From positions 47,818 through 111,817 of the forward strand of contig JAFEFT010000016.1 in NCBI GenBank assembly GCA_018240435.1: a DNA stretch of 64,000 nucleotides, written 5' to 3'. Shown here piece after piece: positions 1-64,000 of the stretch; within the stretch, counting starts at the first letter, position 1; every line of letters begins with the position of its first letter. This DNA is from Pseudomonadota bacterium (GTDB lineage Bacteria; Pseudomonadota; Gammaproteobacteria; Xanthomonadales; Xanthomonadaceae). The position numbers and the translations under genes are program-made. The notes under the pieces were generated by a model that was not told where the DNA came from, did no database searches, and saw only the letters and a list, made by a program, of their open reading frames with translations.

Positions 1-138
1 GGCGTACTGGCCAGCCTTGGTCACCGCCTGCTTGGCGACGCGATAGACCTTGCGGCGGGCGTTGTAATAGCCCTTGGCGGCGCTGATGACTTTCTTGTGA
101 CGGCGGCGCGCCGTCACACCACGTTTGACTCGTGCCAT
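1..138 (-). CDS. rplT: 50S ribosomal protein L20, N-terminal part (cut by window edge)
   Basis: The first 46 codons read [20 protein letters not shown] and continue as the very basic N-terminus of ribosomal protein L20, which binds 23S rRNA early in assembly of the large subunit. The rest lies beyond base 1. It is 13 nt downstream of rpmI on the same strand, the usual rpmI-rplT pair, so both are probably on one transcript. In many bacteria L20 represses this operon by binding its leader; no such pseudoknot was worked out here. The start is ATG at 138. Identity is certain from the sequence; only completeness is unknown. Confidence 0.97.
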
Positions 139-151
139 GGTTCAGCCCTCC

Positions 152-349
152 TCAGAGATAGGGAAGCATGCGGTCCAGACGGCCCGCATCCTCGGCGCGC
201 ACATGCATCGTGCCGCGCAGGTTGCGCTTCCGCTTGGTCGCCTTCTTGGTGAGGATGTGGCTGCGGTTGGCGTGACCGCATTTGTACTTGCCCGATGCGG
301 TCTTGCGAAAACGCTTCGCAGCCGCCCGGTTGGTCTTGATCTTCGGCAT
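152..349 (-). CDS. rpmI: 50S ribosomal protein L35
   Basis: A 65-residue basic protein starting [20 protein letters not shown], the family signature of L35, a small component of the large ribosomal subunit. The reading frame stays open upstream to 490, but the family start at 349 has a good ribosome-binding site (AAAGGAC) about 6 nt ahead of ATG, so the short form is chosen. rplT follows after 13 nt. In most gammaproteobacteria infC lies directly upstream; here the next gene upstream is pilU and no infC is seen. Confidence 0.96.
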
Positions 350-693
350 GGAATGTCCTTTCGGTCTTTTTATGTCACTGGCCCGGGCGCCTGCTCGGCA
401 ACGTTGCTGCTGCGAGAAGGTCTTTCCATCCTGCCTGGCCGGCTTGTCTGCCCCGTTCCGCGGAAAACCCGCAGTCGATGGCGTGTCCATGAAGCATCGC
501 CCCGGCTCGCACCGGGCCGCAAATTATGGCAGGCGTGGCAACGCCTTGCAAATCAAGGGGGTCTCCACGCCATTTCTGCCGGCACGCAGCGTTCGCGTGC
601 GGCGCAACACCGGGCGCGTGCCGCCACCGCCGCTGGCACCGCCATCCGCGGCACGGCCGCCCGGAGCGGGCGGCCGCAACATGGCTGGCGCGC
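350..693. other. Gene-free gap between pilU and rpmI; no infC
   Basis: A 344-bp stretch between the pilU stop and the rpmI start. The only open frame is an upstream extension of rpmI with no IF3-like sequence. A short GC hairpin (CCCGG/CCGGG, 501-516) is present without a T-run, so it is not a convincing terminator. It must hold the promoter and leader of rpmI-rplT unless pilU transcription reads through; no strong -35/-10 pair was found. Confidence 0.5.
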
Positions 694-1848
694 TCAGCGC
701 CGCCAGTACTGGTTCTTGTCCTCGGTGGAAACCAGTTCCACCGCGCCCAGACCCTCGGCCAGGCTCTTGGCGTCGCCGCCCTGCGCCAGCTTGATCTTCA
801 GGCGCACCTCGTTCTGCGAATCGGCGAAGCGCAGTGCATCCTCGTAGGTGATCTCGCCGGCCTGATAGAGCTCGAACAGGCTCTGGTCGAAGGTGCGCAT
901 GCCGAGGTTGGTGGATTCCTTCATCACTTCCTTGAGCTTGTGGATCTCGCCGTCGCGGATGTAGTCCTGCACCAGCGGGGTGCCGAGCAGGATCTCCATC
1001 GCCACCCGCCGCGCCTTGCCGTCGGGCGTCGGGATCAACTGCTGCGCGACCACGCCCTTGAGGTTCATCGACAGATCCATCAGCAATTGATGACGGCGAT
1101 CCTCGGGGAAGAAGTTGATGATGCGATCCATCGCCTGGTTGGCGTTGTTGGCGTGCAGGGTGCACAGCACGAGGTGGCCGGTTTCGGCGAAGGCGATGGC
1201 ATGATCCATGCCCTCGCGGGTGCGCACCTCGCCGATCATGATCACGTCCGGCGCCTGGCGCAGGGTGTTCTTCAGTGCGTTCTCCCAGTTGTCGGTGTCG
1301 ATGCCGACCTCGCGCTGGGTGATGATGCAGCCCTCGTGGCGATGCACGAACTCGATCGGATCCTCGATGGTGATGATGTGGCCGGTGGAGTTCATGTTGC
1401 GGTAGCCGATCATCGCCGCCAGCGAGGTCGACTTGCCGGTGCCGGTGGCGCCGACGAAGATGATGATGCCGCGCTTGGTCATCGCCAGCGACTTGATGAT
1501 CGGTGGCAGGTTGAGCTCTTCCACGGTCGGGATCTTGGTCTCGATCCGGCGCAGCACCATGCCGACCTGGTTGCGCTGGTAGAAACAGCTCACGCGGAAG
1601 CGGCCGACGCCAGCCACGCCGATGGCGAAGTTGCATTCGTGGGTTTTCTCGAATTCCTCGCGCTGCGGCGGCGTCATCACGTTGAGCACGAGGTCGCGGC
1701 TTTGCTGCGAAGTCAGCGCCGCCTGCGTGATCGGGCTGATCTTGCCGTGCACCTTCATCGCCGGCGGCATGCCCGAGGTGATGAACAGGTCCGACGCCTT
1801 GTTGTGCGCCATCAGCTTGAGATAGGAGGTGAAGTCGATGCCGCTCAT
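694..1848 (-). CDS. pilU: Type IV pilus retraction ATPase PilU
   Basis: 384 residues, a GspE/PilT-superfamily secretion ATPase. Visible motifs are Walker A GATGTGKS (133-140), Asp box ITIEDPIEF (159-167), Walker B DVIMIGEVR (201-209) and His box GHLVLCTLHAN (224-234). PilU is the accessory hexameric motor that assists PilT in depolymerising type IV pili at the inner membrane. The acidic tail after residue 350 and the pairing with pilT favour PilU over PilT. It lies downstream of pilT on the same strand, with a heptad repeat element filling the 124-bp gap. ATG at 1848 is preceded by a GGGG-rich ribosome-binding site. Confidence 0.93.
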   Translation of the reverse strand: MSGIDFTSYLKLMAHNKASDLFITSGMPPAMKVHGKISPITQAALTSQQSRDLVLNVMTPPQREEFEKTHECNFAIGVAGVGRFRVSCFYQRNQVGMVLRRIETKIPTVEELNLPPIIKSLAMTKRGIIIFVGATGTGKSTSLAAMIGYRNMNSTGHIITIEDPIEFVHRHEGCIITQREVGIDTDNWENALKNTLRQAPDVIMIGEVRTREGMDHAIAFAETGHLVLCTLHANNANQAMDRIINFFPEDRRHQLLMDLSMNLKGVVAQQLIPTPDGKARRVAMEILLGTPLVQDYIRDGEIHKLKEVMKESTNLGMRTFDQSLFELYQAGEITYEDALRFADSQNEVRLKIKLAQGGDAKSLAEGLGAVELVSTEDKNQYWRR

Positions 1849-1859
1849 GGGGAAACTCC

Positions 1860-1966
1860 GTGAATCGTGAATGGTGAATGGTGAATCGTTGAAACGGAAT
1901 CTGGAATCTGCGGCGTCAGCCTGCGGCCTCGCCTTTTCGATTCACGATTCACGATTCACGATTCAC
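1860..1966. repeat. Composite heptad inverted-repeat element between pilT and pilU
   Basis: Seven 7-nt units run from 1860 to 1908 (GTGAATC, GTGAATG twice, GTGAATC and degenerate units). After a 30-nt spacer the inverse unit GATTCAC occurs four times (1939-1966). The arms are complementary, so a long hairpin could form in the pilT-pilU transcript. Elements of the same design occur at 56851, 58295 and 63925. It occupies nearly the whole gap and stops just before the pilT stop codon. Confidence 0.9.
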
Positions 1967-1972
1967 GCCCCG

Positions 1973-3010
1973 TCACTCGAACAGCTTCTTGTCCTTGGCG
2001 TATTCCTTCGCCGTCGGACGGGTGATCTGGCCGCGCTTGACCATGTCCTGCAGGCACTGGTCGAGGGTCTGCATGCCGAGGTTCTGGCCGGTCTGGATCG
2101 ACGAGTACATCTGCGCGACCTTGTCCTCGCGGATCAGGTTGCGGATGGCGGGGGTGCCGATCATGATCTCGTGCGCGGCGATGCGGCCGCCGCCGACCTT
2201 CTTCAGCAGCGCCTGGGCGATCACCGCGCGCAGCGACTCGGACAGCATCGAACGCACCATCGGCTTTTCACCGGCCGGGAACACGTCGATGATGCGGTCG
2301 ATGGTCTTGGCCGCCGAGCTGGTGTGCAGGGTGCCGAACACGAGGTGGCCGGTCTCGGCGGCTGTCAGCGCCAGCCGGATGGTTTCAAGGTCGCGCATTT
2401 CGCCGACGAGGATGTAGTCGGGGTCTTCGCGCAACGCCGAGCGCAGCGCCTCGTTGAAGCCGTGGGTGTCGCGGTGGACTTCGCGCTGGTTGACCAGGCA
2501 CTTTTGCGAGGTGTGCACGAACTCGATCGGGTCCTCGACGGTGAGGATGTGCGCGTATTCCTTCTTGTTGATGTGGTCGATCATCGCCGCCAGCGTGGTC
2601 GACTTGCCCGAGCCGGTCGGCCCGGTGCACAAGATCAGCCCCTGCGGCTGCTCGATGACCTCGCGGAAGATCGGCGGGCAGGCCAGATCCTCCAGCGTGA
2701 GCACTTCCGAGGGAATGGTACGGAATACCGCGCCGGCGCCGCGATTCTGGTTGAAGGCGTTGACGCGAAAGCGCGCCATGCCGGCGATCTCGAACGAGAA
2801 GTCGACTTCGAGGAACTCCTCGTAGTCGCGGCGCTGCTTGTCCGACATGATGTCGTACACCAGCGCGTGCACCTGCTTGTGCTCGAGCGCGGGGATGTTG
2901 ATCCGGCGCACGTCGCCATCGACGCGGATCATCGGCGGCAACCCGGCCGAAAGGTGCAGGTCGGATGCCTTGTTCTTGACCGAGAAAGCCAGCAGTTCAG
3001 CGATGTCCAT
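1973..3010 (-). CDS. pilT: Type IV pilus retraction ATPase PilT
   Basis: 345 residues, the usual PilT length. Motifs: Walker A GPTGSGKS (130-137), Asp box TVEDPIEFVH (157-166), Walker B DYILVGEMRD (198-207), His box GHLVFGTLHTSS (221-232). PilT is the cytoplasmic hexamer that powers pilus retraction, twitching motility and DNA uptake. The open frame extends to 3103, but MDIAELLAFSVKNKASDLHL at 3010 is the conserved N-terminus and is used. It is divergent from yggS-proC, an arrangement common in gammaproteobacteria, and precedes pilU. Confidence 0.96.
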   Translation of the reverse strand: MDIAELLAFSVKNKASDLHLSAGLPPMIRVDGDVRRINIPALEHKQVHALVYDIMSDKQRRDYEEFLEVDFSFEIAGMARFRVNAFNQNRGAGAVFRTIPSEVLTLEDLACPPIFREVIEQPQGLILCTGPTGSGKSTTLAAMIDHINKKEYAHILTVEDPIEFVHTSQKCLVNQREVHRDTHGFNEALRSALREDPDYILVGEMRDLETIRLALTAAETGHLVFGTLHTSSAAKTIDRIIDVFPAGEKPMVRSMLSESLRAVIAQALLKKVGGGRIAAHEIMIGTPAIRNLIREDKVAQMYSSIQTGQNLGMQTLDQCLQDMVKRGQITRPTAKEYAKDKKLFE

Positions 3011-3207
3011 GCGCGTCCCCCCACGCCGAGTATGGTGTTCGCCCGGAGTATAGCCCCAATCGACGGCGCGGATTCCAGCCCCGCCAGCCAAACCGATCCG
3101 CAACGGGCGTGCCGGCGCCGGCGCTGCGCCGGCACGGAGTTGTGTACGCTATCGGCCTGCGTCGCGGCGCCCGCAACGCCGATCCGCCCTTCATTCAAGG
3201 CCAGCCC

Positions 3208-3684
3208 ATGTCCCGCCCATTCACCGTTTTGCTCGCTTTGGCCGTACTGGCCCCGCTGCCGCTCGCCGCCGCCCCGGCAGCGCCCGCCGCCAATGGTCCG
3301 CAGTCGTATATCGACGGCAACCCGCAGACGAAAAACAACCCGCAAATCGCTGCCGTGCGGATCATCACCGTCGATGGCGAGCGGCCGCTGAATGTCCCCT
3401 TCGCGCTGCCGCCGGGGCCGCACTGGATCGAGGCGGTGCCACAGACCGCCAGCGCCGCGCAGGCGCCCAAGTCGCAGAGTTTCGTGCTCAAGATCCAGCC
3501 GTGCACGTATTACTACCTCGCTGCGCGCCGCAATCCGGTCGTCCAGGGGTCGTGGAAGATGATCGTGGACGCCGAGGAAACCATCACCTCCTGCAACCCC
3601 GCCGACGAGCTGCGCAAGGCCCGGACGGCGATGGCGCGACCGCAGCCGACTGCGCCGACGCCGCCGGCGTCCGGTTCGCACTGA
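3208..3684 (+). CDS. Hypothetical exported protein between pilT and yggS
   Basis: 158 residues starting MSRPFTVLLALAVLAPLPLAAAP, a clear signal peptide with likely cleavage near residue 23, so probably periplasmic. The mature part is a small domain with a PPGPHWIEAVP segment and two cysteines (in QPCTYYYL and TSCNPADEL) that could form a disulfide, then a Pro/Ala-rich tail. I do not recognise the family. The frame is open upstream to 3109, but the signal peptide fixes the start at 3208. It sits between two gene groups that are often adjacent, pilTU and yggS-proC. Confidence 0.75.
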   Translation: MSRPFTVLLALAVLAPLPLAAAPAAPAANGPQSYIDGNPQTKNNPQIAAVRIITVDGERPLNVPFALPPGPHWIEAVPQTASAAQAPKSQSFVLKIQPCTYYYLAARRNPVVQGSWKMIVDAEETITSCNPADELRKARTAMARPQPTAPTPPASGSH

Positions 3685-3761
3685 GCGGGCGTGGCACGCC
3701 CGGCACCGTTGTACCGGCGCGATCCATTCACCGGCGCCGGCCATGCGCGGCGCGCGCACGC

Positions 3762-4454
3762 ATGAACGACACCCTCGCCGGCCGCCGCCACGCCCTGCTC
3801 GCGCGCATGTCCGCCGCCGGCGGGCACGGCGCGGGCATGTCGCCGCGGCGCCTGCTGGCGGTGTCGAAGACCCGCGATGCCGACGAGATCGCCGCACTGG
3901 CAGCCGCCGGTCAGCGTGCCTTCGGCGAGAATTACGTGCAGGAGGCGCTCGCCAAGCAACGCCAACTCACCGACCTGGCGCTGGAATGGCATCTGATCGG
4001 CCACCTGCAATCCAACAAGGCCGCGCAAGCCGCCGTCGCCTTCGACTGGGTGCAGTCGCTGGACCGGATCAAACTCGTGCCGCTGCTGGCGCGCCACCGA
4101 CCGGCCGCACGACCGCCGCTGAACGTGCTGATTCAGGTCAACATCGACGACGAGGCCAGCAAGGCCGGCTGTCGCCCCGACGAAATCGCCGCGCTCGCCG
4201 ACGCCATCACCGGCGAGCCGCGGCTGCGCCTGCGCGGCCTGATGGCGATTCCTGCGCCTGAGCCGGACATGACGCGCCGCCGCCACGCATTCGCCGCGAT
4301 GAAGGCGTCGTTCGACGCACTGGCTGCACGGCATCCGGGCATCGACACGCTGTCGATGGGCATGAGCGAGGATTTCGAGTTGGCCATTGCCGAGGGTGCC
4401 AATCTGGTGCGGATCGGAACTGCCTTGTTCGGGCCGCGCCTGCGCATGGGCTGA
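3762..4454 (+). CDS. YggS family pyridoxal phosphate homeostasis protein
   Basis: 230 residues, typical for the YggS/PLPBP family. The conserved LLAVSKT segment carries the PLP-binding lysine (about K36), followed by FGENYVQEA, WHLIGHLQSNK and the C-terminal SMGMSEDFELAI and VRIGTALFG. These proteins bind PLP in the cytoplasm and buffer vitamin B6; no enzyme activity is firmly assigned. ATG at 3762 gives the family N-terminus; the longer frame from 3501 overlaps the upstream gene and is rejected. It precedes proC, its usual neighbour. Confidence 0.93.
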   Translation: MNDTLAGRRHALLARMSAAGGHGAGMSPRRLLAVSKTRDADEIAALAAAGQRAFGENYVQEALAKQRQLTDLALEWHLIGHLQSNKAAQAAVAFDWVQSLDRIKLVPLLARHRPAARPPLNVLIQVNIDDEASKAGCRPDEIAALADAITGEPRLRLRGLMAIPAPEPDMTRRRHAFAAMKASFDALAARHPGIDTLSMGMSEDFELAIAEGANLVRIGTALFGPRLRMG

Positions 4455-4563
4455 TTGCAAGAGTGCGGGCATCGAGACTGTGCAGGCAGGATGCCGAAGC
4501 GAACGGCGAAGCCGGCCCGAAGGGCGGGCCGCTGATGCGGTCCGCAATCGCAAATCCCCTCCG

Positions 4564-4644
4564 CCGTTCGCCCTGAGCCTGTCGAAGGGCGCACCGGGAC
4601 TCGCAGCAGGGCAAAGCGTGATTCGACAAGCTCACCACGAACGG
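4564..4644. repeat. REP-like inverted repeat between yggS and proC
   Basis: Two 23-nt arms, 4564-4586 and 4622-4644, are inverted copies of each other (left arm begins CCGTTCGCCCTGAG, right arm read backwards begins CCGTTCGTGGTGAG) with three mismatches and a 35-nt centre. Palindromes of this wording are scattered through many high-GC genomes as REP-type sequences. No other copy was noticed in this window. Confidence 0.75.
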
Positions 4645-4749
4645 CATGCCGGGACCAGGGACTCGCAATGCACCCTCCGCCCCGATCGCGCGATTGTGCA
4701 ATGCACCAAAAGCATTGCTATGCTCGCCGGACTGTCCTGCGAAGCACTC

Positions 4750-5658
4750 ATGATGACCGTGCCAACCGATGCGCTGACAACGACCCTGACGGTTGAAGCC
4801 GATGCAGTGGCCTGCGCCCTGCCGCGGCGCGCCCGCATCGCCTTCATCGGCGGCGGCAACGTCGCCCGCAGCATGATCGGCGGCTTGCTGGCGCGCGGCA
4901 CGGAGGCATCGACCCTCGCCGTGTCCGAACCCGATGCCGGCCTGCGCGCCGCGCTGGTCAACGACTTTCGTATTGCCGCGCACGCCGGAAATCCCGAGGC
5001 CATCGCCGATGCGGTGCTGTGGGTGCTGGCGGTCAAGCCGCAGGTGCTGCGCGCGGTGTGCCATGAGTTGGCGCCGCTGGCGCAGCAGGCGCGGCCGCTG
5101 GTGGTGACGCTGGCCGCCGGCATCCCGATCGCCGCCGTGCGGCGCTGGCTGCTGGCCGATTCCGGATCGGCCCCGGCGATCGTGCGCGCCATGCCCAACA
5201 CGCCGGCCTTGCTGGGCGCGGGCGCGACCGCGCTGTGCGCCAATGCGCAGGTGTCGCCGGCGCAACGAACCCAGGTGCAGGCGCTGTTCGAGGCCGTCGG
5301 CACCGCCGTGTGGGTCGATGACGAGACGTTGATGGACACCGTCACCGCCACCTCCGGCAGCGGCCCGGCCTATGTGTTCGCGCTGATGGAAGCGATGCAG
5401 GCAGCGGCGGTTGCGCAAGGCTTGCCGGCGGCAACCGCACGCGCGCTGATCGCGCAGACCGTGCTTGGCGCTGGGCGAATGCTGGTCGAATCCGGCGAGG
5501 ATGCGGCGACCCTGCGGCGACGGGTGACCTCGCCTGGCGGCGTCACCGAGCAGGCGCTGCGTTGCTTCGCCGAAGACGGCTTCGACACCCTGCTCGCCCG
5601 CGCCATCGCCGCGGCGACCACGCGCGGCGCGGAATTGGCGGCGCAGTACGCCGACTGA
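4750..5658 (+). CDS. proC: Pyrroline-5-carboxylate reductase
   Basis: Last step of proline synthesis: NAD(P)H-dependent reduction of pyrroline-5-carboxylate in the cytoplasm. The N-terminal Rossmann motif is ARIAFIGGGNVARSMIGGL (28-46); MPNTPALLGAG and the C-terminal signature TSGSGPAYVFALMEAM follow. From ATG at 4750 it has 302 residues, about 27 more than usual before the Rossmann motif. No clear ribosome-binding site marks this start, so a start at 4753 or an internal GTG near 4807 is possible. It follows yggS after a 295-bp gap holding the REP-like repeat. Confidence 0.93.
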   Translation: MMTVPTDALTTTLTVEADAVACALPRRARIAFIGGGNVARSMIGGLLARGTEASTLAVSEPDAGLRAALVNDFRIAAHAGNPEAIADAVLWVLAVKPQVLRAVCHELAPLAQQARPLVVTLAAGIPIAAVRRWLLADSGSAPAIVRAMPNTPALLGAGATALCANAQVSPAQRTQVQALFEAVGTAVWVDDETLMDTVTATSGSGPAYVFALMEAMQAAAVAQGLPAATARALIAQTVLGAGRMLVESGEDAATLRRRVTSPGGVTEQALRCFAEDGFDTLLARAIAAATTRGAELAAQYAD

Positions 5659-5673
5659 CACCCTCCAGACGGG

Positions 5674-6468
5674 TCAGCGCCGCGTCTGCCAGCGTTCGAT
5701 GATGCGCGCCAGTGCGCGCACGCCGTCGGTCAGCGCCGCCGGCCCCGGTTGCAGGATCAGCGGCGATTTCACCTCGTGCAATTGCCCATCGCGCACCGCC
5801 GGAATGGCATCCCAGCCGGGCCGGGCCGCGAGCGCCGCGGGGCGAAACTTCTTGCCGCACCACGAGGCGATGATGATGTCCGGCGCCCGCCGCACCACCT
5901 CGCTGGCGTCGTCGAGGATGCGCCCGCGCGCCAGCGGCTGCGCCGCGCGTTCGGGGAAAATGTCGTCGCCGCCGGCGATGCGGATCAACTCGGCCACCCA
6001 GCGGATGCCGGTGATCGGCGGCTCGTCCCACTCTTCGAAATACACTTTCGGCCGCTGCCGCCAACGCGCCGCATCCGACGCAATCGCATCCAGACCACGC
6101 GATAACTCATCGGCCAGCGCCTCGGCGCGCGCGCCAGCGCCGACCAGCGCGCCAAGGCGGCGGATGTAGTCGAGGATGCCATCGACGCTGCGATGGTTGC
6201 TGATCCACACCTCGATGCCACGGCGGATCAGCTCGGCGGCGATGTCGGCCTGGATGTCGGAAAAGCCGATCGCGAAATCCGGCTGCAACGCGAGGATGGC
6301 TTCGATCTTCGCCGAGGTGAAGGCGCTGACCTTGGGCTTGTCGCGGCGCGCCTGCGGCGGCCGCACAGTGAAGCCGGAAATGCCGACGATGCGCGCGTGC
6401 TCGCCGAGCAGGTACAAGGTTTCGGTGGGTTCCTCGGTGAGGCAGACGATCCGCGCCGGTCCGCGCAT
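5674..6468 (-). CDS. Cobalamin/metal-binding BtuF-like substrate-binding protein
   Basis: 264 residues with the periplasmic-binding-protein fold of the BtuF/FhuD class: RIVCLTEEPTETLYLLGEHARIVGIS at the start, PDFAIGFSDIQ, and WCGKKF followed by RPGWDAIPAVRDGQLHEV near the end. This family binds vitamin B12, haem or iron-siderophore for an ABC importer. From the preferred ATG at 6468 (ribosome-binding site GGAG) no signal peptide is visible, which is odd for such a protein. The longer frame to 6792 adds no better signal and overlaps the divergent lipoprotein gene. No permease or ATPase gene is adjacent, so substrate and transport role are inferred. Confidence 0.8.
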   Translation of the reverse strand: MRGPARIVCLTEEPTETLYLLGEHARIVGISGFTVRPPQARRDKPKVSAFTSAKIEAILALQPDFAIGFSDIQADIAAELIRRGIEVWISNHRSVDGILDYIRRLGALVGAGARAEALADELSRGLDAIASDAARWRQRPKVYFEEWDEPPITGIRWVAELIRIAGGDDIFPERAAQPLARGRILDDASEVVRRAPDIIIASWCGKKFRPAALAARPGWDAIPAVRDGQLHEVKSPLILQPGPAALTDGVRALARIIERWQTRR

Positions 6469-6604
6469 GCATGCTCCTGCTGGGCTGTCGTGGTCGCCGT
6501 CCGTCGCCGTCGCGCTGCCGACGAAGCGGCCGGTGGCGGCCGGGTCGTTGCCGCCATTCTGGCACGGGCTATGATCGTCGCCATCGCCTGCCGGGAGTGC
6601 GTCG

Positions 6605-7435
6605 ATGCGCAAGGATCTGCTGTCCATGACCCTGCTGCCACTGCTGCTGGTGAGCTGCTCGTGTTCGCATTCGCCCTCGCAGCCGGCCGCGAGCGCCACC
6701 AAGAGCGCGGCGCCGGCGACGGCCGCGTCGTCACTGCCGGCGATCGCCGGAGCATCCACCGGCGACGCGGCGGCGGGCGATGCCAGCTCCACCGCGCCCG
6801 CCGGGCCCGATCAGGTATTGCGCATCAGCGTGCGCGATCGTGGTGGCAAGGGGCCGGTCTATCACGCCGGCCTGAACCTGGTCGGCGCCAAGAGCCTGCA
6901 ATGGACCGACCGCGCCGGTCGCCATGAATGGAGCGGCGGCATCCCCGTCAGCGGTGCCATCGAGGTGCGCTGCCCAGCACTGCGCGCCGAAACCGGGCGC
7001 AAGATCGCCACCGTCGCCTACGCCATGCAGGGGCCGTTGACCGAAGTCGCCGCCAGCATCGACACCGCCGCCTGCGTCGAACCGCCGGAAAAATCCACCG
7101 CCGGCGACTTCAAGGGCACCTTCTTCCCCTACTTCGGCCACGGCGCCTTCATCCCCTGCGCCGGCCTGCCCGCCGATGCCGCCTTCTACGGCAACGCCAA
7201 GGCCGCCTGGGTCAACCTCGACGCCAGTGCAACCGGGCAATACGGCACGTTGCGTGACGCCGCAGCAATCGCCGCCGATTCGCAAAAGCCCGTGCATGTG
7301 GAATGGACCGGCACCCTGATCGGCCCCGGTGGCTACGGCGAACAAGGCGCTTTCGCCTATCGCCTGGAAGCGACCGTGGTAACCGCGTTGAGCACCGATT
7401 TCCCGCAGGACTGCCCAGCCGCCAGCCTGCCCTGA
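6605..7435 (+). CDS. Hypothetical lipoprotein
   Basis: 276 residues. The N-terminus MRKDLLSMTLLPLLLVSCSC is a lipoprotein signal with lipobox LVSC, so acylation at Cys18 and membrane anchoring are expected. A low-complexity Ala/Ser/Pro linker (about 22-70) leads to a folded part with four cysteines (VRCPAL, AACVEP, IPCAGL, QDCPAA) and a GTFFPYFGHGAFIPCAG segment. I do not recognise the family. ATG at 6605 has GGGAG upstream. The gene ends 2 bp before a 140-bp heptad array and converges on pdxH. Confidence 0.8.
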   Translation: MRKDLLSMTLLPLLLVSCSCSHSPSQPAASATKSAAPATAASSLPAIAGASTGDAAAGDASSTAPAGPDQVLRISVRDRGGKGPVYHAGLNLVGAKSLQWTDRAGRHEWSGGIPVSGAIEVRCPALRAETGRKIATVAYAMQGPLTEVAASIDTAACVEPPEKSTAGDFKGTFFPYFGHGAFIPCAGLPADAAFYGNAKAAWVNLDASATGQYGTLRDAAAIAADSQKPVHVEWTGTLIGPGGYGEQGAFAYRLEATVVTALSTDFPQDCPAASLP

Positions 7436-7437
7436 GC

Positions 7438-7577
7438 CGTTTCCCGTTTCCCGTTTCCCGTTTCCCGTTTCCCGCTTTCCGCTTTCCACTTGCCACTTGC
7501 CGATCGCCGTCTGCCGTTTTCTGTCCTCTGCCCTCTGCCCTCTGCCCTCTGCCCTCTGCCCTCTGTCCTCTGTCCTC
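7438..7577. repeat. Twenty-unit heptad tandem array filling a convergent gap
   Basis: Exactly 20 consecutive 7-mers: CGTTTCC five times, CGCTTTC twice, CACTTGC twice, CGATCGC, CGTCTGC, CGTTTTC, TGTCCTC, TGCCCTC five times, TGTCCTC twice. The unit changes in blocks but the 7-nt register never breaks. The array starts 3 nt after the lipoprotein stop and ends 3 nt before the pdxH stop codon, so it fills the gap between two converging genes. The strand is pyrimidine-rich here (purine-rich on minus). Confidence 0.95.
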
Positions 7578-7579
7578 TG

Positions 7580-8173
7580 TCACGGATACAGCATCCGCTT
7601 TTCCCACGCGCCATCGCGCAATTCGTAGCGATAGCGTTCATGCAAACGGAAGTCGCCGGCGTACCAGAACTCGATGCCATCGGGGACGACGCGATAGCCG
7701 CCCCAGCCGGGCGGCCGCGGCACGTCGCGGCCTTCGAATTCATGTTCGGCACGGGCAATCGCCGCCTCGAAGCTCGCCCGCGAATCCAGCACCTGCGATT
7801 GCCGTGAGGCCCACGCGCCGATCTGGCTCATCCGTGGCCGGCTGGCAAAGTACGCATCGGCTTGCGCCTCGTCGACCCATTCCACTCGCCCCTCGATGCG
7901 CACCTGCACCGGCTGCGGCAGGTGCTTCCAGTGGAACAGCAAGGCCGCGCGCGGGTTGTCGCGCAGGTCGCGACCCTTGGCGCTGGCGCGATGCGTGTAG
8001 AAGACGAACCCGCGATCGTCGAATTGCTTGAGCAGCACCGTGCGCGCCGACGGCTCGCCGCGCGCGTTGGCGGTGGCCAGCGTCATCGCTGTCGGCTCAG
8101 GATCGCCCGACGCGCGCGCACGCTCGAGCAGATCGCGGAAGGTGTCCAGAATTTCGGGGGATACGTCGGTCAT
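7580..8173 (-). CDS. pdxH: Pyridoxamine/pyridoxine 5'-phosphate oxidase
   Basis: 197 residues, close to the family norm. PdxH is an FMN-dependent cytoplasmic oxidase making pyridoxal 5'-phosphate. Recognisable segments: [39 protein letters not shown], the FMN/substrate stretch [16 protein letters not shown], and the C-terminal [14 protein letters not shown] and [12 protein letters not shown] at 8173 gives the family N-terminus. Upstream on the same strand, beyond an inverted-repeat element, is the dodecin gene; downstream is the heptad array. The nearby yggS product also handles PLP, but no shared operon is evident. Confidence 0.96.
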
Positions 8174-8215
8174 GGGGACGTTGCGAGCTGGGAGTTGGGA
8201 GGCGGCACGCGCTTG

Positions 8216-8342
8216 CCTTCTCCCATTGGGAAAAGGTGGCCCGGCAGGGGCGGATGCGGGAAGAGACTACGGGAACGGATGATGCCGACGGAAATTCCCT
8301 TCCCGTATCCGTCCTTCGGGCACCTTCCCCCGGCGGAGGAAA
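8216..8342. repeat. MITE/BIME-like long imperfect inverted repeat
   Basis: Two arms of about 45-50 nt face each other around a centre near 8278. The inner arms pair as CGGATGCGGGAAG with CTTCCCGTATCCG; further out AAGGTGGCCCG pairs with CGGGCACCTT. The outer ends carry their own small hairpins (CTTCTCCC/GGGAAAAGG and CTTCCCCCGGCGGAGGAA). It lies between dodecin and pdxH. Related arm sequence recurs at 21744-21767 and, decayed, inside hom near 22719-22769. No reading frame is present, so it is non-autonomous if mobile. Confidence 0.7.
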
Positions 8343-8420
8343 GAACCAGAATGGCGGTGCGCGGAATCGCGCGGCCCACGCTGCCGTCATTCCAGTGCGG
8401 GCGCCTGCCCGACACCGTGC

Positions 8421-8624
8421 CTACTTGACGACAAACGTGATGCGCAGGTTGACCCGCCATTCCTTGACGCGACCGTCGTCGTCGGTGGTCACCTTGATGT
8501 CGTTGACCCAGGCGCCCTTGATGTTCTTCACGCTCTCGGCGCATTTGAGCAGGCCCGACTGGACGGCATCCTCGATGCTCTTGCCGGACGACGAGGTGAG
8601 TTCGATGACCTTGGCTACCGACAT
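8421..8624 (-). CDS. Dodecin (flavin-binding small protein)
   Basis: 67 residues starting MSVAKVIELTSSSGKSIEDAVQ, with NIKGAWVNDIKV and a C-terminal WRVNLRITFVVK, a good match to dodecins. These form cytoplasmic dodecamers that store or protect flavins or coenzyme A. Length and the central tryptophan of the flavin site (GAWV) fit the family. It stands alone, divergent from aroK with a 56-bp gap containing an 18-bp palindrome. Confidence 0.9.
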   Translation of the reverse strand: MSVAKVIELTSSSGKSIEDAVQSGLLKCAESVKNIKGAWVNDIKVTTDDDGRVKEWRVNLRITFVVK

Positions 8625-8645
8625 GATCGTGCTCCGTTCGGGCAG

Positions 8646-8677
8646 TTGGGAACGCTGTCGGCAATGCTAGCATTGCC
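8646..8677 (+). promoter_or_regulatory. Candidate aroK promoter with 18-bp perfect palindrome
   Basis: GGCAATGCTAGCATTGCC at 8660-8677 is a perfect 18-bp palindrome ending 3 nt before the aroK ATG. It contains TAGCAT (8668-8673), a possible -10 box, with TTGGGA (8646-8651) 16 nt upstream as -35. Initiation from this promoter would fall at or next to the ATG, giving a leaderless aroK mRNA. The palindrome could be an operator over the -10 box and could also act on the divergent dodecin gene. This is inferred from sequence only. Confidence 0.45.
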
Positions 8678-8680
8678 GCC

Positions 8681-9229
8681 ATGAATCCGGCTCCGAATCT
8701 GGCATTCGTCGGCCCCATGGGCGCCGGCAAGACGACCATCGGCAAACGCGTGGCGGCGCAGCTCGGGCTGCGCTTCGTCGATGTCGATCAGCAGTTGGAA
8801 CGCCTCACCGGCGCGCGCATTCCGCTGATCCTCGAATGCGAGGGCGAAGCCGGTTTTCGCGCCCGCGAATCGGCATTGATCGCCCAGCTGTGCGGCGAAC
8901 GCGGGCTGCTGATCGCCACCGGCGGCGGCGCCGTGCTCGATTCGGAAAATCGCCGCCTGCTGCACGAATCGGCGTTCGTGGTGCATTTGCAAATCGATGT
9001 CGAGGCGCAACTGTCGCGATTGGCGCGCGACCGCAGTCGGCCGTTGCTCGCCAGCGGTGATCGCCGCGGCAAGCTCGCCGCGCTGGCCGCCGAACGCGAG
9101 CCTTTGTACGCGCAGATCGCCGACCTCATCCAGCCGGCGGCGGGCGGTCGCCCCGACGCCGCGGCACGCCGGCTTGCTGCCCGCATCGTTCAACACTGGC
9201 AGCGCAGCGACCATGACGCGGCGGCCTGA
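8681..9229 (+). CDS. aroK: Shikimate kinase
   Basis: 182 residues. The enzyme phosphorylates shikimate with ATP in the chorismate pathway. It starts NLAFVGPMGAGKTTIGKRVA with P-loop GPMGAGKT (11-18), then the shikimate-binding DVDQQLE, the GEAGFRARES segment, the ATGGGAVL loop and the lid arginine in RDRSRPLL. ATG at 8681 has no Shine-Dalgarno sequence, consistent with the leaderless promoter proposed upstream. aroB follows after one base, the usual aroK-aroB operon. Confidence 0.96.
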   Translation: MNPAPNLAFVGPMGAGKTTIGKRVAAQLGLRFVDVDQQLERLTGARIPLILECEGEAGFRARESALIAQLCGERGLLIATGGGAVLDSENRRLLHESAFVVHLQIDVEAQLSRLARDRSRPLLASGDRRGKLAALAAEREPLYAQIADLIQPAAGGRPDAAARRLAARIVQHWQRSDHDAAA

Positions 9230-9230
9230 G

Positions 9231-10337
9231 ATGCTGCAATTGCAGGTGGAGCTGGGCACGCGCGCCTACCCGATCCGGATCGCGCCGGGCCTGCTCGAAC
9301 GCCGCGAGGCCTTCGCCGGCCTGCACTTCCCGCAGCATGTGCTGCTGGTCACCGACACCCACGTCGGCAAGCTCTACGGCGATCGCGTCCGCCGCATCCT
9401 GCCCGGCAACCACGAGGCGGCGCTGATCGCGCTGCCGCCCGGCGAACAACACAAGACGCTGGTGAGCGCCATGCGCATATTCAACGCGCTGGCCGAGATG
9501 CAGGCCAGCCGCGATGCGCTGGTGGTCGCCCTCGGCGGTGGCGTGATCGGCGACATGGCCGGTTTCGCCGCCGCCTGCTGGATGCGCGGCGTGCGCTGTC
9601 TGCAAATCCCGACCACGTTGCTGGCGATGGTGGATTCGTCGGTCGGCGGCAAGACTGCGGTGGATCTGCCGCAGGGCAAGAATCTGGTCGGTGCCTTCCA
9701 TCAACCCTGCGCGGTGGTGATCGACACCGACCTGCTCGCCACCTTGCCGCCGCGCGAGCTGGCGGCCGGACTGGCCGAAGTGGTCAAGTACGGCGCCCTT
9801 GGCGACGAGTCGTTCTTCGCCTGGGTCGAGCAGCACGCCGATGCGCTGATCGCCGGCGACACCGCGCGGCTGGCGCAGGCGGTGCATCGCAGTTGTGCGC
9901 ACAAGGCGCGGGTGGTGGTGGCCGACGAAACCGAACAGGGCGAGCGCGCCTTGCTCAACTTCGGCCACACTTTCGGCCACGCCATCGAGGCCGAAGCCGG
10001 TTACGGCAACCTGCTGCACGGCGAGGCGGTGGCGATCGGCATGATGCTGGCGGCGCGGCTGTCGTCCGAACTCGGCATCGCGCCATTGCTCGACGTGGCG
10101 CGGCTGGCGGCGGTACTCGAACGCCTGCGCCTGCCGGTGGCGGTCCCGGCGAAGATCGCCGCCAGGCTCGATCCGTCGGCGCTGCTGGCGCGGATGCGGC
10201 TGGACAAGAAGAATGTCTCCGGCCGCCTGCGCCTGATCCTGTGGCGCGGCATCGGCCATGCCTTCGTCGCCGAGAACGTCGACTCGCACCACGTCCTCGA
10301 CTTGCTCACCGACGCGGTCGCAGGCGATGGCGGCTGA
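9231..10337 (+). CDS. aroB: 3-dehydroquinate synthase
   Basis: 368 residues from ATG at 9231; the family norm is about 360. AroB uses NAD and a metal to cyclise DAHP to 3-dehydroquinate, the second shikimate-pathway step. Motifs: PPGEQHKTL, GGGVIGDMAGFAAACWMRGV, the nucleotide-binding MVDSSVGGKTAVDLPQGKN, and metal ligands in NFGHTFGHAIE and LHGEAVAIGM. An ATG at 9213 would overlap aroK by 17 nt and add six residues; the later start matches the family N-terminus (MLQLQVELGTRAYPI). It is co-transcribed with aroK. Confidence 0.96.
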   Translation: MLQLQVELGTRAYPIRIAPGLLERREAFAGLHFPQHVLLVTDTHVGKLYGDRVRRILPGNHEAALIALPPGEQHKTLVSAMRIFNALAEMQASRDALVVALGGGVIGDMAGFAAACWMRGVRCLQIPTTLLAMVDSSVGGKTAVDLPQGKNLVGAFHQPCAVVIDTDLLATLPPRELAAGLAEVVKYGALGDESFFAWVEQHADALIAGDTARLAQAVHRSCAHKARVVVADETEQGERALLNFGHTFGHAIEAEAGYGNLLHGEAVAIGMMLAARLSSELGIAPLLDVARLAAVLERLRLPVAVPAKIAARLDPSALLARMRLDKKNVSGRLRLILWRGIGHAFVAENVDSHHVLDLLTDAVAGDGG

Positions 10338-10398
10338 CCACATCGGCCGGGTCCCGGCGGCGCGCCAACGCCGACGCCGCCTTCGCTAGAATATCCGC

Positions 10399-10653
10399 AT
10401 GCGCATGCTCCTCCAGCACCCGCCAGCCGGCACCGAAGCGCCGCGCTTCGTGCAACTCACGCTCGAACAGGATCTGTTCGGCGGCTGGCTGCTGCTGCGC
10501 GAATCCGGCCAGACCGGGCAACGCAGTGCGGTCAAGCGCGAGCAATTCCTGCAGCGCGCGCAGGCCATCGCCGCGTTCGAACAGGCGCGCGACGCCAACC
10601 TCAAGCGCGGCTTTCGCATCACGTTTGCGCAAGGTGAAGATGCCCGCGCCTGA
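10399..10653 (+). CDS. Small WGR-like domain protein
   Basis: 84 residues. The pattern RFVQLTLEQDLFGGWLLLRESGQTGQRSAVKREQFLQRAQAIAAFEQARDAN (shown in part: LFGGWLLLRESGQTGQ) resembles a minimal WGR domain, a nucleic-acid-associated fold found alone in many proteobacteria and in PARP-type proteins. The WGR tripeptide itself is replaced by ESG, so the match rests on overall pattern. ATG at 10399 lies only 6 nt after a TAGAAT -10-like box (10387-10392), suggesting a leaderless message. Function is unknown. It sits alone between aroB and hemE. Confidence 0.65.
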   Translation: MRMLLQHPPAGTEAPRFVQLTLEQDLFGGWLLLRESGQTGQRSAVKREQFLQRAQAIAAFEQARDANLKRGFRITFAQGEDARA

Positions 10654-10779
10654 GGCCGCAGCACCGGCCTCGTCGCGCAGGCTGCACTCGCGCATCGCCA
10701 CCATCGCATCGCGACGCTGAGACCGAATCCGTTGCAGCCATCCGGCGCGCCCACTCCATCGAACCCATTGCCGCACACC

Positions 10780-11862
10780 ATGGTCACCGACACTCCCCGC
10801 AACGATTCCCTGCTGCGCGCCCTGCGCCGTGAACCTGTCGATCGCACACCCGTCTGGCTGATGCGCCAGGCCGGCCGCTACCTGCCCGAATACCGCGCCA
10901 CCCGCGCCCGCGCCGGCAGCTTCCTGACGATGGCCAAGACGCCCGAGCTGGCCTGCGAAGTGACCCTGCAACCGCTGGCGCGGTTCGATCTCGATGCCGC
11001 GATTCTGTTCTCTGACATTCTCACCGTGCCCGACGCGATGGGCCTCGGGCTGTATTTCGTCGACGGCGAAGGCCCGAAATTCGAACGCCCGATTCGCAGC
11101 GCCGCCGATGTCGAACGCCTCGCCGTGCCCGACATGGACCGCGAGTTGCGCTACGTGATGGATGCGGTGCGCCTGATCCGTCGCGAGCTCGCCGGCCGGG
11201 TGCCGCTGATCGGCTTTTCCGGCAGCCCGTGGACGCTGGCTTGCTACATGATCGAAGGCGGCGGCAGCGACAATTTCTCGCGCATCAAGGCGATGATGCT
11301 CGACCAGCCGGCGCTGCTGCATCGTCTGCTGAGCATCGTCACCGACGCCGTGATCGCCTACCTGTCGGCGCAGCGTGCTGCCGGCGCGCAGGCCCTGCAG
11401 GTGTTCGACACCTGGGGTGGCGTGCTCGCCCCGCATCACTATCGCGAGTTTTCGCTGCCGTATCTGACCCGTATCGCCCGCGACTTGCTGCGTGGTGATG
11501 GCGACGATCGGACGCCGCTGATCCTGTTTGGAAAAGGCAACGCCCCGTATCTGGAAGAACTTGCCGACAGCGGTGCCGACGCCATCGGCGTCGACTGGCT
11601 GGTGTCGCTCGAAGAAGCCCGCCGCCGCACCGATGGCCGCGTCGCCGTGCAAGGCAACCTCGATCCCGCCGTGTTGTACGGCTCGCCCGCCGCGATCTGC
11701 AATGAAGTGCGCCGCACGCTCGCCAGCTACGCCGCCGGCGGCGACGGCACCCACACCGGCCTCGTCTTCAACCTCGGCCACGGCCTGTCGCCGGACATGA
11801 ATCCCGAGCATGTGCAGGCATTGGTGGAGGCGGTGCACGAGGGTTCGCGTCGCAGCTGGTGA
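10780..11862 (+). CDS. hemE: Uroporphyrinogen decarboxylase
   Basis: 360 residues. HemE removes four acetate carboxyls from uroporphyrinogen III to give coproporphyrinogen III in cytoplasmic haem synthesis. The N-terminal [19 protein letters not shown] holds the conserved substrate-binding arginines; [18 protein letters not shown], the second signature [16 protein letters not shown] and the C-terminal [16 protein letters not shown] follow. ATG at 10780 matches the family N-terminus; the frame is open upstream to 10732 without conserved sequence. It is followed after 48 bp by a small unknown gene on the same strand. Confidence 0.97.
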
Positions 11863-11910
11863 GACAGGCCGGCCTCATGCTGCTACCCGGTTCCCACACT
11901 GGAGCACCCG

Positions 11911-12177
11911 ATGGGCCATGCCACCGTGCCACTGACTTCCGATCTGTCCGTCACGTTCATCACCGTTCCGGCCGCCGGCCGCATCCGCATCCAGATCCCC
12001 GGCCAACCCGACCTTGCCTGGGATCCGGGCGCCCGTCATCTGTTCCTGTTCGGCGATCGGTCGCAGACGCCGGTACCGCCGCCCTTGCCTGCCGAACTGA
12101 TGGCGAAACTCCATGAAGCCTTGCGCGCCCACGATGCGTGGCGGCGGGCGCCGGCCCGCGTCGAACGCTACCATTGA
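11911..12177 (+). CDS. Small hypothetical protein downstream of hemE
   Basis: 88 residues, no signal peptide or membrane segment. The middle part GRIRIQIPGQPDLAWDPGAR looks like a small beta domain and the C-terminal part AELMAKLHEALRAHDAWRR a helix. I do not recognise a family. Support for a real gene is the Shine-Dalgarno GGAG 6 nt before ATG at 11911, the same strand as hemE, and no better frame in the gap. It may be co-transcribed with hemE; function unknown. Confidence 0.55.
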   Translation: MGHATVPLTSDLSVTFITVPAAGRIRIQIPGQPDLAWDPGARHLFLFGDRSQTPVPPPLPAELMAKLHEALRAHDAWRRAPARVERYH

Positions 12178-12287
12178 TCGTGCGCAAGCCCAGTCTGGCG
12201 CCATCGCCGCGAGTGGCCAGGCCACGGGTTGGCGATGACCTTGGCATTCGCGCGTGCTGCCACGCACGCGCGAACAGCACACGTTCG

Positions 12288-15200
12288 TCACCTGCCCGGC
12301 AACGCCGCCAATGCTGCCGCCAGCAGATCCCCCGTCACCGGCTTGCGCAGGAAGCCATCCATGCCGGCGGCGCGGGCGTCGGCTTCGGCACCGGCGTCGG
12401 CGCGGGCAGTCACCGCCAGCAACGGCAACGACAGGCCGCGGGCGCGGATCAGGCGCGCCAGGTCCAGACCGGTGACGCCGGGCAAATCCAGATCAAGCAG
12501 GACGGCGTCGAAACGACCGCCATCGAGCTCGGACAGCGCCGCCAGCCCATGCGCGGCACGCACCACGGCGTGGCCTTGCAGGCGCAGTAATCCATCCATC
12601 ACTTCGGCGACGATGGCGTCGTCCTCGACCAACAGCAGGTGCAGCGCACGACGCCGCCTTGTCGCTGGCGTTGCTGGCGTGGTCGTGCCATCGGCCGCGC
12701 GCGACTCCGGCGGTAGCACGGCAGCGGGCAATGGCAGCAGCACGTCGAATCGGCTGCCGACACCCGGCGTGCTGTCGACCGCGATCGAGCCGGCCATCGC
12801 CGCCGCCAGTTCGCGGCAGATCGCCAGCCCGAGGCCACTGCTGCCGTGCCGCGTCGCCGCCTGTGCGCCCTCGCCCTGCTCGAAACGCGCGAACAGCCTT
12901 TCGACTTGCGCCGGCGCCATGCCCGCACCCGTGTCATTGACGGTGATGCGCAACTGGCCGGGCTCAGCCTGCCAGGAGAACACGATGCGCACGCCGCCTC
13001 GCTCGGTGAACTTGATCGCGTTGCTGCCCAGGTTGAGCAGGATCTGCCGCAGACGCGCGCTGTCGCCGGCCAGCCCACGCGGCAGGTCGGCGACCGCATG
13101 GGTGTCCAGGCGCAAGCCTTTTTCTTCGGCCAGCGGCCGCAGCAGGGCATCGACTTCGCGCAGCAACTGACGTGGATCGAACGGCGCGATCGCCAGCGCC
13201 AGCTTGCCGGCCTCGATGCGGGCCAGATCGAGGGCGTCGTTGACGAGCCGCAGCAGGTGTCGGCCGGCACGGTCGATCGCCTGCGCCTGCCCGCGCTGGC
13301 GCGGATCGAGCGGACTGGCCAGTAGCAGCTCGGTCATGCCCAGCACGCCGGTCATCGGCGTGCGGATCTCGTGCCCCATCGTCGCCAGAAAGCGCGATTT
13401 GGCCTCCGAATTCTGCTCGGCCAGCGCGCTGCGCTGCTCGGCCAGGGCCAGGGCATGGCGCTGGCGCAGGCGGCGCCGATACAGCCACGCCGCCAGCCAC
13501 AACAGCGCCAGCGTGAGCAGGATGTAACCCAGGCGCGCGGCGGTGGTCTGCCACCACGGCGGATGCACGACGACGATGATCTCGGGCAACCGCACCGCCT
13601 CGCCGTCGGCATCCGCGGCGGCAACCATCAAGGCGTAGCGCCCTGCATCCAGCCGCGGCCACACGTGCTGGCCATCGTCACCGCCATCGACCCAGTCGGC
13701 ATCGTAGCCGCGCAGGCGGAAGCGGTAGCGATTGGCCTTCGGGTCGAGGTAGGAAAGCAGGCGCGCGTTCACCTTCAGGTCGCGATCGTCCGGCCCCAGT
13801 TCGATCGGCGCATGCGGGTCGAGCGCCACCGTACGCCCGCCACGCCGCACCGCCAGCGCGTCGATCGCCAGCGTCGGCTGGCCGTCATCGAACGCGATGG
13901 CGGTCGGATCGAACAGCAGCAGGCCATCGACGGTACCCGCGACGGCGATCCCCGCCGCGGTGAGCAACGGCGGATGCCGGCCGAACTCCTGGCTCGGCAA
14001 GCCATCGCGCACGCCATAGACGCGCACGCGCCGACGCCGCGGATCGAAACGCAGCAGGCCGCGCTGGCTGGTCACCCAGACATCGCCGGCGGCATCGGCG
14101 AACACGCCGCCGGCGTCGACCTCGGGCAAGCCCTGGCGGGCATCGACGCGCGCCTGCAAAGTCAGGACATGGCCGTCCCAGCGATAGCGCTCCAGCGCGG
14201 ACTGCCGATGCAGCCACAGCGTCGTCGCATCGGCGAAGGCGAAGCCGTCGATGCGGTCGACCGGCGCCCCGGGCACCGTCACGAAACGGTGCAAGGCGTC
14301 GTTCCACGCCAGCAGGCCGCGGCCATTGGCGAGCCACAGCGCACCCTGCGGCGACACCCCGAGTTGCTCGGTATCGGCAACGGCCAGGCCGGAATCGTCG
14401 CCGGGCTTGATCGAAAACAGCACATGCCCGCTGCCATCGCGCGCCTGCACGCCGACGCCGAGGCTGGCGATCCACACCCGCCCGTCCGGCGTTTGTGCAA
14501 TCAGGTCGTTCGGCCCGGCCAGCGGCGCGTCAACGCCGGCGCCTTGATCCCACACTTGCACCTTGCGCGTATGCGGATCGGCACGGGCGATGCCGGTGTT
14601 GTAACCGATCCACAACGGGCCATCGCCGCGCTGGCTGATCGCCCACAGGAACTTGCGCGCCAGTTCCGGCGGTTGCCAGTGTTCGATGACGCCGGTGCGC
14701 GGGTCGATCCGGTCGATGGCGCTGCGCCCGCCGGCGACCCACAGGCGGCCGTCGCCGGCATCGGCGATCGCCTCGGGCGCGATCGTGCTGAGCGACTGCG
14801 GCCGCTCGCCGTCGTGGCGGAACGAGGCGAAACGCAATGCCTGCGGCGTCAATTGCGCCAGCCCGCCGTTGCGGGTGCCGAACCACAGATTGCCCTGGCG
14901 ATCTTGCAGCATCGCCAGCACCCGCTGGATGGTGGCGCCGGGCAAGGGCACGGCCTGCGTCGCCGCCACCGCTGTCGGCGCATCGAGGCGCCGGCGCAGC
15001 AGGCCGGGCACGCTCAACCACCAGCCGCCGCGACGGTCGTGGAGGATGCCGGTCACGCGCGGATCGTCGCCGTTGCCATTCCACGGCAGCGCCTGCACGC
15101 TGTCGTCGCGCGCGCGCAGGAACAATCCATCGCGAGTGCCCAGCAACACCGAGCCATCGGCTTGCGGGGCGATCGCCAGCACCAGCGTGTCGCGCACGCC

Positions 15201-15890
15201 GGCGGCTTCGACGCGATCGAAGTCGTGGCCGTTCCAGCGCGCCGCACCGGCGGTGGTGCCCACCCACAAGCCGCCGTTCGCATCGTGCGCCAGCACCATC
15301 ACGTTGGCATCCGGCAGGCTGTGCCGATCGCCCTGGCGCGACGTGAACGCGCTGACGCGGCCCTGCGCATCCAGACGATACAGGCCGCCGCCAAAGGTGC
15401 CGATCCACAACGCGCCATCGGCCGTGGAGTCGATCGCGAACACGTCGTCTTCGCCCAGCGCCGGCGTGGTGGTGTGATCGTAACGACGAAAATGCCGGCC
15501 ATCGGGCAGCAGCAGCGCCATGCCGTGCCCTTCCATCGCCAGCCAGAGGCGATCTTTCGCGTCGATGTGCAAGGCCTGCACGAGATTGCCGGGCAACGAC
15601 GCCGGATCGGCCGGATCGTGGCGCCACACCCTGAACCCGACGCCATCGAAGCGCGCCAGACCATCGTCGGTGGCCAGCCACAGGAACCCGCGCGCATCCT
15701 GGGCGATGGCGTTGACGCTGCTCGACGGCAGCCCATCGGCGACGCCGTACATGCGCAACTGCGGCGTTTCCGCCACCGCATCGGCAGTGGCACCGGCCGC
15801 GCCACCCAGTGCCGATGCCAACACCCGCAGCGGCGCCGCCACCATGCCCAGGCAGACCGACAACACCCCGGCAATGACGATCGCGCGCAT
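12288..15890 (-). CDS. Hybrid sensor histidine kinase with periplasmic two-component propeller
   Basis: 1200 residues. Order: signal peptide/anchor (MRAIVIAGVLSVCLGMVAAP), repeated propeller blades of the type GLPSSSVNAIAQDARGFLWLATDDGLARFDG in the periplasm, a Y_Y_Y-type domain ending RLDAGRYALMVAAADADGE, one membrane helix (LGYILLTLALLWLAAWLY), HisKA with FLATMGHEIRTPM (phospho-His about H840), HATPase_c (NAIKFTERGGVR, GSSGLGLAICRELA) and a C-terminal receiver with phospho-Asp in LLDLDLPG (about D1133) and lysine in FLRKP. It probably senses a periplasmic ligand. No DNA-binding domain or adjacent response regulator is present, so its output partner is unknown. ATG at 15890 follows GGGGGTGG. 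Confidence 0.9.
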   Translation of the reverse strand: MRAIVIAGVLSVCLGMVAAPLRVLASALGGAAGATADAVAETPQLRMYGVADGLPSSSVNAIAQDARGFLWLATDDGLARFDGVGFRVWRHDPADPASLPGNLVQALHIDAKDRLWLAMEGHGMALLLPDGRHFRRYDHTTTPALGEDDVFAIDSTADGALWIGTFGGGLYRLDAQGRVSAFTSRQGDRHSLPDANVMVLAHDANGGLWVGTTAGAARWNGHDFDRVEAAGVRDTLVLAIAPQADGSVLLGTRDGLFLRARDDSVQALPWNGNGDDPRVTGILHDRRGGWWLSVPGLLRRRLDAPTAVAATQAVPLPGATIQRVLAMLQDRQGNLWFGTRNGGLAQLTPQALRFASFRHDGERPQSLSTIAPEAIADAGDGRLWVAGGRSAIDRIDPRTGVIEHWQPPELARKFLWAISQRGDGPLWIGYNTGIARADPHTRKVQVWDQGAGVDAPLAGPNDLIAQTPDGRVWIASLGVGVQARDGSGHVLFSIKPGDDSGLAVADTEQLGVSPQGALWLANGRGLLAWNDALHRFVTVPGAPVDRIDGFAFADATTLWLHRQSALERYRWDGHVLTLQARVDARQGLPEVDAGGVFADAAGDVWVTSQRGLLRFDPRRRRVRVYGVRDGLPSQEFGRHPPLLTAAGIAVAGTVDGLLLFDPTAIAFDDGQPTLAIDALAVRRGGRTVALDPHAPIELGPDDRDLKVNARLLSYLDPKANRYRFRLRGYDADWVDGGDDGQHVWPRLDAGRYALMVAAADADGEAVRLPEIIVVVHPPWWQTTAARLGYILLTLALLWLAAWLYRRRLRQRHALALAEQRSALAEQNSEAKSRFLATMGHEIRTPMTGVLGMTELLLASPLDPRQRGQAQAIDRAGRHLLRLVNDALDLARIEAGKLALAIAPFDPRQLLREVDALLRPLAEEKGLRLDTHAVADLPRGLAGDSARLRQILLNLGSNAIKFTERGGVRIVFSWQAEPGQLRITVNDTGAGMAPAQVERLFARFEQGEGAQAATRHGSSGLGLAICRELAAAMAGSIAVDSTPGVGSRFDVLLPLPAAVLPPESRAADGTTTPATPATRRRRALHLLLVEDDAIVAEVMDGLLRLQGHAVVRAAHGLAALSELDGGRFDAVLLDLDLPGVTGLDLARLIRARGLSLPLLAVTARADAGAEADARAAGMDGFLRKPVTGDLLAAALAALPGR

Positions 15891-16005
15891 GCCACCCCCG
15901 GCGAGCATCCTCGCAATGCGGCGGCGCCGCCGCAAGCCTGCACCGATTCGCGCGCCCGTCCTACAATGCCGTCAGCGCCACGAACGCGGGCGGCCGGAGA
16001 TCACC

Positions 16006-16365
16006 ATGCCCGAGCACGGGAAGATCGACTACGTCGAATTTCCATCACGCGACCTGGCTGCGACCAAGCGCTTTTTCGAGCGCGCGTTCGGCTGGACATT
16101 CGCGGAACACGGCCCGGATTACGCTGCATTTTCCGACCAGGGGCTGGATGGCGGCTTCTTCCGCTCCGAGCTGACCGCGCGCACGGATGCCGGCAGTGCG
16201 CTGGTCGTGCTCTACAGCGACGACCTCGAAGCAACGCTGGGCAAGGTTCAGGCTGCCGGCGGCATGGCGGTGAAAGCGATCTTCGCCTTCCCCGGCGGTC
16301 GCCGCTTTCACTTCACCGAGCCGGGCGGCAACGAACTGGCCGTGTGGTCGCAGCCGGAAGCCTGA
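16006..16365 (+). CDS. VOC family (glyoxalase/dioxygenase-like) protein
   Basis: 119 residues, a single vicinal-oxygen-chelate domain: KIDYVEFPSRDLAATKRFFERAFGW at the start, DGGFFRSEL in the middle, GGRRFHFTEPGGNELAVW at the end. Family members bind a metal and act on diverse substrates; the terminal Glu in GNELAVW is a usual metal ligand, but the first histidine ligand is not evident, so metal binding and activity are uncertain. ATG at 16006 has GGAG upstream and a TACAAT -10-like box at 15962-15967. It is divergent from the sensor kinase and upstream of cytochrome b561. Confidence 0.85.
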   Translation: MPEHGKIDYVEFPSRDLAATKRFFERAFGWTFAEHGPDYAAFSDQGLDGGFFRSELTARTDAGSALVVLYSDDLEATLGKVQAAGGMAVKAIFAFPGGRRFHFTEPGGNELAVWSQPEA

Positions 16366-16484
16366 GCGAACCCAATCGCACGCAACAGGTCGAAGAACCC
16401 GATGGGCCGCCGGCACGTCGGCCCGCCCAGTCGTCGACCCGCCTGCGTTATCGTTTCCTGGCCCGATTCCGTACCCGACCCGAG

Positions 16485-17048
16485 ATGAGCCTTCCTCCCT
16501 TTGAACGCTGGAATCGCATCGCGCAAGCGCTGCACTGGTTGATCGCGCTGCTGATCGTCGGCATGGGCGTGCTCGGGCTGACGATGACGCAGATGGATCC
16601 GTCGATGGCCAAGCTGAAGGTCTACGCCCTGCACAAGTCGATCGGGCTGACGGTACTGGCACTGGTCGCGGCGCGGCTGCTGTGGCGGCTGGCGCACCGC
16701 GCACCGCCGCCGCTGGCGATGCCGCGCTGGCAACGGCGGTCGGCGCAGGCGATGCACGCCGTGCTGTACCTGCTGATCGCGGCGATGCCGCTGTCGGGCT
16801 GGCTGTACAACTCGACCGCGAACTTTCCCCTGCAATGGTTCGGCTGGCTGCAGGTGCCATCGCTGTGGCACGCCGACCCGCAACTCAAACACTACGCGCA
16901 CACCTTTCATGAAACCGCGTTTTGGCTGCTGATGGCGCTGGTCGCGCTGCACGCTGCGGCGGCCCTCAAGCATCATTTCGTCGATCGCGATGCCACCCTG
17001 GCGCGGATGCTGCCAGGCCTGCCGCCCCCTGCCGGAGATGCGCCATGA
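16485..17048 (+). CDS. Cytochrome b561 family protein
   Basis: 187 residues with four predicted membrane helices and conserved histidines: RWNRIAQALHWLIALLIVGMG, YALHKSIGLTVLALVAARLLW, HAVLYLLIAAMPLSGWLYNS, and HETAFWLLMALVALHAAAALKHH. The family is di-haem b-type cytochromes of the inner membrane that pass electrons from quinol. Its stop codon overlaps the start of the yceI-type gene (ATGA), a pairing also known as yceJ-yceI. ATG at 16485 gives the family start; the very long frame upstream is an antisense shadow of the kinase gene. Confidence 0.93.
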   Translation: MSLPPFERWNRIAQALHWLIALLIVGMGVLGLTMTQMDPSMAKLKVYALHKSIGLTVLALVAARLLWRLAHRAPPPLAMPRWQRRSAQAMHAVLYLLIAAMPLSGWLYNSTANFPLQWFGWLQVPSLWHADPQLKHYAHTFHETAFWLLMALVALHAAAALKHHFVDRDATLARMLPGLPPPAGDAP

Positions 17049-17602
17049 CTCGCCCGCTCGTCCTCCTCGCCGTCACCTTGCTGGCCGCGCCGGCCGTGCA
17101 CGCCGCCGCCTGGCAGGCCGATGGCAACACCTCCACGCTCGGCTTCATCGGCGTCAGCCAGGGCGCCGCCTTCGATGGCAAATTCAAGCGCTTCAAGGCG
17201 GCGATCGAATTCGATCCGGCCCAGCTCGCCAGCGCCCGCTTCGATGTCCAGATCGAGCTGGCGGCCGCCGACACTGCCAATGCCGAACGCGACGACACCC
17301 TGCACGGCAAGGATTTCTTCGACGTCGCCCGCCATCCGACCGCGACGTGGACGGCCGCCAAGGTGCGCAGCCTCGGCGGCAACCGCTATGCTGCCGACGG
17401 CACGCTGAGCCTGCGCGGGGTGAGCAAACCGGTGCGCTTGAACTTCACCTGGACGGCCGGCGCGAAGCCGACGCTGGTCGGCGAGGCGATGGTCAACCGT
17501 CTGGACTTCAACGTCGGCAACGGCCAATGGGCAGATACCACGGTGATCGGCAACGCGGTGAAGGTGCGCACCAGCCTGCAGCTGGCGCCGGCCGGGCACT
17601 GA
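17045..17602 (+). CDS. YceI family periplasmic protein
   Basis: 185 residues. Signal peptide MTRPLVLLAVTLLAAPAVHAAA precedes a YceI lipocalin-like beta-barrel: TSTLGFIGVSQGAAFDGKFKRF, the characteristic LHGKDFFDVARHPTATW and the closing DFNVGNGQWADTTVIGNAVKV. YceI proteins bind polyisoprenoid or quinone-like lipids in the periplasm, which fits its translational coupling (4-nt overlap) to a quinol-oxidising cytochrome b561. The physiological role is not established. Confidence 0.93.
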   Translation: MTRPLVLLAVTLLAAPAVHAAAWQADGNTSTLGFIGVSQGAAFDGKFKRFKAAIEFDPAQLASARFDVQIELAAADTANAERDDTLHGKDFFDVARHPTATWTAAKVRSLGGNRYAADGTLSLRGVSKPVRLNFTWTAGAKPTLVGEAMVNRLDFNVGNGQWADTTVIGNAVKVRTSLQLAPAGH

Positions 17603-17660
17603 GCGACGCCGGGCGCGCCCGGCCAGGCGCGCTGCCGATCGGTGCCGTCGTGCGCCGGCG

Positions 17661-17885
17661 CTACAACAGGAACTCGCGCACCGCAGCGGCATCGAACGGC
17701 CAGCCGATTTCGCGATCGTGCCCGGTATCGCGCAACACCGGCACGCGGTCGCCGTAACGTGTCTCCAATGCCGGGTCGCCGTCGATCCACACCGAGTCGA
17801 ATTCCGGCACACGCGCGGCGGCCAGCACGTCCAGCGCGGCATCGCACAGCGGGCAGTGATCGCGCTGGAACAAGATCAGGCGCAT
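17661..17885 (-). CDS. Glutaredoxin-like small thioredoxin-fold protein
   Basis: 74 residues starting MRLILFQRDHCPLCDAALDVL, with the redox CPLC pair at 11-14 and the cis-Pro motif in YGDRVPVLRD, matching the short DUF836/glutaredoxin-like family. It probably reduces disulfides in the cytoplasm. The frame is open upstream to 17975, but the family start at 17885 is chosen. It converges on the yceI-type gene and is divergent from sdaA. Confidence 0.85.
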   Translation of the reverse strand: MRLILFQRDHCPLCDAALDVLAAARVPEFDSVWIDGDPALETRYGDRVPVLRDTGHDREIGWPFDAAAVREFLL

Positions 17886-17986
17886 ATCGGTTCGCCGGTA
17901 GCCAAACGAGGCCGCCAGCATAGAATAAGTCATCGGACGGCATGCCAGTTGCAGCCGACGGGCGCGGGCAACCAACGGGAATCGCC

Positions 17987-19369
<1,383 letters not shown>

Positions 19370-19416
19370 TTGCGACCGGACTTGATTCGGACTAGAATTC
19401 TGTCCAGATCAGACAG
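19370..19416 (+). promoter_or_regulatory. Promoter and candidate operator of the Phd/VapC pair
   Basis: TTGCGA (19370-19375) and TAGAAT (19393-19398) with a 17-nt spacer make a good sigma70 promoter. The 8-bp palindrome AGAATTCT (19394-19401) overlaps the -10 box, and CTGTC/GACAG (19400-19404 and 19412-19416) forms a second inverted repeat around the likely start site. Antitoxins of this class usually repress their own operon through such sites. A GGAG ribosome-binding site follows. Confidence 0.6.
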
Positions 19417-19426
19417 GAGCACGACC

Positions 19427-19684
19427 GTGAAAAGCTGGCAGGTTCAGGAAGCCAAGGCCCGCTTCAGCGAGCTGCTGCGCGCGGCGGCCGATGACGGTCC
19501 GCAACTGGTCAGCCACCACGGCAAACCGGCGGCGATGGTGGTGCCGTATGCGCAATGGCAGCGTTTGCAGCAGCGCCAGCCGCACGACCTCAAAGCCCTG
19601 CTGCGCAGTCCGCGCGCGCGCGGCGAGCTGGCGTTGCCCGCGCGTGGCCGACTGCGCAGCCGCACGCCGCCCACGTTCGCCTGA
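19427..19684 (+). CDS. Phd/YefM-type antitoxin
   Basis: 85 residues from GTG at 19427 with GGAG 7 nt upstream. VKSWQVQEAKARFSELLRAA and GPQLVSHHGKPAAMVVPYAQWQ are the Phd/YefM DNA-binding fold; the basic, Pro-rich tail (about 60-85) is the expected toxin-wrapping region. It should neutralise the downstream PIN toxin and repress its own promoter. The toxin gene starts 5 nt after its stop, so the two are translationally linked. Confidence 0.9.
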   Translation: MKSWQVQEAKARFSELLRAAADDGPQLVSHHGKPAAMVVPYAQWQRLQQRQPHDLKALLRSPRARGELALPARGRLRSRTPPTFA

Positions 19685-19689
19685 TCGGC

Positions 19690-20100
19690 GTGTTCTTGCT
19701 CGACACCAACGTCGTTTCGGAATTGCGCAAAAACAAGCCGCACGGCGCGGTGCTGGCGTGGCTGGAGCAGGTGCCGGCCAGCGCCCTGCACCTGTCGGCG
19801 GTGACCATCGGCGAAATCCAGCGCGGCATCGAGTTGACCCGCGCGCTCGATCCGGCCAAGGCCGAAGAAATCTCCGGCTGGCTCGACGAGGTGGTCGTCG
19901 CATTTCCCGTTCTGCCCGCCGATGCCGCAGTGTTCCGGCACTGGGCGCGCCTGCTGCACGGCCGCACCGACCACCATCTGGAAGACGGCCTGATCGCCGC
20001 CACCGCGCAAGTGCACGGCCTTACTGTCGTGACCCGCAACACCAGGGACTTCAAGGCTTTCGGCGTGCCCCTGCTCGACCCATTCCGCCACGGACGTTGA
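19690..20100 (+). CDS. VapC family PIN-domain toxin
   Basis: 136 residues from GTG at 19690. PIN-domain acidic residues are visible in FLLDTNVVSELRK (Asp5), in SAVTIGEIQRGIEL (Glu), in HHLEDGLIAATAQ and in VVTRNTRDFKAFG. PIN toxins are Mg-dependent RNases that cut tRNA or rRNA when free of antitoxin. The intact motif set suggests an active toxin. It forms an operon with the upstream antitoxin; a lipoprotein gene begins 2 nt after its stop, so that gene may share the transcript. Confidence 0.9.
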   Translation: MFLLDTNVVSELRKNKPHGAVLAWLEQVPASALHLSAVTIGEIQRGIELTRALDPAKAEEISGWLDEVVVAFPVLPADAAVFRHWARLLHGRTDHHLEDGLIAATAQVHGLTVVTRNTRDFKAFGVPLLDPFRHGR

Positions 20101-20102
20101 CC

Positions 20103-20633
20103 ATGCACAAACAACCCACCGCGATCATGGCCTGCTGGCGCGGCATCGCCATCGCCCTCGCCGGCATCGCCCTCGCCGGCTGCTCGCATATCCCGCTGGT
20201 GGGCAAGAAAGCCGAGACCGGCACCGTGGTTGGCGTCGTCGAATACGACACCGGGCTGACGAAGTTTTCCACCGTCACCGGCATCTACCATCAGGACATG
20301 TGCTCGAAGGACAGCGGCGACACGCCGGTGCATTTGCGTGATCGCGAGATGCGCAAGCTGCTGGCGATGGCGACGGCGAACAGGTTCTACGACGTGCCCG
20401 CCGATCTAGGCACCGTCTTTCCCGACCCGCCCGGACGACCGCCGCATTGTGCGAACTTCCGCCTGCACATCGCAGCCGGCGAGCGCCACAACGAGGTGCG
20501 CTGGGACTGCGGCGCCGATGGCTCGAACACGCCGCCGCCAGCGGTGGCGCCGCTGGTGCTGGCGATCCAGCAGATGCTGCGCGCGCGCAAGCAAGTGCGC
20601 GAACTGCCGTGGTCGCGCTGCCCGGTGCGCTGA
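20103..20633 (+). CDS. Hypothetical lipoprotein beside the toxin-antitoxin genes
   Basis: 176 residues. The signal GIAIALAGIALAGCSHIPL has lipobox LAGC; the repeated AGIAL comes from a directly repeated 17-nt DNA segment near 20155-20190. The mature protein has MCSKDSGDTPVHLRDREMRKL, HCANFRLHI and RWDCGADGSNTPPPAVAPLV, with cysteines that may form disulfides. The family is not recognised. The 3' part (RWDCGADGSNTPPP) is duplicated as a remnant after higA at 21516-21632, showing that this gene end took part in a local duplication. Confidence 0.75.
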   Translation: MHKQPTAIMACWRGIAIALAGIALAGCSHIPLVGKKAETGTVVGVVEYDTGLTKFSTVTGIYHQDMCSKDSGDTPVHLRDREMRKLLAMATANRFYDVPADLGTVFPDPPGRPPHCANFRLHIAAGERHNEVRWDCGADGSNTPPPAVAPLVLAIQQMLRARKQVRELPWSRCPVR

Positions 20634-20642
20634 TTCGGCGGA

Positions 20643-20744
20643 TCAGCCGCGCGCGATTCGTAACACATCATCCAGCAGCGCCGCGGCGGTGACATGCGCG
20701 CCGGCGCCCGGGCCCTGGATCAGCAATGGTTGCTCACGATATCG
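20643..20744 (-). pseudogene. Remnant of a homoserine dehydrogenase gene 3' end
   Basis: Read on the minus strand this stretch encodes RYREQPLLIQGPGAGAHVTA followed by AALLDDVLRIARG and a stop. The intact hom C-terminus, 1.2 kb away, reads RYRPQPLLIQGPGAGAQVTA then AALLDDVLRIASITSV. About 34 codons are preserved in the same orientation, with an identical DNA core of about 28 bp. No start or catalytic part is present. It is therefore a displaced partial copy of hom or a close homologue, lying between the lipoprotein gene and higB. Confidence 0.88.
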
Positions 20745-20797
20745 GATTGCCGAAACGGCGACTATTCCAACTTTCGATACGGCTGTGCGGGATGGAA

Positions 20798-20826
20798 TTG
20801 CATTAGTCCCACAATGGGACTACGCT
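20798..20826 (+). promoter_or_regulatory. Candidate higBA operator and promoter
   Basis: TAGTCCCA and TGGGACTA form a perfect 8-bp inverted repeat with a 3-nt centre (20804-20822), ending 10 nt before the higB ATG. It sits inside the spacer of a weak TTGCAT (20798-20803) to TACGCT (20821-20826) promoter with 17-nt spacing. HigA-type antitoxins bind such palindromes to repress their operon. The surrounding 80 bp is more AT-rich than its neighbours. Confidence 0.6.
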
Positions 20827-20832
20827 ACGCCC

Positions 20833-21138
20833 ATGCGATTGATCGCCGTCAAGATCTTGCGGGATTTCTGGGCGGCGCACCCCGATGCGCAGTCGCCGTC
20901 GCGGGCGTGGGCCGACGAGGTGCGGCAGGCGCAATGGCAGCAGCCCGCCGACATCAAGGCGCGCTACGCCAGTGCCAGTGTCCTGCGCAGCCGGCGCGTG
21001 GTGTTCAACGTCAAGGGCAACGACTACCGCATCGTCGTCGCCATCGCCTACCGGCTGGGCGTGGTGTATGTGAAGTTCGTCGGCACGCACACTCAGTACG
21101 ACCGCATCGACGCCGATACCGTGGAGGATTCGCCATGA
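20833..21138 (+). CDS. higB: HigB-family toxin (mRNA interferase)
   Basis: 101 residues. MRLIAVKILRDFWAAHPDAQ, an ALADEV-like segment (SRAWADEVRQAQW), RRVVFNVKGNDYRIVVAIAY and KFVGTHTQYDRIDA are the HigB branch of the RelE fold; the last motif, with conserved His and Asp, is typical. HigB toxins cleave mRNA, often on the ribosome. The toxin gene precedes the antitoxin, as is usual for higBA. The stop overlaps the higA start by 4 nt. The pair is inserted between duplicated ends of the neighbouring lipoprotein and hom genes. Confidence 0.9.
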   Translation: MRLIAVKILRDFWAAHPDAQSPSRAWADEVRQAQWQQPADIKARYASASVLRSRRVVFNVKGNDYRIVVAIAYRLGVVYVKFVGTHTQYDRIDADTVEDSP

Positions 21139-21506
21139 GCCATACCCTGACCCCGATCCGCACCGAAGCCGACTACCGTGCTGCGTTGGTGCTGGCGGCA
21201 CGCTTCACCGAGGCCGACCCTGACCCGGCCAGCGAGGACGGCGCGTACTTCGATGCGCTGGTGACGCTGGTGGAAGCGTGGGAGGCACGGCATAGCCCGG
21301 TGCTGCCGCCCGACCCGATCGACGCGATCAAGTTTCGCATGGAGCAAGCCGGGCTGACGGTGAAAGACCTGGTGCCGTCCATCGGCCAGCCGAACCGGGT
21401 TTACGAAGTGCTCAACCGCAAACGCGCGCTGACGGTGGCGATGATCCGCCGGCTGCATCGCAATCTCGGCATCCCGGCACAGAGTTTGATCGGGGCGGCG
21501 GGGTAG
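21135..21506 (+). CDS. higA: HigA-family antitoxin (helix-turn-helix)
   Basis: 123 residues. The N-terminal half (LTPIRTEADYRAALVLAARF, DAIKFRMEQAGL) and a C-terminal HTH (VKDLVPSIGQPNRVYEVLNRKRALTVAMIRRLHRN, of which KDLVPSIGQPNRVYEVLN is the core) match HigA-type transcriptional regulators. It should bind and neutralise HigB and repress the operon at the palindrome upstream of higB. It starts at ATG within the higB stop (ATGA), indicating coupled translation. The frame reaches upstream only as a shadow of higB. Confidence 0.92.
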   Translation: MSHTLTPIRTEADYRAALVLAARFTEADPDPASEDGAYFDALVTLVEAWEARHSPVLPPDPIDAIKFRMEQAGLTVKDLVPSIGQPNRVYEVLNRKRALTVAMIRRLHRNLGIPAQSLIGAAG

Positions 21507-21632
21507 ATCTGGCAGGTGCGTTGGGCCTGCGGTGCCGATGGCTCGAACACACCGCCTCCGCAAGTCGCATCGCTGGTACATTCGCCACTGGAAGCCGGCA
21601 CTGCAAAGCTTCCAGCTGATGTTCGACGATGA
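21507..21632 (+). pseudogene. Remnant of the lipoprotein gene 3' end
   Basis: Immediately after the higA stop, codons from 21516 read VRWACGADGSNTPPPQVASL then VHSPLEAGTAKLPADVRR and a stop. The intact lipoprotein gene has VRWDCGADGSNTPPPAVAPLV at 20493-20555. Homology covers about 60 bp and then diverges. There is no start or signal sequence. Together with the hom remnant on the other side it shows that the lipoprotein-hom junction was partly duplicated around higBA. Confidence 0.85.
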
Positions 21633-21855
21633 GCGCGTGCCGCTGGCCGCGTTGCAATGGAAACGCAGTTACACAGTTCGTTTGACAGACTCCCGCAGGA
21701 TGTCCGATCCCGGCGCATGAGGCAGCTATCGCCCCCATCCCAACCTTCCCCCGCAAGCGGAGGAAGGGGACAGGCAGGTGAAGTCCGCTGCGCCGTGAGC
21801 CCACTTCCTGTTTGCCGCTTCCCAGGACTCTCTTCCCAGGCCCCAATGCTTCGCG
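21633..21855. repeat. Non-coding spacer with a dispersed-repeat hairpin
   Basis: No gene is seen. At 21744-21767 CCTTCC-CCGC and GCGG-GGAAGG form a 10-bp hairpin with one mismatch and a two-base loop. The same wording occurs in the right arm of the inverted-repeat element at 8216-8342 (CTTCCCCCGGCGGAGGAA), so this looks like a partial copy. The hairpin has no T-run, though it could still affect transcription converging from higBA and hom. Confidence 0.6.
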
Positions 21856-22998
21856 TCAAACGGATGTGATGCTTGCGATCCGCAGCACATCGTCGAGCAA
21901 GGCGGCGGCGGTGACTTGCGCGCCGGCGCCCGGGCCCTGGATCAGCAGGGGCTGCGGGCGATAACGGTCGCAGGTGATGGCGACGCGATTGTCGGTGCCG
22001 GTGCCGCCAGCCAGCGGGGCGTCGGCGGGCAACGATTCCAGCCCCACCCGCGCCTGCACACGGCCGTTGTCGCCACGCTCCAGGCGAGCGACGAAGCGCA
22101 GTTTCTCACCGCGCTTGTAGGCCTCGGCATAGCGCTCGCGCAGCGGCGCATCGAGCAGCGGCAAGGCGGCATCGACGTCGTCCTTGCTCAGCGCTGCCAG
22201 TGTTGCTGGCACCAGCGAATCCACTTCGACCGCGTCGGCATCCAGTGCGAAACCGGCGGCGCGGGCGAGGATCAACAGCTTGCGGCGCACGTCTTCGCCG
22301 GATAGATCCTCGCGCGGATCGGGTTCGGTGTATCCAGCCGCGCGCGCTTGCCGAACCAGCGCCGAGAATGGACGCATGCCGTCGTAGTGATTGAACAGCC
22401 ACGCCAGCGACCCCGACAGCACGCCGGCGATGCCGTGGATGCGATCGCCGCCGGCTTGCAGTTCGCGGATCGAACGCAACAAAGGCAGACCTGCGCCTAC
22501 CGTCGCCGAATCGCCATAGTGCGTGCCGCCGTGCGCGCAACCGGCGCGGATCGCCCGCCAGCGCGCCAGCGCCGTGCCTTGCCCGAGCTTGCAGGCGGTG
22601 ACGACATGGATGCCTTGTGCCAACCACCGCGCGTGCTGTTCGGCGACGGCTTGACTGGCGGTGGCATCGATCAGGATGCGGGTGCCGTGCGTGCCGAGCG
22701 CCGTGGTGGCCGCACCTGGCCCTTCTACCAATGGGAGAGATTGCCAAGCAGCTATGGGTGAGGGGACGAAGCGCTGCGTCGAATTGGCGATGTGTACCAG
22801 CCGCAATCGTTGCGTGAGCGCCGATCCGGCCAGTGCGTCAAGCCGTTGCAGCAGCGCTCTGCCGACCGTGCCGACGCCAAGCAAGGCAATGCGTATCGGC
22901 GCGACGGGCGGCGATGGTTCGACCGCGGATGCGGATGCGGTCGCCGGCAAGGTTTTTCGCGTCAGCTCGCCGGATTCGACGACGGCCGCGGTCAACAC
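21856..22998 (-). CDS. hom: Homoserine dehydrogenase
   Basis: 380 residues. It reduces aspartate semialdehyde to homoserine. The Rossmann motif IRIALLGVGTVGRALL lies at about 35-50; DATASQAVAEQHARWLAQGIHVVTACKLGQG holds the probable catalytic lysine; HGIAGVLSGSLAWLFN and the signature GYTEPDPREDLSGEDVRRKL follow. The gene starts at GTG 22998 inside the end of metB (7-nt overlap), as third gene of metX-metB-hom. Residues about 76-93 (RFVPSPIAAWQSLPLVEG) coincide with a decayed copy of the dispersed inverted-repeat arm, which seems to have been absorbed in frame. Its 3' end is copied at 20643-20744. Confidence 0.93.
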   Translation of the reverse strand: MLTAAVVESGELTRKTLPATASASAVEPSPPVAPIRIALLGVGTVGRALLQRLDALAGSALTQRLRLVHIANSTQRFVPSPIAAWQSLPLVEGPGAATTALGTHGTRILIDATASQAVAEQHARWLAQGIHVVTACKLGQGTALARWRAIRAGCAHGGTHYGDSATVGAGLPLLRSIRELQAGGDRIHGIAGVLSGSLAWLFNHYDGMRPFSALVRQARAAGYTEPDPREDLSGEDVRRKLLILARAAGFALDADAVEVDSLVPATLAALSKDDVDAALPLLDAPLRERYAEAYKRGEKLRFVARLERGDNGRVQARVGLESLPADAPLAGGTGTDNRVAITCDRYRPQPLLIQGPGAGAQVTAAALLDDVLRIASITSV

Positions 22999-24227
22999 GA
23001 CACCCGCTCGCGTGCGTCGCAGATCTCGGGAACATCGCCCTCGCCATCGAGCACCGCCTGCGCGCGTGCAAGCGCGGCATCGAGGTCGGCGGACAGGTCG
23101 TCGCCATGTTCGATCCCCACCGACAGCCGCAACAGGCCATCGGCGATGCCCGCAACCGCACGAGCTTGCGGCGACATTGCCGCGTGCGTCATCGTCGCCG
23201 GATGTGCGATCAGGCTTTCCACGCCGCCGAGCGATTCGGCCAGGGTGAAATGACGAAGGCCATCGAGGAAGGCACGCACGGCGGGGATGCCACCATGCAA
23301 TTCGACGCTGAGCATCGCGCCATAGCCGTACTGCTGGCGCGTCGCCAGCGCGTGGCCGGGATGCGACAGCAAGCCCGGATAGTGCACCGCCGCCACCGCC
23401 GAATGCCGTTGCAGCCGGTCGGCAAGCACGGTCGCGTTTTCCTGATGCACGCGCAGGCGCGCATCGAGCGTGCGCAGGCCGCGCAAGGTGAGGAAGCTGT
23501 CAAACGGGCTGCCGGTCAGGCCCAGCGCATTGGCCCACCACGTCAGTTGCTGGTGAAGTTCGGCGTCCCTGGCGATGACCGCGCCGCCGACCACGTCACT
23601 GTGGCCGTTGATGTATTTCGTCGTCGAATGCAGCACCAGATCGGCGCCGAGTTCGAGCGGGCGCTGCAGTGCCGGCGACAGGAAGGTGTTGTCGGCCAGC
23701 ACCAACGCGCCCACCGCATGCGCGGCATCGGCGACGGCACGGATGTCGGTGATGCGCAGCAGCGGATTGCTCGGCGTCTCGATCCACACCAGCTTTGGTG
23801 CCGTCCGCAAGGCAGCGGCCAGCGCCTGGGCATCGTTGAAATCGACGGTGATGACTTCGAAGTGATGCTTGCGCGCGAGCGCATCGAACAACCGCCAGCA
23901 GCCACCGTAGCAGTCATGCGGAACCACAACGCTGTCGCCCGGTGCCAGCAGCGCGTTGAGCACCAGCGTGCAGGCGCCCATGCCGGTGGCGGTGACCACG
24001 CCGCCGGCGCCGCCTTCGAGTTCGGCCAGCGCCTGGCCGAGCAGGTCGCGGGTGGGGTTGCCGCTGCGCGTGTAGTCGTAGCGGCGTTTTTGCTCGAAGC
24101 CTGCGAAGCTGAAATTGCTCGAAAGAACAATGGGCGGCGTGACCGCACCGAACGCGGTATCGGAGTCGATGCCGCTGCGCACGGCGAGCGTCGCCGCGCA
24201 GGGGCGGGAGTTGGCAACGGCGCTCAT
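22992..24227 (-). CDS. metB: Cystathionine gamma-synthase / O-acylhomoserine sulfhydrylase family
   Basis: 411 residues, a Cys/Met-metabolism PLP enzyme. Visible: YDYTRSGNPTRDLLGQALAELEGG, the PLP stacking region ATGMGACTLVLNALL, WIETPSNPLLRITDI, and the PLP lysine in HSTTKYINGHSDVVGG. It joins an activated homoserine with cysteine (MetB) or sulfide (MetZ type); sequence alone does not separate these, but MetB is the common call in this operon. ATG at 24227 overlaps the metX stop by 4 nt; six extra upstream codons are ignored. Confidence 0.9.
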   Translation of the reverse strand: MSAVANSRPCAATLAVRSGIDSDTAFGAVTPPIVLSSNFSFAGFEQKRRYDYTRSGNPTRDLLGQALAELEGGAGGVVTATGMGACTLVLNALLAPGDSVVVPHDCYGGCWRLFDALARKHHFEVITVDFNDAQALAAALRTAPKLVWIETPSNPLLRITDIRAVADAAHAVGALVLADNTFLSPALQRPLELGADLVLHSTTKYINGHSDVVGGAVIARDAELHQQLTWWANALGLTGSPFDSFLTLRGLRTLDARLRVHQENATVLADRLQRHSAVAAVHYPGLLSHPGHALATRQQYGYGAMLSVELHGGIPAVRAFLDGLRHFTLAESLGGVESLIAHPATMTHAAMSPQARAVAGIADGLLRLSVGIEHGDDLSADLDAALARAQAVLDGEGDVPEICDARERVSC

Positions 24228-25318
24228 GCCGACACTCCTGCGCAATCGGCCAGCACGGTGCGCACGATGGCGGCGAAGACGGCGGCCTCCTTGAGGAAGG
24301 CGTCGTGCCCGAACAGCGACCGCAGCACCCGCACCCGCACCGGGCCGCGCAGGCGCCCGGCCACTTCGTAGGCGTCCTCCGGTGGCACCAGCGGATCACC
24401 CTGCACTACCACCACGGTTGCCGGCACGCTGATCGCTTCCGGGCGCACGCGATGCAGGTCGATCGATTCGGACAACCGCAGGAACGCGGTCGCCGCCCAG
24501 CGGCTGGCGTAGCGCGTGCCCTGCACCTCCAGATAATCCTCGGCGGCGCAGCGCGCATGGGCGCCGTCGAGTACCGCCGGGGCGTCGAAGCGCTGCCCGA
24601 ATTCCTCCGGCGTGCGATAGGTCAGCAACGCCAGTTGCCGCGCCAGCGACACCCCCAGTTCGTCGGCGCATTGCAATTGCCCGAGCGCGACGATCTTGCG
24701 TTGCACGGCGCGCAGCGCGCTGGCATAGGGATGCGGGCGATGTGCGCCGGCGATCGCCAGCAGCCGCTGCACGCGCTCGCCGTGGCGGGCGGCGAACTGC
24801 CAACCGACCAATGCGCCATACGAACAGCCGATGAAAGCGGTGATGCGATCGACGCGCAGATGATCGAGCACCGCGGCGATGGCATCGGCCTGATCGGCAG
24901 TGTCGATCGGTGCGTCGAGGCTGCCATCGGCACCGAGCCAGTCGATGCCGATCACTTGCACGCGGCGCGGATCGAGCGCGCGGCCGGCACCGACCTGCGC
25001 ATCCCACCAGCCCGGCAACTCGTCACCTTGCAGCGCCGCCGCGCGGCGGTCGGCGGAGATGCCGCCCTGCACCACCACCGCCGGCAACGATGGATCGCCC
25101 AGCCGCTGCCAGCCGATGCGCACTTCACGGCGACCCGCGTGACGCAAGTCGAGGGCGATCACCATTTCGCCGCGCGCCGATGCGATGGGCGCATGCACGA
25201 ATTGCGATTTCGCGCGAGCGTCGAGGGAACGATCGCTGTCGATGGACGCCGAATCGGCGCACGCGATGGGCGCTTCGTGGCGGGACGAGAGAGCGGCGGG
25301 GCTGGCGACGAGACTCAT
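24224..25318 (-). CDS. metX: MetX-like homoserine O-acyltransferase
   Basis: 364 residues, alpha/beta-hydrolase fold. Nucleophile elbow FIGCSYGALVGW puts Ser at about 166; the acid is probably in VVQGDPLVPPEDA and the histidine in LFGHDAFLKE. It activates homoserine with acetyl- or succinyl-CoA. Xanthomonad MetX-like enzymes have been reported to use succinyl-CoA, so the acyl donor is left open. The frame is open to 25483 but those codons are the riboswitch RNA; the real ATG is 25318 with a GGAG ribosome-binding site partly buried in a hairpin. First gene of metX-metB-hom. Confidence 0.88.
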   Translation of the reverse strand: MSLVASPAALSSRHEAPIACADSASIDSDRSLDARAKSQFVHAPIASARGEMVIALDLRHAGRREVRIGWQRLGDPSLPAVVVQGGISADRRAAALQGDELPGWWDAQVGAGRALDPRRVQVIGIDWLGADGSLDAPIDTADQADAIAAVLDHLRVDRITAFIGCSYGALVGWQFAARHGERVQRLLAIAGAHRPHPYASALRAVQRKIVALGQLQCADELGVSLARQLALLTYRTPEEFGQRFDAPAVLDGAHARCAAEDYLEVQGTRYASRWAATAFLRLSESIDLHRVRPEAISVPATVVVVQGDPLVPPEDAYEVAGRLRGPVRVRVLRSLFGHDAFLKEAAVFAAIVRTVLADCAGVSA

Positions 25319-25319
25319 G

Positions 25320-25358
25320 GCGGATCTCCGGTTGGGCCGATGCCCCAACGAGATCCGC
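25320..25358 (-). promoter_or_regulatory. Ribosome-binding-site sequestering hairpin (riboswitch expression platform)
   Basis: In the mRNA GCGGATCTC pairs with GAGATCCGC (9 bp) and TTGGG with CCCAA, capped by a 7-nt loop. The 3' arm contains most of the GGAG Shine-Dalgarno sequence of metX and ends 2 nt before its ATG. There is no T-run, so control is more likely at translation than by termination. The alternative anti-sequestering pairing was not identified. Confidence 0.7.
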
Positions 25359-25401
25359 GGTACGAAAGCACGATGCCGTCCACGCACGACGGCGAAGACG
25401 A

Positions 25402-25512
25402 CCCATCTTCCGGTGGACGCGAACGTCCCCGCAGGATTTGGCACCGCCCGGCGCTTGCGCGTCGCGGTTGCCCCGGCTTCCAAGGGCCTGTCCCTCAGCC
25501 GGTCTCGATGGG
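25402..25512 (-). ncRNA. SAM-I riboswitch upstream of metX
   Basis: Read on the minus strand the conserved SAM-I core is plain: GAGGGACAGGCCC, then GGAAGCCGGGGCAACC, then GGTGCCAAATCCTGC. The closing helix P1 is CCCATC (25512-25507) with GATGGG (25407-25402). The 111-nt aptamer lies between a strong promoter and metX. When S-adenosylmethionine is high it should close P1 and lower expression of metX-metB-hom. Identification rests on the conserved core and the gene context. Confidence 0.93.
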
Positions 25513-25524
25513 ATTGCGCGGACG

Positions 25525-25553
25525 ATACTGCCGCAGCCGCAGCCGCCTGTCAA
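25525..25553 (-). promoter_or_regulatory. Sigma70 promoter of the metX-metB-hom operon
   Basis: On the minus strand TTGACA (25553-25548, perfect -35) is followed by a 17-nt spacer and CAGTAT (25530-25525). Transcription would start just upstream of the SAM-I aptamer, as expected for a riboswitch-controlled operon. Confidence 0.75.
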
Positions 25554-25683
25554 TCGCTTTATGCGGATGAAGCGATGAAATAACGAAAGATCATGACGAC
25601 CGGCAGCCGACGCCGCTCCGGCGACGCCGGCATATCGCAAACGTGGACGCTGGCGCTAGACTGCCGGACAAGGGGGAACGCCG

Positions 25684-28600
25684 ATGCCGCGATCGCGCAA
25701 ACCGTCATCGACATGGCAGGCGCTGGCGTGGCTGTCGGCGCTGGCGCTGGCGTTGCTGCTGACGGCAAGTGCGTGGGCGCTCGACCCGGGCAAGACCTTC
25801 GAGCAATACGTCGCCAACCGCTGGTCGATCCAGGACGGGCTGCCGCAGATCAGCGTGCTGGCCATCACGCAAGATCGCGATGGGTACATCTGGGCCGGAA
25901 CGCAGGATGGCGTGACGCGCTTCGACGGCGTCCACTTCACCACCTTCACGCCCGAGAACGAGCCCGAATTGGCAGGCGTGTGGATCCGCGCGCTGCGGGT
26001 CGATCGCAGCGGCCGGCTGTGGATCGGCAGCTACAAGGGGCTGACACGCTACGCCGATGGCCGCTTCCGGCGCTACCGGCTGAGCGGCGCCGATCGCGAG
26101 CGCGAGTTCGACGTGTTCGCCATCGTCGAGGATGCCAACGGCACCGTCTACTGCGCCACCGACCTTGGCGTGCTGCGCGTGGCTGGCGATAGCCTGGTGC
26201 GCGTCGCGCCGACCGTGCAGCCGGCATTGTCGCTGCTGCTGCGCACCGACGGCATGTGGATCGGCACGCACGGCGCCGTCGCCCACATCCGGAACGGGGC
26301 GATGCAACGCCTGCCGCTGCCGGACGAGGTGGACGCGGCGGCGGTGAACACGCTGGTCGATGCGCAAGGGAAGATCTGGGCTGGTACCTCGCAAGGCTTG
26401 TACACCTTCGACGGCCAGACATGGACGAAATCCGACGACCCGACGCTCGCCACCGCCCCGATCAACTTTGCCTTCACCGATCACGACCACAACCTGTGGC
26501 TGGGCACCAATCCGGCGCTGTTTCGCATCCGCGACGGCCGCGCCGTCGAGTCGATCACCCAGATCGCGCACATGACCGCCAAGGACATGCGCAGCATTTT
26601 CGAAGATCGCGAGGGCAATCTCTGGCTGGGCAGCCAGATGGAAGGTCTGCTGCGGATCTGGAATGGCTGGACGCGGCGATACAGCACGCCCTACGGCCTC
26701 AACAATCCGGTGGTCTGGTCGGTCGCGCCCGGGCCGGGCGACGGCGTCTGGGTCGGCACCAGCGATGGCGTGAGCCTGCTCGATCACGGCCGATTCCGCA
26801 CCGTTCTGGAAGGGTCCCGCCTGCCGCATCCGCATGCCTACAACCTGTTGTTCGAACGCGACGAATTGTGGATCGGCACCCGGCACGGGCTGGCGATCCT
26901 CCATGCCGATGGCAGCCTGGAAACCTCGGCCCTGTTCGCGCCGATGGCCGGCGCGCAGATCAACGGCATCGTCCGCGGGCGCGATGGCGCCTTGTGGTTC
27001 CCGACCACGCAAGGGCTGTTCCGCCTGTCCGGTGCCGGGCAGCCCGACGCCATCTTGCAGCGCTTCGGCGCCGCGCAGGGCCTCGACGAGGGGCGCGTGC
27101 GCATCGTGTTGTGGCTGCGCGACGGGCGCCTGCTGGTGGGCACGCAATCGGGCCTTTACGAAATGCGCGGTGAGCGTTTCCTGCGAACCGACGCCGCCGC
27201 CGGCCTGCCGGGCAACATCGATGTCACCTACGCCTACCAACTGCCCGGTGGCGAGGTCGTCATCGGCACCCAGGCCGAGCAGTTCTTCATCGGCAACCAC
27301 GGCCAGTGGAAGGCGATCGGCCCGGATCAGGGCATGGCGCGCAACTCCGCCTTTTTCATGGCCAGGGACGACCGTGGATTTCTGTGGGTCGCGGGCATTC
27401 GCGGCATCGCGCGCGTGCCGATCGCCGATCTGGAAGCGTTCATGAGCGGGCGCATCGCCCCCGTGCGCGGCGAGATGATCCTCAACGAGCGCGGCGACCG
27501 CAACGCCGGCCAGCAAGGCTACTGCTGCAATGGCGCCGGCATGGCCAAGGGGTTCATCGTCGACGGCCACGTATTGTGGTTGCCCACCCGCGACGGGGTC
27601 GTCTCGGTCGACACGCACGGCATCGTCAAGAACGAGGTGGCGCCGGTGCCGGTGATCGAGCACGTCGATGTCGGCGGTCACCGCTACCTGCCGGCGACGA
27701 TGCCAGCCCTGCTCGCCGCCGGCGAACGCGACTTGAGCATTGCCTTCACCGCGCCCAGTTTCCAGGATCCGCACAGCGTGCAGATCCGCTACCGGCTGCG
27801 TGGCTACGACAAGGACTGGCACGAGCTCGACGACCCGCGCACCCGCAGCGCCCACTACACCAACCTGCCGCCACGCAACTACGTGTTCGAGGTGATGGCC
27901 GCCAACAATGCCGGCGTGTGGGCCGCGCACACGGCCAGCGTAGATTTTTCCATTGCGCCGTATTTCCACGAAACGCGGCTGTTCTACGGGCTGCTGGCGC
28001 TGCTGATCGTGGCCATCGTCTATGCCGGCTACGTCCACCAGCATCGCCAGCACGAAGTCCAGCGGGCGGCGCTGGAGCGCATGGTCGACGAGCGTACCGA
28101 ACAGTTGCACGTTTCCAATTCGCGCCTGGAAAACGCCAGCCAGACCGACCCCGCCACCGGCCTGCGCAATCGTCGCTACCTCGCCAACCAGATCCCCGCC
28201 GATCTGGCCTTCTACGACCGCGAGCAGCAGCGCGACGGCAAGGCCGAGCAGCTGATGCTGTTCGCGCTGGTGCGGCTGTATCGTGCCGACCCGTCGGGCA
28301 CCGGCGAGGATGCGCAACCGATCGGCGATCGCGCCCTGCAGCAGTTCGCCCAGGTGCTGTCGGCGCTGGTGCGTGGCGGCGACTACCTGGTGCGCTGGGC
28401 GGATGCCGAGGTGCTGTTGCTGTTCCGGCCGATGCTCAGTCGCGACATCGACGGAATGGGCGAGCGCATCCTCGCGGCCACTCGCGGCCACGCCTATGAC
28501 ACCGGCAGCGGCGCTCCGGTCGCACTGCATTGCGCGATCGGCATCGCCGAATACCCGTTGTATCGCGACGCCCTGCGTCGGCCCGGCTGGGAACAGGTGA

Positions 28601-28806
28601 TCGGCCTTGCCCATGCGGCGATGCGCTGGGCGATCCATCAGGGCGGCAACCGCTGGGTTGCCTTCCGCCCGACCCTGCGCTCGGACCTGACCAATATCGT
28701 GCGCGAGCTGCACGACGACCCACAGCCGCTGATCGACAGCGGGCGCTTGCAGGTGCTCGTTGCCGCGCCCCGCGCCCGCGGTGACTCCGACGCCGAGCGG
28801 GCGTAA
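25684..28806 (+). CDS. Propeller-sensor protein with degenerate GGDEF domain
   Basis: 1040 residues. Signal/anchor (ALAWLSALALALLLTASAWA), periplasmic propeller blades of the type GLPQISVLAITQDRDGYIWAGTQDGVTRFDG, a Y_Y_Y domain (VQIRYRLRGYDKDWHEL), one membrane helix (LFYGLLALLIVAIVYAGYV), a coiled coil (QRAALERMVDERTEQL) and a GGDEF-type domain starting TDPATGLRNRRYLANQI. The catalytic loop is RWADAEV: GGDEF is replaced by ADAEV at about 906-910, so cyclic-di-GMP synthesis is unlikely; it may act as a receptor or regulatory partner. The next gene, 9 nt downstream, encodes an intact GGDEF-EAL protein and is probably co-transcribed. Confidence 0.9.
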   Translation: MPRSRKPSSTWQALAWLSALALALLLTASAWALDPGKTFEQYVANRWSIQDGLPQISVLAITQDRDGYIWAGTQDGVTRFDGVHFTTFTPENEPELAGVWIRALRVDRSGRLWIGSYKGLTRYADGRFRRYRLSGADREREFDVFAIVEDANGTVYCATDLGVLRVAGDSLVRVAPTVQPALSLLLRTDGMWIGTHGAVAHIRNGAMQRLPLPDEVDAAAVNTLVDAQGKIWAGTSQGLYTFDGQTWTKSDDPTLATAPINFAFTDHDHNLWLGTNPALFRIRDGRAVESITQIAHMTAKDMRSIFEDREGNLWLGSQMEGLLRIWNGWTRRYSTPYGLNNPVVWSVAPGPGDGVWVGTSDGVSLLDHGRFRTVLEGSRLPHPHAYNLLFERDELWIGTRHGLAILHADGSLETSALFAPMAGAQINGIVRGRDGALWFPTTQGLFRLSGAGQPDAILQRFGAAQGLDEGRVRIVLWLRDGRLLVGTQSGLYEMRGERFLRTDAAAGLPGNIDVTYAYQLPGGEVVIGTQAEQFFIGNHGQWKAIGPDQGMARNSAFFMARDDRGFLWVAGIRGIARVPIADLEAFMSGRIAPVRGEMILNERGDRNAGQQGYCCNGAGMAKGFIVDGHVLWLPTRDGVVSVDTHGIVKNEVAPVPVIEHVDVGGHRYLPATMPALLAAGERDLSIAFTAPSFQDPHSVQIRYRLRGYDKDWHELDDPRTRSAHYTNLPPRNYVFEVMAANNAGVWAAHTASVDFSIAPYFHETRLFYGLLALLIVAIVYAGYVHQHRQHEVQRAALERMVDERTEQLHVSNSRLENASQTDPATGLRNRRYLANQIPADLAFYDREQQRDGKAEQLMLFALVRLYRADPSGTGEDAQPIGDRALQQFAQVLSALVRGGDYLVRWADAEVLLLFRPMLSRDIDGMGERILAATRGHAYDTGSGAPVALHCAIGIAEYPLYRDALRRPGWEQVIGLAHAAMRWAIHQGGNRWVAFRPTLRSDLTNIVRELHDDPQPLIDSGRLQVLVAAPRARGDSDAERA

Positions 28807-28815
28807 GCTGGGCCC

Positions 28816-31092
28816 GTGAGCAAGGTGAAGCGGCCAGCAACGACGTTCCTTGCGCTGGTGGGGCTGTATCTGGCCTGCACCGCGTACGCGACTTTTTTTG
28901 CGCGCGGCCCGAATGAGTTCACCCTGTTCTGGCCGGCCGCCGGTCTGGCCTACGGCGCCACGGTTCGCTACGGGCCACGCTGGGCCGCACTGGTGCCGGT
29001 GGCGGCGGCACTGGACTATCTGCTTCGCCACGTCCTGCTGATCGATTTGGCAGGGCAAGGGCGCGTCTCGGCACCCGTTGCCTACGCCGTCATCGCGATG
29101 GCCGGCGATACTCTGGCGGTCGTCATCGGCGCCTGGATCGGGCGTAGTGGCCGCCTGCTGCCGTATCCGGAGTTTCGCTCCGCCTTGCGCATGCTGGTCG
29201 GCGGAACGGTGGCCGCGGCGATCAGCGCGACCGTCGGCGTGGCGGCCATGCTCGTCGCCGGCAATCTCACCAACCACGCCATCGCCGACGCTTTCGTGCG
29301 CTGGGCGCTGGGCGACCTGCTGGGCATCACCACGGTCGCGCCGGCGCTCGTCCTGTTCAGTTACCGCAACAGCCAGTACCCATCGTTCGACGAGGCCGAA
29401 CTGGCCGCGCGTCGCGGCGAACAGTCGTTGTGGAACGTCGCCTTGGTGGCGAGCTTCCTGTTGATGTCCTGGGGTGCGGCCAACGGCGACCGCTACCCGC
29501 TGGGACTGTCGAGCCTGCCGTTGGCGGTGATGGTGTGGGGCGCCTTGCGTTTCGAGCCCTTGCGCACGGCAGTGGCGGTGATGCTGACGGTGCTGCTGAT
29601 CGGCAGCTTCTCCGGCATGGGCCTGGCCGGCTTCCACGCACCGGCCACGACGCTCGACTGCGCGATGCTGTTGTCCTATCTGTGCGTGTTGTCGGTGCTG
29701 CCGATCACCTTGGCCCTGGTCGGCAACGAACGCCGCATCGCCACCCGCAAGCTGATCCGTCGCGCCAGCATCGACCCGCTGACCGGGCTGCCCAATCGCG
29801 CCGCCTTCGAAACCGCGGTGCGGCGCGCGCTGGCCAATCCGGCGACGCCGCCACTGGCGCTGTGCTACATCGATCTGGACAACATCAAGCTGGTCAACGA
29901 CACCGCCAGTCACGCCGCCGGCGACGCGCTGATCGTCGGCATCGCCGGCGTGTTCAGCGCCAGCGCGCAATCGGGCGATGTCGTCGCCCACCTGGGTGGC
30001 GACGAATTCGCGGTGCTGCTGAACAACGTCACCCCGACCATCACCCGCGACCGCGCGCAGTCGCTGGTGCGCGCGATCGAAGCCTATCGCTGCAACTGGG
30101 ACGGGCGGATGCTGACCACCACCGCCAGCCTCGGTGCGGTGCCGTTCCGCGCCGGCGAAGCCGAGTTCGGCAACCTGCTGGCCCAGGCCGATGCGGCCTG
30201 CTTCACTGCCAAGGAGCAAGGCGGCAACCGGGTGTGCCTGGCCGGTGCCATGCCCGGCGACGTTCTCGACCGCACCGTGGCGATGCGCTGGGCGGTGCGC
30301 ATCCGCGAAGCGCTCGACCAGCGCGCCTTCAGTCTGTACGCGCAATCGATGGCGCCGCTGCACGCCGGCCTCGAGTCCGGCCGCCATTTCGAGATCCTGC
30401 TGCGCATGCACGATCCCGACACCGGCGCCCATCTCACCCCCAACCATTTCATGCCGGCGGCCGAACGCTTTCGCCTGAGCCTGCCGATCGATCGCATGGT
30501 GATCGGCATGGCGCTGGACTGGCTGGAAAGCCACCCGGCCGAAGCGGCCAGTGTCACCACCTGCTCGCTCAATCTCAGCGGCGAGGCGCTGGTCGACGAG
30601 TCGTTCATCGGCTTCATGGTCGAGCGCCTCGGTCGCAGCAAGTTCCCGGCGTCGCAGGTCTGCCTGGAAATCACCGAGACCAGCGCCGTGCGCGATCTCG
30701 GCCGCGCGCAGCGCTTCATCGACCAGTTGCGCGGCCTCGGCTGCCGCTTCGCACTCGACGATTTCGGCACCGGGTTCTGCTCGTTCAGCTACCTGCGCTC
30801 GCTGGATGTGGACTATTTCAAGATCGACGGCAGTTTCGTGCGCGAGATGCTGACCTCGCCGCTGTCGGCCGCGGTGGTGCGCTCGATCACCCAGATCGCG
30901 CACGTGCTGCACAAGAAGACCATCGCCGAACACACCGAGGACGAGGTGCTGATCCGCGCCCTGGCCGAGTTGGGCGTCGACTTCGGGCAAGGCTACGCGA
31001 TCGACAAGCCGCAACCGCTGGCCGATTACTTCGCCCGGCCCTTCGTGGCGCCCCAATTCGTGTCGCTGGCGGAAACCCGCATCCGCGCCTGA
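28816..31092 (+). CDS. MASE1-type membrane protein with GGDEF and EAL domains
   Basis: 758 residues from GTG at 28816. The N-terminal third has about eight membrane helices with TLFWPAAGLAYG, as in MASE1 sensors. GGDEF follows (SIDPLTGLPNRAAF, active site GGDEF 394-398), then EAL: E526 in FEILLRM, SLNLSGEAL, LEITETSA, DDFGTG (D648, D649), KIDGSF and TIAEHTED. Both active sites look complete, so the protein may make and break cyclic-di-GMP, controlling surface and motility traits such as type IV pili. It follows the degenerate-GGDEF protein after 9 nt. Confidence 0.92.
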   Translation: MSKVKRPATTFLALVGLYLACTAYATFFARGPNEFTLFWPAAGLAYGATVRYGPRWAALVPVAAALDYLLRHVLLIDLAGQGRVSAPVAYAVIAMAGDTLAVVIGAWIGRSGRLLPYPEFRSALRMLVGGTVAAAISATVGVAAMLVAGNLTNHAIADAFVRWALGDLLGITTVAPALVLFSYRNSQYPSFDEAELAARRGEQSLWNVALVASFLLMSWGAANGDRYPLGLSSLPLAVMVWGALRFEPLRTAVAVMLTVLLIGSFSGMGLAGFHAPATTLDCAMLLSYLCVLSVLPITLALVGNERRIATRKLIRRASIDPLTGLPNRAAFETAVRRALANPATPPLALCYIDLDNIKLVNDTASHAAGDALIVGIAGVFSASAQSGDVVAHLGGDEFAVLLNNVTPTITRDRAQSLVRAIEAYRCNWDGRMLTTTASLGAVPFRAGEAEFGNLLAQADAACFTAKEQGGNRVCLAGAMPGDVLDRTVAMRWAVRIREALDQRAFSLYAQSMAPLHAGLESGRHFEILLRMHDPDTGAHLTPNHFMPAAERFRLSLPIDRMVIGMALDWLESHPAEAASVTTCSLNLSGEALVDESFIGFMVERLGRSKFPASQVCLEITETSAVRDLGRAQRFIDQLRGLGCRFALDDFGTGFCSFSYLRSLDVDYFKIDGSFVREMLTSPLSAAVVRSITQIAHVLHKKTIAEHTEDEVLIRALAELGVDFGQGYAIDKPQPLADYFARPFVAPQFVSLAETRIRA

Positions 31093-31239
31093 CCAAGCCG
31101 CGTCGCCCGACGGGCGAGGCAATGCCGCCGCCGGATCACCGCGCCGCGTCCCGTCGGCAGACCCCGCACCTTGTCTTCCGGAGGCAGGAGCGCGCCCGCA
31201 CGGCGCGGCCCCGCGTCCGGGCCGTTTGCGGCACCGGGT

Positions 31240-31285
31240 TATAATGATGACCTCCCGTTCCCCGACCGCGCCCGAGCACGGGCGC
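31240..31285 (+). promoter_or_regulatory. prfC -10 box and leader hairpin
   Basis: TATAAT at 31240-31245 is a perfect -10 box; no matching -35 box is seen 17 nt upstream. The short leader contains GCGCCC (31268-31273) pairing with GGGCGC (31280-31285) around a 6-nt loop, 7 nt before the prfC ATG. The hairpin occupies the position where a Shine-Dalgarno sequence would be, and none is obvious. Confidence 0.5.
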
Positions 31286-31292
31286 CTTTCGC

Positions 31293-32894
31293 ATGTCCGA
31301 GCAACTGCGCGAAACCCGGCGCCGCCGCACCTTCGCCATCATTTCCCATCCCGACGCCGGCAAGACCACGCTGACCGAGAAGCTGCTGCTGTTCGGCGGC
31401 GCGATCCAGATGGCCGGCAGCGTCAAGGGCCGCAAGGCCGCGCGCCATGCGACCTCCGACTGGATGGCGCTGGAGAAAGAGCGCGGCATCTCGGTGACGT
31501 CGTCGGTCATGCAGTTCCCCTACGAGGGCCGCATCGTCAACCTGCTCGACACCCCCGGCCACGCCGACTTCGGCGAGGACACCTACCGCGTGCTCACCGC
31601 GGTCGATTCGGCGCTGATGGTGATCGACGTCGCCAAGGGCGTCGAGGAACGCACCATCAAGCTGATGGAGGTCTGCCGCCTGCGCGACACGCCGATCATG
31701 AGCTTCATCAACAAGCTCGACCGCGAAGGCAAGAACCCCATCGACCTGCTCGACGAAGTCGAATCGGTGCTCGGCATCGCCTGCGCGCCGGTGACCTGGC
31801 CGATCGGCATGGGCTCGCGGCTGAAAGGCGTGGTTCACCTGCTCACCGGCGAAGTTCACCTGTTCGAACCGGGGCGTAATTTCACCCGTCAGGATTCGAC
31901 CATCTTCGCCTCGCTCGACGATCCGCAGCTCGAAGCGCGGATCGGCGCGGCGATGCTCGCCGAGGTGCGCGAGGAACTCGAACTGGTCGCCGGCGCCTCG
32001 CATCCCTTCGACCGCGAGCAATATCTCGCCGGCCAGCAGACGCCGGTGTTCTTCGGCTCGGCGGTCAACAATTTCGGCGTGCAGCTGCTTCTGGATTTCT
32101 TCGTCGAACACGCGCCCTCGCCGCTGCCGCGCGCCACCACATCGCGCCTCGTGCAGCCCGACGAAGAGGCGTTCACCGGTTTCGTGTTCAAGATCCAGGC
32201 CAACATGGACCCGATGCATCGCGACCGGGTCGCGTTCCTGCGCGTGTGCTCGGGGCGTTACAGCGGCGGCATGAAAGCCTTCCATGTCCGCGCCGGCAAG
32301 GAAACCAAGCTCGCCAACGCACTGACCTTCATGGCCTCCGACCGCGAGATCGTCGACAGCGCCTGGCCCGGCGACGTGATCGGCCTGCACAACCACGGCA
32401 CCATCGCCATCGGCGACACCTTCAGCGCCGGCGAAAAGCTGTCTTACACCGGCATCCCGAACTTCGCACCGGAATTGTTCCGCCGTGCGCGCCTGCGCGA
32501 TCCGCTCAAGCTCAAGCAATTGCAGAAAGGGCTGGCGCAACTGTCCGAAGAAGGCGCGACGCAGTTCTTCCGCCCGCTGATGAGCAACGACCTGATCCTC
32601 GGCGCCGTCGGCACCTTGCAATTCGACGTCGTCGCCTACCGGCTCAAGGACGAATACGGCGTCGACGCCAGCTTCGAGTCGGTCGGCGTGACCACCGCGC
32701 GCTGGGTCACCTGCGCCGATGCGAAAAAACTCGAGGAATTCCGCGAGAAGAACGCCATCAACCTCGGCCTCGACGCCGCCGGTCACCTCGTCTACCTCGC
32801 CCCGACCCGCGTCAACCTGCAACTGGCGATGGAGCGTGCCCCCGACGTGCACTTCGCCGCCACCCGCGAGCACGCGCAGTCGGTGGAGGTTTGA
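31293..32894 (+). CDS. prfC: Peptide chain release factor 3
   Basis: 533 residues, the usual RF3 length. RF3 is the GTPase that removes RF1/RF2 from the ribosome after termination. G motifs are visible: G1 [11 protein letters not shown]2 region [14 protein letters not shown]3 [13 protein letters not shown]4 NKLDREG. Domain II ([25 protein letters not shown], of which [14 protein letters not shown] is the core) and the C-terminal [11 protein letters not shown]-like segment ([17 protein letters not shown]) follow. ATG at 31293 matches the family start. It stands alone, converging on the DUF2782 gene. Confidence 0.97.
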
Positions 32895-33033
32895 GGCCTG
32901 ACGCGCCGTCGTACCGGCACCCGACGTCGCCATCGGCAGCAGGGACGCTTCCGTATCGGCACGCTCGACACCCAAGGCCCATCGCCGCATCCGAATAGAA
33001 TCCGGATTGCCGCGATCGGCCGGATTCAGGCCC

Positions 33034-33564
33034 TCAATGCCACTCGAACAAGCTCCATTGCACCGGCAAGGTCTGCTTGCTGGTGGCATCGTTGCGGTCG
33101 ATGCGGCCGTCGTGGTTGTTGTCGTTGATCTCGAACGCCGGTGCATTGGCTGGCTTGACGCGCACCCGGGTCACCTGCCCGCCATGGCGGTATTCCTGGA
33201 TGCGATCGCCATTGGCGGTGGTGTAGCTGCGCACGCTGTAGCCGTCGGCGCTCTGCACTTCGGAGGGCTTCTTCGGTGGCGGATGGAAGGCGTCGTCGGT
33301 AGGCATCGCCGGCAGGTTGGTCGGATCGCCGTCGGATTTTTCGTGCCCCTGCGCGGCCGGCGACGGTGGCGCGACGGGGGCCGATTCCGGCGGCAAGGGT
33401 GCCAATCGGGGATCGTCGGCCTTGATCGCCGGCGCCGGCTGGCCGGGATCGTCCATCGACGGCGGCGGTGGCGCCGGCGCGATTTGCTGTTCTTGCGCCA
33501 ACGCCGGGCCCGAAGCGGCGGCCAGCAGCATGGCGACGATCAGCAGGGAGCGCGGGATGCGCAT
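33034..33564 (-). CDS. DUF2782 family exported protein
   Basis: 176 residues. Signal peptide MRIPRSLLIVAMLLAAASGPALAQ, a long Pro/Ala-rich linker (about 25-100), then a compact C-terminal domain with SVRSYTTANGDRIQEYRHGG and VRVKPANAPAFEINDNNHDG, as in DUF2782 proteins that often sit next to polA. The DNNHDGRIDRND segment resembles an EF-hand-like calcium loop, though this is only a pattern match. Function is unknown; the location is probably periplasmic. It is divergent from polA. The start at 33564 is set by the signal peptide. Confidence 0.8.
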   Translation of the reverse strand: MRIPRSLLIVAMLLAAASGPALAQEQQIAPAPPPPSMDDPGQPAPAIKADDPRLAPLPPESAPVAPPSPAAQGHEKSDGDPTNLPAMPTDDAFHPPPKKPSEVQSADGYSVRSYTTANGDRIQEYRHGGQVTRVRVKPANAPAFEINDNNHDGRIDRNDATSKQTLPVQWSLFEWH

Positions 33565-33747
33565 GGCGAGTCTCCGGGGCGGGGTCGTTGATCTTCGCAC
33601 CACGCTCGGCGAATGGAAAGCCGAAGCCGAAGGTGCAGGCAGGCAAGGACGGCGTCGTGGCCACGCCAGCACCCCGTCGTTCGTCGATCGCCATTCGCCG
33701 CTGATCGCGCGCACCTACAATGGCGCATCGCCATCGGAAGCGCCGCC

Positions 33748-36525
33748 ATGCCCCGCCTCGTCCTGATCGACGGCTCGTCCTACCTGTTCCGCGCCTTCCA
33801 TGCCCTGCCGCCGCTCAGCAATGCCGCCGGCGAGCCGACCGGCGCGCTGTTCGGGGTGGTCAACATGCTGCGCGCCACGCTGAAGGAAAAGCCCGAGTGC
33901 GCGGCCTTCGTCGTCGACGCGCCCGGGCCGACCTTCCGCGATGCGCTGTATCCGGACTACAAGGCCAATCGCCCGCCGATGCCCGACGACCTGCGCGCGC
34001 AGATCGAGCCGATGATGCAGATCGTCGCCGCGCTGGGCTTCCCGATCCTGCGCGTGCGCGGGGTCGAGGCCGACGACGTGATCGGCACCCTGGCGCTGCA
34101 GGCGCAGGCCGCCGGCAGCGAGGTGACGATCTCCACCGGCGACAAGGATTTCGCCCAGCTCGTGCGGCCCGGGATCGTCCTGGCCAACACCATGAAGACC
34201 CTGCACAGCGACGGCAGCCGACTCGATTCGGAGGCAAGCGTGGTGGCGAAGTTCGGCGTCCGCCCCGACCAGATCATCGATCTGCTCGCGTTGATGGGCG
34301 ACACGGTCGACAACATCCCCGGCGTCGAAAAATGCGGCCCGAAGACGGCGGCCAAGTGGCTGGGCGAATACGGCTCGCTCGACGGCGTGATCGCCAACGC
34401 CGACCGGATCGGCGGCAAGGTCGGCGAGAACCTGCGCGCGGCGCTGCCCCGGCTGCCGCTGAACCGGCAACTGACCACCATCAAGACCGACGTCGAACTC
34501 GACTTGCCGCACGACGCGCTGCGCCTGCGCGAACCGGACGTGGCGGCGCTGCGCGAGTTGTACCAGCGCTACGGGTTCAATGCGGCGTTGCGGGAATTGG
34601 ATGGGAAGCCGGGAATCGGGACCGAGAAGCCGGGAATCGGGAAAGCCGAAACGAGAATCGGAAGAGCCGGTTCGCCCAGCGGCGCCGAGCCGCTCGACCC
34701 CGCGCTGTCGGTCAAGGGCGAATACGAGTGCGTGACTGCCACCGCACAGCTCGATGCGTGGATCGAGCACCTGCGCACTGCGGAGTTGATCGCTTTCGAT
34801 ACCGAAACCGATTCGCTCGACCCGATGCGCGCCAATCTGGTCGGCATGAGCTTCGCGGTGGAGATCGGCCGCGCCTGTTACCTCCCGCTGGCGCACGAAT
34901 ATCCGGGCGCACCGGCGCAGCTGGATCGTGCCGCGACGCTGGCGGCGCTGCGGCCGATCCTCGAAGATGCGAACAAGCCCAAGCTCGGCCAGCACGGCAA
35001 GTACGACCTGCATGTGCTGCGGCGGCACGGCATCGACGTGGCCGGCTATGCGCACGACACGATGCTCGAATCCTTCGTCTGGAACGCCACCGGCAGCCGC
35101 CACGACATGGATTCGCTGGCGCAGCGCTACCTCGGCTACACCACGATCAAGTATGCCGATGTCACCGGCAAGGGCAGCAAGCAGCTCGCCTTCTCGCAAG
35201 TCGCGCTCGACGTCGCGACCGCCTATGCCGCCGAGGATGCCGACATCACCCTGCGCCTGCATCGCGCGCTGCAACCGAAACTGGCAGGCGAGCCGGCGCT
35301 GGCCAGTGTCTATCGCGACATCGAGATGCCGCTGGTGCCGGTACTCGAACGCATCGAGGCCAACGGTGTGCTGATCGACGCTGCCGAGCTGCACCGGCAA
35401 AGTCAGGATCTCGGCAAGCGCATGCACGCCGCACAGCAGCAAGCGCATGCGATCGCCGGCCACCCCTTCAATCTGGATTCGCCCAAGCAATTGCAGGCGA
35501 TCTTGTTCGACCAGCTCAAGCTGCCGGCGCTGGTGAAGACCCCCGGCGGCCAGCCCTCGACCAACGAGGAAGCGCTCGACGCCATTGCCGACGCCCACCC
35601 GCTGCCGCGGCTGATCCTCGAATACCGCGGCCTGGCCAAGCTGCGCAGCACCTATACCGAAAAGTTGCCGGCGGCGATCAACCCGGAAACCGGCCGCGTC
35701 CACACCAGCTACCATCAGGCCGGCGCGGCCACCGGGCGGCTGGCCTCGTCCGACCCGAACCTGCAGAACATTCCCGTCCGCAGCGACGACGGCCGCCGCA
35801 TCCGCAAGGCCTTCATCGCGCCGCCGGGGCGGCAGATCCTCGCCTGCGACTACTCGCAGATCGAGCTGCGGATCATGGCGCACCTGTCGGAAGACGCCGG
35901 CCTGCTGCGCGCCTTTGCCGCCGGCCTGGACATCCACCGCGCCACCGCCGCCGAGGTGTTCGGTGCCGCCTCGCCCGACGCCGTCAGCAGCGAGCAGCGG
36001 CGCGCCGCCAAGGCGATCAACTTCGGCCTGATCTACGGCATGAGCGCGTTCGGGCTGGCGCGCCAGCTCGGCATCGAGCGCGGCCAGGCGCAGGACTACA
36101 TCGGCCTGTATTTCTCGCGCTATCCGGGCGTGCGCGAGTACATGGAGCGCACCCGCGCGCAGGCGAAACAACGCGGCTACGTCGAAACCGTGTTCGGCCG
36201 CCGCCTGTATTTGCCCGACATCCACGCCCGCGACCAGGCCCTGCGCACCGGCGCCGAACGCGCCGCGATCAACGCGCCGATGCAGGGCACCGCCGCCGAC
36301 ATCATCAAGCGCGCGATGGTCGCCATCGACGGCTGGCTGCGCGGCCACGATTCACGCGCAAGGATGATCATGCAGGTGCACGACGAACTGGTGTTCGAGG
36401 CCGATGCCGACTTCATCGAAACGCTGCGTTCTGCTGCTGTCGAGAAGATGCAGGCCGCCGCCACGTTGCGAGTGCCGCTGGTGGTCGATTGCGGCACTGG
36501 CGACAATTGGGATCAGGCCCACTGA
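33748..36525 (+). CDS. polA: DNA polymerase I
   Basis: 925 residues: 5' nuclease domain (LVLIDGSSYLFRAFHALPPL, GVEADDVIGTLA, DTVDNIPGVEKCGPKTA), 3'-5' exonuclease (Exo I FDTETDS with D351/E353, GQHGKYDLHVL, Exo III YAAEDADIT) and polymerase (motif A DYSQIELR with D701, O-helix RRAAKAINFGLIYG, motif C QVHDEL with D879). It works in gap repair and Okazaki maturation. The linker between the first two domains holds three 7-residue repeats (287-307) encoded by the intergenic heptad repeat. ATG at 33748; a TACAAT box lies at 33716-33721. The sX13-like RNA follows. Confidence 0.97.
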   Translation: MPRLVLIDGSSYLFRAFHALPPLSNAAGEPTGALFGVVNMLRATLKEKPECAAFVVDAPGPTFRDALYPDYKANRPPMPDDLRAQIEPMMQIVAALGFPILRVRGVEADDVIGTLALQAQAAGSEVTISTGDKDFAQLVRPGIVLANTMKTLHSDGSRLDSEASVVAKFGVRPDQIIDLLALMGDTVDNIPGVEKCGPKTAAKWLGEYGSLDGVIANADRIGGKVGENLRAALPRLPLNRQLTTIKTDVELDLPHDALRLREPDVAALRELYQRYGFNAALRELDGKPGIGTEKPGIGKAETRIGRAGSPSGAEPLDPALSVKGEYECVTATAQLDAWIEHLRTAELIAFDTETDSLDPMRANLVGMSFAVEIGRACYLPLAHEYPGAPAQLDRAATLAALRPILEDANKPKLGQHGKYDLHVLRRHGIDVAGYAHDTMLESFVWNATGSRHDMDSLAQRYLGYTTIKYADVTGKGSKQLAFSQVALDVATAYAAEDADITLRLHRALQPKLAGEPALASVYRDIEMPLVPVLERIEANGVLIDAAELHRQSQDLGKRMHAAQQQAHAIAGHPFNLDSPKQLQAILFDQLKLPALVKTPGGQPSTNEEALDAIADAHPLPRLILEYRGLAKLRSTYTEKLPAAINPETGRVHTSYHQAGAATGRLASSDPNLQNIPVRSDDGRRIRKAFIAPPGRQILACDYSQIELRIMAHLSEDAGLLRAFAAGLDIHRATAAEVFGAASPDAVSSEQRRAAKAINFGLIYGMSAFGLARQLGIERGQAQDYIGLYFSRYPGVREYMERTRAQAKQRGYVETVFGRRLYLPDIHARDQALRTGAERAAINAPMQGTAADIIKRAMVAIDGWLRGHDSRARMIMQVHDELVFEADADFIETLRSAAVEKMQAAATLRVPLVVDCGTGDNWDQAH
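34606..34668 (+). repeat. Heptad repeat tract inside the polA coding sequence
   Basis: Three 21-nt units, each three 7-mers long, built from AAGCCGG, GAATCGG and related 7-mers. GAATCGG recurs every 21 nt. Because 21 is a multiple of 3, the tract encodes three 7-residue repeats KPGIGTE, KPGIGKA and ETRIGRA in frame. The unit GGGAATC is the same as in the intergenic arrays at 43066 and 56851. It falls in the flexible linker between the 5' nuclease and 3'-5' exonuclease domains. Confidence 0.88.
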
Positions 36526-36770
36526 CCGCCGCCTGCGGCAGCGCTGGCGCGGCTTGCCGGCGATGTCATGCCGTCGGCCGACGCCGCCGCGCACCGCCCG
36601 CAACGATGCGCGTGATGGTGGAAATCCGCGCCGCCGCATGCCGGAAGTCATGCATTCTCGGCCGTCCGGATTCCGGGCATGAATGCATCCTGAACCCATT
36701 CACGAAACTGCGGCCGCTTTCACGAACTCTAAAGGTCGGTAATGGTCAACTATGTCGCGACGGATGCAAC

Positions 36771-36889
36771 GTCCGTTGCCGGATGACTCTCTCCCCTGAG
36801 TGCATCCCACGGAAGTCCGCCTCTCCCCAAGGCCGGCTTCCACCCCTGGCCCCGCGAGCCCACCCCTGGCTCGCGGGGTTTTTATTTTT
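36771..36889 (+). ncRNA. sX13-like small RNA downstream of polA
   Basis: Three consecutive hairpins each expose CCCC in the loop: 36781-36807 (GGATGACTC with GAGT-G-CATCC, loop TCTCCCCT), 36811-36841 (GGAAG-CCG-CCT arms, loop CTCCCCA) and the terminator 36850-36878 (11-bp stem, loop CACCCCT) followed by a T-run. This is the known architecture of sX13, an Hfq-independent xanthomonad sRNA of about 115 nt that pairs with G-rich motifs around ribosome-binding sites. Placement next to polA also fits what I recall of it. The 5' end is not fixed; no clear promoter was identified. Confidence 0.75.
36850..36889 (+). terminator. Rho-independent terminator
   Basis: CCCCGCGAGCC (36850-36860) pairs perfectly with GGCTCGCGGGG (36868-36878) around CACCCCT, followed by TTTTTATTTTT. 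It ends the sX13-like RNA and probably any polA read-through. It lies 25 nt before the stop codon of the converging peptidase gene. Confidence 0.95.
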
Positions 36890-36914
36890 CTGCTCCCCGC
36901 CACTGCGTTGGCCG

Positions 36915-38966
36915 CTATTGCCCGCCTTCGACCTTGCGCTGCGCGAACCACGCCAGGATCGCCGATGCCTTGGCCGCCGATTGCGACGGTCGCGCCGCCA
37001 GCCCTTCGTGGTTGGCGCCGGGCACCTTCACCAGCGCGGTGGCAACCCCGCGCAGTTGCAAGGCGCTGTAGTACTGCTCGGCCTCGCTGTCGGGGGTGCG
37101 GAAATCCTCGCTGCCGACCACCACCAGCGTCGGCGTCTTGACGTTGCCGACCAGCGACAGCGGCGAGCGTGCCCAGTAGCCGGCTGGATCCTCCCACGGG
37201 AACTTGCCGAACCAGTAGCGCGAGAAATAAGGCGTGATGTCGGAGGTGAGCACGAAACTCGACCAGTCGATGACCGGCTTTTGCACCGCCGCGGCGGCGA
37301 AACGGTCGGTCTTGCCGACGATCCACGCGGTGAGCACGCCGCCGCCCGAGCCGCCGGTGACGAACAGCCGCTGCGGGTCGATGAAGCCCTTGCCGATGGC
37401 AGCATCGACCGCGCTCATCAGATCGTCGTAATCGTGTCCCGGGTAAGCCTTGTCGATGCGATTGGCAAATTCCTCGCCATAGCTGGTGGAGCCGCGCGGA
37501 TTGACGTAGAGCACGACGTAGCCGGCCGCCGCATAGAGCTGGTCGTCGCTGGCAAAGCTCGGCCCGTAGGCGGCGAACGGGCCGCCGTGGATCTCCAGGA
37601 TCAACGGGTATTTGCGGTGCGGGTCGAAATCCGGCGGCGTCACCAGCCAGGCGTCGATCGGCAACTGGTCGAACGCGGTCACCTGCAAGTGCTGCACCTG
37701 CCCCAGGGTCTTGCCGGCCAGCGCCTGATTGAGGTGCGTCAACTGCCGCGCGCTGCCGCCACGTGCGATCCACACGTCCGCCGGCCGCAGCGGCGTGCCG
37801 GAGGTGTAGGCGATGGTGCCGTCGCCGGCGACGCTGAACGAGCCGCCGGTGTAGGGGCGGTCGAAATCGCTGCCGGTCAGGTGCTCGGCGACGGTGCGGA
37901 TCGAACCATCGAGACCGACGCGGACCACGCGCCGGCTGCCGTGGTCGTCATGGTCGACGAACAGCGCCCGACCGTCGGCGGCCCAGACCGGATCGCCGAC
38001 GCTGCGGTCGAGCCCGGCGGTGAGCACGCGCGCGCCGCTGCCATCACGGTTCATCACCGACAGGCGCAGGTTCTGATAGCCCAGATAGCGATCGTCGAAA
38101 CCGACCCAGGCGATCGACCGGCCATCGGGAGAAACCACCGGCTGCGCGTCGGGGCCTTTGCGGTGGGTCAGTGCGCGCACCTGCATGTCGTCGATCGAGA
38201 CCTCGTACACCTCGCTGTCCACCACCTCGCGCTGCCAGTCGTTGCCGCGCACGGCGCTGAACAACACCGCCCGGTCGTCGCGCGACCACGACAGCGGCCC
38301 GCCGGCATTGCGGGTGCCGAAGGTGAGCTGGGTGGGCGCGCCACCATCGGCCGGCACCCAGAAGATCTGCTCGTAACCGGGCTTTTCGTAGCCGCCCTCG
38401 TCGGTGCGGTAGATCACCGAATCGATGACCTGCAGCGGCTCGGCCCAGTTCGCTCCCTCGGGCTTTTCCGGCGCCTTGCCGAGCCGGGCCGGCTGGTCGG
38501 GCACGAACATCGCATAGGCCAGGCGCCGGCCATCGGGTGACCACGCGATCGCGTGCGGCGCCGCCGGCAGCCCGGTGATGCGCGCCGTCGCGCCGCTGCG
38601 CATCCAGCGCACGTACAACTGCGCACCGCCCTTGTCGTCGCTGCTGGCCACATAGGCGAGCTTGCTGCCATCGGGCGACCAGCGCGGCTGCCCGTGCCCG
38701 CCCGGCCCGGTGACCAGCGGCGTCTGCGTGCCGCTGGCGACATCGATCGCCCAGATCGTCGAGCGCGTGCGATCGCTCATGATGTCGTTGGCGCGCCGCA
38801 CGTAGACGACGGTGCGCCCGTCGGGCGAGATCTGCGGATCGGCCGCCGCCTCCAGGTTGAACAGATCGGCGCCGGTGAACAGCCGCGTCGGCCCCTCGGC
38901 AGGCGCGGCAAGGATCGGTGCGGTCAGCGCCAGCGCGAGCGCGGCAACGATGGGACGGATCGGCAT
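36915..38966 (-). CDS. S9 family prolyl oligopeptidase-type peptidase
   Basis: 683 residues. Signal peptide MPIRPIVAALALALTAPILA, then WD40/TolB-like propeller repeats (DPQISPDGRTVVYVRRAND, GQPRWSPDGSKLAYVAS) up to about residue 400, and a C-terminal alpha/beta-hydrolase catalytic domain: HGGPFAAYG, nucleophile TGGSGGGVLTAW, acid in VVGSEDFRTPDSE, His in PGANHEGL. Such enzymes cleave acyl or dipeptide groups from peptides, probably in the periplasm here. The start at 38966 is set by the signal peptide. It is divergent from the next gene and converges on the sX13-like RNA. Confidence 0.92.
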   Translation of the reverse strand: MPIRPIVAALALALTAPILAAPAEGPTRLFTGADLFNLEAAADPQISPDGRTVVYVRRANDIMSDRTRSTIWAIDVASGTQTPLVTGPGGHGQPRWSPDGSKLAYVASSDDKGGAQLYVRWMRSGATARITGLPAAPHAIAWSPDGRRLAYAMFVPDQPARLGKAPEKPEGANWAEPLQVIDSVIYRTDEGGYEKPGYEQIFWVPADGGAPTQLTFGTRNAGGPLSWSRDDRAVLFSAVRGNDWQREVVDSEVYEVSIDDMQVRALTHRKGPDAQPVVSPDGRSIAWVGFDDRYLGYQNLRLSVMNRDGSGARVLTAGLDRSVGDPVWAADGRALFVDHDDHGSRRVVRVGLDGSIRTVAEHLTGSDFDRPYTGGSFSVAGDGTIAYTSGTPLRPADVWIARGGSARQLTHLNQALAGKTLGQVQHLQVTAFDQLPIDAWLVTPPDFDPHRKYPLILEIHGGPFAAYGPSFASDDQLYAAAGYVVLYVNPRGSTSYGEEFANRIDKAYPGHDYDDLMSAVDAAIGKGFIDPQRLFVTGGSGGGVLTAWIVGKTDRFAAAAVQKPVIDWSSFVLTSDITPYFSRYWFGKFPWEDPAGYWARSPLSLVGNVKTPTLVVVGSEDFRTPDSEAEQYYSALQLRGVATALVKVPGANHEGLAARPSQSAAKASAILAWFAQRKVEGGQ

Positions 38967-39133
38967 GGCAAGGCTCCCGGAAGTTGGTCTGCAGGCGCGA
39001 CGGGCCGGTGGACCGGCGCCACACCCGCCGGCCAGCATCACCTCGCGCGATGCCTTTGTCACCATCCCGCGCCGTCACGTCGCGGCAAGGGGCGATCATC
39101 CGGCACTCCGGTTCGATGCCGTAAAATCCACCC

Positions 39134-39736
39134 ATGCCCCGCTGGTTGACGATCCTCCTTGCCACGCTGCTGCTGGCGACCGCCTATGTGGTGCTCGCGC
39201 CGCATCCGGTGCGCACGCACGCGCCGGGCGTGCTCGCGCCCGACGATCCGGTGCAGGTCGACATCGCCCGCGGCACGCCGTTCGCGGTTGGCGATTACAC
39301 GCTCACGCCGCTGGCCGATTTCAAGCTGACCGCGCGCGTGCTGTCGCGCGCCGACTACAGCTGGGATCGCTCGGCGGCGCTGTCGCCGACCGACTTTGCC
39401 TTCGGCTGGGGCGCGATGTCCGACAGCTCGGTGCTGGCCGGGCTGGACATCAGCCAGTCCGGGCGCTGGTACTTTTACCGCTGGCGCACATCGGAGCCGC
39501 CGATTCCGCTGGCGCAGATCATCCATGACAGCTCGAACATGCACATGATCCCGGCCAACGACACCGTGCGGGCGCAGATCAAGCGCGTGCGCACCGGCGA
39601 CATCGTCCATCTGGATGGCCAGCTGATCGAGGCGCGCGGCAAGGACGGCAGCATCTGGCGAAGCTCGATGAGCCGCGACGATTCCGGCGATGGCGCCTGC
39701 GAGGTCGTTTATGTGCGCAGTCTGGTGGTGATGTGA
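39134..39736 (+). CDS. Hypothetical membrane-anchored protein
   Basis: 200 residues. An N-terminal hydrophobic helix (WLTILLATLLLATAYVVLAP) anchors or exports it; the rest is a globular domain with GDYTLTPLADFKLTARVLSR, DYSWDRSAALSPTDFAFGWG, RWYFYRW and a C-terminal DIVHLDGQLIEARGKDGSIW. The pattern of a protein that reads DLAFGWG and closes with an OB-like strand set recurs in proteobacterial hypotheticals, but I cannot name a family. It is followed after 67 bp by the glycosyltransferase gene on the same strand, perhaps one transcript. Confidence 0.75.
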   Translation: MPRWLTILLATLLLATAYVVLAPHPVRTHAPGVLAPDDPVQVDIARGTPFAVGDYTLTPLADFKLTARVLSRADYSWDRSAALSPTDFAFGWGAMSDSSVLAGLDISQSGRWYFYRWRTSEPPIPLAQIIHDSSNMHMIPANDTVRAQIKRVRTGDIVHLDGQLIEARGKDGSIWRSSMSRDDSGDGACEVVYVRSLVVM

Positions 39737-39803
39737 TGACGCCGATCGCAAACGCTTGCCGGCGCGCGACCCTCGCTTCGTGCCGATCTGGATACCGCCG
39801 CCG

Positions 39804-41339
39804 ATGAACCTTTCGCTGCGCGCCAGCAAACCCTCGATCTGGCTGGTGTTCTTGCTGGCACTGGCCTTCGTGCTGCCATTCCAGGGCACGCGTCCGCTGT
39901 GGGGCACCGACGAGGGCCGCTACAGCGCGGTGGCAGTGGAGATGCTCGACTCGGGCAACTGGCTGGTGCCGCATCGCCATCCCGAGCACGAGCACCTGTC
40001 GAAGCCGCCGATGACCTACTGGTCGCTGGCGGCGTCGATGGAGGCCTTCGGCCGCAACACCTGGGCGCTGCGCTTGCCGGGCGCGTTGGCGTTCGCGCTG
40101 ACCATCGCCGGCGTGTTCTCGATCGGGCGCCGGCTGCTGCCCGAGCGGCCGTGGTGGCCGCCGCTGGTCGCCAGCGGCACGATGATGCTGTTCCTGGCCG
40201 CCAACGTGATCAGCACCGACGCGTTGCTGTGCGCGTTCGAGACCCTGGGCATGGCCGGCTACGTGCTGGCCTGGCGCGGCGAGGACGAGCGCATCGCACG
40301 GCGTGGCGCATGGCTGCTCGGCCTGGGCTTCGGCCTGGCCTTCCTCACCAAGGGCCCGCCGGGGCTGGTGCCGCTGATTCCGGGGCTGTGGTTCTGGGCG
40401 CGCAACCGCCGCGAATTCCGCGCCAGCCCGTTCACCTGGGTCACGCTGGTGATCTGGGCGCCGCTGGCGCTGGGGTGGTTTCTGGCCATCGTCTGGAACC
40501 ATCCCGAACGCCTGCATTACTTCCTCGGTTACGAAACCTACGGGAGGATCTTCACCAAGGCCGCCGACCGTCACCCGCAGTGGTACGGCTGGATCGTCGC
40601 CTACGGCCCGGTGGCGCTGGTCGGTGCGCTGCCGTGGACGCTGGTGCTGGCGTGGAATCGCTGGCGTCGCGGCAGCGAGCCGCGCGTGGTGGACGAATCC
40701 ACACGGCAAGCCGAACGCTTCTTGCTGCTGTGGCTGCTGCTGCCGTTGGCGGTGTTTTGCATGTCGCGCTCGCGCCTGGTGCTGTACGTGCTGCCGCTGC
40801 TGGTGCCGTTTGCGCTGTGGGCGGCGCTGCGCTTGCGCGATTGGCGGCCCGGCGCGCTCGGCAAGGGATTGATCGGCGCGTGGTTCGTGCTGTTGCTGGC
40901 GATCAAGGCCGGCATGCCGCTGGTGCATTCCAAGGCGATCGTCGGCAAGAACTCCTACCTGCTCTCGCAGGCCATTGGTTCGCAAGTGCCGGCGCCGGTG
41001 CGCGAGGTGGTGTTCGTCGACGAAACGGCGCTGTACGGCATCCGCGTCTATCTCGATATCCCGGTACTGCGGGTGGATTACGGCCAGACCGCCAAACCCG
41101 ACGTCGACATGACACTGGCGCAGGCGCTGGCCCAGCATCGCCGGCAACGGCTGTGGATGGTGCACGAGCGCACCGCCGACAAGTTCCAGCGGCAGGTGCA
41201 GACCAGCGGCGGCACGGCGCGGCAGGTGCTGACCTACCGCCACTATGTCGGGTTCATGGTCGAGCCTGCGGCCGCCGCTTCGCCACCCGCTCAGCCCGGC
41301 AGCGGGCAGCTCACGCCGGTGCCAGCCAGCCCGCAATAG
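39804..41339 (+). CDS. ArnT/PMT-type membrane glycosyltransferase (GT39/83-like)
   Basis: 511 residues with about 11-12 membrane helices. The first periplasmic loop has [18 protein letters not shown], where the DE pair is the catalytic/metal-binding acidic motif of ArnT-like enzymes, followed by [10 protein letters not shown]. It uses a polyprenyl-phosphate sugar donor; the acceptor (lipid A, protein or other) cannot be told. The C-terminal soluble tail is short. ATG at 39804 lacks a clear ribosome-binding site. Its 3' end overlaps the converging msrA gene by 49 nt. Confidence 0.88.
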
Positions 41340-41974
41340 CCACCGGGATTTTTCGCCAGATACTGCTGGTGCTCGTCCTCGGCGTAGTAGAACGGCGGTG
41401 CCGGGTGCAGGATTTCGGTGGTGATCGCGCCCTTGCCGGCGGCGTGCAGTCGCGCCTGATAGGCGTCGCGGCTGGCCAGTGCGATTGCGTAGTCGCTGGC
41501 ATCGTCGCAGCCGAGCAGCGAACGATATTGCGTGCCCGAATCGTTGCCCTGACGCATGCCCTGGGTTGGATCATGGCGCTCCCAGAACAGGCGCAGCAGC
41601 TCGGCGAAGGTGACCTGCGCCGGCGCGAAGATCACGCGCACGACTTCAGCGTGGCCGGTCAAGCCCGAGCACACTTCGCGATACGTCGGATGCGGCGTGC
41701 TGCCGCCGGCATAACCGACGGCGGTAGTGAACACGCCCGGCAACGTCCAGAACGCGCGCTCGGCACCCCAGAAGCAGCCCATGCCGAAATATGCCTGCCG
41801 CATGTGGGCGAAGGCGCCTTCACCGATCGCACCGACGATGGGGTGGCCGTGGACGTGATGGCGGCCTCCGATGCGCATCGGTGCATCGCGACCGGGTAGA
41901 GCCTCGCCGGCCCGTGGCAGGCGCTGGCCGTGCGCGCCGATGCCGAGCATTTCAGCCAGCCGATCGGAAATCAT
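41291..41974 (-). CDS. msrA: Peptide methionine sulfoxide reductase MsrA
   Basis: 227 residues. The catalytic motif is [12 protein letters not shown] (Cys near residue 67), followed by [35 protein letters not shown] and the resolving-cysteine C-terminus [18 protein letters not shown]. It repairs methionine-S-sulfoxide with thioredoxin. The N-terminal extension with ALPGRDAPM before the core resembles the Escherichia coli-type MsrA. The last 49 nt overlap the 3' end of the glycosyltransferase gene on the other strand. Confidence 0.95.
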
Positions 41975-42032
41975 TGCAGCACCTCCACCTCATCGCGCGG
42001 CGAGTGCGTGACGACGCGCATTCCAGCACGCA

Positions 42033-42956
42033 TCATTCCACCACGTCCTCGGCCAGTTGCGCACGCCGCTCGTCCGGCGTGGAACCACGCAGCGAGCCGA
42101 TGAAGATGCCGGCCAGCGACAGCAGCAGCCCGAGCCATTCGATCGGCCGGGTGGCGCGGTGGAACAACACCACATCCATCAGGAAGGCCAGCACCGGCTG
42201 CAACAACAGCAACAAGCCGACCAGCGAGGCCGGCAGGCGCGGCATCGCCCGCGAGATCAGCACCCAGCCCAGACACTGCCCGACCAGCCCGAGCGCGATC
42301 AGCGCCAGCCACGTCTGCGCATCGGGCACGGCGAACGATTCGCCATCGGCCAGACACAGCAGCGCCAGCACGACCGCGCTCAGCAGCGAGGAGATCGCCA
42401 GCAGTTGCGACGAATGCAGCGTCGAACGCTCGCGCTGCGCATGCCGGAAACTGAGCATGTAAGCGGTGTAACACACGGCTGTAAACGCGCCGTAGAACAC
42501 GCCGATGCGATAGCCGGCGGCAAAGCCGGCCCAGCCCTGCCCGACCAGCAACCACAAGCCGGCGAAGGCCATCGCAAGACCGGTCAGGAACCGCCAGCCC
42601 AGCCGCTCGCGGTGCAAGGCCAAGCCAGCCAGCGCCATCAGGAATACTTGCAGATTGCCGAGCAAGGTCGCCAGGCCCGGCCCGATCACGAGGATGGATC
42701 GATGCCAGAAGGCCAGATCGACGGCGAACGCCAGCCCCGGCGGCAACATCCACGCCACGTCGCGCAGGCGCACCGCCCGCCACTGCCGCAATGCCGCCAG
42801 CGCGAACGCCAGCATCGCCCCGCCCAGCGCCATCCGCCAGAAACCCGACACCGTCGGCGGCACATGCGCGTATTTGACCAGCACGCCGGTCAGACTGATC
42901 GCCGCCGCACCGGCGATCATCGCCAGCAGCGGCCCGCGCGGGGTGCCGGAATTCAT
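42033..42956 (-). CDS. EamA/DMT family transporter
   Basis: 307 residues with ten hydrophobic helices arranged as two EamA repeats: SLTGVLVKYAHVPPTVSGFWRMALGGAM in the first, FYGAFTAVCYTAYMLSFRHA to SLVGLLLLLQPVLAFLMDVV in the second. DMT proteins export metabolites or amino acids across the inner membrane; the substrate is unknown. It lies 58 bp upstream of msrA on the same strand. The start ATG at 42956 is the first possible and fits the family. Confidence 0.9.
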   Translation of the reverse strand: MNSGTPRGPLLAMIAGAAAISLTGVLVKYAHVPPTVSGFWRMALGGAMLAFALAALRQWRAVRLRDVAWMLPPGLAFAVDLAFWHRSILVIGPGLATLLGNLQVFLMALAGLALHRERLGWRFLTGLAMAFAGLWLLVGQGWAGFAAGYRIGVFYGAFTAVCYTAYMLSFRHAQRERSTLHSSQLLAISSLLSAVVLALLCLADGESFAVPDAQTWLALIALGLVGQCLGWVLISRAMPRLPASLVGLLLLLQPVLAFLMDVVLFHRATRPIEWLGLLLSLAGIFIGSLRGSTPDERRAQLAEDVVE

Positions 42957-43065
42957 GCTCGAGCTTCAGCCGGTGACACGGTGGGAGCGGCAGCATGCCA
43001 GAGTTCCGTGCTTCGAGTTCACGCCACGACGTGAGGCGAACGCCGATGACATCCCCGCTCGCCAC

Positions 43066-43205
43066 GCGACTCGCCATTCGGGACTCGGGACCCGGGACTC
43101 CGAACTCGGGAATCGGGACTCGGGAATCGAGAATCGGGAATCGGGAATCGGGACTCGCAAATCCGAACTCGCAACTAAGAACTCCGAACTCCGACCTCGC
43201 AACTC
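43066..43205. repeat. Twenty-unit heptad tandem array at a gene 3' end
   Basis: Twenty consecutive 7-mers in unbroken register: GCGACTC, GCCATTC, GGGACTC, GGGACCC, GGGACTC, CGAACTC, GGGAATC and so on to GCAACTC, with consensus close to GGRAMTC. The array overlaps the first two bases of the stop codon of the GGDEF-type gene at 43204 and extends towards the EamA gene. Its length, 140 bp, equals that of the array at 7438. The rest of the gap (42957-43065) holds no gene. Confidence 0.95.
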
Positions 43206-45207
43206 ACCTCGGTGCCGTTCCACTCGCCACGCCCTGGATCGGCGGTGCCTGCACCGGCCCGCGACCACTGCGCTTGGAGGCGGACAGCGCCTTCTCGACG
43301 CGATCGAGGATCGGATGGATGTCGGCATCTTCGGCCAGCCGGCTGGCGATGCCCACGCTCACGCCCACGCGCAGGATCTTGCCGTCCGCCAGCGTCACGT
43401 CGCGCGCCATCGCGTCGGTGCGCATGGCCTCGGCCCAGCGCCGCGCCTGTTCGGGATTGAAGTCGGGCAGGATGACAACGAACTTGTCGCTGCCGTAACG
43501 GCCGACCACGCCGGCGGTGCCGCAATGGGCCTTGAGCACGTCGGCCAGCAAGCGCAACGCCTGATCGCCGGCGGCATGGCCATACACCTCGTTGGTCTCC
43601 TGCAGGTGATCGAGATCGGAGAACAGCACCGCCAATGCCGAGCGCCGCACCAGCGATTCCTTGAAATAAGCAGCCAGGCGGTTGTCCATCGTGCGCCGGT
43701 TGAAGACCGCAGTGAGCGCGTCGAACTCGGCGTTGATGCGCAGCACGCGGTCGTTGGCGGCATCCTCGACCGCGCGCGCGGCCTTGTGCGCCAGTTCGCT
43801 GGCGAGATTGAGTTCGTCGCGCTCGAAACCCTGCCAGCCGCGCCGTTCGATCAACAGCATGCCCCACGCCGGTGCCGTCAGCGGCAACGGCACCACCGCG
43901 ACCTGCACCTGCTCGGGTTCGCCAGCCTCGGCTTGCACCGGCGCATCCACGCGCAGCTGCATCGGCAACTGCGAGCGGCTGATGCCCTTGAAGGCACCGC
44001 TGCGGGTGGCGAGCAGATGCTGGTAGGACTCGCGAGTGGTGTTGGGCTCGCAAAGCAGCAGATCGGCATCGTGGAAACCGTGCAGCGCCACCGCCGAACT
44101 GGCCTGCGGCACCAGCTCGCGCATCACTTCGAGCAGGCGGCGAAAACCCAGCCATTCCTGATCGCCGCTGGGGGCATCGCGCAAGGTGGTGTGCAGTGCC
44201 TCGATGAAACGCAGCCGCTCGCGCTCGCGCTTGAGGCTGGCATCGGCCTGCTCCTTGGCGAGGCTGGCGCGATCGCGCTGCAGGCGGAACTCGATGATAT
44301 GGTCGGTCAACGCCATGCCCATCATCAGCGCGTTGAGCGCGAATGCAACCTGATCGGCATAGGGCAGCCAGCCCTCGTTGGCGAGACTGCCGGCCACCAC
44401 CATCGCCCGCAGCGATGCCGCCAGCAGCACCAGCATCCACATCAACAACATCGGCAGCGCCATCCGCTGGCGGTTGCGCCACGCCGCCGCGGTGGCGGCA
44501 ATGGCCAGCACGATCGCGCCCAGGCGCACGGCGGTCGTCGCGCCATGCAAGATGCCGGCGGCGCCTTGCAGGTCGAGCAGGCAGGCCAGAGCCAGCACGG
44601 CTGGCAACAACGGGAACCACTGCAGCACCCGATCCAGCGCCGGCGCGAATCGCGACAAGCCGGCGAAGCCGCGTGCGGTGACCACCATCGCCGCCGCCAG
44701 CACGTTGCCCAGCGCGAATGCGCCCAGTTCGCCCAAGCGCGTGAACCAGCCCGGCCCCGGCAGATCCGCGAAATGGCCGTTGCGCGCCATCAGGAAGGTC
44801 AGCGTGGCAGCGACGTAGCCCAGGTAATACAGGTATTGGCGATCGCGCAGCGCCGCGTACATGCCGCTGCCGATGAACAGCAGCAAGCCCAGGCCGGTAT
44901 ACAGGACGGTGAACACGATCAGCGGCCCGACCACGACCGGCGTCGATGGCACCATCGCCACCGCTGCCACCGTGGCCGGCGCATCGACCGCCGCCGGCGA
45001 AGCCGTGCTGGCCGCCAGCGCCGTCGTCGCCAGCGCCGCGGCGGGAGCAGCGGCGTGCGCCGTGCCGTGCCGTGCCGCCCGCGCCAGCGGCGGCGCCGCC
45101 AGCGCCAGTACCGCCAGCATGACCAGCAGCCACGCCAGCATGATCCACCGGCGTGCCGGCGAATCCGCCAGCGTCCGCGCCTTTGCCGTTGACCGTCCCT
45201 TCGTCAT
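43204..45207 (-). CDS. Membrane sensor with degenerate GGDEF domain (7TM type)
   Basis: 667 residues. A signal/anchor and Ala-rich periplasmic segment (to about 90) lead to seven membrane helices (FTVLYTGLGLLLFIGSGMYA onward, 7TMR-DISM style), a coiled coil (LAKEQADASLKRERERLRF), a GAF-like region and a GGDEF-type domain beginning EFDALTAVFNRRTMDN. The active site is RYGSDKF: GGDEF is changed to GSDKF at about 572-576, losing the catalytic Glu, so cyclase activity is doubtful. The final codons lie against the 140-bp heptad array. It is the second degenerate GGDEF protein in the window. Confidence 0.9.
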   Translation of the reverse strand: MTKGRSTAKARTLADSPARRWIMLAWLLVMLAVLALAAPPLARAARHGTAHAAAPAAALATTALAASTASPAAVDAPATVAAVAMVPSTPVVVGPLIVFTVLYTGLGLLLFIGSGMYAALRDRQYLYYLGYVAATLTFLMARNGHFADLPGPGWFTRLGELGAFALGNVLAAAMVVTARGFAGLSRFAPALDRVLQWFPLLPAVLALACLLDLQGAAGILHGATTAVRLGAIVLAIAATAAAWRNRQRMALPMLLMWMLVLLAASLRAMVVAGSLANEGWLPYADQVAFALNALMMGMALTDHIIEFRLQRDRASLAKEQADASLKRERERLRFIEALHTTLRDAPSGDQEWLGFRRLLEVMRELVPQASSAVALHGFHDADLLLCEPNTTRESYQHLLATRSGAFKGISRSQLPMQLRVDAPVQAEAGEPEQVQVAVVPLPLTAPAWGMLLIERRGWQGFERDELNLASELAHKAARAVEDAANDRVLRINAEFDALTAVFNRRTMDNRLAAYFKESLVRRSALAVLFSDLDHLQETNEVYGHAAGDQALRLLADVLKAHCGTAGVVGRYGSDKFVVILPDFNPEQARRWAEAMRTDAMARDVTLADGKILRVGVSVGIASRLAEDADIHPILDRVEKALSASKRSGRGPVQAPPIQGVASGTAPR

Positions 45208-45261
45208 CGCACGTCGCTCCCTGCCTTGCCTTGCGGTCGATCCCCGACCCGACGACTCACC

Positions 45262-45540
45262 TCACGCCCGCACGCCACCCTGCCAATCCGCCGCCGCGGC
45301 CCCGCCCGCGTCCGCCACTGACGAATCATCGCGCGCGGCCAGCAGTGAGGCCACCCGCACGAGGGCGGCGGCGGCACAGGATTCGGGAACGCACAGGGCG
45401 TACAAGCCGATGACCGGAACGCCACCGATGCCGCCGGCGAGGTGTTCGCCGCGCAGGTAGACCGGCAGGCCGTCCGCCTCCAGCGCCCCCTTGACGAGGT
45501 GGGCATCGAGCAAATCGACCGGCTCGTAGACGACGCGCAT
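45262..45540 (-). CDS. DUF2007 family putative signal-transducing protein
   Basis: 92 residues starting MRVVYEPVDLLDAHLVKGAL, with LEADGLPVYLRGEHLAGGIG, typical of DUF2007, a small ACT-like or PII-like fold without a proven role. The frame is open upstream to 45615, but MRVVYEP is the family start. It is divergent from glnS with a 92-bp gap and lies 54 bp upstream of the 7TM GGDEF-type gene on the same strand. Confidence 0.88.
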   Translation of the reverse strand: MRVVYEPVDLLDAHLVKGALEADGLPVYLRGEHLAGGIGGVPVIGLYALCVPESCAAAALVRVASLLAARDDSSVADAGGAAAADWQGGVRA

Positions 45541-45632
45541 CACACCGACTCCTGTGGAGCCTGTCACAAGCATAACCCGACGTATTGCCCGAACGGCTAA
45601 ACTGCACGCTTGCAAACCGCCGACTGCATCAC

Positions 45633-47387
45633 ATGATCGAACATTCGTCCGCGGCCGCCGGGGATTCGGCGGCGCCCGAGCCGGCTCGCCGCGATTTCGT
45701 CCGCGAAATCGTCCGTGCCGATCTCGCTGCCGGCCGCCACAACGCCATCGCCACCCGCTTTCCGCCCGAGCCCAACGGCTATTTGCATATCGGCCACGCC
45801 AAGGCGATTTGCCTGGACTTCGGCATCGCCGCCGAATTCGGCGGCCGCTGCAACCTGCGCTTCGACGACACCAACCCGGCCAGGGAAGACCCCGAGTACG
45901 TCGAGGCGATCAAGGAAGACGTGCGCTGGCTGGGTTTCGAATGGGATCAGCTTCGCCACGCTTCGGATTACTTCGAGGTGTTCTACCGCAGCGCCATCCG
46001 GCTGATTCAGACAGGTCACGCCTTCGTCTGCGATCTGTCCGCCGAACAGGTGCGCGAGTATCGCGGCACGCTCACCGAGCCGGGTCGCGAGTCGCCGTTC
46101 CGCAACCGCAGCGTCGCCGAAAACCTCGACCTGTTCGCACGCATGCGCGCCGGCGAGTTCGCCGATGGCACGCGCACCTTGCGCGCGAAGATCGACATGG
46201 CCAGCGGCAACATCAATCTGCGCGACCCGGCGCTGTACCGCATCAAGCACGTCGAACATCAGAATACCGGCAGCGACTGGCCGATCTACCCGATGTACGA
46301 CTTCGCGCATTCGCTCAGCGACGCCATCGAGGGCATCACCCATTCGCTGTGCACGCTCGAGTTCGAAGACCACCGGCCGCTGTACGACTGGTGCGTGGAC
46401 AGGGTCGATCTGGTCAACCATCCCGAGCTCTGGGATTTCCTGCCCGCGCGCGGCTTGCCGACCGCCCCATCGAAGCCGCGGCAGATCGAGTTTTCGCGGC
46501 TCAACATCAACTACACGGTGATGAGCAAGCGCAAGCTCATCGCGCTCGTCGGCGAAGGTCTGGTCGATGGCTGGGACGATCCGCGCATGCCCACCTTGCA
46601 AGGCCTGCGCCGTCGCGGCGTGACGCCGGCGGCGCTGCGTCTTTTGGCCGAGCGTGTCGGCATCAGCAAGCAGAATTCGGTGATCGACTATTCGGTGCTC
46701 GAAGGCTGCATCCGCGAAGATCTCGATGCCAACGCGCAGCGGCGGCTGGCGGTACTCGATCCGCTCAAGCTGGTCGTCGTCAATCTCGATGCCGATCACG
46801 TCGAATCCATCGCCTTCCCGAATCATCCCAAGAACGAGGCATTCGGCACGCGCCTGGTGCCGTTCTCGCGCGAGTTGTGGATCGAACGCGAGGATTTCAT
46901 GGAGACGCCGAGCAAGGGTTTCCATCGCCTCGTGCCCGGCGGCGAAGTACGCCTGCGCGGCGTCGGCATCGTCCGCTGCGTCGATGTCGTCAAGGATGGC
47001 GATACCGTCACCGCCGTGCACTGCACGCTCGATGCGGAGACGCGGCACGGCATGCCCGGTGCCGATCGCAAGGTGAAAGGCACCATCCACTGGGTCTGCG
47101 CGAAGCACGCGATCGCCGCCGAGGTGCGCTTGTACGATCGCCTGTTCACGGCCGCCGACCCCGACGACGACAGCGATGGCAAAACCTATCGCGACCACCT
47201 CAATCCGGATTCGCGGCGCCGCGTGCGCGGTTGGGTCGAGCCGGCGGCAGCGCAGGTCGAAACGGAGACGCGCTTGCAGTTCGAGCGCACCGGCTACTTC
47301 GTCGCCGACCGTCGCGAGCACTCCGCGGCGCATCCGGTGTTCAACCGCACCGTGACCTTGCGCGATACCTGGGCGAAACCGAAATGA
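45633..47387 (+). CDS. glnS: Glutaminyl-tRNA synthetase
   Basis: 584 residues, class I synthetase. HIGH motif in RFPPEPNGYLHIGHAKAICLD, KMSKS-equivalent VMSKRKL, with the GlnRS-specific YDFAHSLSDAIEGITHSLCTLEFEDHR (core HSLSDAIEGITHSLCT) and the C-terminal anticodon-binding beta-barrels. It charges tRNA-Gln directly, as in gammaproteobacteria. ATG at 45633 gives a short N-terminal extension before RRDFVREIVRADLAAG. The long frames in other phases are shadows. It is followed by a deaminase gene on the same strand. Confidence 0.97.
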   Translation: MIEHSSAAAGDSAAPEPARRDFVREIVRADLAAGRHNAIATRFPPEPNGYLHIGHAKAICLDFGIAAEFGGRCNLRFDDTNPAREDPEYVEAIKEDVRWLGFEWDQLRHASDYFEVFYRSAIRLIQTGHAFVCDLSAEQVREYRGTLTEPGRESPFRNRSVAENLDLFARMRAGEFADGTRTLRAKIDMASGNINLRDPALYRIKHVEHQNTGSDWPIYPMYDFAHSLSDAIEGITHSLCTLEFEDHRPLYDWCVDRVDLVNHPELWDFLPARGLPTAPSKPRQIEFSRLNINYTVMSKRKLIALVGEGLVDGWDDPRMPTLQGLRRRGVTPAALRLLAERVGISKQNSVIDYSVLEGCIREDLDANAQRRLAVLDPLKLVVVNLDADHVESIAFPNHPKNEAFGTRLVPFSRELWIEREDFMETPSKGFHRLVPGGEVRLRGVGIVRCVDVVKDGDTVTAVHCTLDAETRHGMPGADRKVKGTIHWVCAKHAIAAEVRLYDRLFTAADPDDDSDGKTYRDHLNPDSRRRVRGWVEPAAAQVETETRLQFERTGYFVADRREHSAAHPVFNRTVTLRDTWAKPK

Positions 47388-47409
47388 TGCCGGCACGCGG
47401 GCCGCACTG

Positions 47410-47973
47410 ATGCTCTACGCGCAAGTCCATCTCGTGTTGCCGGCGTGGATTCACGATGCGGTCGATCCGCTGACGATCTGCGCCGATGACGAGGCCAAGG
47501 TCGCGCTCGCCATCGAGCTGTCGCGCCTGAACGTCGCGCACGGCAGCGGTGGCCCGTTCGGCGCGGCGCTGTTCGACGAAGGCAGCGGCCGCCTGCTCGG
47601 CATCGGCGTCAATCGCGTGCTGCCGCAATCGTGCTCGGTGGCGCACGCCGAGATGATGGCCTTCATGACCGCGCAGGCGCGCACGCAGAAGGTGCGACTC
47701 AACGAGGATGGCGCGAAGATCGTGCTGGCAACCTCGTCGCAACCGTGTTGCATGTGCTACGGCGCCAGCTTCTGGGCCGGCATCGACACCTTGCTGATCG
47801 GTGCAAGATCGGAAGACGTGATGGCGCTGACGAGCTTCGACGAAGGCCCGTTGGCCGCCGACTGGATCGGCGAGCTGAACCGTCGCGGCATCGCGGTTCG
47901 CCGCGACATCCTGCGCGAACGAGCACGCGAGGTTCTGGCCGAATATGGACGACAGGATCATCCCCGCTACTGA
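47410..47973 (+). CDS. Nucleoside/guanine deaminase family protein
   Basis: 187 residues. The zinc-dependent deaminase motif is complete: AHAEMMAFM (His ligand and catalytic Glu) and [14 protein letters not shown] (PCxxC cysteines), with [13 protein letters not shown] upstream. Family members deaminate guanine, cytosine or related nucleosides; the substrate is not evident. It follows glnS by 22 bp. Its 3' end overlaps rlmM by 29 nt in another frame, suggesting co-transcription. Confidence 0.88.
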
Positions 47974-49012
47974 CGGCCTGCTGTGCTGGTGCCGCGCCGG
48001 CTTCGAGCCCGAGCTCGCCGCCGAACTGGGCGAGCGCGCGGCAGCGGCAGGCTTTGCCGGCTACGCTCGCGCCGAGCGCGGCAGCGGCCACGTCGAATAT
48101 CTGGGCGTCGATGGCGCGGCGCTGTCGCGCGCGCTGCCGTTCTCTGATTTGATCTTCGCAAGGCAGAAGCTGCATCTGTTCGCCGAGTTGCGCGGTCTCG
48201 ATCCGCAAGATCGCATCGCGCCGATGTTCGACGCGCTCGGCGGCCGCGGGCGCTATGGCGACGTCTGGGTCGAGTATCCCGATTCCGACGCCGGCAAACC
48301 GCTGGCCGGCCTGGCGCGCGCGTTCGCCAATGCACTGCGGCCGGCCCTGCGCAAACGCGGCCTGCTCACCGAGAAGGTGTCGCCGACGCTGCGACGCCTG
48401 CATGTGTGCTTTCTCGGCGGCGACCACGCCTTGCTGGCCATCGCCGATCCACGCGACGCCGCGCCCTGGCCGCTGGGCGTACCGCGCCTGCGCATGCTGG
48501 CCGAGGCCCCGAGCCGCTCCGCGCTCAAGCTCGAAGAAGCCTTGCTGGTTCTGCTCGACGCCGATGAACGTGAGCGATTGCTGCAACCGGGCATGACCGC
48601 GGTGGACCTGGGTGCCGCACCGGGCGGCTGGAGTTGGGTGCTGGCGCGCCAGCGCCTGCGCGTGAACGCGATCGACAACGGCCCACTCGCGGCAACCGCG
48701 CTCGCCACCGGGCTGATCGAGCACGTCCGCGCCGACGGCTTCCACTGGCAGCCACCGAAGCCGGTCGACTGGCTCGTTTGCGACATGGTCGAGTCGCCGC
48801 GCCGGGTGGCATCGCGCATCGCACAGTGGTTCGCGCAGGGCGGGTGCCGGCGCGCGATCTTCAACCTCAAGCTGCCGATGAAAAAACGCTGGGACGAGAC
48901 AAGGCTGTGCCTGGACCTGCTGCGACAACAATCCGGCATCGCGCTGACACTGCGCGCACGCCAACTGTTCCACGATCGCGAGGAAATCACCGTGTTCGCG
49001 GCCCCGCGCTGA
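47945..49012 (+). CDS. rlmM: 23S rRNA 2'-O-ribose C2498 methyltransferase RlmM
   Basis: 355 residues. N-terminal THUMP-like part ([20 protein letters not shown]), then a SAM-dependent Rossmann methyltransferase with motif [36 protein letters not shown] and the catalytic lysine region [13 protein letters not shown]. It methylates C2498 in the peptidyl-transferase loop. The start at 47945 lies inside the deaminase gene. A strong bidirectional terminator follows, separating it from the converging ribosomal-protein operon. Confidence 0.94.
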
Positions 49013-49066
49013 TCGTCCGTCAGCCCTGGATGAATTCGGGGGGATGAATTGGGGCCGCACGGAAAA

Positions 49067-49095
49067 CGAAAACCCCGGCGTGGCCGGGGTTTTCG
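49067..49095. terminator. Bidirectional rho-independent terminator between rlmM and rplQ
   Basis: CGAAAACCCCGGC pairs with GCCGGGGTTTTCG (13 bp) around GTG. The stem reads with a T-run in either direction, so it can end both the rlmM transcript and the alpha operon, whose last gene rplQ stops 23 bp away. Confidence 0.95.
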
Positions 49096-49117
49096 TTGCC
49101 GACGGTGAGCCGCTGCC

Positions 49118-49501
49118 TCATTCGGCCGCAGCCGCAGCCGCCTGCGGCCGGTCGACCAGTTCGACATAGGCCATCGGCGCGTTGTCGCCGGCGCGGAAAC
49201 CGCACTTGAGGATGCGCAGGTAGCCGCCCGGGCGGGCGCTGTAGCGCGGACCGAGCTCGACGAAGAGCTTGCCCACGGCCTGCTTGTCACGCAGGCGCGA
49301 AAAGGCAAGGCGGCGATTGGCGACGCCATCGACCTTGCCGAGCGTGATCAGCGGCTCGGCGACGCGACGCAGTTCCTTGGCCTTGGGCAACGTGGTGCGA
49401 ATCAGCTCGTGCTTGATCAGCGAGGCCGCCATGTTGCTGAACATCGCCTGGCGATGCGAGCTGGTGCGGTTGAATTTGCGTCCGGCTTTCTGGTGGCGCA
49501 T
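49118..49501 (-). CDS. rplQ: 50S ribosomal protein L17
   Basis: 127 residues: [20 protein letters not shown] is the L17 N-terminus, and [20 protein letters not shown]-like sequence ([20 protein letters not shown]) the conserved C-terminal core, with a short Ala-rich tail. L17 lies near the exit tunnel of the large subunit. It is the last gene of the alpha operon, downstream of rpoA after a 303-bp gap that is longer than usual and carries a large hairpin. Confidence 0.97.
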
Positions 49502-49804
49502 GGTCGTCTCCCTTGGTGCAGGCGCATCGCGGCGCTAGCTGAGTTGCATGTTGGACTGCGCGAAACGGCGCAGCATCGTTGGCGTGGTTCCGATCGAACG
49601 GCATGTTCGAACGGGCCATGCTGCGCGGGTTGGCGGCGTTGCCGCTGCACCACGCGAAACTTCGGTGTCACTCGTGGCGTTGCTGGCAGACTTCGGATCG
49701 CCCGCCCCGGCTTTGCTCTTTCGGCGCTCGTCCGGCCCGGTCTTGCGACCTGGCGTTCGCAACCGCGGCTGATGCGTTTCATCGCATCAGCCAAGCGCGG
49801 TTGC
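49502..49804 (-). other. rpoA-rplQ intergenic region with a large hairpin
   Basis: No gene is seen in these 303 bp. Directly after the rpoA stop the mRNA can form an 18-bp hairpin (49804-49759): GCAACCGC with GCGGTTGC and GGCTGATGCG with CGCATCAGCC, a 4-nt one-sided bulge (GCTT) and a 6-nt loop. There is no T-run. A smaller TCGAAC/GTTCGA hairpin lies near 49588-49604. The structure could protect the rpoA 3' end or lower rplQ expression; this is inference. Confidence 0.65.
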
Positions 49805-50800
49805 TCAGCCCATCATTCCTTGCTGGAGGCCGGCGGGCGGCCAGTTCTCCAGTTTCATGCCCAGCGAAAGGCCGCGCTGCGCAAGGACTTCCTTGATCTC
49901 GGTGAGCGACTTCTTGCCCAGGTTCGGAGTCTTGAGCAACTCGACCTCGGTCTTCTGGATGAGATCACCGATGTAATAGATGTTCTCGGCCTTGAGGCAG
50001 TTGGCCGAGCGCACGGTGAGCTCGAGGTCGTCGATCGGGCGCAGCAGCACCGGATCGACACCAGCGCTGGCGGCCTTCGGCGCACCGGTCTCGCGACGGG
50101 TGAAGTCACCGAACACCGACAACTGATCGGTGAGGATGTCGGCGGCGGTGCGCATCGCTTCCTCGGCGTCGATCGTGCCGTTGGTTTCGATGTCGATGAC
50201 CAGCTTGTCCAGATCGGTGCGCTGCTCGACGCGCGCGGCCTCGACGGCGTAGGCGACACGGGTGACCGGGCAAAAGCTGGCGTCGAGCATCAGCCGGCCG
50301 ATGGTGCGCGCCTCTTCGTCCGGCTTGCGGCGGGCGGTGGCCGGCTGGTAACCGAAGCCGCGCTCGACCTTCAGGCGCATGTTGATCGCCGTGTCCTTGG
50401 TCAGGTGGCAGATCACGTGCTCGGGGTTGAGGATCTCGACGTTGTGATCGGTCTTGATGTCGCCGGCAGTGACCACGCCACGGCCCTGGCGGGCCAGCGA
50501 GAGCATGCTGTGGTCGACGTTGTGCATGCGGATCGCCACGTCCTTGAGGTTGAGCAGGATCTCGATCACGTCCTCCTGCAGGCCCTCGACCGTGGTGTAC
50601 TCGTGCAGCACGCCGTCGATCTCGACCTCGGTGATCGCATACCCGGGGATCGACGACAGCAGCACGCGGCGCAGCGCGTTGCCGAGGGTGTGGCCATAGC
50701 CGCGCTCGAGCGGCTCGATCACGACCTTGGAACGATGCGCGCTGACGCGTTCGATGTTCGGGCCGCGCGGACGCAGCACCTGATGGGCGGATACCGACAT
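49805..50800 (-). CDS. rpoA: RNA polymerase alpha subunit
   Basis: 331 residues. The N-terminal dimerisation domain has [20 protein letters not shown] and [20 protein letters not shown]; the C-terminal domain [20 protein letters not shown] and [20 protein letters not shown] contacts UP elements and activators. ATG at 50800 ([15 protein letters not shown]) is used; the open frame continues to 50842 without conserved residues. It lies in the alpha operon between rpsD and rplQ. Confidence 0.98.
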
Positions 50801-50862
50801 GGTTGTGCGTACTCCTGAATGAGTTGTGTCGCCACGAGGCACGTCTGCCTCGCGCCTGACGA

Positions 50863-51495
50863 TTACTTCGAGTACAGCTCGACGATCAGCGCTTCATTGA
50901 TGTCCGAAGGCAGATCGGAGCGCTCCGGCGCGGACTTGAACACGCCGCTGAACTTGCTGGCGTTGACTTCGATCCAGCCCGGCACCAGCCCCATCTTCTG
51001 CGAGACTTCCAGCGCTTCTTGCACCACCAGGTGCTTTTGCGCGTTCTCGGTCAGGGCGATCACATCGCCGGCCTTGACCTGATAGGACGGCAGGTTGACG
51101 GTCTTGCCGTTCACCTGCACGTTGCAGTGGCTGACCATCTGCCGCGCCTGCGGCCGGGTGACCGCGAAACCCATGCGATAGACGACGTTGTCCAGGCGCA
51201 TTTCGAGCATCTGCAGCAACATCTCGCCGGTATTGCCCTTGCGCCGCGAGGCCTTGCGGTAGTAGCTGCGGAACTGGCGCTCGAGCATGCCGTAGATGCG
51301 CTTGATCTTCTGCTTCTCGCGCAGCTGGGTGGCGTAGTCGGACAGCTTGCCCTTGCGGGCGCCGGCGACGCCGTGCTGACCGGGCTTGTTCTCGAGCTTG
51401 CACTTGGAATCGATCGCGCGTGCCGGGCTCTTCAGGCCGAGGTCGGCGCCTTCGCGGCGGGCGAGTTTGCAGCTGGGTCCAAGGTAACGTGCCAT
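50863..51495 (-). CDS. rpsD: 30S ribosomal protein S4
   Basis: 210 residues: [20 protein letters not shown] start, the S4 RNA-binding domain [20 protein letters not shown] and [20 protein letters not shown], and the C-terminal [12 protein letters not shown]4 is a primary 16S rRNA binder and, in relatives, represses the alpha operon by binding its leader; no such leader fold was checked here. It lies 62 bp upstream of rpoA. Confidence 0.98.
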
Positions 51496-51605
51496 GGGTT
51501 TTCTCTACGATTTGAGAAGTCCGGCGAACGACGCCGGTACTGGATCTTGCCAATGCCGTCCCCAGCCGAGCGTCGCGCGATCGCGACGATCTCGCCGGGG
51601 AGCCA

Positions 51606-52004
51606 TCACACCCGGCGCTTCTTCGGCGGGCGGCAACCGTTGTGCGGGATCGGCGTGACGTCGATGATGTTCATCACCTTGTAGCCGACGTTGTTGAGCG
51701 AACGCACCGCCGACTCGCGGCCAGGGCCCGGGCCCTTGATGCGCACTTCCAGCGTCTTCACGCCGTAATCGAGCGCGGCCTTGCCGGCCTTCTCGGCAGC
51801 CACCTGGGCGGCGAACGGGGTGGACTTGCGCGAGCCGCGGAAACCGGCGCCGCCCGAAGTCGCCCACGACAGCGCATTGCCCTGGCGGTCGGTGATGGTG
51901 ATGATGGTGTTGTTGAACGAAGCCTGGACGTGGGCGATGCCGTCGGTGACGACACGCTTGATCTTCTTCTTGGTCTTCGCTGCAGCAGCGGCGGGCTTGG
52001 CCAT
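51606..52004 (-). CDS. rpsK: 30S ribosomal protein S11
   Basis: 132 residues with an Ala/Lys-rich start ([20 protein letters not shown]) and the S11 signatures [40 protein letters not shown] and [21 protein letters not shown]11 helps shape the mRNA exit region of the small subunit. It follows rpsM by 21 bp and precedes rpsD by 110 bp in the alpha operon. Confidence 0.98.
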
Positions 52005-52025
52005 TTGATGTGATCTCGGAAAGGG

Positions 52026-52382
52026 TTACTTCTTGATGGCCTTGCGCGGGCCCTTGCGGGTGCGGGCGTTGGTGCGCGTGCGCTGGCCGCGCACCGGCAG
52101 GCCACGGCGATGGCGCAGGCCGCGGTAGCAGCTCAGATCCATCAGGCGCTTGATCGACATGCCGACTTCGCGACGCAGGTCGCCCTCGACCGTGAACTTG
52201 GCGACCGAGGCGCGCAGGCGCTCGACTTCGGCCTCGGCAAGGTCGCGGATGCGGGTGGACGGCTTGACGCCGGCATCCTCGCAGACCTTCTTCGACCGCG
52301 TGCGGCCGATTCCGTAGATGCTTTGCAGCCCCACCCAGACATGCTTCTGGACGGGAAGATTGACACCGGCAATGCGCGCCAT
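52026..52382 (-). CDS. rpsM: 30S ribosomal protein S13
   Basis: 118 residues: [39 protein letters not shown] and the C-terminal [20 protein letters not shown]-like sequence ([20 protein letters not shown]) typical of S13, which contacts the P-site tRNA and bridges to the large subunit. First gene of the alpha operon, with its own promoter 62 bp upstream. No rpmJ lies between secY and this gene, unlike in enterobacteria. Confidence 0.98.
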
Positions 52383-52443
52383 CAGGCGATCTCCGACTGT
52401 GTGTTCGCGCCCTTCGACGAACGCAGGGCGCGGTGAACTGGAA

Positions 52444-52472
52444 ATTGTAGCAGGGCTTCAGGATTTAGTGAA
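52444..52472 (-). promoter_or_regulatory. Promoter of the alpha operon (rpsM-rplQ)
   Basis: On the minus strand TTCACT (52472-52467) and TACAAT (52449-52444) are separated by 17 nt, a good sigma70 promoter. The start site would be about 55 nt before the rpsM ATG. It allows rpsM-rpsK-rpsD-rpoA-rplQ to be expressed independently of the spc operon. Confidence 0.75.
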
Positions 52473-52610
52473 GTCCCGGTGAAAAATCTTCCGGAACCCG
52501 GCATGGGGAGTGTGCCCATGCTCCGGCGACAGGACGAACGTGACGGATCGGCGCTGAACTGCCTTGCCGTCGGCCCGCGCTCCTCAGGCGCAGGCACCGC
52601 GTCCGGCCCA

Positions 52611-52665
52611 TCCGCGCGTGAAGCGTCGCGCGGATCGCCCTCGATGACGCCCTCGTCGGAGGGCG
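52611..52665 (-). other. Paired hairpins after secY
   Basis: Just after the secY stop the transcript can form CGCCCTC with GAGGGCG around a GTCG-position tetraloop (52665-52648) and TCCGCGCG with CGCGCGGA around 8 nt (52634-52611). Neither has a T-run. With the promoter further on, they mark the boundary between the spc and alpha operons and may attenuate read-through or stabilise the 3' end. No rpmJ gene is found in this 293-bp gap. Confidence 0.55.
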
Positions 52666-52675
52666 CCGTGCAACG

Positions 52676-54004
<1,329 letters not shown>

Positions 54005-54007
54005 CGA

Positions 54008-54442
54008 TTACTCGACGCTGCCGCCGGCCGCTTCGATCGCCGCCTTGGCACCGGCGGTCGCGAGCAGGCCCTTGAGCGTCAGCTTGCGCGCGATCTCGCC
54101 CTTCTTGACGACCTTGGCCTGCTTGGCGGTGGCCGGAACCAGCCCGGCGGCGCGCAGCGCGGCGAAATCGACGACCTCGCCTTCGACCTGCGCCAGCTGG
54201 TAGAGCAGCACTTCGGCGGTATCGGCCTTGAGCTTGGAGCGGAAGCCGATCTTCGGCAGCCGGCGCTGCATCGGCATCTGGCCGCCTTCGAAACCGGCCT
54301 TGATCTTGCCCTTGCCGGCGCGCGCGAACGAGCCCTTGTGGCCGCGGCCACAGGTTTTGCCGAGACCCGAACCGATGCCGCGACCGACGCGGACGCGTTC
54401 CTTGCGGGCGCCCTTGGCGGGCTTGAGCGTGTTGAGTTTCAT
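54008..54442 (-). CDS. rplO: 50S ribosomal protein L15
   Basis: 144 residues: [40 protein letters not shown] and the [18 protein letters not shown] signature of L15, a late-assembly large-subunit protein. The frame is open to 54505 upstream without conserved sequence, so ATG at 54442 is used. It lies between rpmD and secY in the spc operon. Confidence 0.98.
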
Positions 54443-54506
54443 CGCGATATTCCTTTGGGCAGGAAACCTGCCTGGGACGACCGGCCGTTCGGGCCGGACC
54501 TGCAAA

Positions 54507-54701
54507 TCAGCCTTCGACCTGGACCAGGTAGTGCACCTTGGCGATCAGGCCACGCACGCTGGGATTGTCCGGCAGCGTGCGCACATCGCCCAGCTTGTTC
54601 AGGCCGAGCGCCTTCACCGACAGGCGATGGCGGGACTGGCAACCGCGCATGCCCTTGATCAGGCGCACGGTGACGGTCTTGGTGGGGGCGTGCTCAGACA
54701 T
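54507..54701 (-). CDS. rpmD: 50S ribosomal protein L30
   Basis: 64 residues: [22 protein letters not shown]-like sequence ([20 protein letters not shown]), [20 protein letters not shown] and [13 protein letters not shown] match L30. The start overlaps the rpsE stop by 8 nt, indicating translational coupling inside the spc operon. It is followed by rplO after 64 bp. Confidence 0.97.
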
Positions 54702-55203
54702 GGGTGATCTCCTCGACGGTCTTGCCGCGCTTGGCGGCGATCTTCGCCGGCGAATGCATCGCGGTCAGGCCCTTGACGGTGGCGCGCACCAGGTTGATCG
54801 GGTTGCGCGAACCCACCGCCTTGGCGAGCACGTTCTTCACGCCCACCGCTTCGAGCACGGCGCGCATGGCGCCGCCGGCGATCACGCCGGTACCCTCGGA
54901 AGCCGGCTGCATGAACACGCGCGCCGCGCCGTGGCCGGCCTTGACCGAGTGCCAGAGCGTGCCGTTGTTGAGATCGACGGTGACCATCGTCTTGCGCGCA
55001 GCTTCCATCGATTTCTGGATGGCAACCGGCACCTCGCGGGCCTTGCCGTAGCCGAAGCCGATCTTGCCGCTGCCGTCGCCGACCACCGTCAGCGCGGTGA
55101 AGGTGAACTGGCGGCCGCCCTTGACCGTCTTGGAAACGCGATTGACCGCGACCAGCTTCTCGATGAAGCCGTCGCTGTTCTCGTTGCGTTCGAAACTTGC
55201 CAT
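54694..55203 (-). CDS. rpsE: 30S ribosomal protein S5
   Basis: 169 residues. [20 protein letters not shown] and [20 protein letters not shown] are the N-terminal RNA-binding domain; [20 protein letters not shown] and [16 protein letters not shown] the C-terminal one. S5 contributes to decoding fidelity and mRNA helicase activity of the small subunit. It lies in the spc operon, 146 bp after rplR and overlapping rpmD by 8 nt. Confidence 0.98.
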
Positions 55204-55349
55204 GCCGATTCCTGATTGTTTACGGCCATCGGGCCGCTTATGGTTGTGATTGCTTTCGATGTCTCAAGATCATCGGCCCGCTGCGCGCCGATCCTGGCGC
55301 ATGCGACTGCGGGCCATCCGGCGACCACGGCCGCCGGGATGTTGCTCCG

Positions 55350-55703
55350 TCAGAACTGCAGACCACCCTCGCGGGCGGCTTCGGCCAGCGCCTTGATGCG
55401 GCCGTGATAGCGATAGCCGGAACGATCGAACGCCACCTTCTCGACGCCGGCGGCCTTGGCCTTCTCGGCGATGCTGCGACCGACCTTGGCGGCGGCCTCG
55501 AGGTTCTTGGTGCCCTTCAGGCCGTCCTTGACGCCGGCCTCCAGCGTCGACGCCGCCGCCAGCACCCTGGCGCCATCGGCGGTGAACAATTGCGCATAGA
55601 TGTGCTGGCCGGTGCGCAGCACCGACAGACGCGGCACGCCCAGAACGCGGATGTGGGAGCGCGTGCTCTTGGCACGACGCAGACGGGCAATTTTCTTTTC
55701 CAT
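55350..55703 (-). CDS. rplR: 50S ribosomal protein L18
   Basis: 117 residues: [40 protein letters not shown] and the C-terminal [20 protein letters not shown] identify L18, the 5S rRNA-binding protein. The frame runs open upstream past the rplF 3' end, but the family start at 55703 is clear. A 170-bp gap with duplicated short palindromes separates it from rplF. Confidence 0.97.
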
Positions 55704-55769
55704 GACTGATTCCTCGATGAAGCGTCGAAAGCGTTTGAAGTACTGGCAGGCCGATTTTTGGAAAGTCGG

Positions 55770-55852
55770 CCATGGATGGCCGGTTCCCTTGTGCGCCGAT
55801 GAATCCGCGCCACCTCGCAAAGAACGGCCATGGATGGCCGGCTTTGCCGTGC
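55770..55852. repeat. Duplicated palindrome in the rplR-rplF gap
   Basis: The palindromic string GGCCATGGATGGCCGG occurs twice as a direct repeat, near 55770-55785 and 55827-55842. Each copy is followed by a related G/T-rich tail (TTCCCTTGTGC and CTTTGCCGTGC). The mRNA of the spc operon would carry two GGCCATCC-type stem-loops here. No gene is present in this 170-bp gap. Confidence 0.7.
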
Positions 55853-55873
55853 GCGGACGGACCGGCGCGAACC

Positions 55874-56398
55874 TTACGTCTTCTTGGCTTCCTTCATGTT
55901 GATCTTCTCGCCGCTGTAGCGCACGCCTTTGCCCTTGTAGGGCTCCGGCGGACGATAGCCGCGGATCTTCGCCGCCGCCGCGCCAACGCTCTGCTTGTCG
56001 GCGCCGCTGATCAGGATCTCGGTCTGCGTCGGGGTGGTGATGGTGATGCCCTCGGGCACCTTGAACAGCACCGGATGCGAGAAACCCAGGCTCAGGTTGA
56101 GATCCTTGCCCTGCATCGCGGCGCGGTAACCGACGCCGACCAGTTCGAGCTTGCGCTCGAAGCCCTTGGAGACACCGGTGATCATGTTGGCGAGCAGCGC
56201 ACGCGCAGTACCGGCCATCGGCATGTGCTCGACCGGCGCGGAAAACTGCACGTGGCCATTGTCGATGGCGACATCGACACCGTGCGGACGGACCAGACTC
56301 AACGTGCCCTTCGGGCCCTTGACGCTGACCTTGTCGGCGCTGATGTTGCATTCGACGCCCTTGGGCAGGGCGATCGGCTTTTTGGCGACTCGGGACAT
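55874..56398 (-). CDS. rplF: 50S ribosomal protein L6
   Basis: 174 residues: [57 protein letters not shown] and the C-terminal [20 protein letters not shown] are typical L6 sequence. L6 lies near the sarcin-ricin loop and factor-binding site. ATG at 56398 is the family start. It is 15 bp downstream of rpsH in the spc operon. Confidence 0.98.
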
Positions 56399-56413
56399 TG
56401 ATGCTCTCCTAAC

Positions 56414-56812
56414 TCAGGCCACGAGGCAGATGACTTCGCCGCCCACGCCCTCGGCGCGTGCCTTGGCGTCGGTCATGATGCCCTTGGAGGTGGAAATGAT
56501 CGAAACGCCAAGGCCACCGAGCACCTTGGGCAACTCGTCCTTGCCCCGATACTGGCGCAGGCCCGAGCGCGACACGCGCTCCAGGCGCTCGATCACCGGC
56601 TTGCCCTCGTAGTACTTGAGGACGATTTCCAGCTTCAGCTTGCCTTTGCCGGCCTCAACCACGCGCGAATCGGCGATGTAGCCCTCCGACTTGAGCACGC
56701 CGGCGAGCGCCACCTTGATCTTGGAAGACGGCATCGATACCGTCGGCTTGCCCACGGCCAGCGCGTTCTTGATGCGCACCAGCATGTCGGCGATGGGATC
56801 AGTCATGCTCAT
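56414..56812 (-). CDS. rpsH: 30S ribosomal protein S8
   Basis: 132 residues: [40 protein letters not shown] and the C-terminal [20 protein letters not shown] mark S8, a primary 16S rRNA binder and, in enterobacteria, the spc operon repressor. The ORF is open to 56950 through the heptad repeat; the family ATG at 56812 is used. A heptad element separates it from rpsN. Confidence 0.98.
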
Positions 56813-56850
56813 TTGCTTGTTTCCTTTGGCATCGATATCCGCTGTATAGC

Positions 56851-56972
56851 GGGAATGGTGAATCGGGAATCGGGAAACGTGAATCGTGAATCGTGAAAGC
56901 AAACGCACGACGCCGCGGGAAGGGCAGCGGTACCCGCTTTGCCAATTCACTATTCACAAATCACCATTCACA
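56851..56972. repeat. Composite heptad element between rpsN and rpsH
   Basis: Seven 7-mers (GGGAATG, GTGAATC, GGGAATC, GGGAAAC, GTGAATC twice, GTGAAAG; 56851-56899), a 45-nt GC-rich spacer, then four inverse 7-mers (ATTCACT, ATTCACA, AATCACC, ATTCACA; 56945-56972). It can form a long hairpin in the spc operon mRNA. It lies 9 bp from the rpsN stop codon. Confidence 0.92.
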
Positions 56973-56981
56973 GCTTTTGCT

Positions 56982-57287
56982 TCACCAGGAGGCCTTGCGC
57001 AGCCCCGGCACGTCGCCGCGCATGGTCGCTTCGCGCAGCTTGGTACGCGCCAGGCCGAACTTGGCGTAGGTACCGCGCGGGCGGCCGGACAACGCGCAAC
57101 GGTTACGCTCGCGGGTCGGGCTGGAATCGCGCGGCAGCTTCTGCAGCTTGACCGCCGCATCCATCTTCTCGTCGTACGAGGCGGTCGTGCTGGAGATGGT
57201 CTTCTTCAGCTCGGCGCGCTTGCCGGCGTACTTGGCGGCAAGCTTCGCGCGCTTGAGGTCGCGATTCACCATGCTTTTCTTGGCCAT
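56982..57287 (-). CDS. rpsN: 30S ribosomal protein S14
   Basis: 101 residues: [20 protein letters not shown] and the C-terminal [20 protein letters not shown] and [17 protein letters not shown]. It is the long, zinc-free type: the four cysteines of the C+ form are absent. S14 joins late in assembly of the small-subunit head. The start at 57287 is conserved; the ORF is open to 57326. Confidence 0.97.
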
Positions 57288-57359
57288 TGTGCAAATCTCT
57301 GCTTCGGTGTGAAGTCCGCACACCAATGTGCGGGCTGTAGCGGATGAATCAGCGATACA

Positions 57360-57902
57360 TCAGTTGCGGAACGGGAACCCGAAGGCTTCGAGCAGCGCCT
57401 TGGCTTCCTCGTTGGTGCGTGCGGTGGTGGTGACGGCGATGTCCATGCCGCGGATCGCGTCGACCTGGTCGTAGTCGATTTCCGGGAAGATGATCTGTTC
57501 CTTGACGCCCATGTTGTAGTTGCCTCGGCCGTCGAACGCGCGACCGGAGACGCCGCGGAAGTCGCGCACGCGCGGCAGCGCGACGTTGACCAGGCGATCG
57601 AGGAACTCGAACATGTGCGCACGGCGCAGGGTGACCTTGCAGCCGATCGGCCAGCCGTCGCGGATCTTGAAGCTTGCCACCGACACGCGCGCCTTGGTCA
57701 CCACCGGCTTCTGGCCGGCGATCTTGGTCATGTCGGCGACGGCGTTTTCGAGGATCTTCTTGTTGCCCACGGCCTCGCCCACACCCATGTTGAGCGTGAT
57801 CTTGGTCAACCGCGGAACCTGCATCGGGTTGTCGTAGCCGAACTTTTCCATCAGCTTCGGCACCACGGATTCCTTGTAATGTTTCTCGAGCCGCGTCGTC
57901 AT
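57360..57902 (-). CDS. rplE: 50S ribosomal protein L5
   Basis: 180 residues: [57 protein letters not shown] and [20 protein letters not shown] are L5 hallmarks. L5 binds 5S rRNA and the P-site tRNA. ATG at 57902 is the conserved start inside a longer open frame. It lies in the spc operon between rplX and rpsN. Confidence 0.98.
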
Positions 57903-57960
57903 GTCATTTCCTTGAGATCTGCTTGTCGGAACCGGCCAGGCGCTGCGCCGGCTTTCCTGA

Positions 57961-58275
57961 TCAGGCGTCGATCGCCTCACCGCTCGAACGGAACACCCGC
58001 ACCTTGCGGCCGTCGCCGAGCACCTTGAAACCAACGCGCTCGCCCTTGCCGGTGGCCGGGTTGAGCAGCATCACGTTGGAGATGTGGATCGGAGCCTCGC
58101 GTTCGACGATGCCGCCGGGTTGCTGGGCCTGCGGGTTGGGCTTGGTGTGGCGCTTGACGATGTTGATGTTCTGCACGATCACGCGGTCGGCGGCCACGCG
58201 CAGCACTTCGCCCTTCTGGCCCTTGTTCTTGCCGGTGATGACGAGGACGTTGTCACCTTTCTTGATGCGATTCAT
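57961..58275 (-). CDS. rplX: 50S ribosomal protein L24
   Basis: 104 residues: [20 protein letters not shown] is the KOW motif start, followed by [20 protein letters not shown] and [21 protein letters not shown]24 initiates large-subunit assembly near the exit tunnel. It follows rplN in the spc operon across a 135-bp gap occupied by a heptad repeat element. Confidence 0.98.
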
Positions 58276-58294
58276 GGCTTTACCCTTGAAAGGC

Positions 58295-58412
58295 GGGAAT
58301 CGTGAAGCGTGAATCGTGAATCGTGAATCGTCAGAGCAAAAGCTGGCTCCTGGCGACTTCCTGATTCCGATTCCAACTCCCGCAAAAAAACGACTACCGA
58401 TTCCCGGCTCTC
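58295..58412. repeat. Composite heptad element between rplN and rplX
   Basis: Five 7-mers (GGGAATC, GTGAAGC, GTGAATC three times; 58295-58329), a spacer opening with GTCAGAGCAAAAGC, then scattered inverse units (GATTCCG at 58363, GATTCCC at 58399) up to the rplN stop codon. The spacer start resembles that of the element at 63925 (GTCAGATCAAAGGC). The right arm is more degenerate than in the other copies. Confidence 0.85.
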
Positions 58413-58779
58413 AAAGCACTTCCGGCGCGAGGGACACGATCTTCATGAACTTCTCGGAACGCAGCTCGCGCGTGACCGGCCCGAAGATGCGGGTGCCGAT
58501 CGGTTCGAGCTTGTTGTTGAGCAGCACCGCGGCGTTGCCGTCGAAGCGGATCAGCGAACCGTCGGGACGACGCACGCCCTTGCGGGTACGCACGACCACG
58601 GCGTCGTAGACCTCGCCCTTCTTGACCTTGCCACGCGGGATGGCATCGCGGATCGAGACCTTGATGACGTCGCCGATGTGGGCGTAGCGGCGATGCGAAC
58701 CGCCGAGCACCTTGATGCACATCAGTTCGCGCGCGCCGGAGTTGTCGGCGGCCTGCAGGTAGGACTGCATCTGGATCAT
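58411..58779 (-). CDS. rplN: 50S ribosomal protein L14
   Basis: 122 residues: [40 protein letters not shown] and [20 protein letters not shown] are typical of L14, which forms an intersubunit bridge. First gene of the spc segment, 12 bp after rpsQ, so the S10 and spc genes seem continuous here without an obvious terminator between them. Confidence 0.98.
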
Positions 58780-58791
58780 GATTCAGTCTCC

Positions 58792-59064
58792 TTATTCGGC
58801 CGCGTGGGCGACGATCTCGACCACGCGCCAGTTCTTGGTCCTGGACATCGGCGCGATCTCGGTCAGACGCACGACGTCGCCTTCCTTGCAGGCGTTGTCG
58901 GCGTCGTGCGCGTGCAGCTTGGTCGAGCGGCGGATGTACTTGCCGTACAACGGGTGCTTGACCTGACGCTCGACGAGCACGGTGACGGTCTTGTCCATCT
59001 TGTTGCTGACCACGCGCCCCTGGACGGTGCGCAGCTTGGTGTCTTGCTTGACGGCTTCGTTCAT
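58792..59064 (-). CDS. rpsQ: 30S ribosomal protein S17
   Basis: 90 residues: [40 protein letters not shown] and [20 protein letters not shown] match S17, an OB-fold protein that binds 16S rRNA early. It is the last gene of the S10 segment, between rpmC and rplN. Confidence 0.98.
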
Positions 59065-59088
59065 GGCTATGCCTTGGTCGTCCGGTGC

Positions 59089-59277
59089 TTACGGCTTGGC
59101 GCCGGTCAGCAGGGTGTTGACGCGTGCGATTTCGCGGCGCACCCGGCGGATCTGGTGGGTCTGCGCGAGCTGCCCCGACGCCTTCTGCATGCGCAGCGCG
59201 AACTGCTCCTTGTGCAGGTCGGACAGGTGGGCGGACAACTCGGTCGCGCTCTTCTGGCGGAGTTCGTTGATCTTCAT
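59089..59277 (-). CDS. rpmC: 50S ribosomal protein L29
   Basis: 62 residues, two-helix protein: [40 protein letters not shown] and [15 protein letters not shown]29 sits at the tunnel exit and helps dock SRP and trigger factor. It starts 1 bp after the rplP stop, indicating coupling. Confidence 0.97.
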
Positions 59278-59278
59278 G

Positions 59279-59692
59279 TCAGCGCACCGTGCGGGTGACG
59301 AAGGTGGTGGTCACCGAGAGCTTGGCCGAAGCCAGGCGGAACGCCTCGCGTGCGGTCGCCTCGTCCACGCCCTCCATTTCGTAAAGCACGCGGCCGGGCT
59401 GGATTTGCGCCACCCAGTACTCGACGTTGCCCTTGCCCGAGCCCATGCGCACTTCGATCGGCTTCTTGGTGATCGGCTTGTCCGGGAAGATGCGGATCCA
59501 CAGCTTGCCGCCGCGCTTGACGTAGCGGCTGATGCTGCGGCGCGCGGCCTCGACCTGGCGGGCGGTGAGCAAACCGTGCGAGGTGGCCTTCAGGCCGTAC
59601 TCGCCGAAACTCACGGCCGCACCGTTCCAGCTCAGGCCCTCGTTGCGGCCCTTGAACATCTTGCGGTATTTGGTTCGCTTGGGTTGCAACAT
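59279..59692 (-). CDS. rplP: 50S ribosomal protein L16
   Basis: 137 residues: [59 protein letters not shown] and [20 protein letters not shown] are L16 signatures. L16 contacts A-site tRNA near the peptidyl-transferase centre. It lies 3 bp after rpsC. Confidence 0.98.
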
Positions 59693-59695
59693 GGC

Positions 59696-60466
59696 TTATT
59701 CCCTCTTGCCGGCGCCACGCGGGGCGCGGGCCTCGTCACGATCACGGCGCGGCGGACGCGGACGGTCGTCGTCGCGGCGGGGGCCGCGCGGAGCCGGCGC
59801 TTCCTCGCGCTCACCCTTGTCCTGACCGACGCTGGCGAAGTCGAAGATCTCGCCACGGTAGACCCAGACCTTCACGCCGATCACGCCATAGGTGGTGCGC
59901 GCCTCGGCAAAGCCGTAGTCAATGTCGGCGCGCAGCGTGTGCAGCGGCACCCGACCCTCGCGATACCACTCCGAACGCGCGATCTCGGCGCCGTTGAGGC
60001 GACCACCGACGTTGACCTTGATGCCCAACGCACCCAGGCGCATGGCGTTGCCGACCGCACGTTTCATGGCACGGCGGAACATGATGCGGCGCTCGAGCTG
60101 CTGGGCGATCGACTCGGCGACCAGCTGCGCATCGAGTTCGGGCTTGCGCACCTCGGCGACGTTGATGTGCGCCGGAACGCCCATCACGTCGGAAACGTCC
60201 TTGCGCAGCTTTTCGATGTCCTCGCCGCGCTTGCCGATCACCACGCCCGGGCGGGCGGAGTGGATCGTCACCCGCGCCGTCTTCGCCGGGCGCTCGATCA
60301 CGATCTTGCTGATGCCGGCCTGCGCCAGCTTCTCGCGCAGCATCTGCCGCACCTTGAGATCGGCGGTCAGGTATTCGGCGTACTGCCGCTTGTTGGCGAA
60401 CCACTTGGAATTCCAGTCCTTGGAAATGCCCAGACGGATGCCGGTTGGATGAACTTTGTGACCCAT
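59696..60466 (-). CDS. rpsC: 30S ribosomal protein S3
   Basis: 256 residues: [22 protein letters not shown] domain [20 protein letters not shown] and [20 protein letters not shown], plus a C-terminal Arg/Asp-rich tail ([20 protein letters not shown]) longer than in Escherichia coli. S3 lines the mRNA entry channel. Start ATG at 60466, 3 bp after the rplV stop. Confidence 0.98.
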
Positions 60467-60469
60467 GGG

Positions 60470-60805
60470 TTATTTCCCCCCGCCGACGACGACGGTGATG
60501 TGGCTGGTACGCTTGAGGATGCGGTTGCCGCGCCCCTTGGCGCGCGCCATGAAGCGCTTGAGCAGCGGGCCTTCATCGACGCAGATGGTGGCGACTTTCA
60601 GTTCGTCGACGTCCGCGCCCTGGTTGTTCTCGGCGTTGGACACCGCCGACATCAGCACCTTGCGGATCAGGTGCGCGGCCTTCTTGTCGCTGAAGGCGAG
60701 CAGATCGGAGGCGCGCGCCACCGGCAGACCACGAACCTGGTCGGCGACCAGACGTGCCTTCTGCGGCGAGATGCGCGCGGTGCGCAGGATGGCTTTGGCT
60801 TGCAT
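60470..60805 (-). CDS. rplV: 50S ribosomal protein L22
   Basis: 111 residues: [40 protein letters not shown] and the beta-hairpin [21 protein letters not shown]22 extends into the exit tunnel and is a site of macrolide resistance in other species. The ORF is open to 60859, but the family start at 60805 is used. Confidence 0.98.
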
Positions 60806-60815
60806 GATGGCCTCC

Positions 60816-61103
60816 TTACTTCGCCGACTTGGCAGGGGCGGCGGCTTTCTTGTCGCCACCGTGCGCCTTGAACAGACGGGTCATCGCGAACTCGCCGAGC
60901 TTGTGCCCGACCATGTTCTCGTTGACCAGCACCGGGATGTGCGCCTTGCCGTTGTGGATGGCGATGGTCATGCCGACCATTTCCGGCAGGATCATCGAAC
61001 GCCGCGACCAGGTCTTGATCGGCTTCTTGCTGCCGCCGGCCGCTTCCACCTTCTTCATCAGGTGGTGATCGACGAACGGACCTTTTTTCAGAGAACGTGG
61101 CAT
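60816..61103 (-). CDS. rpsS: 30S ribosomal protein S19
   Basis: 95 residues: [40 protein letters not shown] and [20 protein letters not shown]-like sequence ([20 protein letters not shown]) match S19, which works with S13 in the head. It lies between rplB and rplV with short gaps. Confidence 0.98.
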
Positions 61104-61141
61104 ATGAGTACCTTGTCAGGATGTCGCGTGCAGACGCGCCA

Positions 61142-61969
61142 TCAACCCCTGCGGTCGCGCACGATGAACTTCTGCGTGCGCTTGTTGTTGCGGGTCTTGT
61201 AACCCTTTGCCGGCGTGCCCCACGGCGACACCGGATGCGGATTGCCCTGGCCGGCACGCGCCTCACCACCGCCGTGCGGATGGTCGACCGGGTTCATCGC
61301 GGCGCCGCGAACGGTCGGACGCACGCCCAGCCAGCGCTTGGCGCCGGCCTTGCCGACCTTGTGCAGGCTGTGCTCGCCATTGCCGACTTCGCCGATGGTG
61401 GCGCGGCACTCGCCCGGCACCCGGCGCATTTCGCCCGAACGCAGACGCAAGGTGGCGTAGCCCTGCTCGCGGGCGACCAGCTGCACCGAGGCGCCGGCGC
61501 TGCGCGCCAGCTGCGCGCCCTTGCCGGGCTTCATCTCCACGCAATGCACAGTCGAACCGACCGGGATGTTGCGCAGCGGCAGCGTATTGCCGACCTTGAT
61601 CGGAGCATCGTGACCGGCGATCACCTGGTCGCCGACGACGATGCCGCGCGGCGCGATGATGTAGCGGCGCTCGCCATCGGCATAGCACAGCAACGCAATG
61701 TTGGCGGTGCGGTTGGGATCGTATTCCACCGTCTCGATGCGCGCCGGGATGCCTTCCTTGTCGCGCTTGAAGTCGATGATGCGGTAATGCTGCTTGTGCC
61801 CACCGCCGATGTGGCGGGTGGTGATCCGGCCGTGGTGGTTGCGGCCACCGGTACGGGTCTGCTTTTCCAGCAGCGGCTGGTGCGGAGCGCCCTTGTGCAG
61901 GCCCTCCGTCACGACCTTCACCATGCCGCGACGGCCGGGCGAGGTGGGCTTGAATGTCATCAGTGCCAT
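61142..61969 (-). CDS. rplB: 50S ribosomal protein L2
   Basis: 275 residues: [40 protein letters not shown] and [20 protein letters not shown], the last carrying the histidine important for peptidyl transfer. L2 is required for subunit association. ATG at 61969. It follows rplW by 16 bp. Confidence 0.98.
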
Positions 61970-61985
61970 GGGTGGTTCCCTGCCT

Positions 61986-62282
61986 TCAGGCCTTGGCCAT
62001 CACGTCGATCGACTGGCCCTCGGCCAGCTTCACGTACGCCTTGCGCCAGCTGCCGCGACGACCCTCGCGCGAACGGAAGGACTTGACCTTGCCCTTAACG
62101 TTGGCCACGTTGACCGCCTCGACCTTGACGTTGAACAGCTTCTCCACCGCCGACTTGACGTCGGCCTTGGTGGCGTCCCTTGCGACCTCGAACACGTACT
62201 GGTTCGAGACTTCCTGCAACCGCGCGGTCTTTTCGGACACGAGCGGGGCGCGGATCACCGCGAGATATTTGAGCTCGCTCAT
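61986..62282 (-). CDS. rplW: 50S ribosomal protein L23
   Basis: 98 residues: [40 protein letters not shown] and [21 protein letters not shown]23 is the docking site for trigger factor and SRP at the tunnel exit. The start at 62282 overlaps the rplD stop (ATGA); three extra upstream codons are possible but less likely. Confidence 0.97.
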
Positions 62283-62887
62283 GCCAGCCACTCCTCGATC
62301 TTCTTGACCGCTTCAGCGGTGATCACCACGCTGTGCGCGCCAACCAGCGAAACCGGATCCATGCCCTGCACGTCACGCACTTCCACGTACGGGATGTTGC
62401 GCGCCGACAGATAAAGCGCCTCGCTGCCGTCCTCGGTGACGATCAGCGGCCGCTCGACGTGCAGGTGCTCAAGCTTGGCGACCAGATCCTTGGTCTTCGG
62501 CGCTTCGACTTCGAGGCTGTCGACGACCTTCAGCCGACCCTGCCGATGCAGCTCGGACAAGATCGCGGCCATCGCCGCGCGATACATCTTGCGATTGACC
62601 TTCTGCGCAAAGCTGCGCGGCTTGGCGGCGAAGGTGATGCCGCCGCCGACGAAGATCGGCGCGGTCAGGGCGCCGTGACGCGCGCCGCCGCCCTTCTGCT
62701 TCTTCGACTTCTTGGTGGTGCCATGCACTTCGGCGCGCGTCTTTTGCGCCTTGGTGCCGGCACGACCGGCGTTGCGGTAAGCGACGACGACCTGGTGAAC
62801 CAGATCCTCGCTGAAGGCGCGACCGAAGATCTCGTCGGAAACGACCAGATGCTTGTGCTTGTCGCTGCCGATGACGGGCAGTTCCAT
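62279..62887 (-). CDS. rplD: 50S ribosomal protein L4
   Basis: 202 residues: [20 protein letters not shown] and [20 protein letters not shown] (the tunnel loop), then [20 protein letters not shown]. In enterobacteria L4 represses the S10 operon; no leader fold was examined here. ATG at 62887 is the family start; the ORF extends further upstream only in frame with non-coding shadow. Confidence 0.97.
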
Positions 62888-62898
62888 GATTTGACTCC

Positions 62899-63537
62899 TC
62901 AACCCTTGGCCGCAGGGCGGACGATGACATCGCCGCCCGGCATGCCGGGAACCGAACCCTTGACCGCGATCAGACCGCGCTCGAGGTCCACCTTGACCAC
63001 TTCCAGATTCATCGCGCTGCGCGTTTCGGCACCCATGTGGCCGGCCATCTTCTTGCCGGGGAACACGCGGCCGGGCGTCTGGCGCTGGCCGATCGAACCG
63101 GGCGCACGGTGCGACAACGAGTTGCCGTGGGTGGCGTCGCCCATGGTGAAGTTCCAGCGCTTGATCGTGCCCTGGAAACCCTTGCCCTTGCTGACGCCCT
63201 GCACGTCGACGATCTGCCCGACGCTGAAAATGTCGGCCTTGATTTCGCCGCCGACCTGGTAGTCGCCGATCTTGCCTTCCTCGACGCGGAACTCCCACAG
63301 CCCGCGACCCGCCTCGACCTTGGCCTTGGCGTAATGTCCCGCCAGCGGCTTGTTCACCAGTGCCGCACGCTTGTTGCCGGCGGTCACCTGGATGGCGGTG
63401 TAGCCATCGCTGGCGACCGTCTTCACTTGCGTGATTCGGTTCGGGCTGGCCTCGATCAAGGTCACCGGGATGGAACGTCCATCGTCGGTGAAGACCCGGC
63501 TCATGCCGCACTTGCGGCCTACGATTCCGATAGTCAT
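62899..63537 (-). CDS. rplC: 50S ribosomal protein L3
   Basis: 212 residues: [40 protein letters not shown] and [34 protein letters not shown]3 starts large-subunit assembly and reaches towards the peptidyl-transferase centre; the Gln in GSIGQRQTP is methylated by PrmB in relatives. It lies 11 bp after rpsJ. Confidence 0.98.
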
Positions 63538-63548
63538 GTCGTGCTCCC

Positions 63549-63860
63549 TCAGCCCACCTTGATCTGCACGTCGACGCCGGCCGCCAGTTCGAGCTTCATC
63601 AGCGCGTCCACGGTCTTGTCGTTCGGATCGACGATGTCGAGCACACGCTTGTGCGTGCGGGTTTCGTACTGGTCGCGCGCGTCCTTGTCGACGTGCGGCG
63701 ACACCAGCACGGTGTAACGCTCGATCTTGGTCGGCAGCGGAATCGGACCGCGGACCTGGGCGCCGGTGCGCTTGGCGGTCTCGACGATCTCGCTGGCCGA
63801 GCGGTCGATCAGGCGGTAGTCGTACGCCTTGAGGCGGATGCGGATTTTCTGGTCAGCCAT
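63549..63860 (-). CDS. rpsJ: 30S ribosomal protein S10
   Basis: 103 residues: [40 protein letters not shown] and [21 protein letters not shown]10 (NusE) serves in the small subunit and in transcription antitermination with NusB. First gene of the S10 operon; the tuf gene expected upstream lies outside the window. ATG at 63860. Confidence 0.98.
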
Positions 63861-63924
63861 GGCTGGTGCCTTTGCATGTAAAGAGCGATTGTCTGGTTTG
63901 CCGCGGCTTTTCGCCGCGGCTTTC

Positions 63925-64000
63925 GTGAATCGTGAATCGTGATACGTGAATCGTCAGATCAAAGGCCTCTGCTCGAACGATTCACCATTCACGATTCACC
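63925..64000. repeat. Composite heptad element upstream of rpsJ (reaches window edge)
   Basis: GTGAATC twice, GTGATAC, GTGAATC (63925-63952), a 26-nt spacer starting GTCAGATCAAAGGC, then GATTCAC, CATTCAC, GATTCAC (63979-63999). It has the same heptad, spacer, inverted-heptad plan as the elements at 1860, 56851 and 58295. Between it and rpsJ, two copies of GCCGCGGC (about 63900-63920) can pair as a short GC hairpin. Confidence 0.9.

Follow-up and report, generated by a model that had tools for sequence, protein, structure and literature searches.

A dispersed heptanucleotide repeat (GGGANNN and variants) that lies mostly between genes was probably captured in frame in DNA polymerase I and in several other enzymes, where it would have been kept in place while its unit was rewritten. 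The heptad family itself has already been described, as GGGAATC or GGGNATC heptameric repeats in Xanthomonas and Nostoc (Rehm et al. 2015, PMC4692102). In the genomes compared here, heptads lie in frame in polA and also in four further proteins (PheT, MetG, MetH and a 4Fe-4S subunit), where they occupy loops or linkers at sites common to several species; the phenomenon is thus not peculiar to polA. Below, the window is the whole analyzed stretch of 64,000 nucleotides. Its polA features are as follows.

33748-36525, plus strand: polA, DNA polymerase I, 925 amino acids plus stop (translation; Pfam 5_3_exonuc_N, 5_3_exonuc, DNA_pol_A_exo1 and DNA_pol_A).
34603-34676, plus strand: heptad-derived stretch with five GGG tracts (sequence; 19-mer shared with array L148:1976).
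34606-34626, plus strand: 21-nt unit 1, KPGIGTE (sequence, translation).
34627-34647, plus strand: 21-nt unit 2, KPGIGKA (sequence, translation; lag-21 score of 22.0).
34648-34668, plus strand: 21-nt unit 3, ETRIGRA, degenerate (sequence, translation).

Translation and Pfam boundaries confirmed the earlier claim that KPGIGTE, KPGIGKA and ETRIGRA lie in the linker between the 5' nuclease and 3'-5' exonuclease domains: they occupy residues 287 to 307 (window 34606-34668), between 5_3_exonuc, which ends at residue 264, and DNA_pol_A_exo1, which begins at 326. AlphaFold2 (35 aligned sequences) gave residues 287 to 312 a pLDDT below 50 without secondary structure, and the tract is therefore a predicted disordered linker. 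The stretch at 34603-34676 reads GGGAAGCC GGGAATC GGGACC GAGAAGCC GGGAATC GGGAAAGCC and onward, with a unit spacing of 8+7+6. Its lag-21 score of 22.0 was equaled in none of 2,000 codon shuffles of polA (maximum, 16.4). When the protein was held fixed and only synonymous codons were shuffled, 46 of 2,000 shuffles of the linker equaled this score, and the peptide repeat thus accounts for some of the 21-nt signal; two GGGAATC units were attained in 1 of 2,000 such shuffles. The lag-7 score was only 7 and was equaled by 679 of 2,000 codon shuffles. Because the heptads are degenerate, this periodicity is within chance; a clean 7-nt periodicity of this tract was rejected, and 7-nt tandemness cannot be read from this copy alone. 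What ties the tract to the heptad family is its 19-mer GGGAAGCCGGGAATCGGGA, which recurs in array L148:1976; that array sits in the gap separating secA from a mutT-like gene, or else falls within the first codons of the mutT-like gene. Thus, of the proposed assignment to the heptad family, the shared sequence stood and the clean heptads did not. The published repeat is defined as at least 14 bp of (GGGAATC)n or (GGGANTN)n with at least one GGGAATC (PMC4692102); the polA tract has GGGAATC twice, and its next unit, GGGACCG, departs from GGGANTN. Two RNA features were also seen in the window, an Rfam sX13 sRNA directly downstream of polA (36768-36885, plus strand) and a SAM riboswitch (25400-25514, minus strand). 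Together with the named relatives, sX13, an sRNA of Xanthomonadaceae, points to the family Lysobacteraceae.

The other heptad arrays of the window are as follows (none is assigned a strand).

1859-1967 (arms 1859-1889 and 1938-1967): convergent pair of GTGAATC arrays, outside any spanning ORF.
7437-7581: long heptad array, no well-supported coding ORF.
43052-43205: GGGAATC/GGGACTC heptad array, no well-supported coding ORF.
56853-56897: GGGAATC/GTGAATC heptad array, outside any spanning ORF.
58294-58331: GTGAATC heptad array, outside any spanning ORF.
63923-63954: GTGAATC heptad array, outside any spanning ORF.

A first pattern, two GGGAATC units at a fixed gap, gave 0 matches. A 20-nt probe with at most 3 mismatches gave 546 matches in this genome (overlaps counted) and 0 for the same probe written backwards; 864 kb held 59 arrays at lag 7 versus 0 to 3 for each control lag (four were used). 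Over 1,044,497 bases, there were 84 lag-7 arrays with all heptad families pooled, in a scan that misses degenerate tracts such as the polA copy. Just 2 of the 84 (the MetH arms), or 3 counting one doubtful ORF, lie within coding-like ORFs, although such ORFs make up about 80% of the sample, suggesting that capture is rare. Nine adjacent opposite pairs less than 200 nt apart occur among these arrays, the MetH pair included, and all nine are convergent. Like the published GGGAATC repeats, the arrays are dispersed, lie mostly outside ORFs and include convergent pairs. In two xanthomonads, 89% and 93% of the published repeats are intergenic, and the remaining 11% and 7% overlap an ORF in whole or in part (PMC4692102). 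Another heptad family, GACAGAG/GGACAGA, accounts for 22 of the 84 arrays here, 0 of 15 in G001, 1 of 14 in G002 and 1 of 23 in G003. From the in-ORF scan, 5 of 15 segments were set aside as ordinary codon repeats or doubtful ORFs (two in L262 and one each in L166, L177 and L185), as were 2 of 10 in a further scan (L150 and L182); the set of the first scan was not unbiased, in that L002 and L003, already known to hold arrays, had been added.

Next to this genome (G000), four other species of the genus, which is uncultured, were compared (G001 to G004). A strict array probe, run on both strands with overlaps counted, gave 246 matches in G000, 228 in G003, 91 in G001, 65 in G002 and 0 in G004, whose assembly is 71% complete. 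Of 149 family genomes, those of this genus counted, 68 carry strict arrays, yet among the linkers extracted polA heptads occur only in this genus; the idea that genome load by itself led to capture in polA was therefore rejected. The idea that each species has a single heptad type was also rejected, as the units are mixed in each genome sampled. In G036 (genus g33), the backwards control gave 63 matches versus 7 for the array probe, probably reflecting another repeat family.

In three of the four other species, the same polA linker holds clean heptads: about eleven GGGAGCC/GCG-like units in G001 and about four GGGACTC-like units each in G002 and G003, the last read in the sense direction as GLGTRDS. 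Lag-7 scores were 32.0 (G001), 25.8 (G003) and 21.6 (G002), versus 7.8, 5 and 5 at the highest-scoring control lag of each linker, and the 7-nt periodicity is out of step with the codons. These clean arrays, together with the shared 19-mer, uphold the claim that the tract derives from a DNA heptad family. The G002 and G003 arrays lack the GGGAATC that the published definition includes, and a run of three GGGACTC-type units was absent from a 140-kb sample of G002, though its polA array is of that type. The G004 linker has no heptads. The proposed alignment check on relatives thus came out in part: the tract is absent from G004, but linker lengths (83 residues in G000, 95 in G001, 89 in G002 and G003 and 83 in G004) do not step by 7, so the suggested growth by 7 residues was not seen. 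In a tree built from polA without the linker, G000 to G003 grouped together with G004 outside (95/95), and the fork of G001 with G002 plus G003 was weak (82/68).

Outside this genus, no heptads were found among the 161 polA linkers extracted from 170 loci. Nine loci yielded no linker; L046, L075 and L112 at least were cut at the wrong place, L046 being read correctly in a separate comparison, and the rows include duplicates (for example, L066 is L004 and L097 is L003). A lag-7 score above 8 was reached only by G001, G002 and G003 (two of them duplicated) and by L117, a Halothiobacillaceae metagenome-assembled genome (MAG) whose linker scores through a G-rich palindrome. A palindrome, CCCTCTCCC..GGGAGAGGG, lies in frame in the linkers of L117 and of L143, a Competibacteraceae MAG. 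It occurs at 9 places in one of the two genomes and in the other at 5 when matched exactly with a variable gap, or at 9 when one mismatch is allowed and the gap is fixed, and one place in each fits the polA position. The presence of this dispersed palindrome in two unrelated gammaproteobacterial polA linkers suggests that this linker is tolerant in general. Separately, the motif RGTAAG[YHF]AR recurs across genera in the family's polA linkers and is missing in G000 and G001.

The sites in the other enzymes are shared in part with species of other genera. For PheT, 16 of 25 matched genomes were tried, and 4 of the 16 loops were not extracted; 5 of the 12 that were (G000, G001, G002, G003 and G011) hold heptads, all sense, directly after the motif RLFE[IVL]G[RK]VF. 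At this place, our PheT has 37 residues, with GGAACTC/GCAACTC units, where the solved PheT 4p71 has 11. For MetG, 11 of 16 matched genomes were taken, and heptads before the C-terminal domain were clear and antisense in 5 (G001, G002, G003, G004 and G008); the signal was weak in our genome (7 versus a control of 7.8) and in G005 (9.4 versus 8.0). The G001 array is read as SRVPSP, and that of G004 has a lag-7 score of 18.4, showing that G004 is not heptad free. Upstream of these antisense heptads, the MetG linkers L356, L357, L359, L361 and L362 carry a further repeat-like segment (PPPQPSPASRGG and similar). For MetH, 10 of 15 matched genomes were taken, and 3 (G000 and, from other genera, G005 and G008) have a convergent heptad pair in the same loop. 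In our MetH, the pair reads WESGIGNRES ... NDSRLPIPDSR within the Pfam activation domain, and its sense arm conforms to the published (GGGAATC)n/(GGGANTN)n definition; the solved MetH 3bul, presumably the E. coli enzyme, has 7 residues there. The loop is short, 9 to 11 residues, in G001, G006, G007, G009 and G151. For the 4Fe-4S subunit, 12 of 26 matched genomes were taken, of which 3 (G001, as an inverted pair, G002 and G003) hold heptads; none were found in this loop in our genome (lag-7 score of 3 versus a control of 4) or in G004. G004 gave no PheT or MetH match.

Three of the sites keep one orientation: sense in polA (4 of 4, our copy being weak), sense in PheT (5 of 5) and antisense in MetG (5 of 5 clear cases). 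Since the heptad is read sense in polA and PheT and antisense in MetG, yielding unrelated peptides, it is the DNA and not the peptide that drives the tract; the possibility raised at the outset that the repeat is protein driven is disfavored by the same either-strand reading. The units also bear on how such a repeat can be carried. All 10 GGGA-type units tested are stop free in all six frames, and the 5 tested units of GTGA type carry a stop in the sense direction only. Since 7 is not divisible by 3, the three frames of one strand of a pure heptad array all encode a single cyclic heptapeptide. GTGA-type arrays make up 24 of 59 GGGA- and GTGA-type arrays in the G000 sample and 12 of 21 in G003. 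Within genes, the arrays seen are GGGA-like, our PheT units included, with the sole exception of the G002 MetG array (GTGATTG), which is antisense, as expected from the sense-only stop rule; these numbers are too small for a statistical test.

We propose that the polA capture would have taken place in the ancestor of four of the five species compared, after G004 split off, and that the array then stayed at the same place in the same orientation. Its unit would have been rewritten to GGGAATC-like in G000, GGGACTC in G002 and G003 and GGGAGCC/GCG in G001, by mutation plus slippage or local homogenization, and the same capture process may have filled the PheT, MetG, MetH and 4Fe-4S subunit loops or linkers. 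Capture would be tolerated because GGGA-type units are stop free in six frames and alike in the frames of a strand and because the linker is disordered. The single capture in polA, slippage behind the turnover and neutrality are the steps that we infer: the clade tree and the shared linker site fit, without proving, one capture followed by unit change. Putative homology of the arrays between species rests on position and orientation, as the units differ so much. Counted against this explanation are our polA, MetG and 4Fe-4S copies, which have no significant 7-nt signal, the lack of 7-residue steps in polA, the incompleteness of G004 and its MetG array, the absence of GGGACTC-type runs from the G002 sample and the weak G001 fork.

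Two other readings differ from this explanation in one step only and are compatible with its core. The better surviving one, which we regard as possible but doubtful, is that captures happened repeatedly and independently, dispersed repeats landing over and over in the polA linker and the other loops. The content of the MetH loop varies accordingly: G000, G005 and G008 have heptad pairs, G003 (L339) and G002 (L340) have a CCCTCTCCC-type palindrome pair at that site and the loop is short in the five genomes named above, and the polA linkers of the two unrelated MAGs hold their own dispersed palindrome. However, units open on both strands should land both ways when fresh, and orientation is constant at polA, PheT and MetG. 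As to entry once or often per site, constant orientation favors once and the MetH palindrome in G002 and G003 favors often. The other reading, birth in place, holds that a chance GGGAAGCCGGGA in the linker grew by replication slippage with no copy imported. G000 and G001 have GATGGGAAGCCGGGA in common, and at that position G004 carries GATGACAAGCC but no array. We nevertheless consider it unlikely, since heptads in several enzymes and the genome-wide excess of 7-nt arrays suggest a common source and since simple slippage does not produce convergent pairs such as that in MetH.

A selected function, in which the G-rich tract acts in mRNA or DNA as a G-quadruplex (at least four GGG tracts) or linker length tunes the enzyme, is improbable. 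The polA tract does have five GGG tracts, and published consensus repeats gave in vitro evidence of G-quadruplex formation (PMC4692102), but the coding strand of the MetG arrays is rich in C, which leaves no quadruplex common to the coding strands, and the polA tract sequence is not conserved. Hardly credible is an ordinary low-complexity protein linker that came to resemble the repeat: other genera's linkers are often rich in Ala, Gly and Pro and the synonymous shuffles noted above sometimes reach the lag-21 score, but in relatives the 7-nt period is not in register with the codons and different enzymes use opposite strands of the same unit.

In-frame capture with later unit rewriting works like the Rickettsia palindromic elements, a likeness that was fairly drawn from the sequence, but the heptads are not such an element. 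Ogata et al. in 2000 reportedly described Rickettsia palindromic elements in proteins. Heptads share two traits of that type, presence in frame in conserved ORFs and at the same site in orthologues. The Rickettsia elements are dispersed, lying outside genes as well as in frame in ORFs, at the same orthologue site and in solvent-exposed parts, and PheT is among the genes with an insert (PMC3767692). Unlike them, the heptads form a 7-nt microsatellite-like array, not a 100- to 150-bp palindrome, in an unrelated lineage and with unrelated sequence; polA, PheT and MetG hold direct arrays, and an inverted heptad pair occurs only in MetH and the G001 4Fe-4S insert. The Coxiella QMITEs are similar in being small dispersed elements of a gammaproteobacterium that are sometimes read in frame, but they are miniature inverted-repeat transposable elements, not tandem heptads (PMC5896051). 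The Xanthomonas repeats belong to the same heptamer family, are mostly intergenic, form convergent pairs and often keep their position between two species while differing in length and sequence; in-frame capture in conserved enzymes and in-gene unit turnover are not described in the available part of that account (PMC4692102). In the open-licence literature, partly among the best 10 or 20 matches (20 of 3,607 in one case), we found no report of heptads in frame in enzymes, and the combination of differing units at fixed in-gene sites was not found there among the best matches listed.

Taken together, these results lead us to suggest, tentatively, that in-frame heptad arrays may be long-lived residents of fixed loops and linkers in the family's replication and translation enzymes. 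Site and orientation would be kept across species (in MetG, MetH and PheT also between some genera) with one unit replacing another time and again, and a microsatellite-like DNA element would thus go on rewriting disordered protein segments with the frame intact. Housekeeping enzymes can carry a 7-nt repeat, normally frame shifting, because stops are missing from all six frames of its common units and all frames of a strand read alike. The parallel sites, several in number and present in several species, make it possible to measure how new protein segments arise from noncoding repeats and then turn over.
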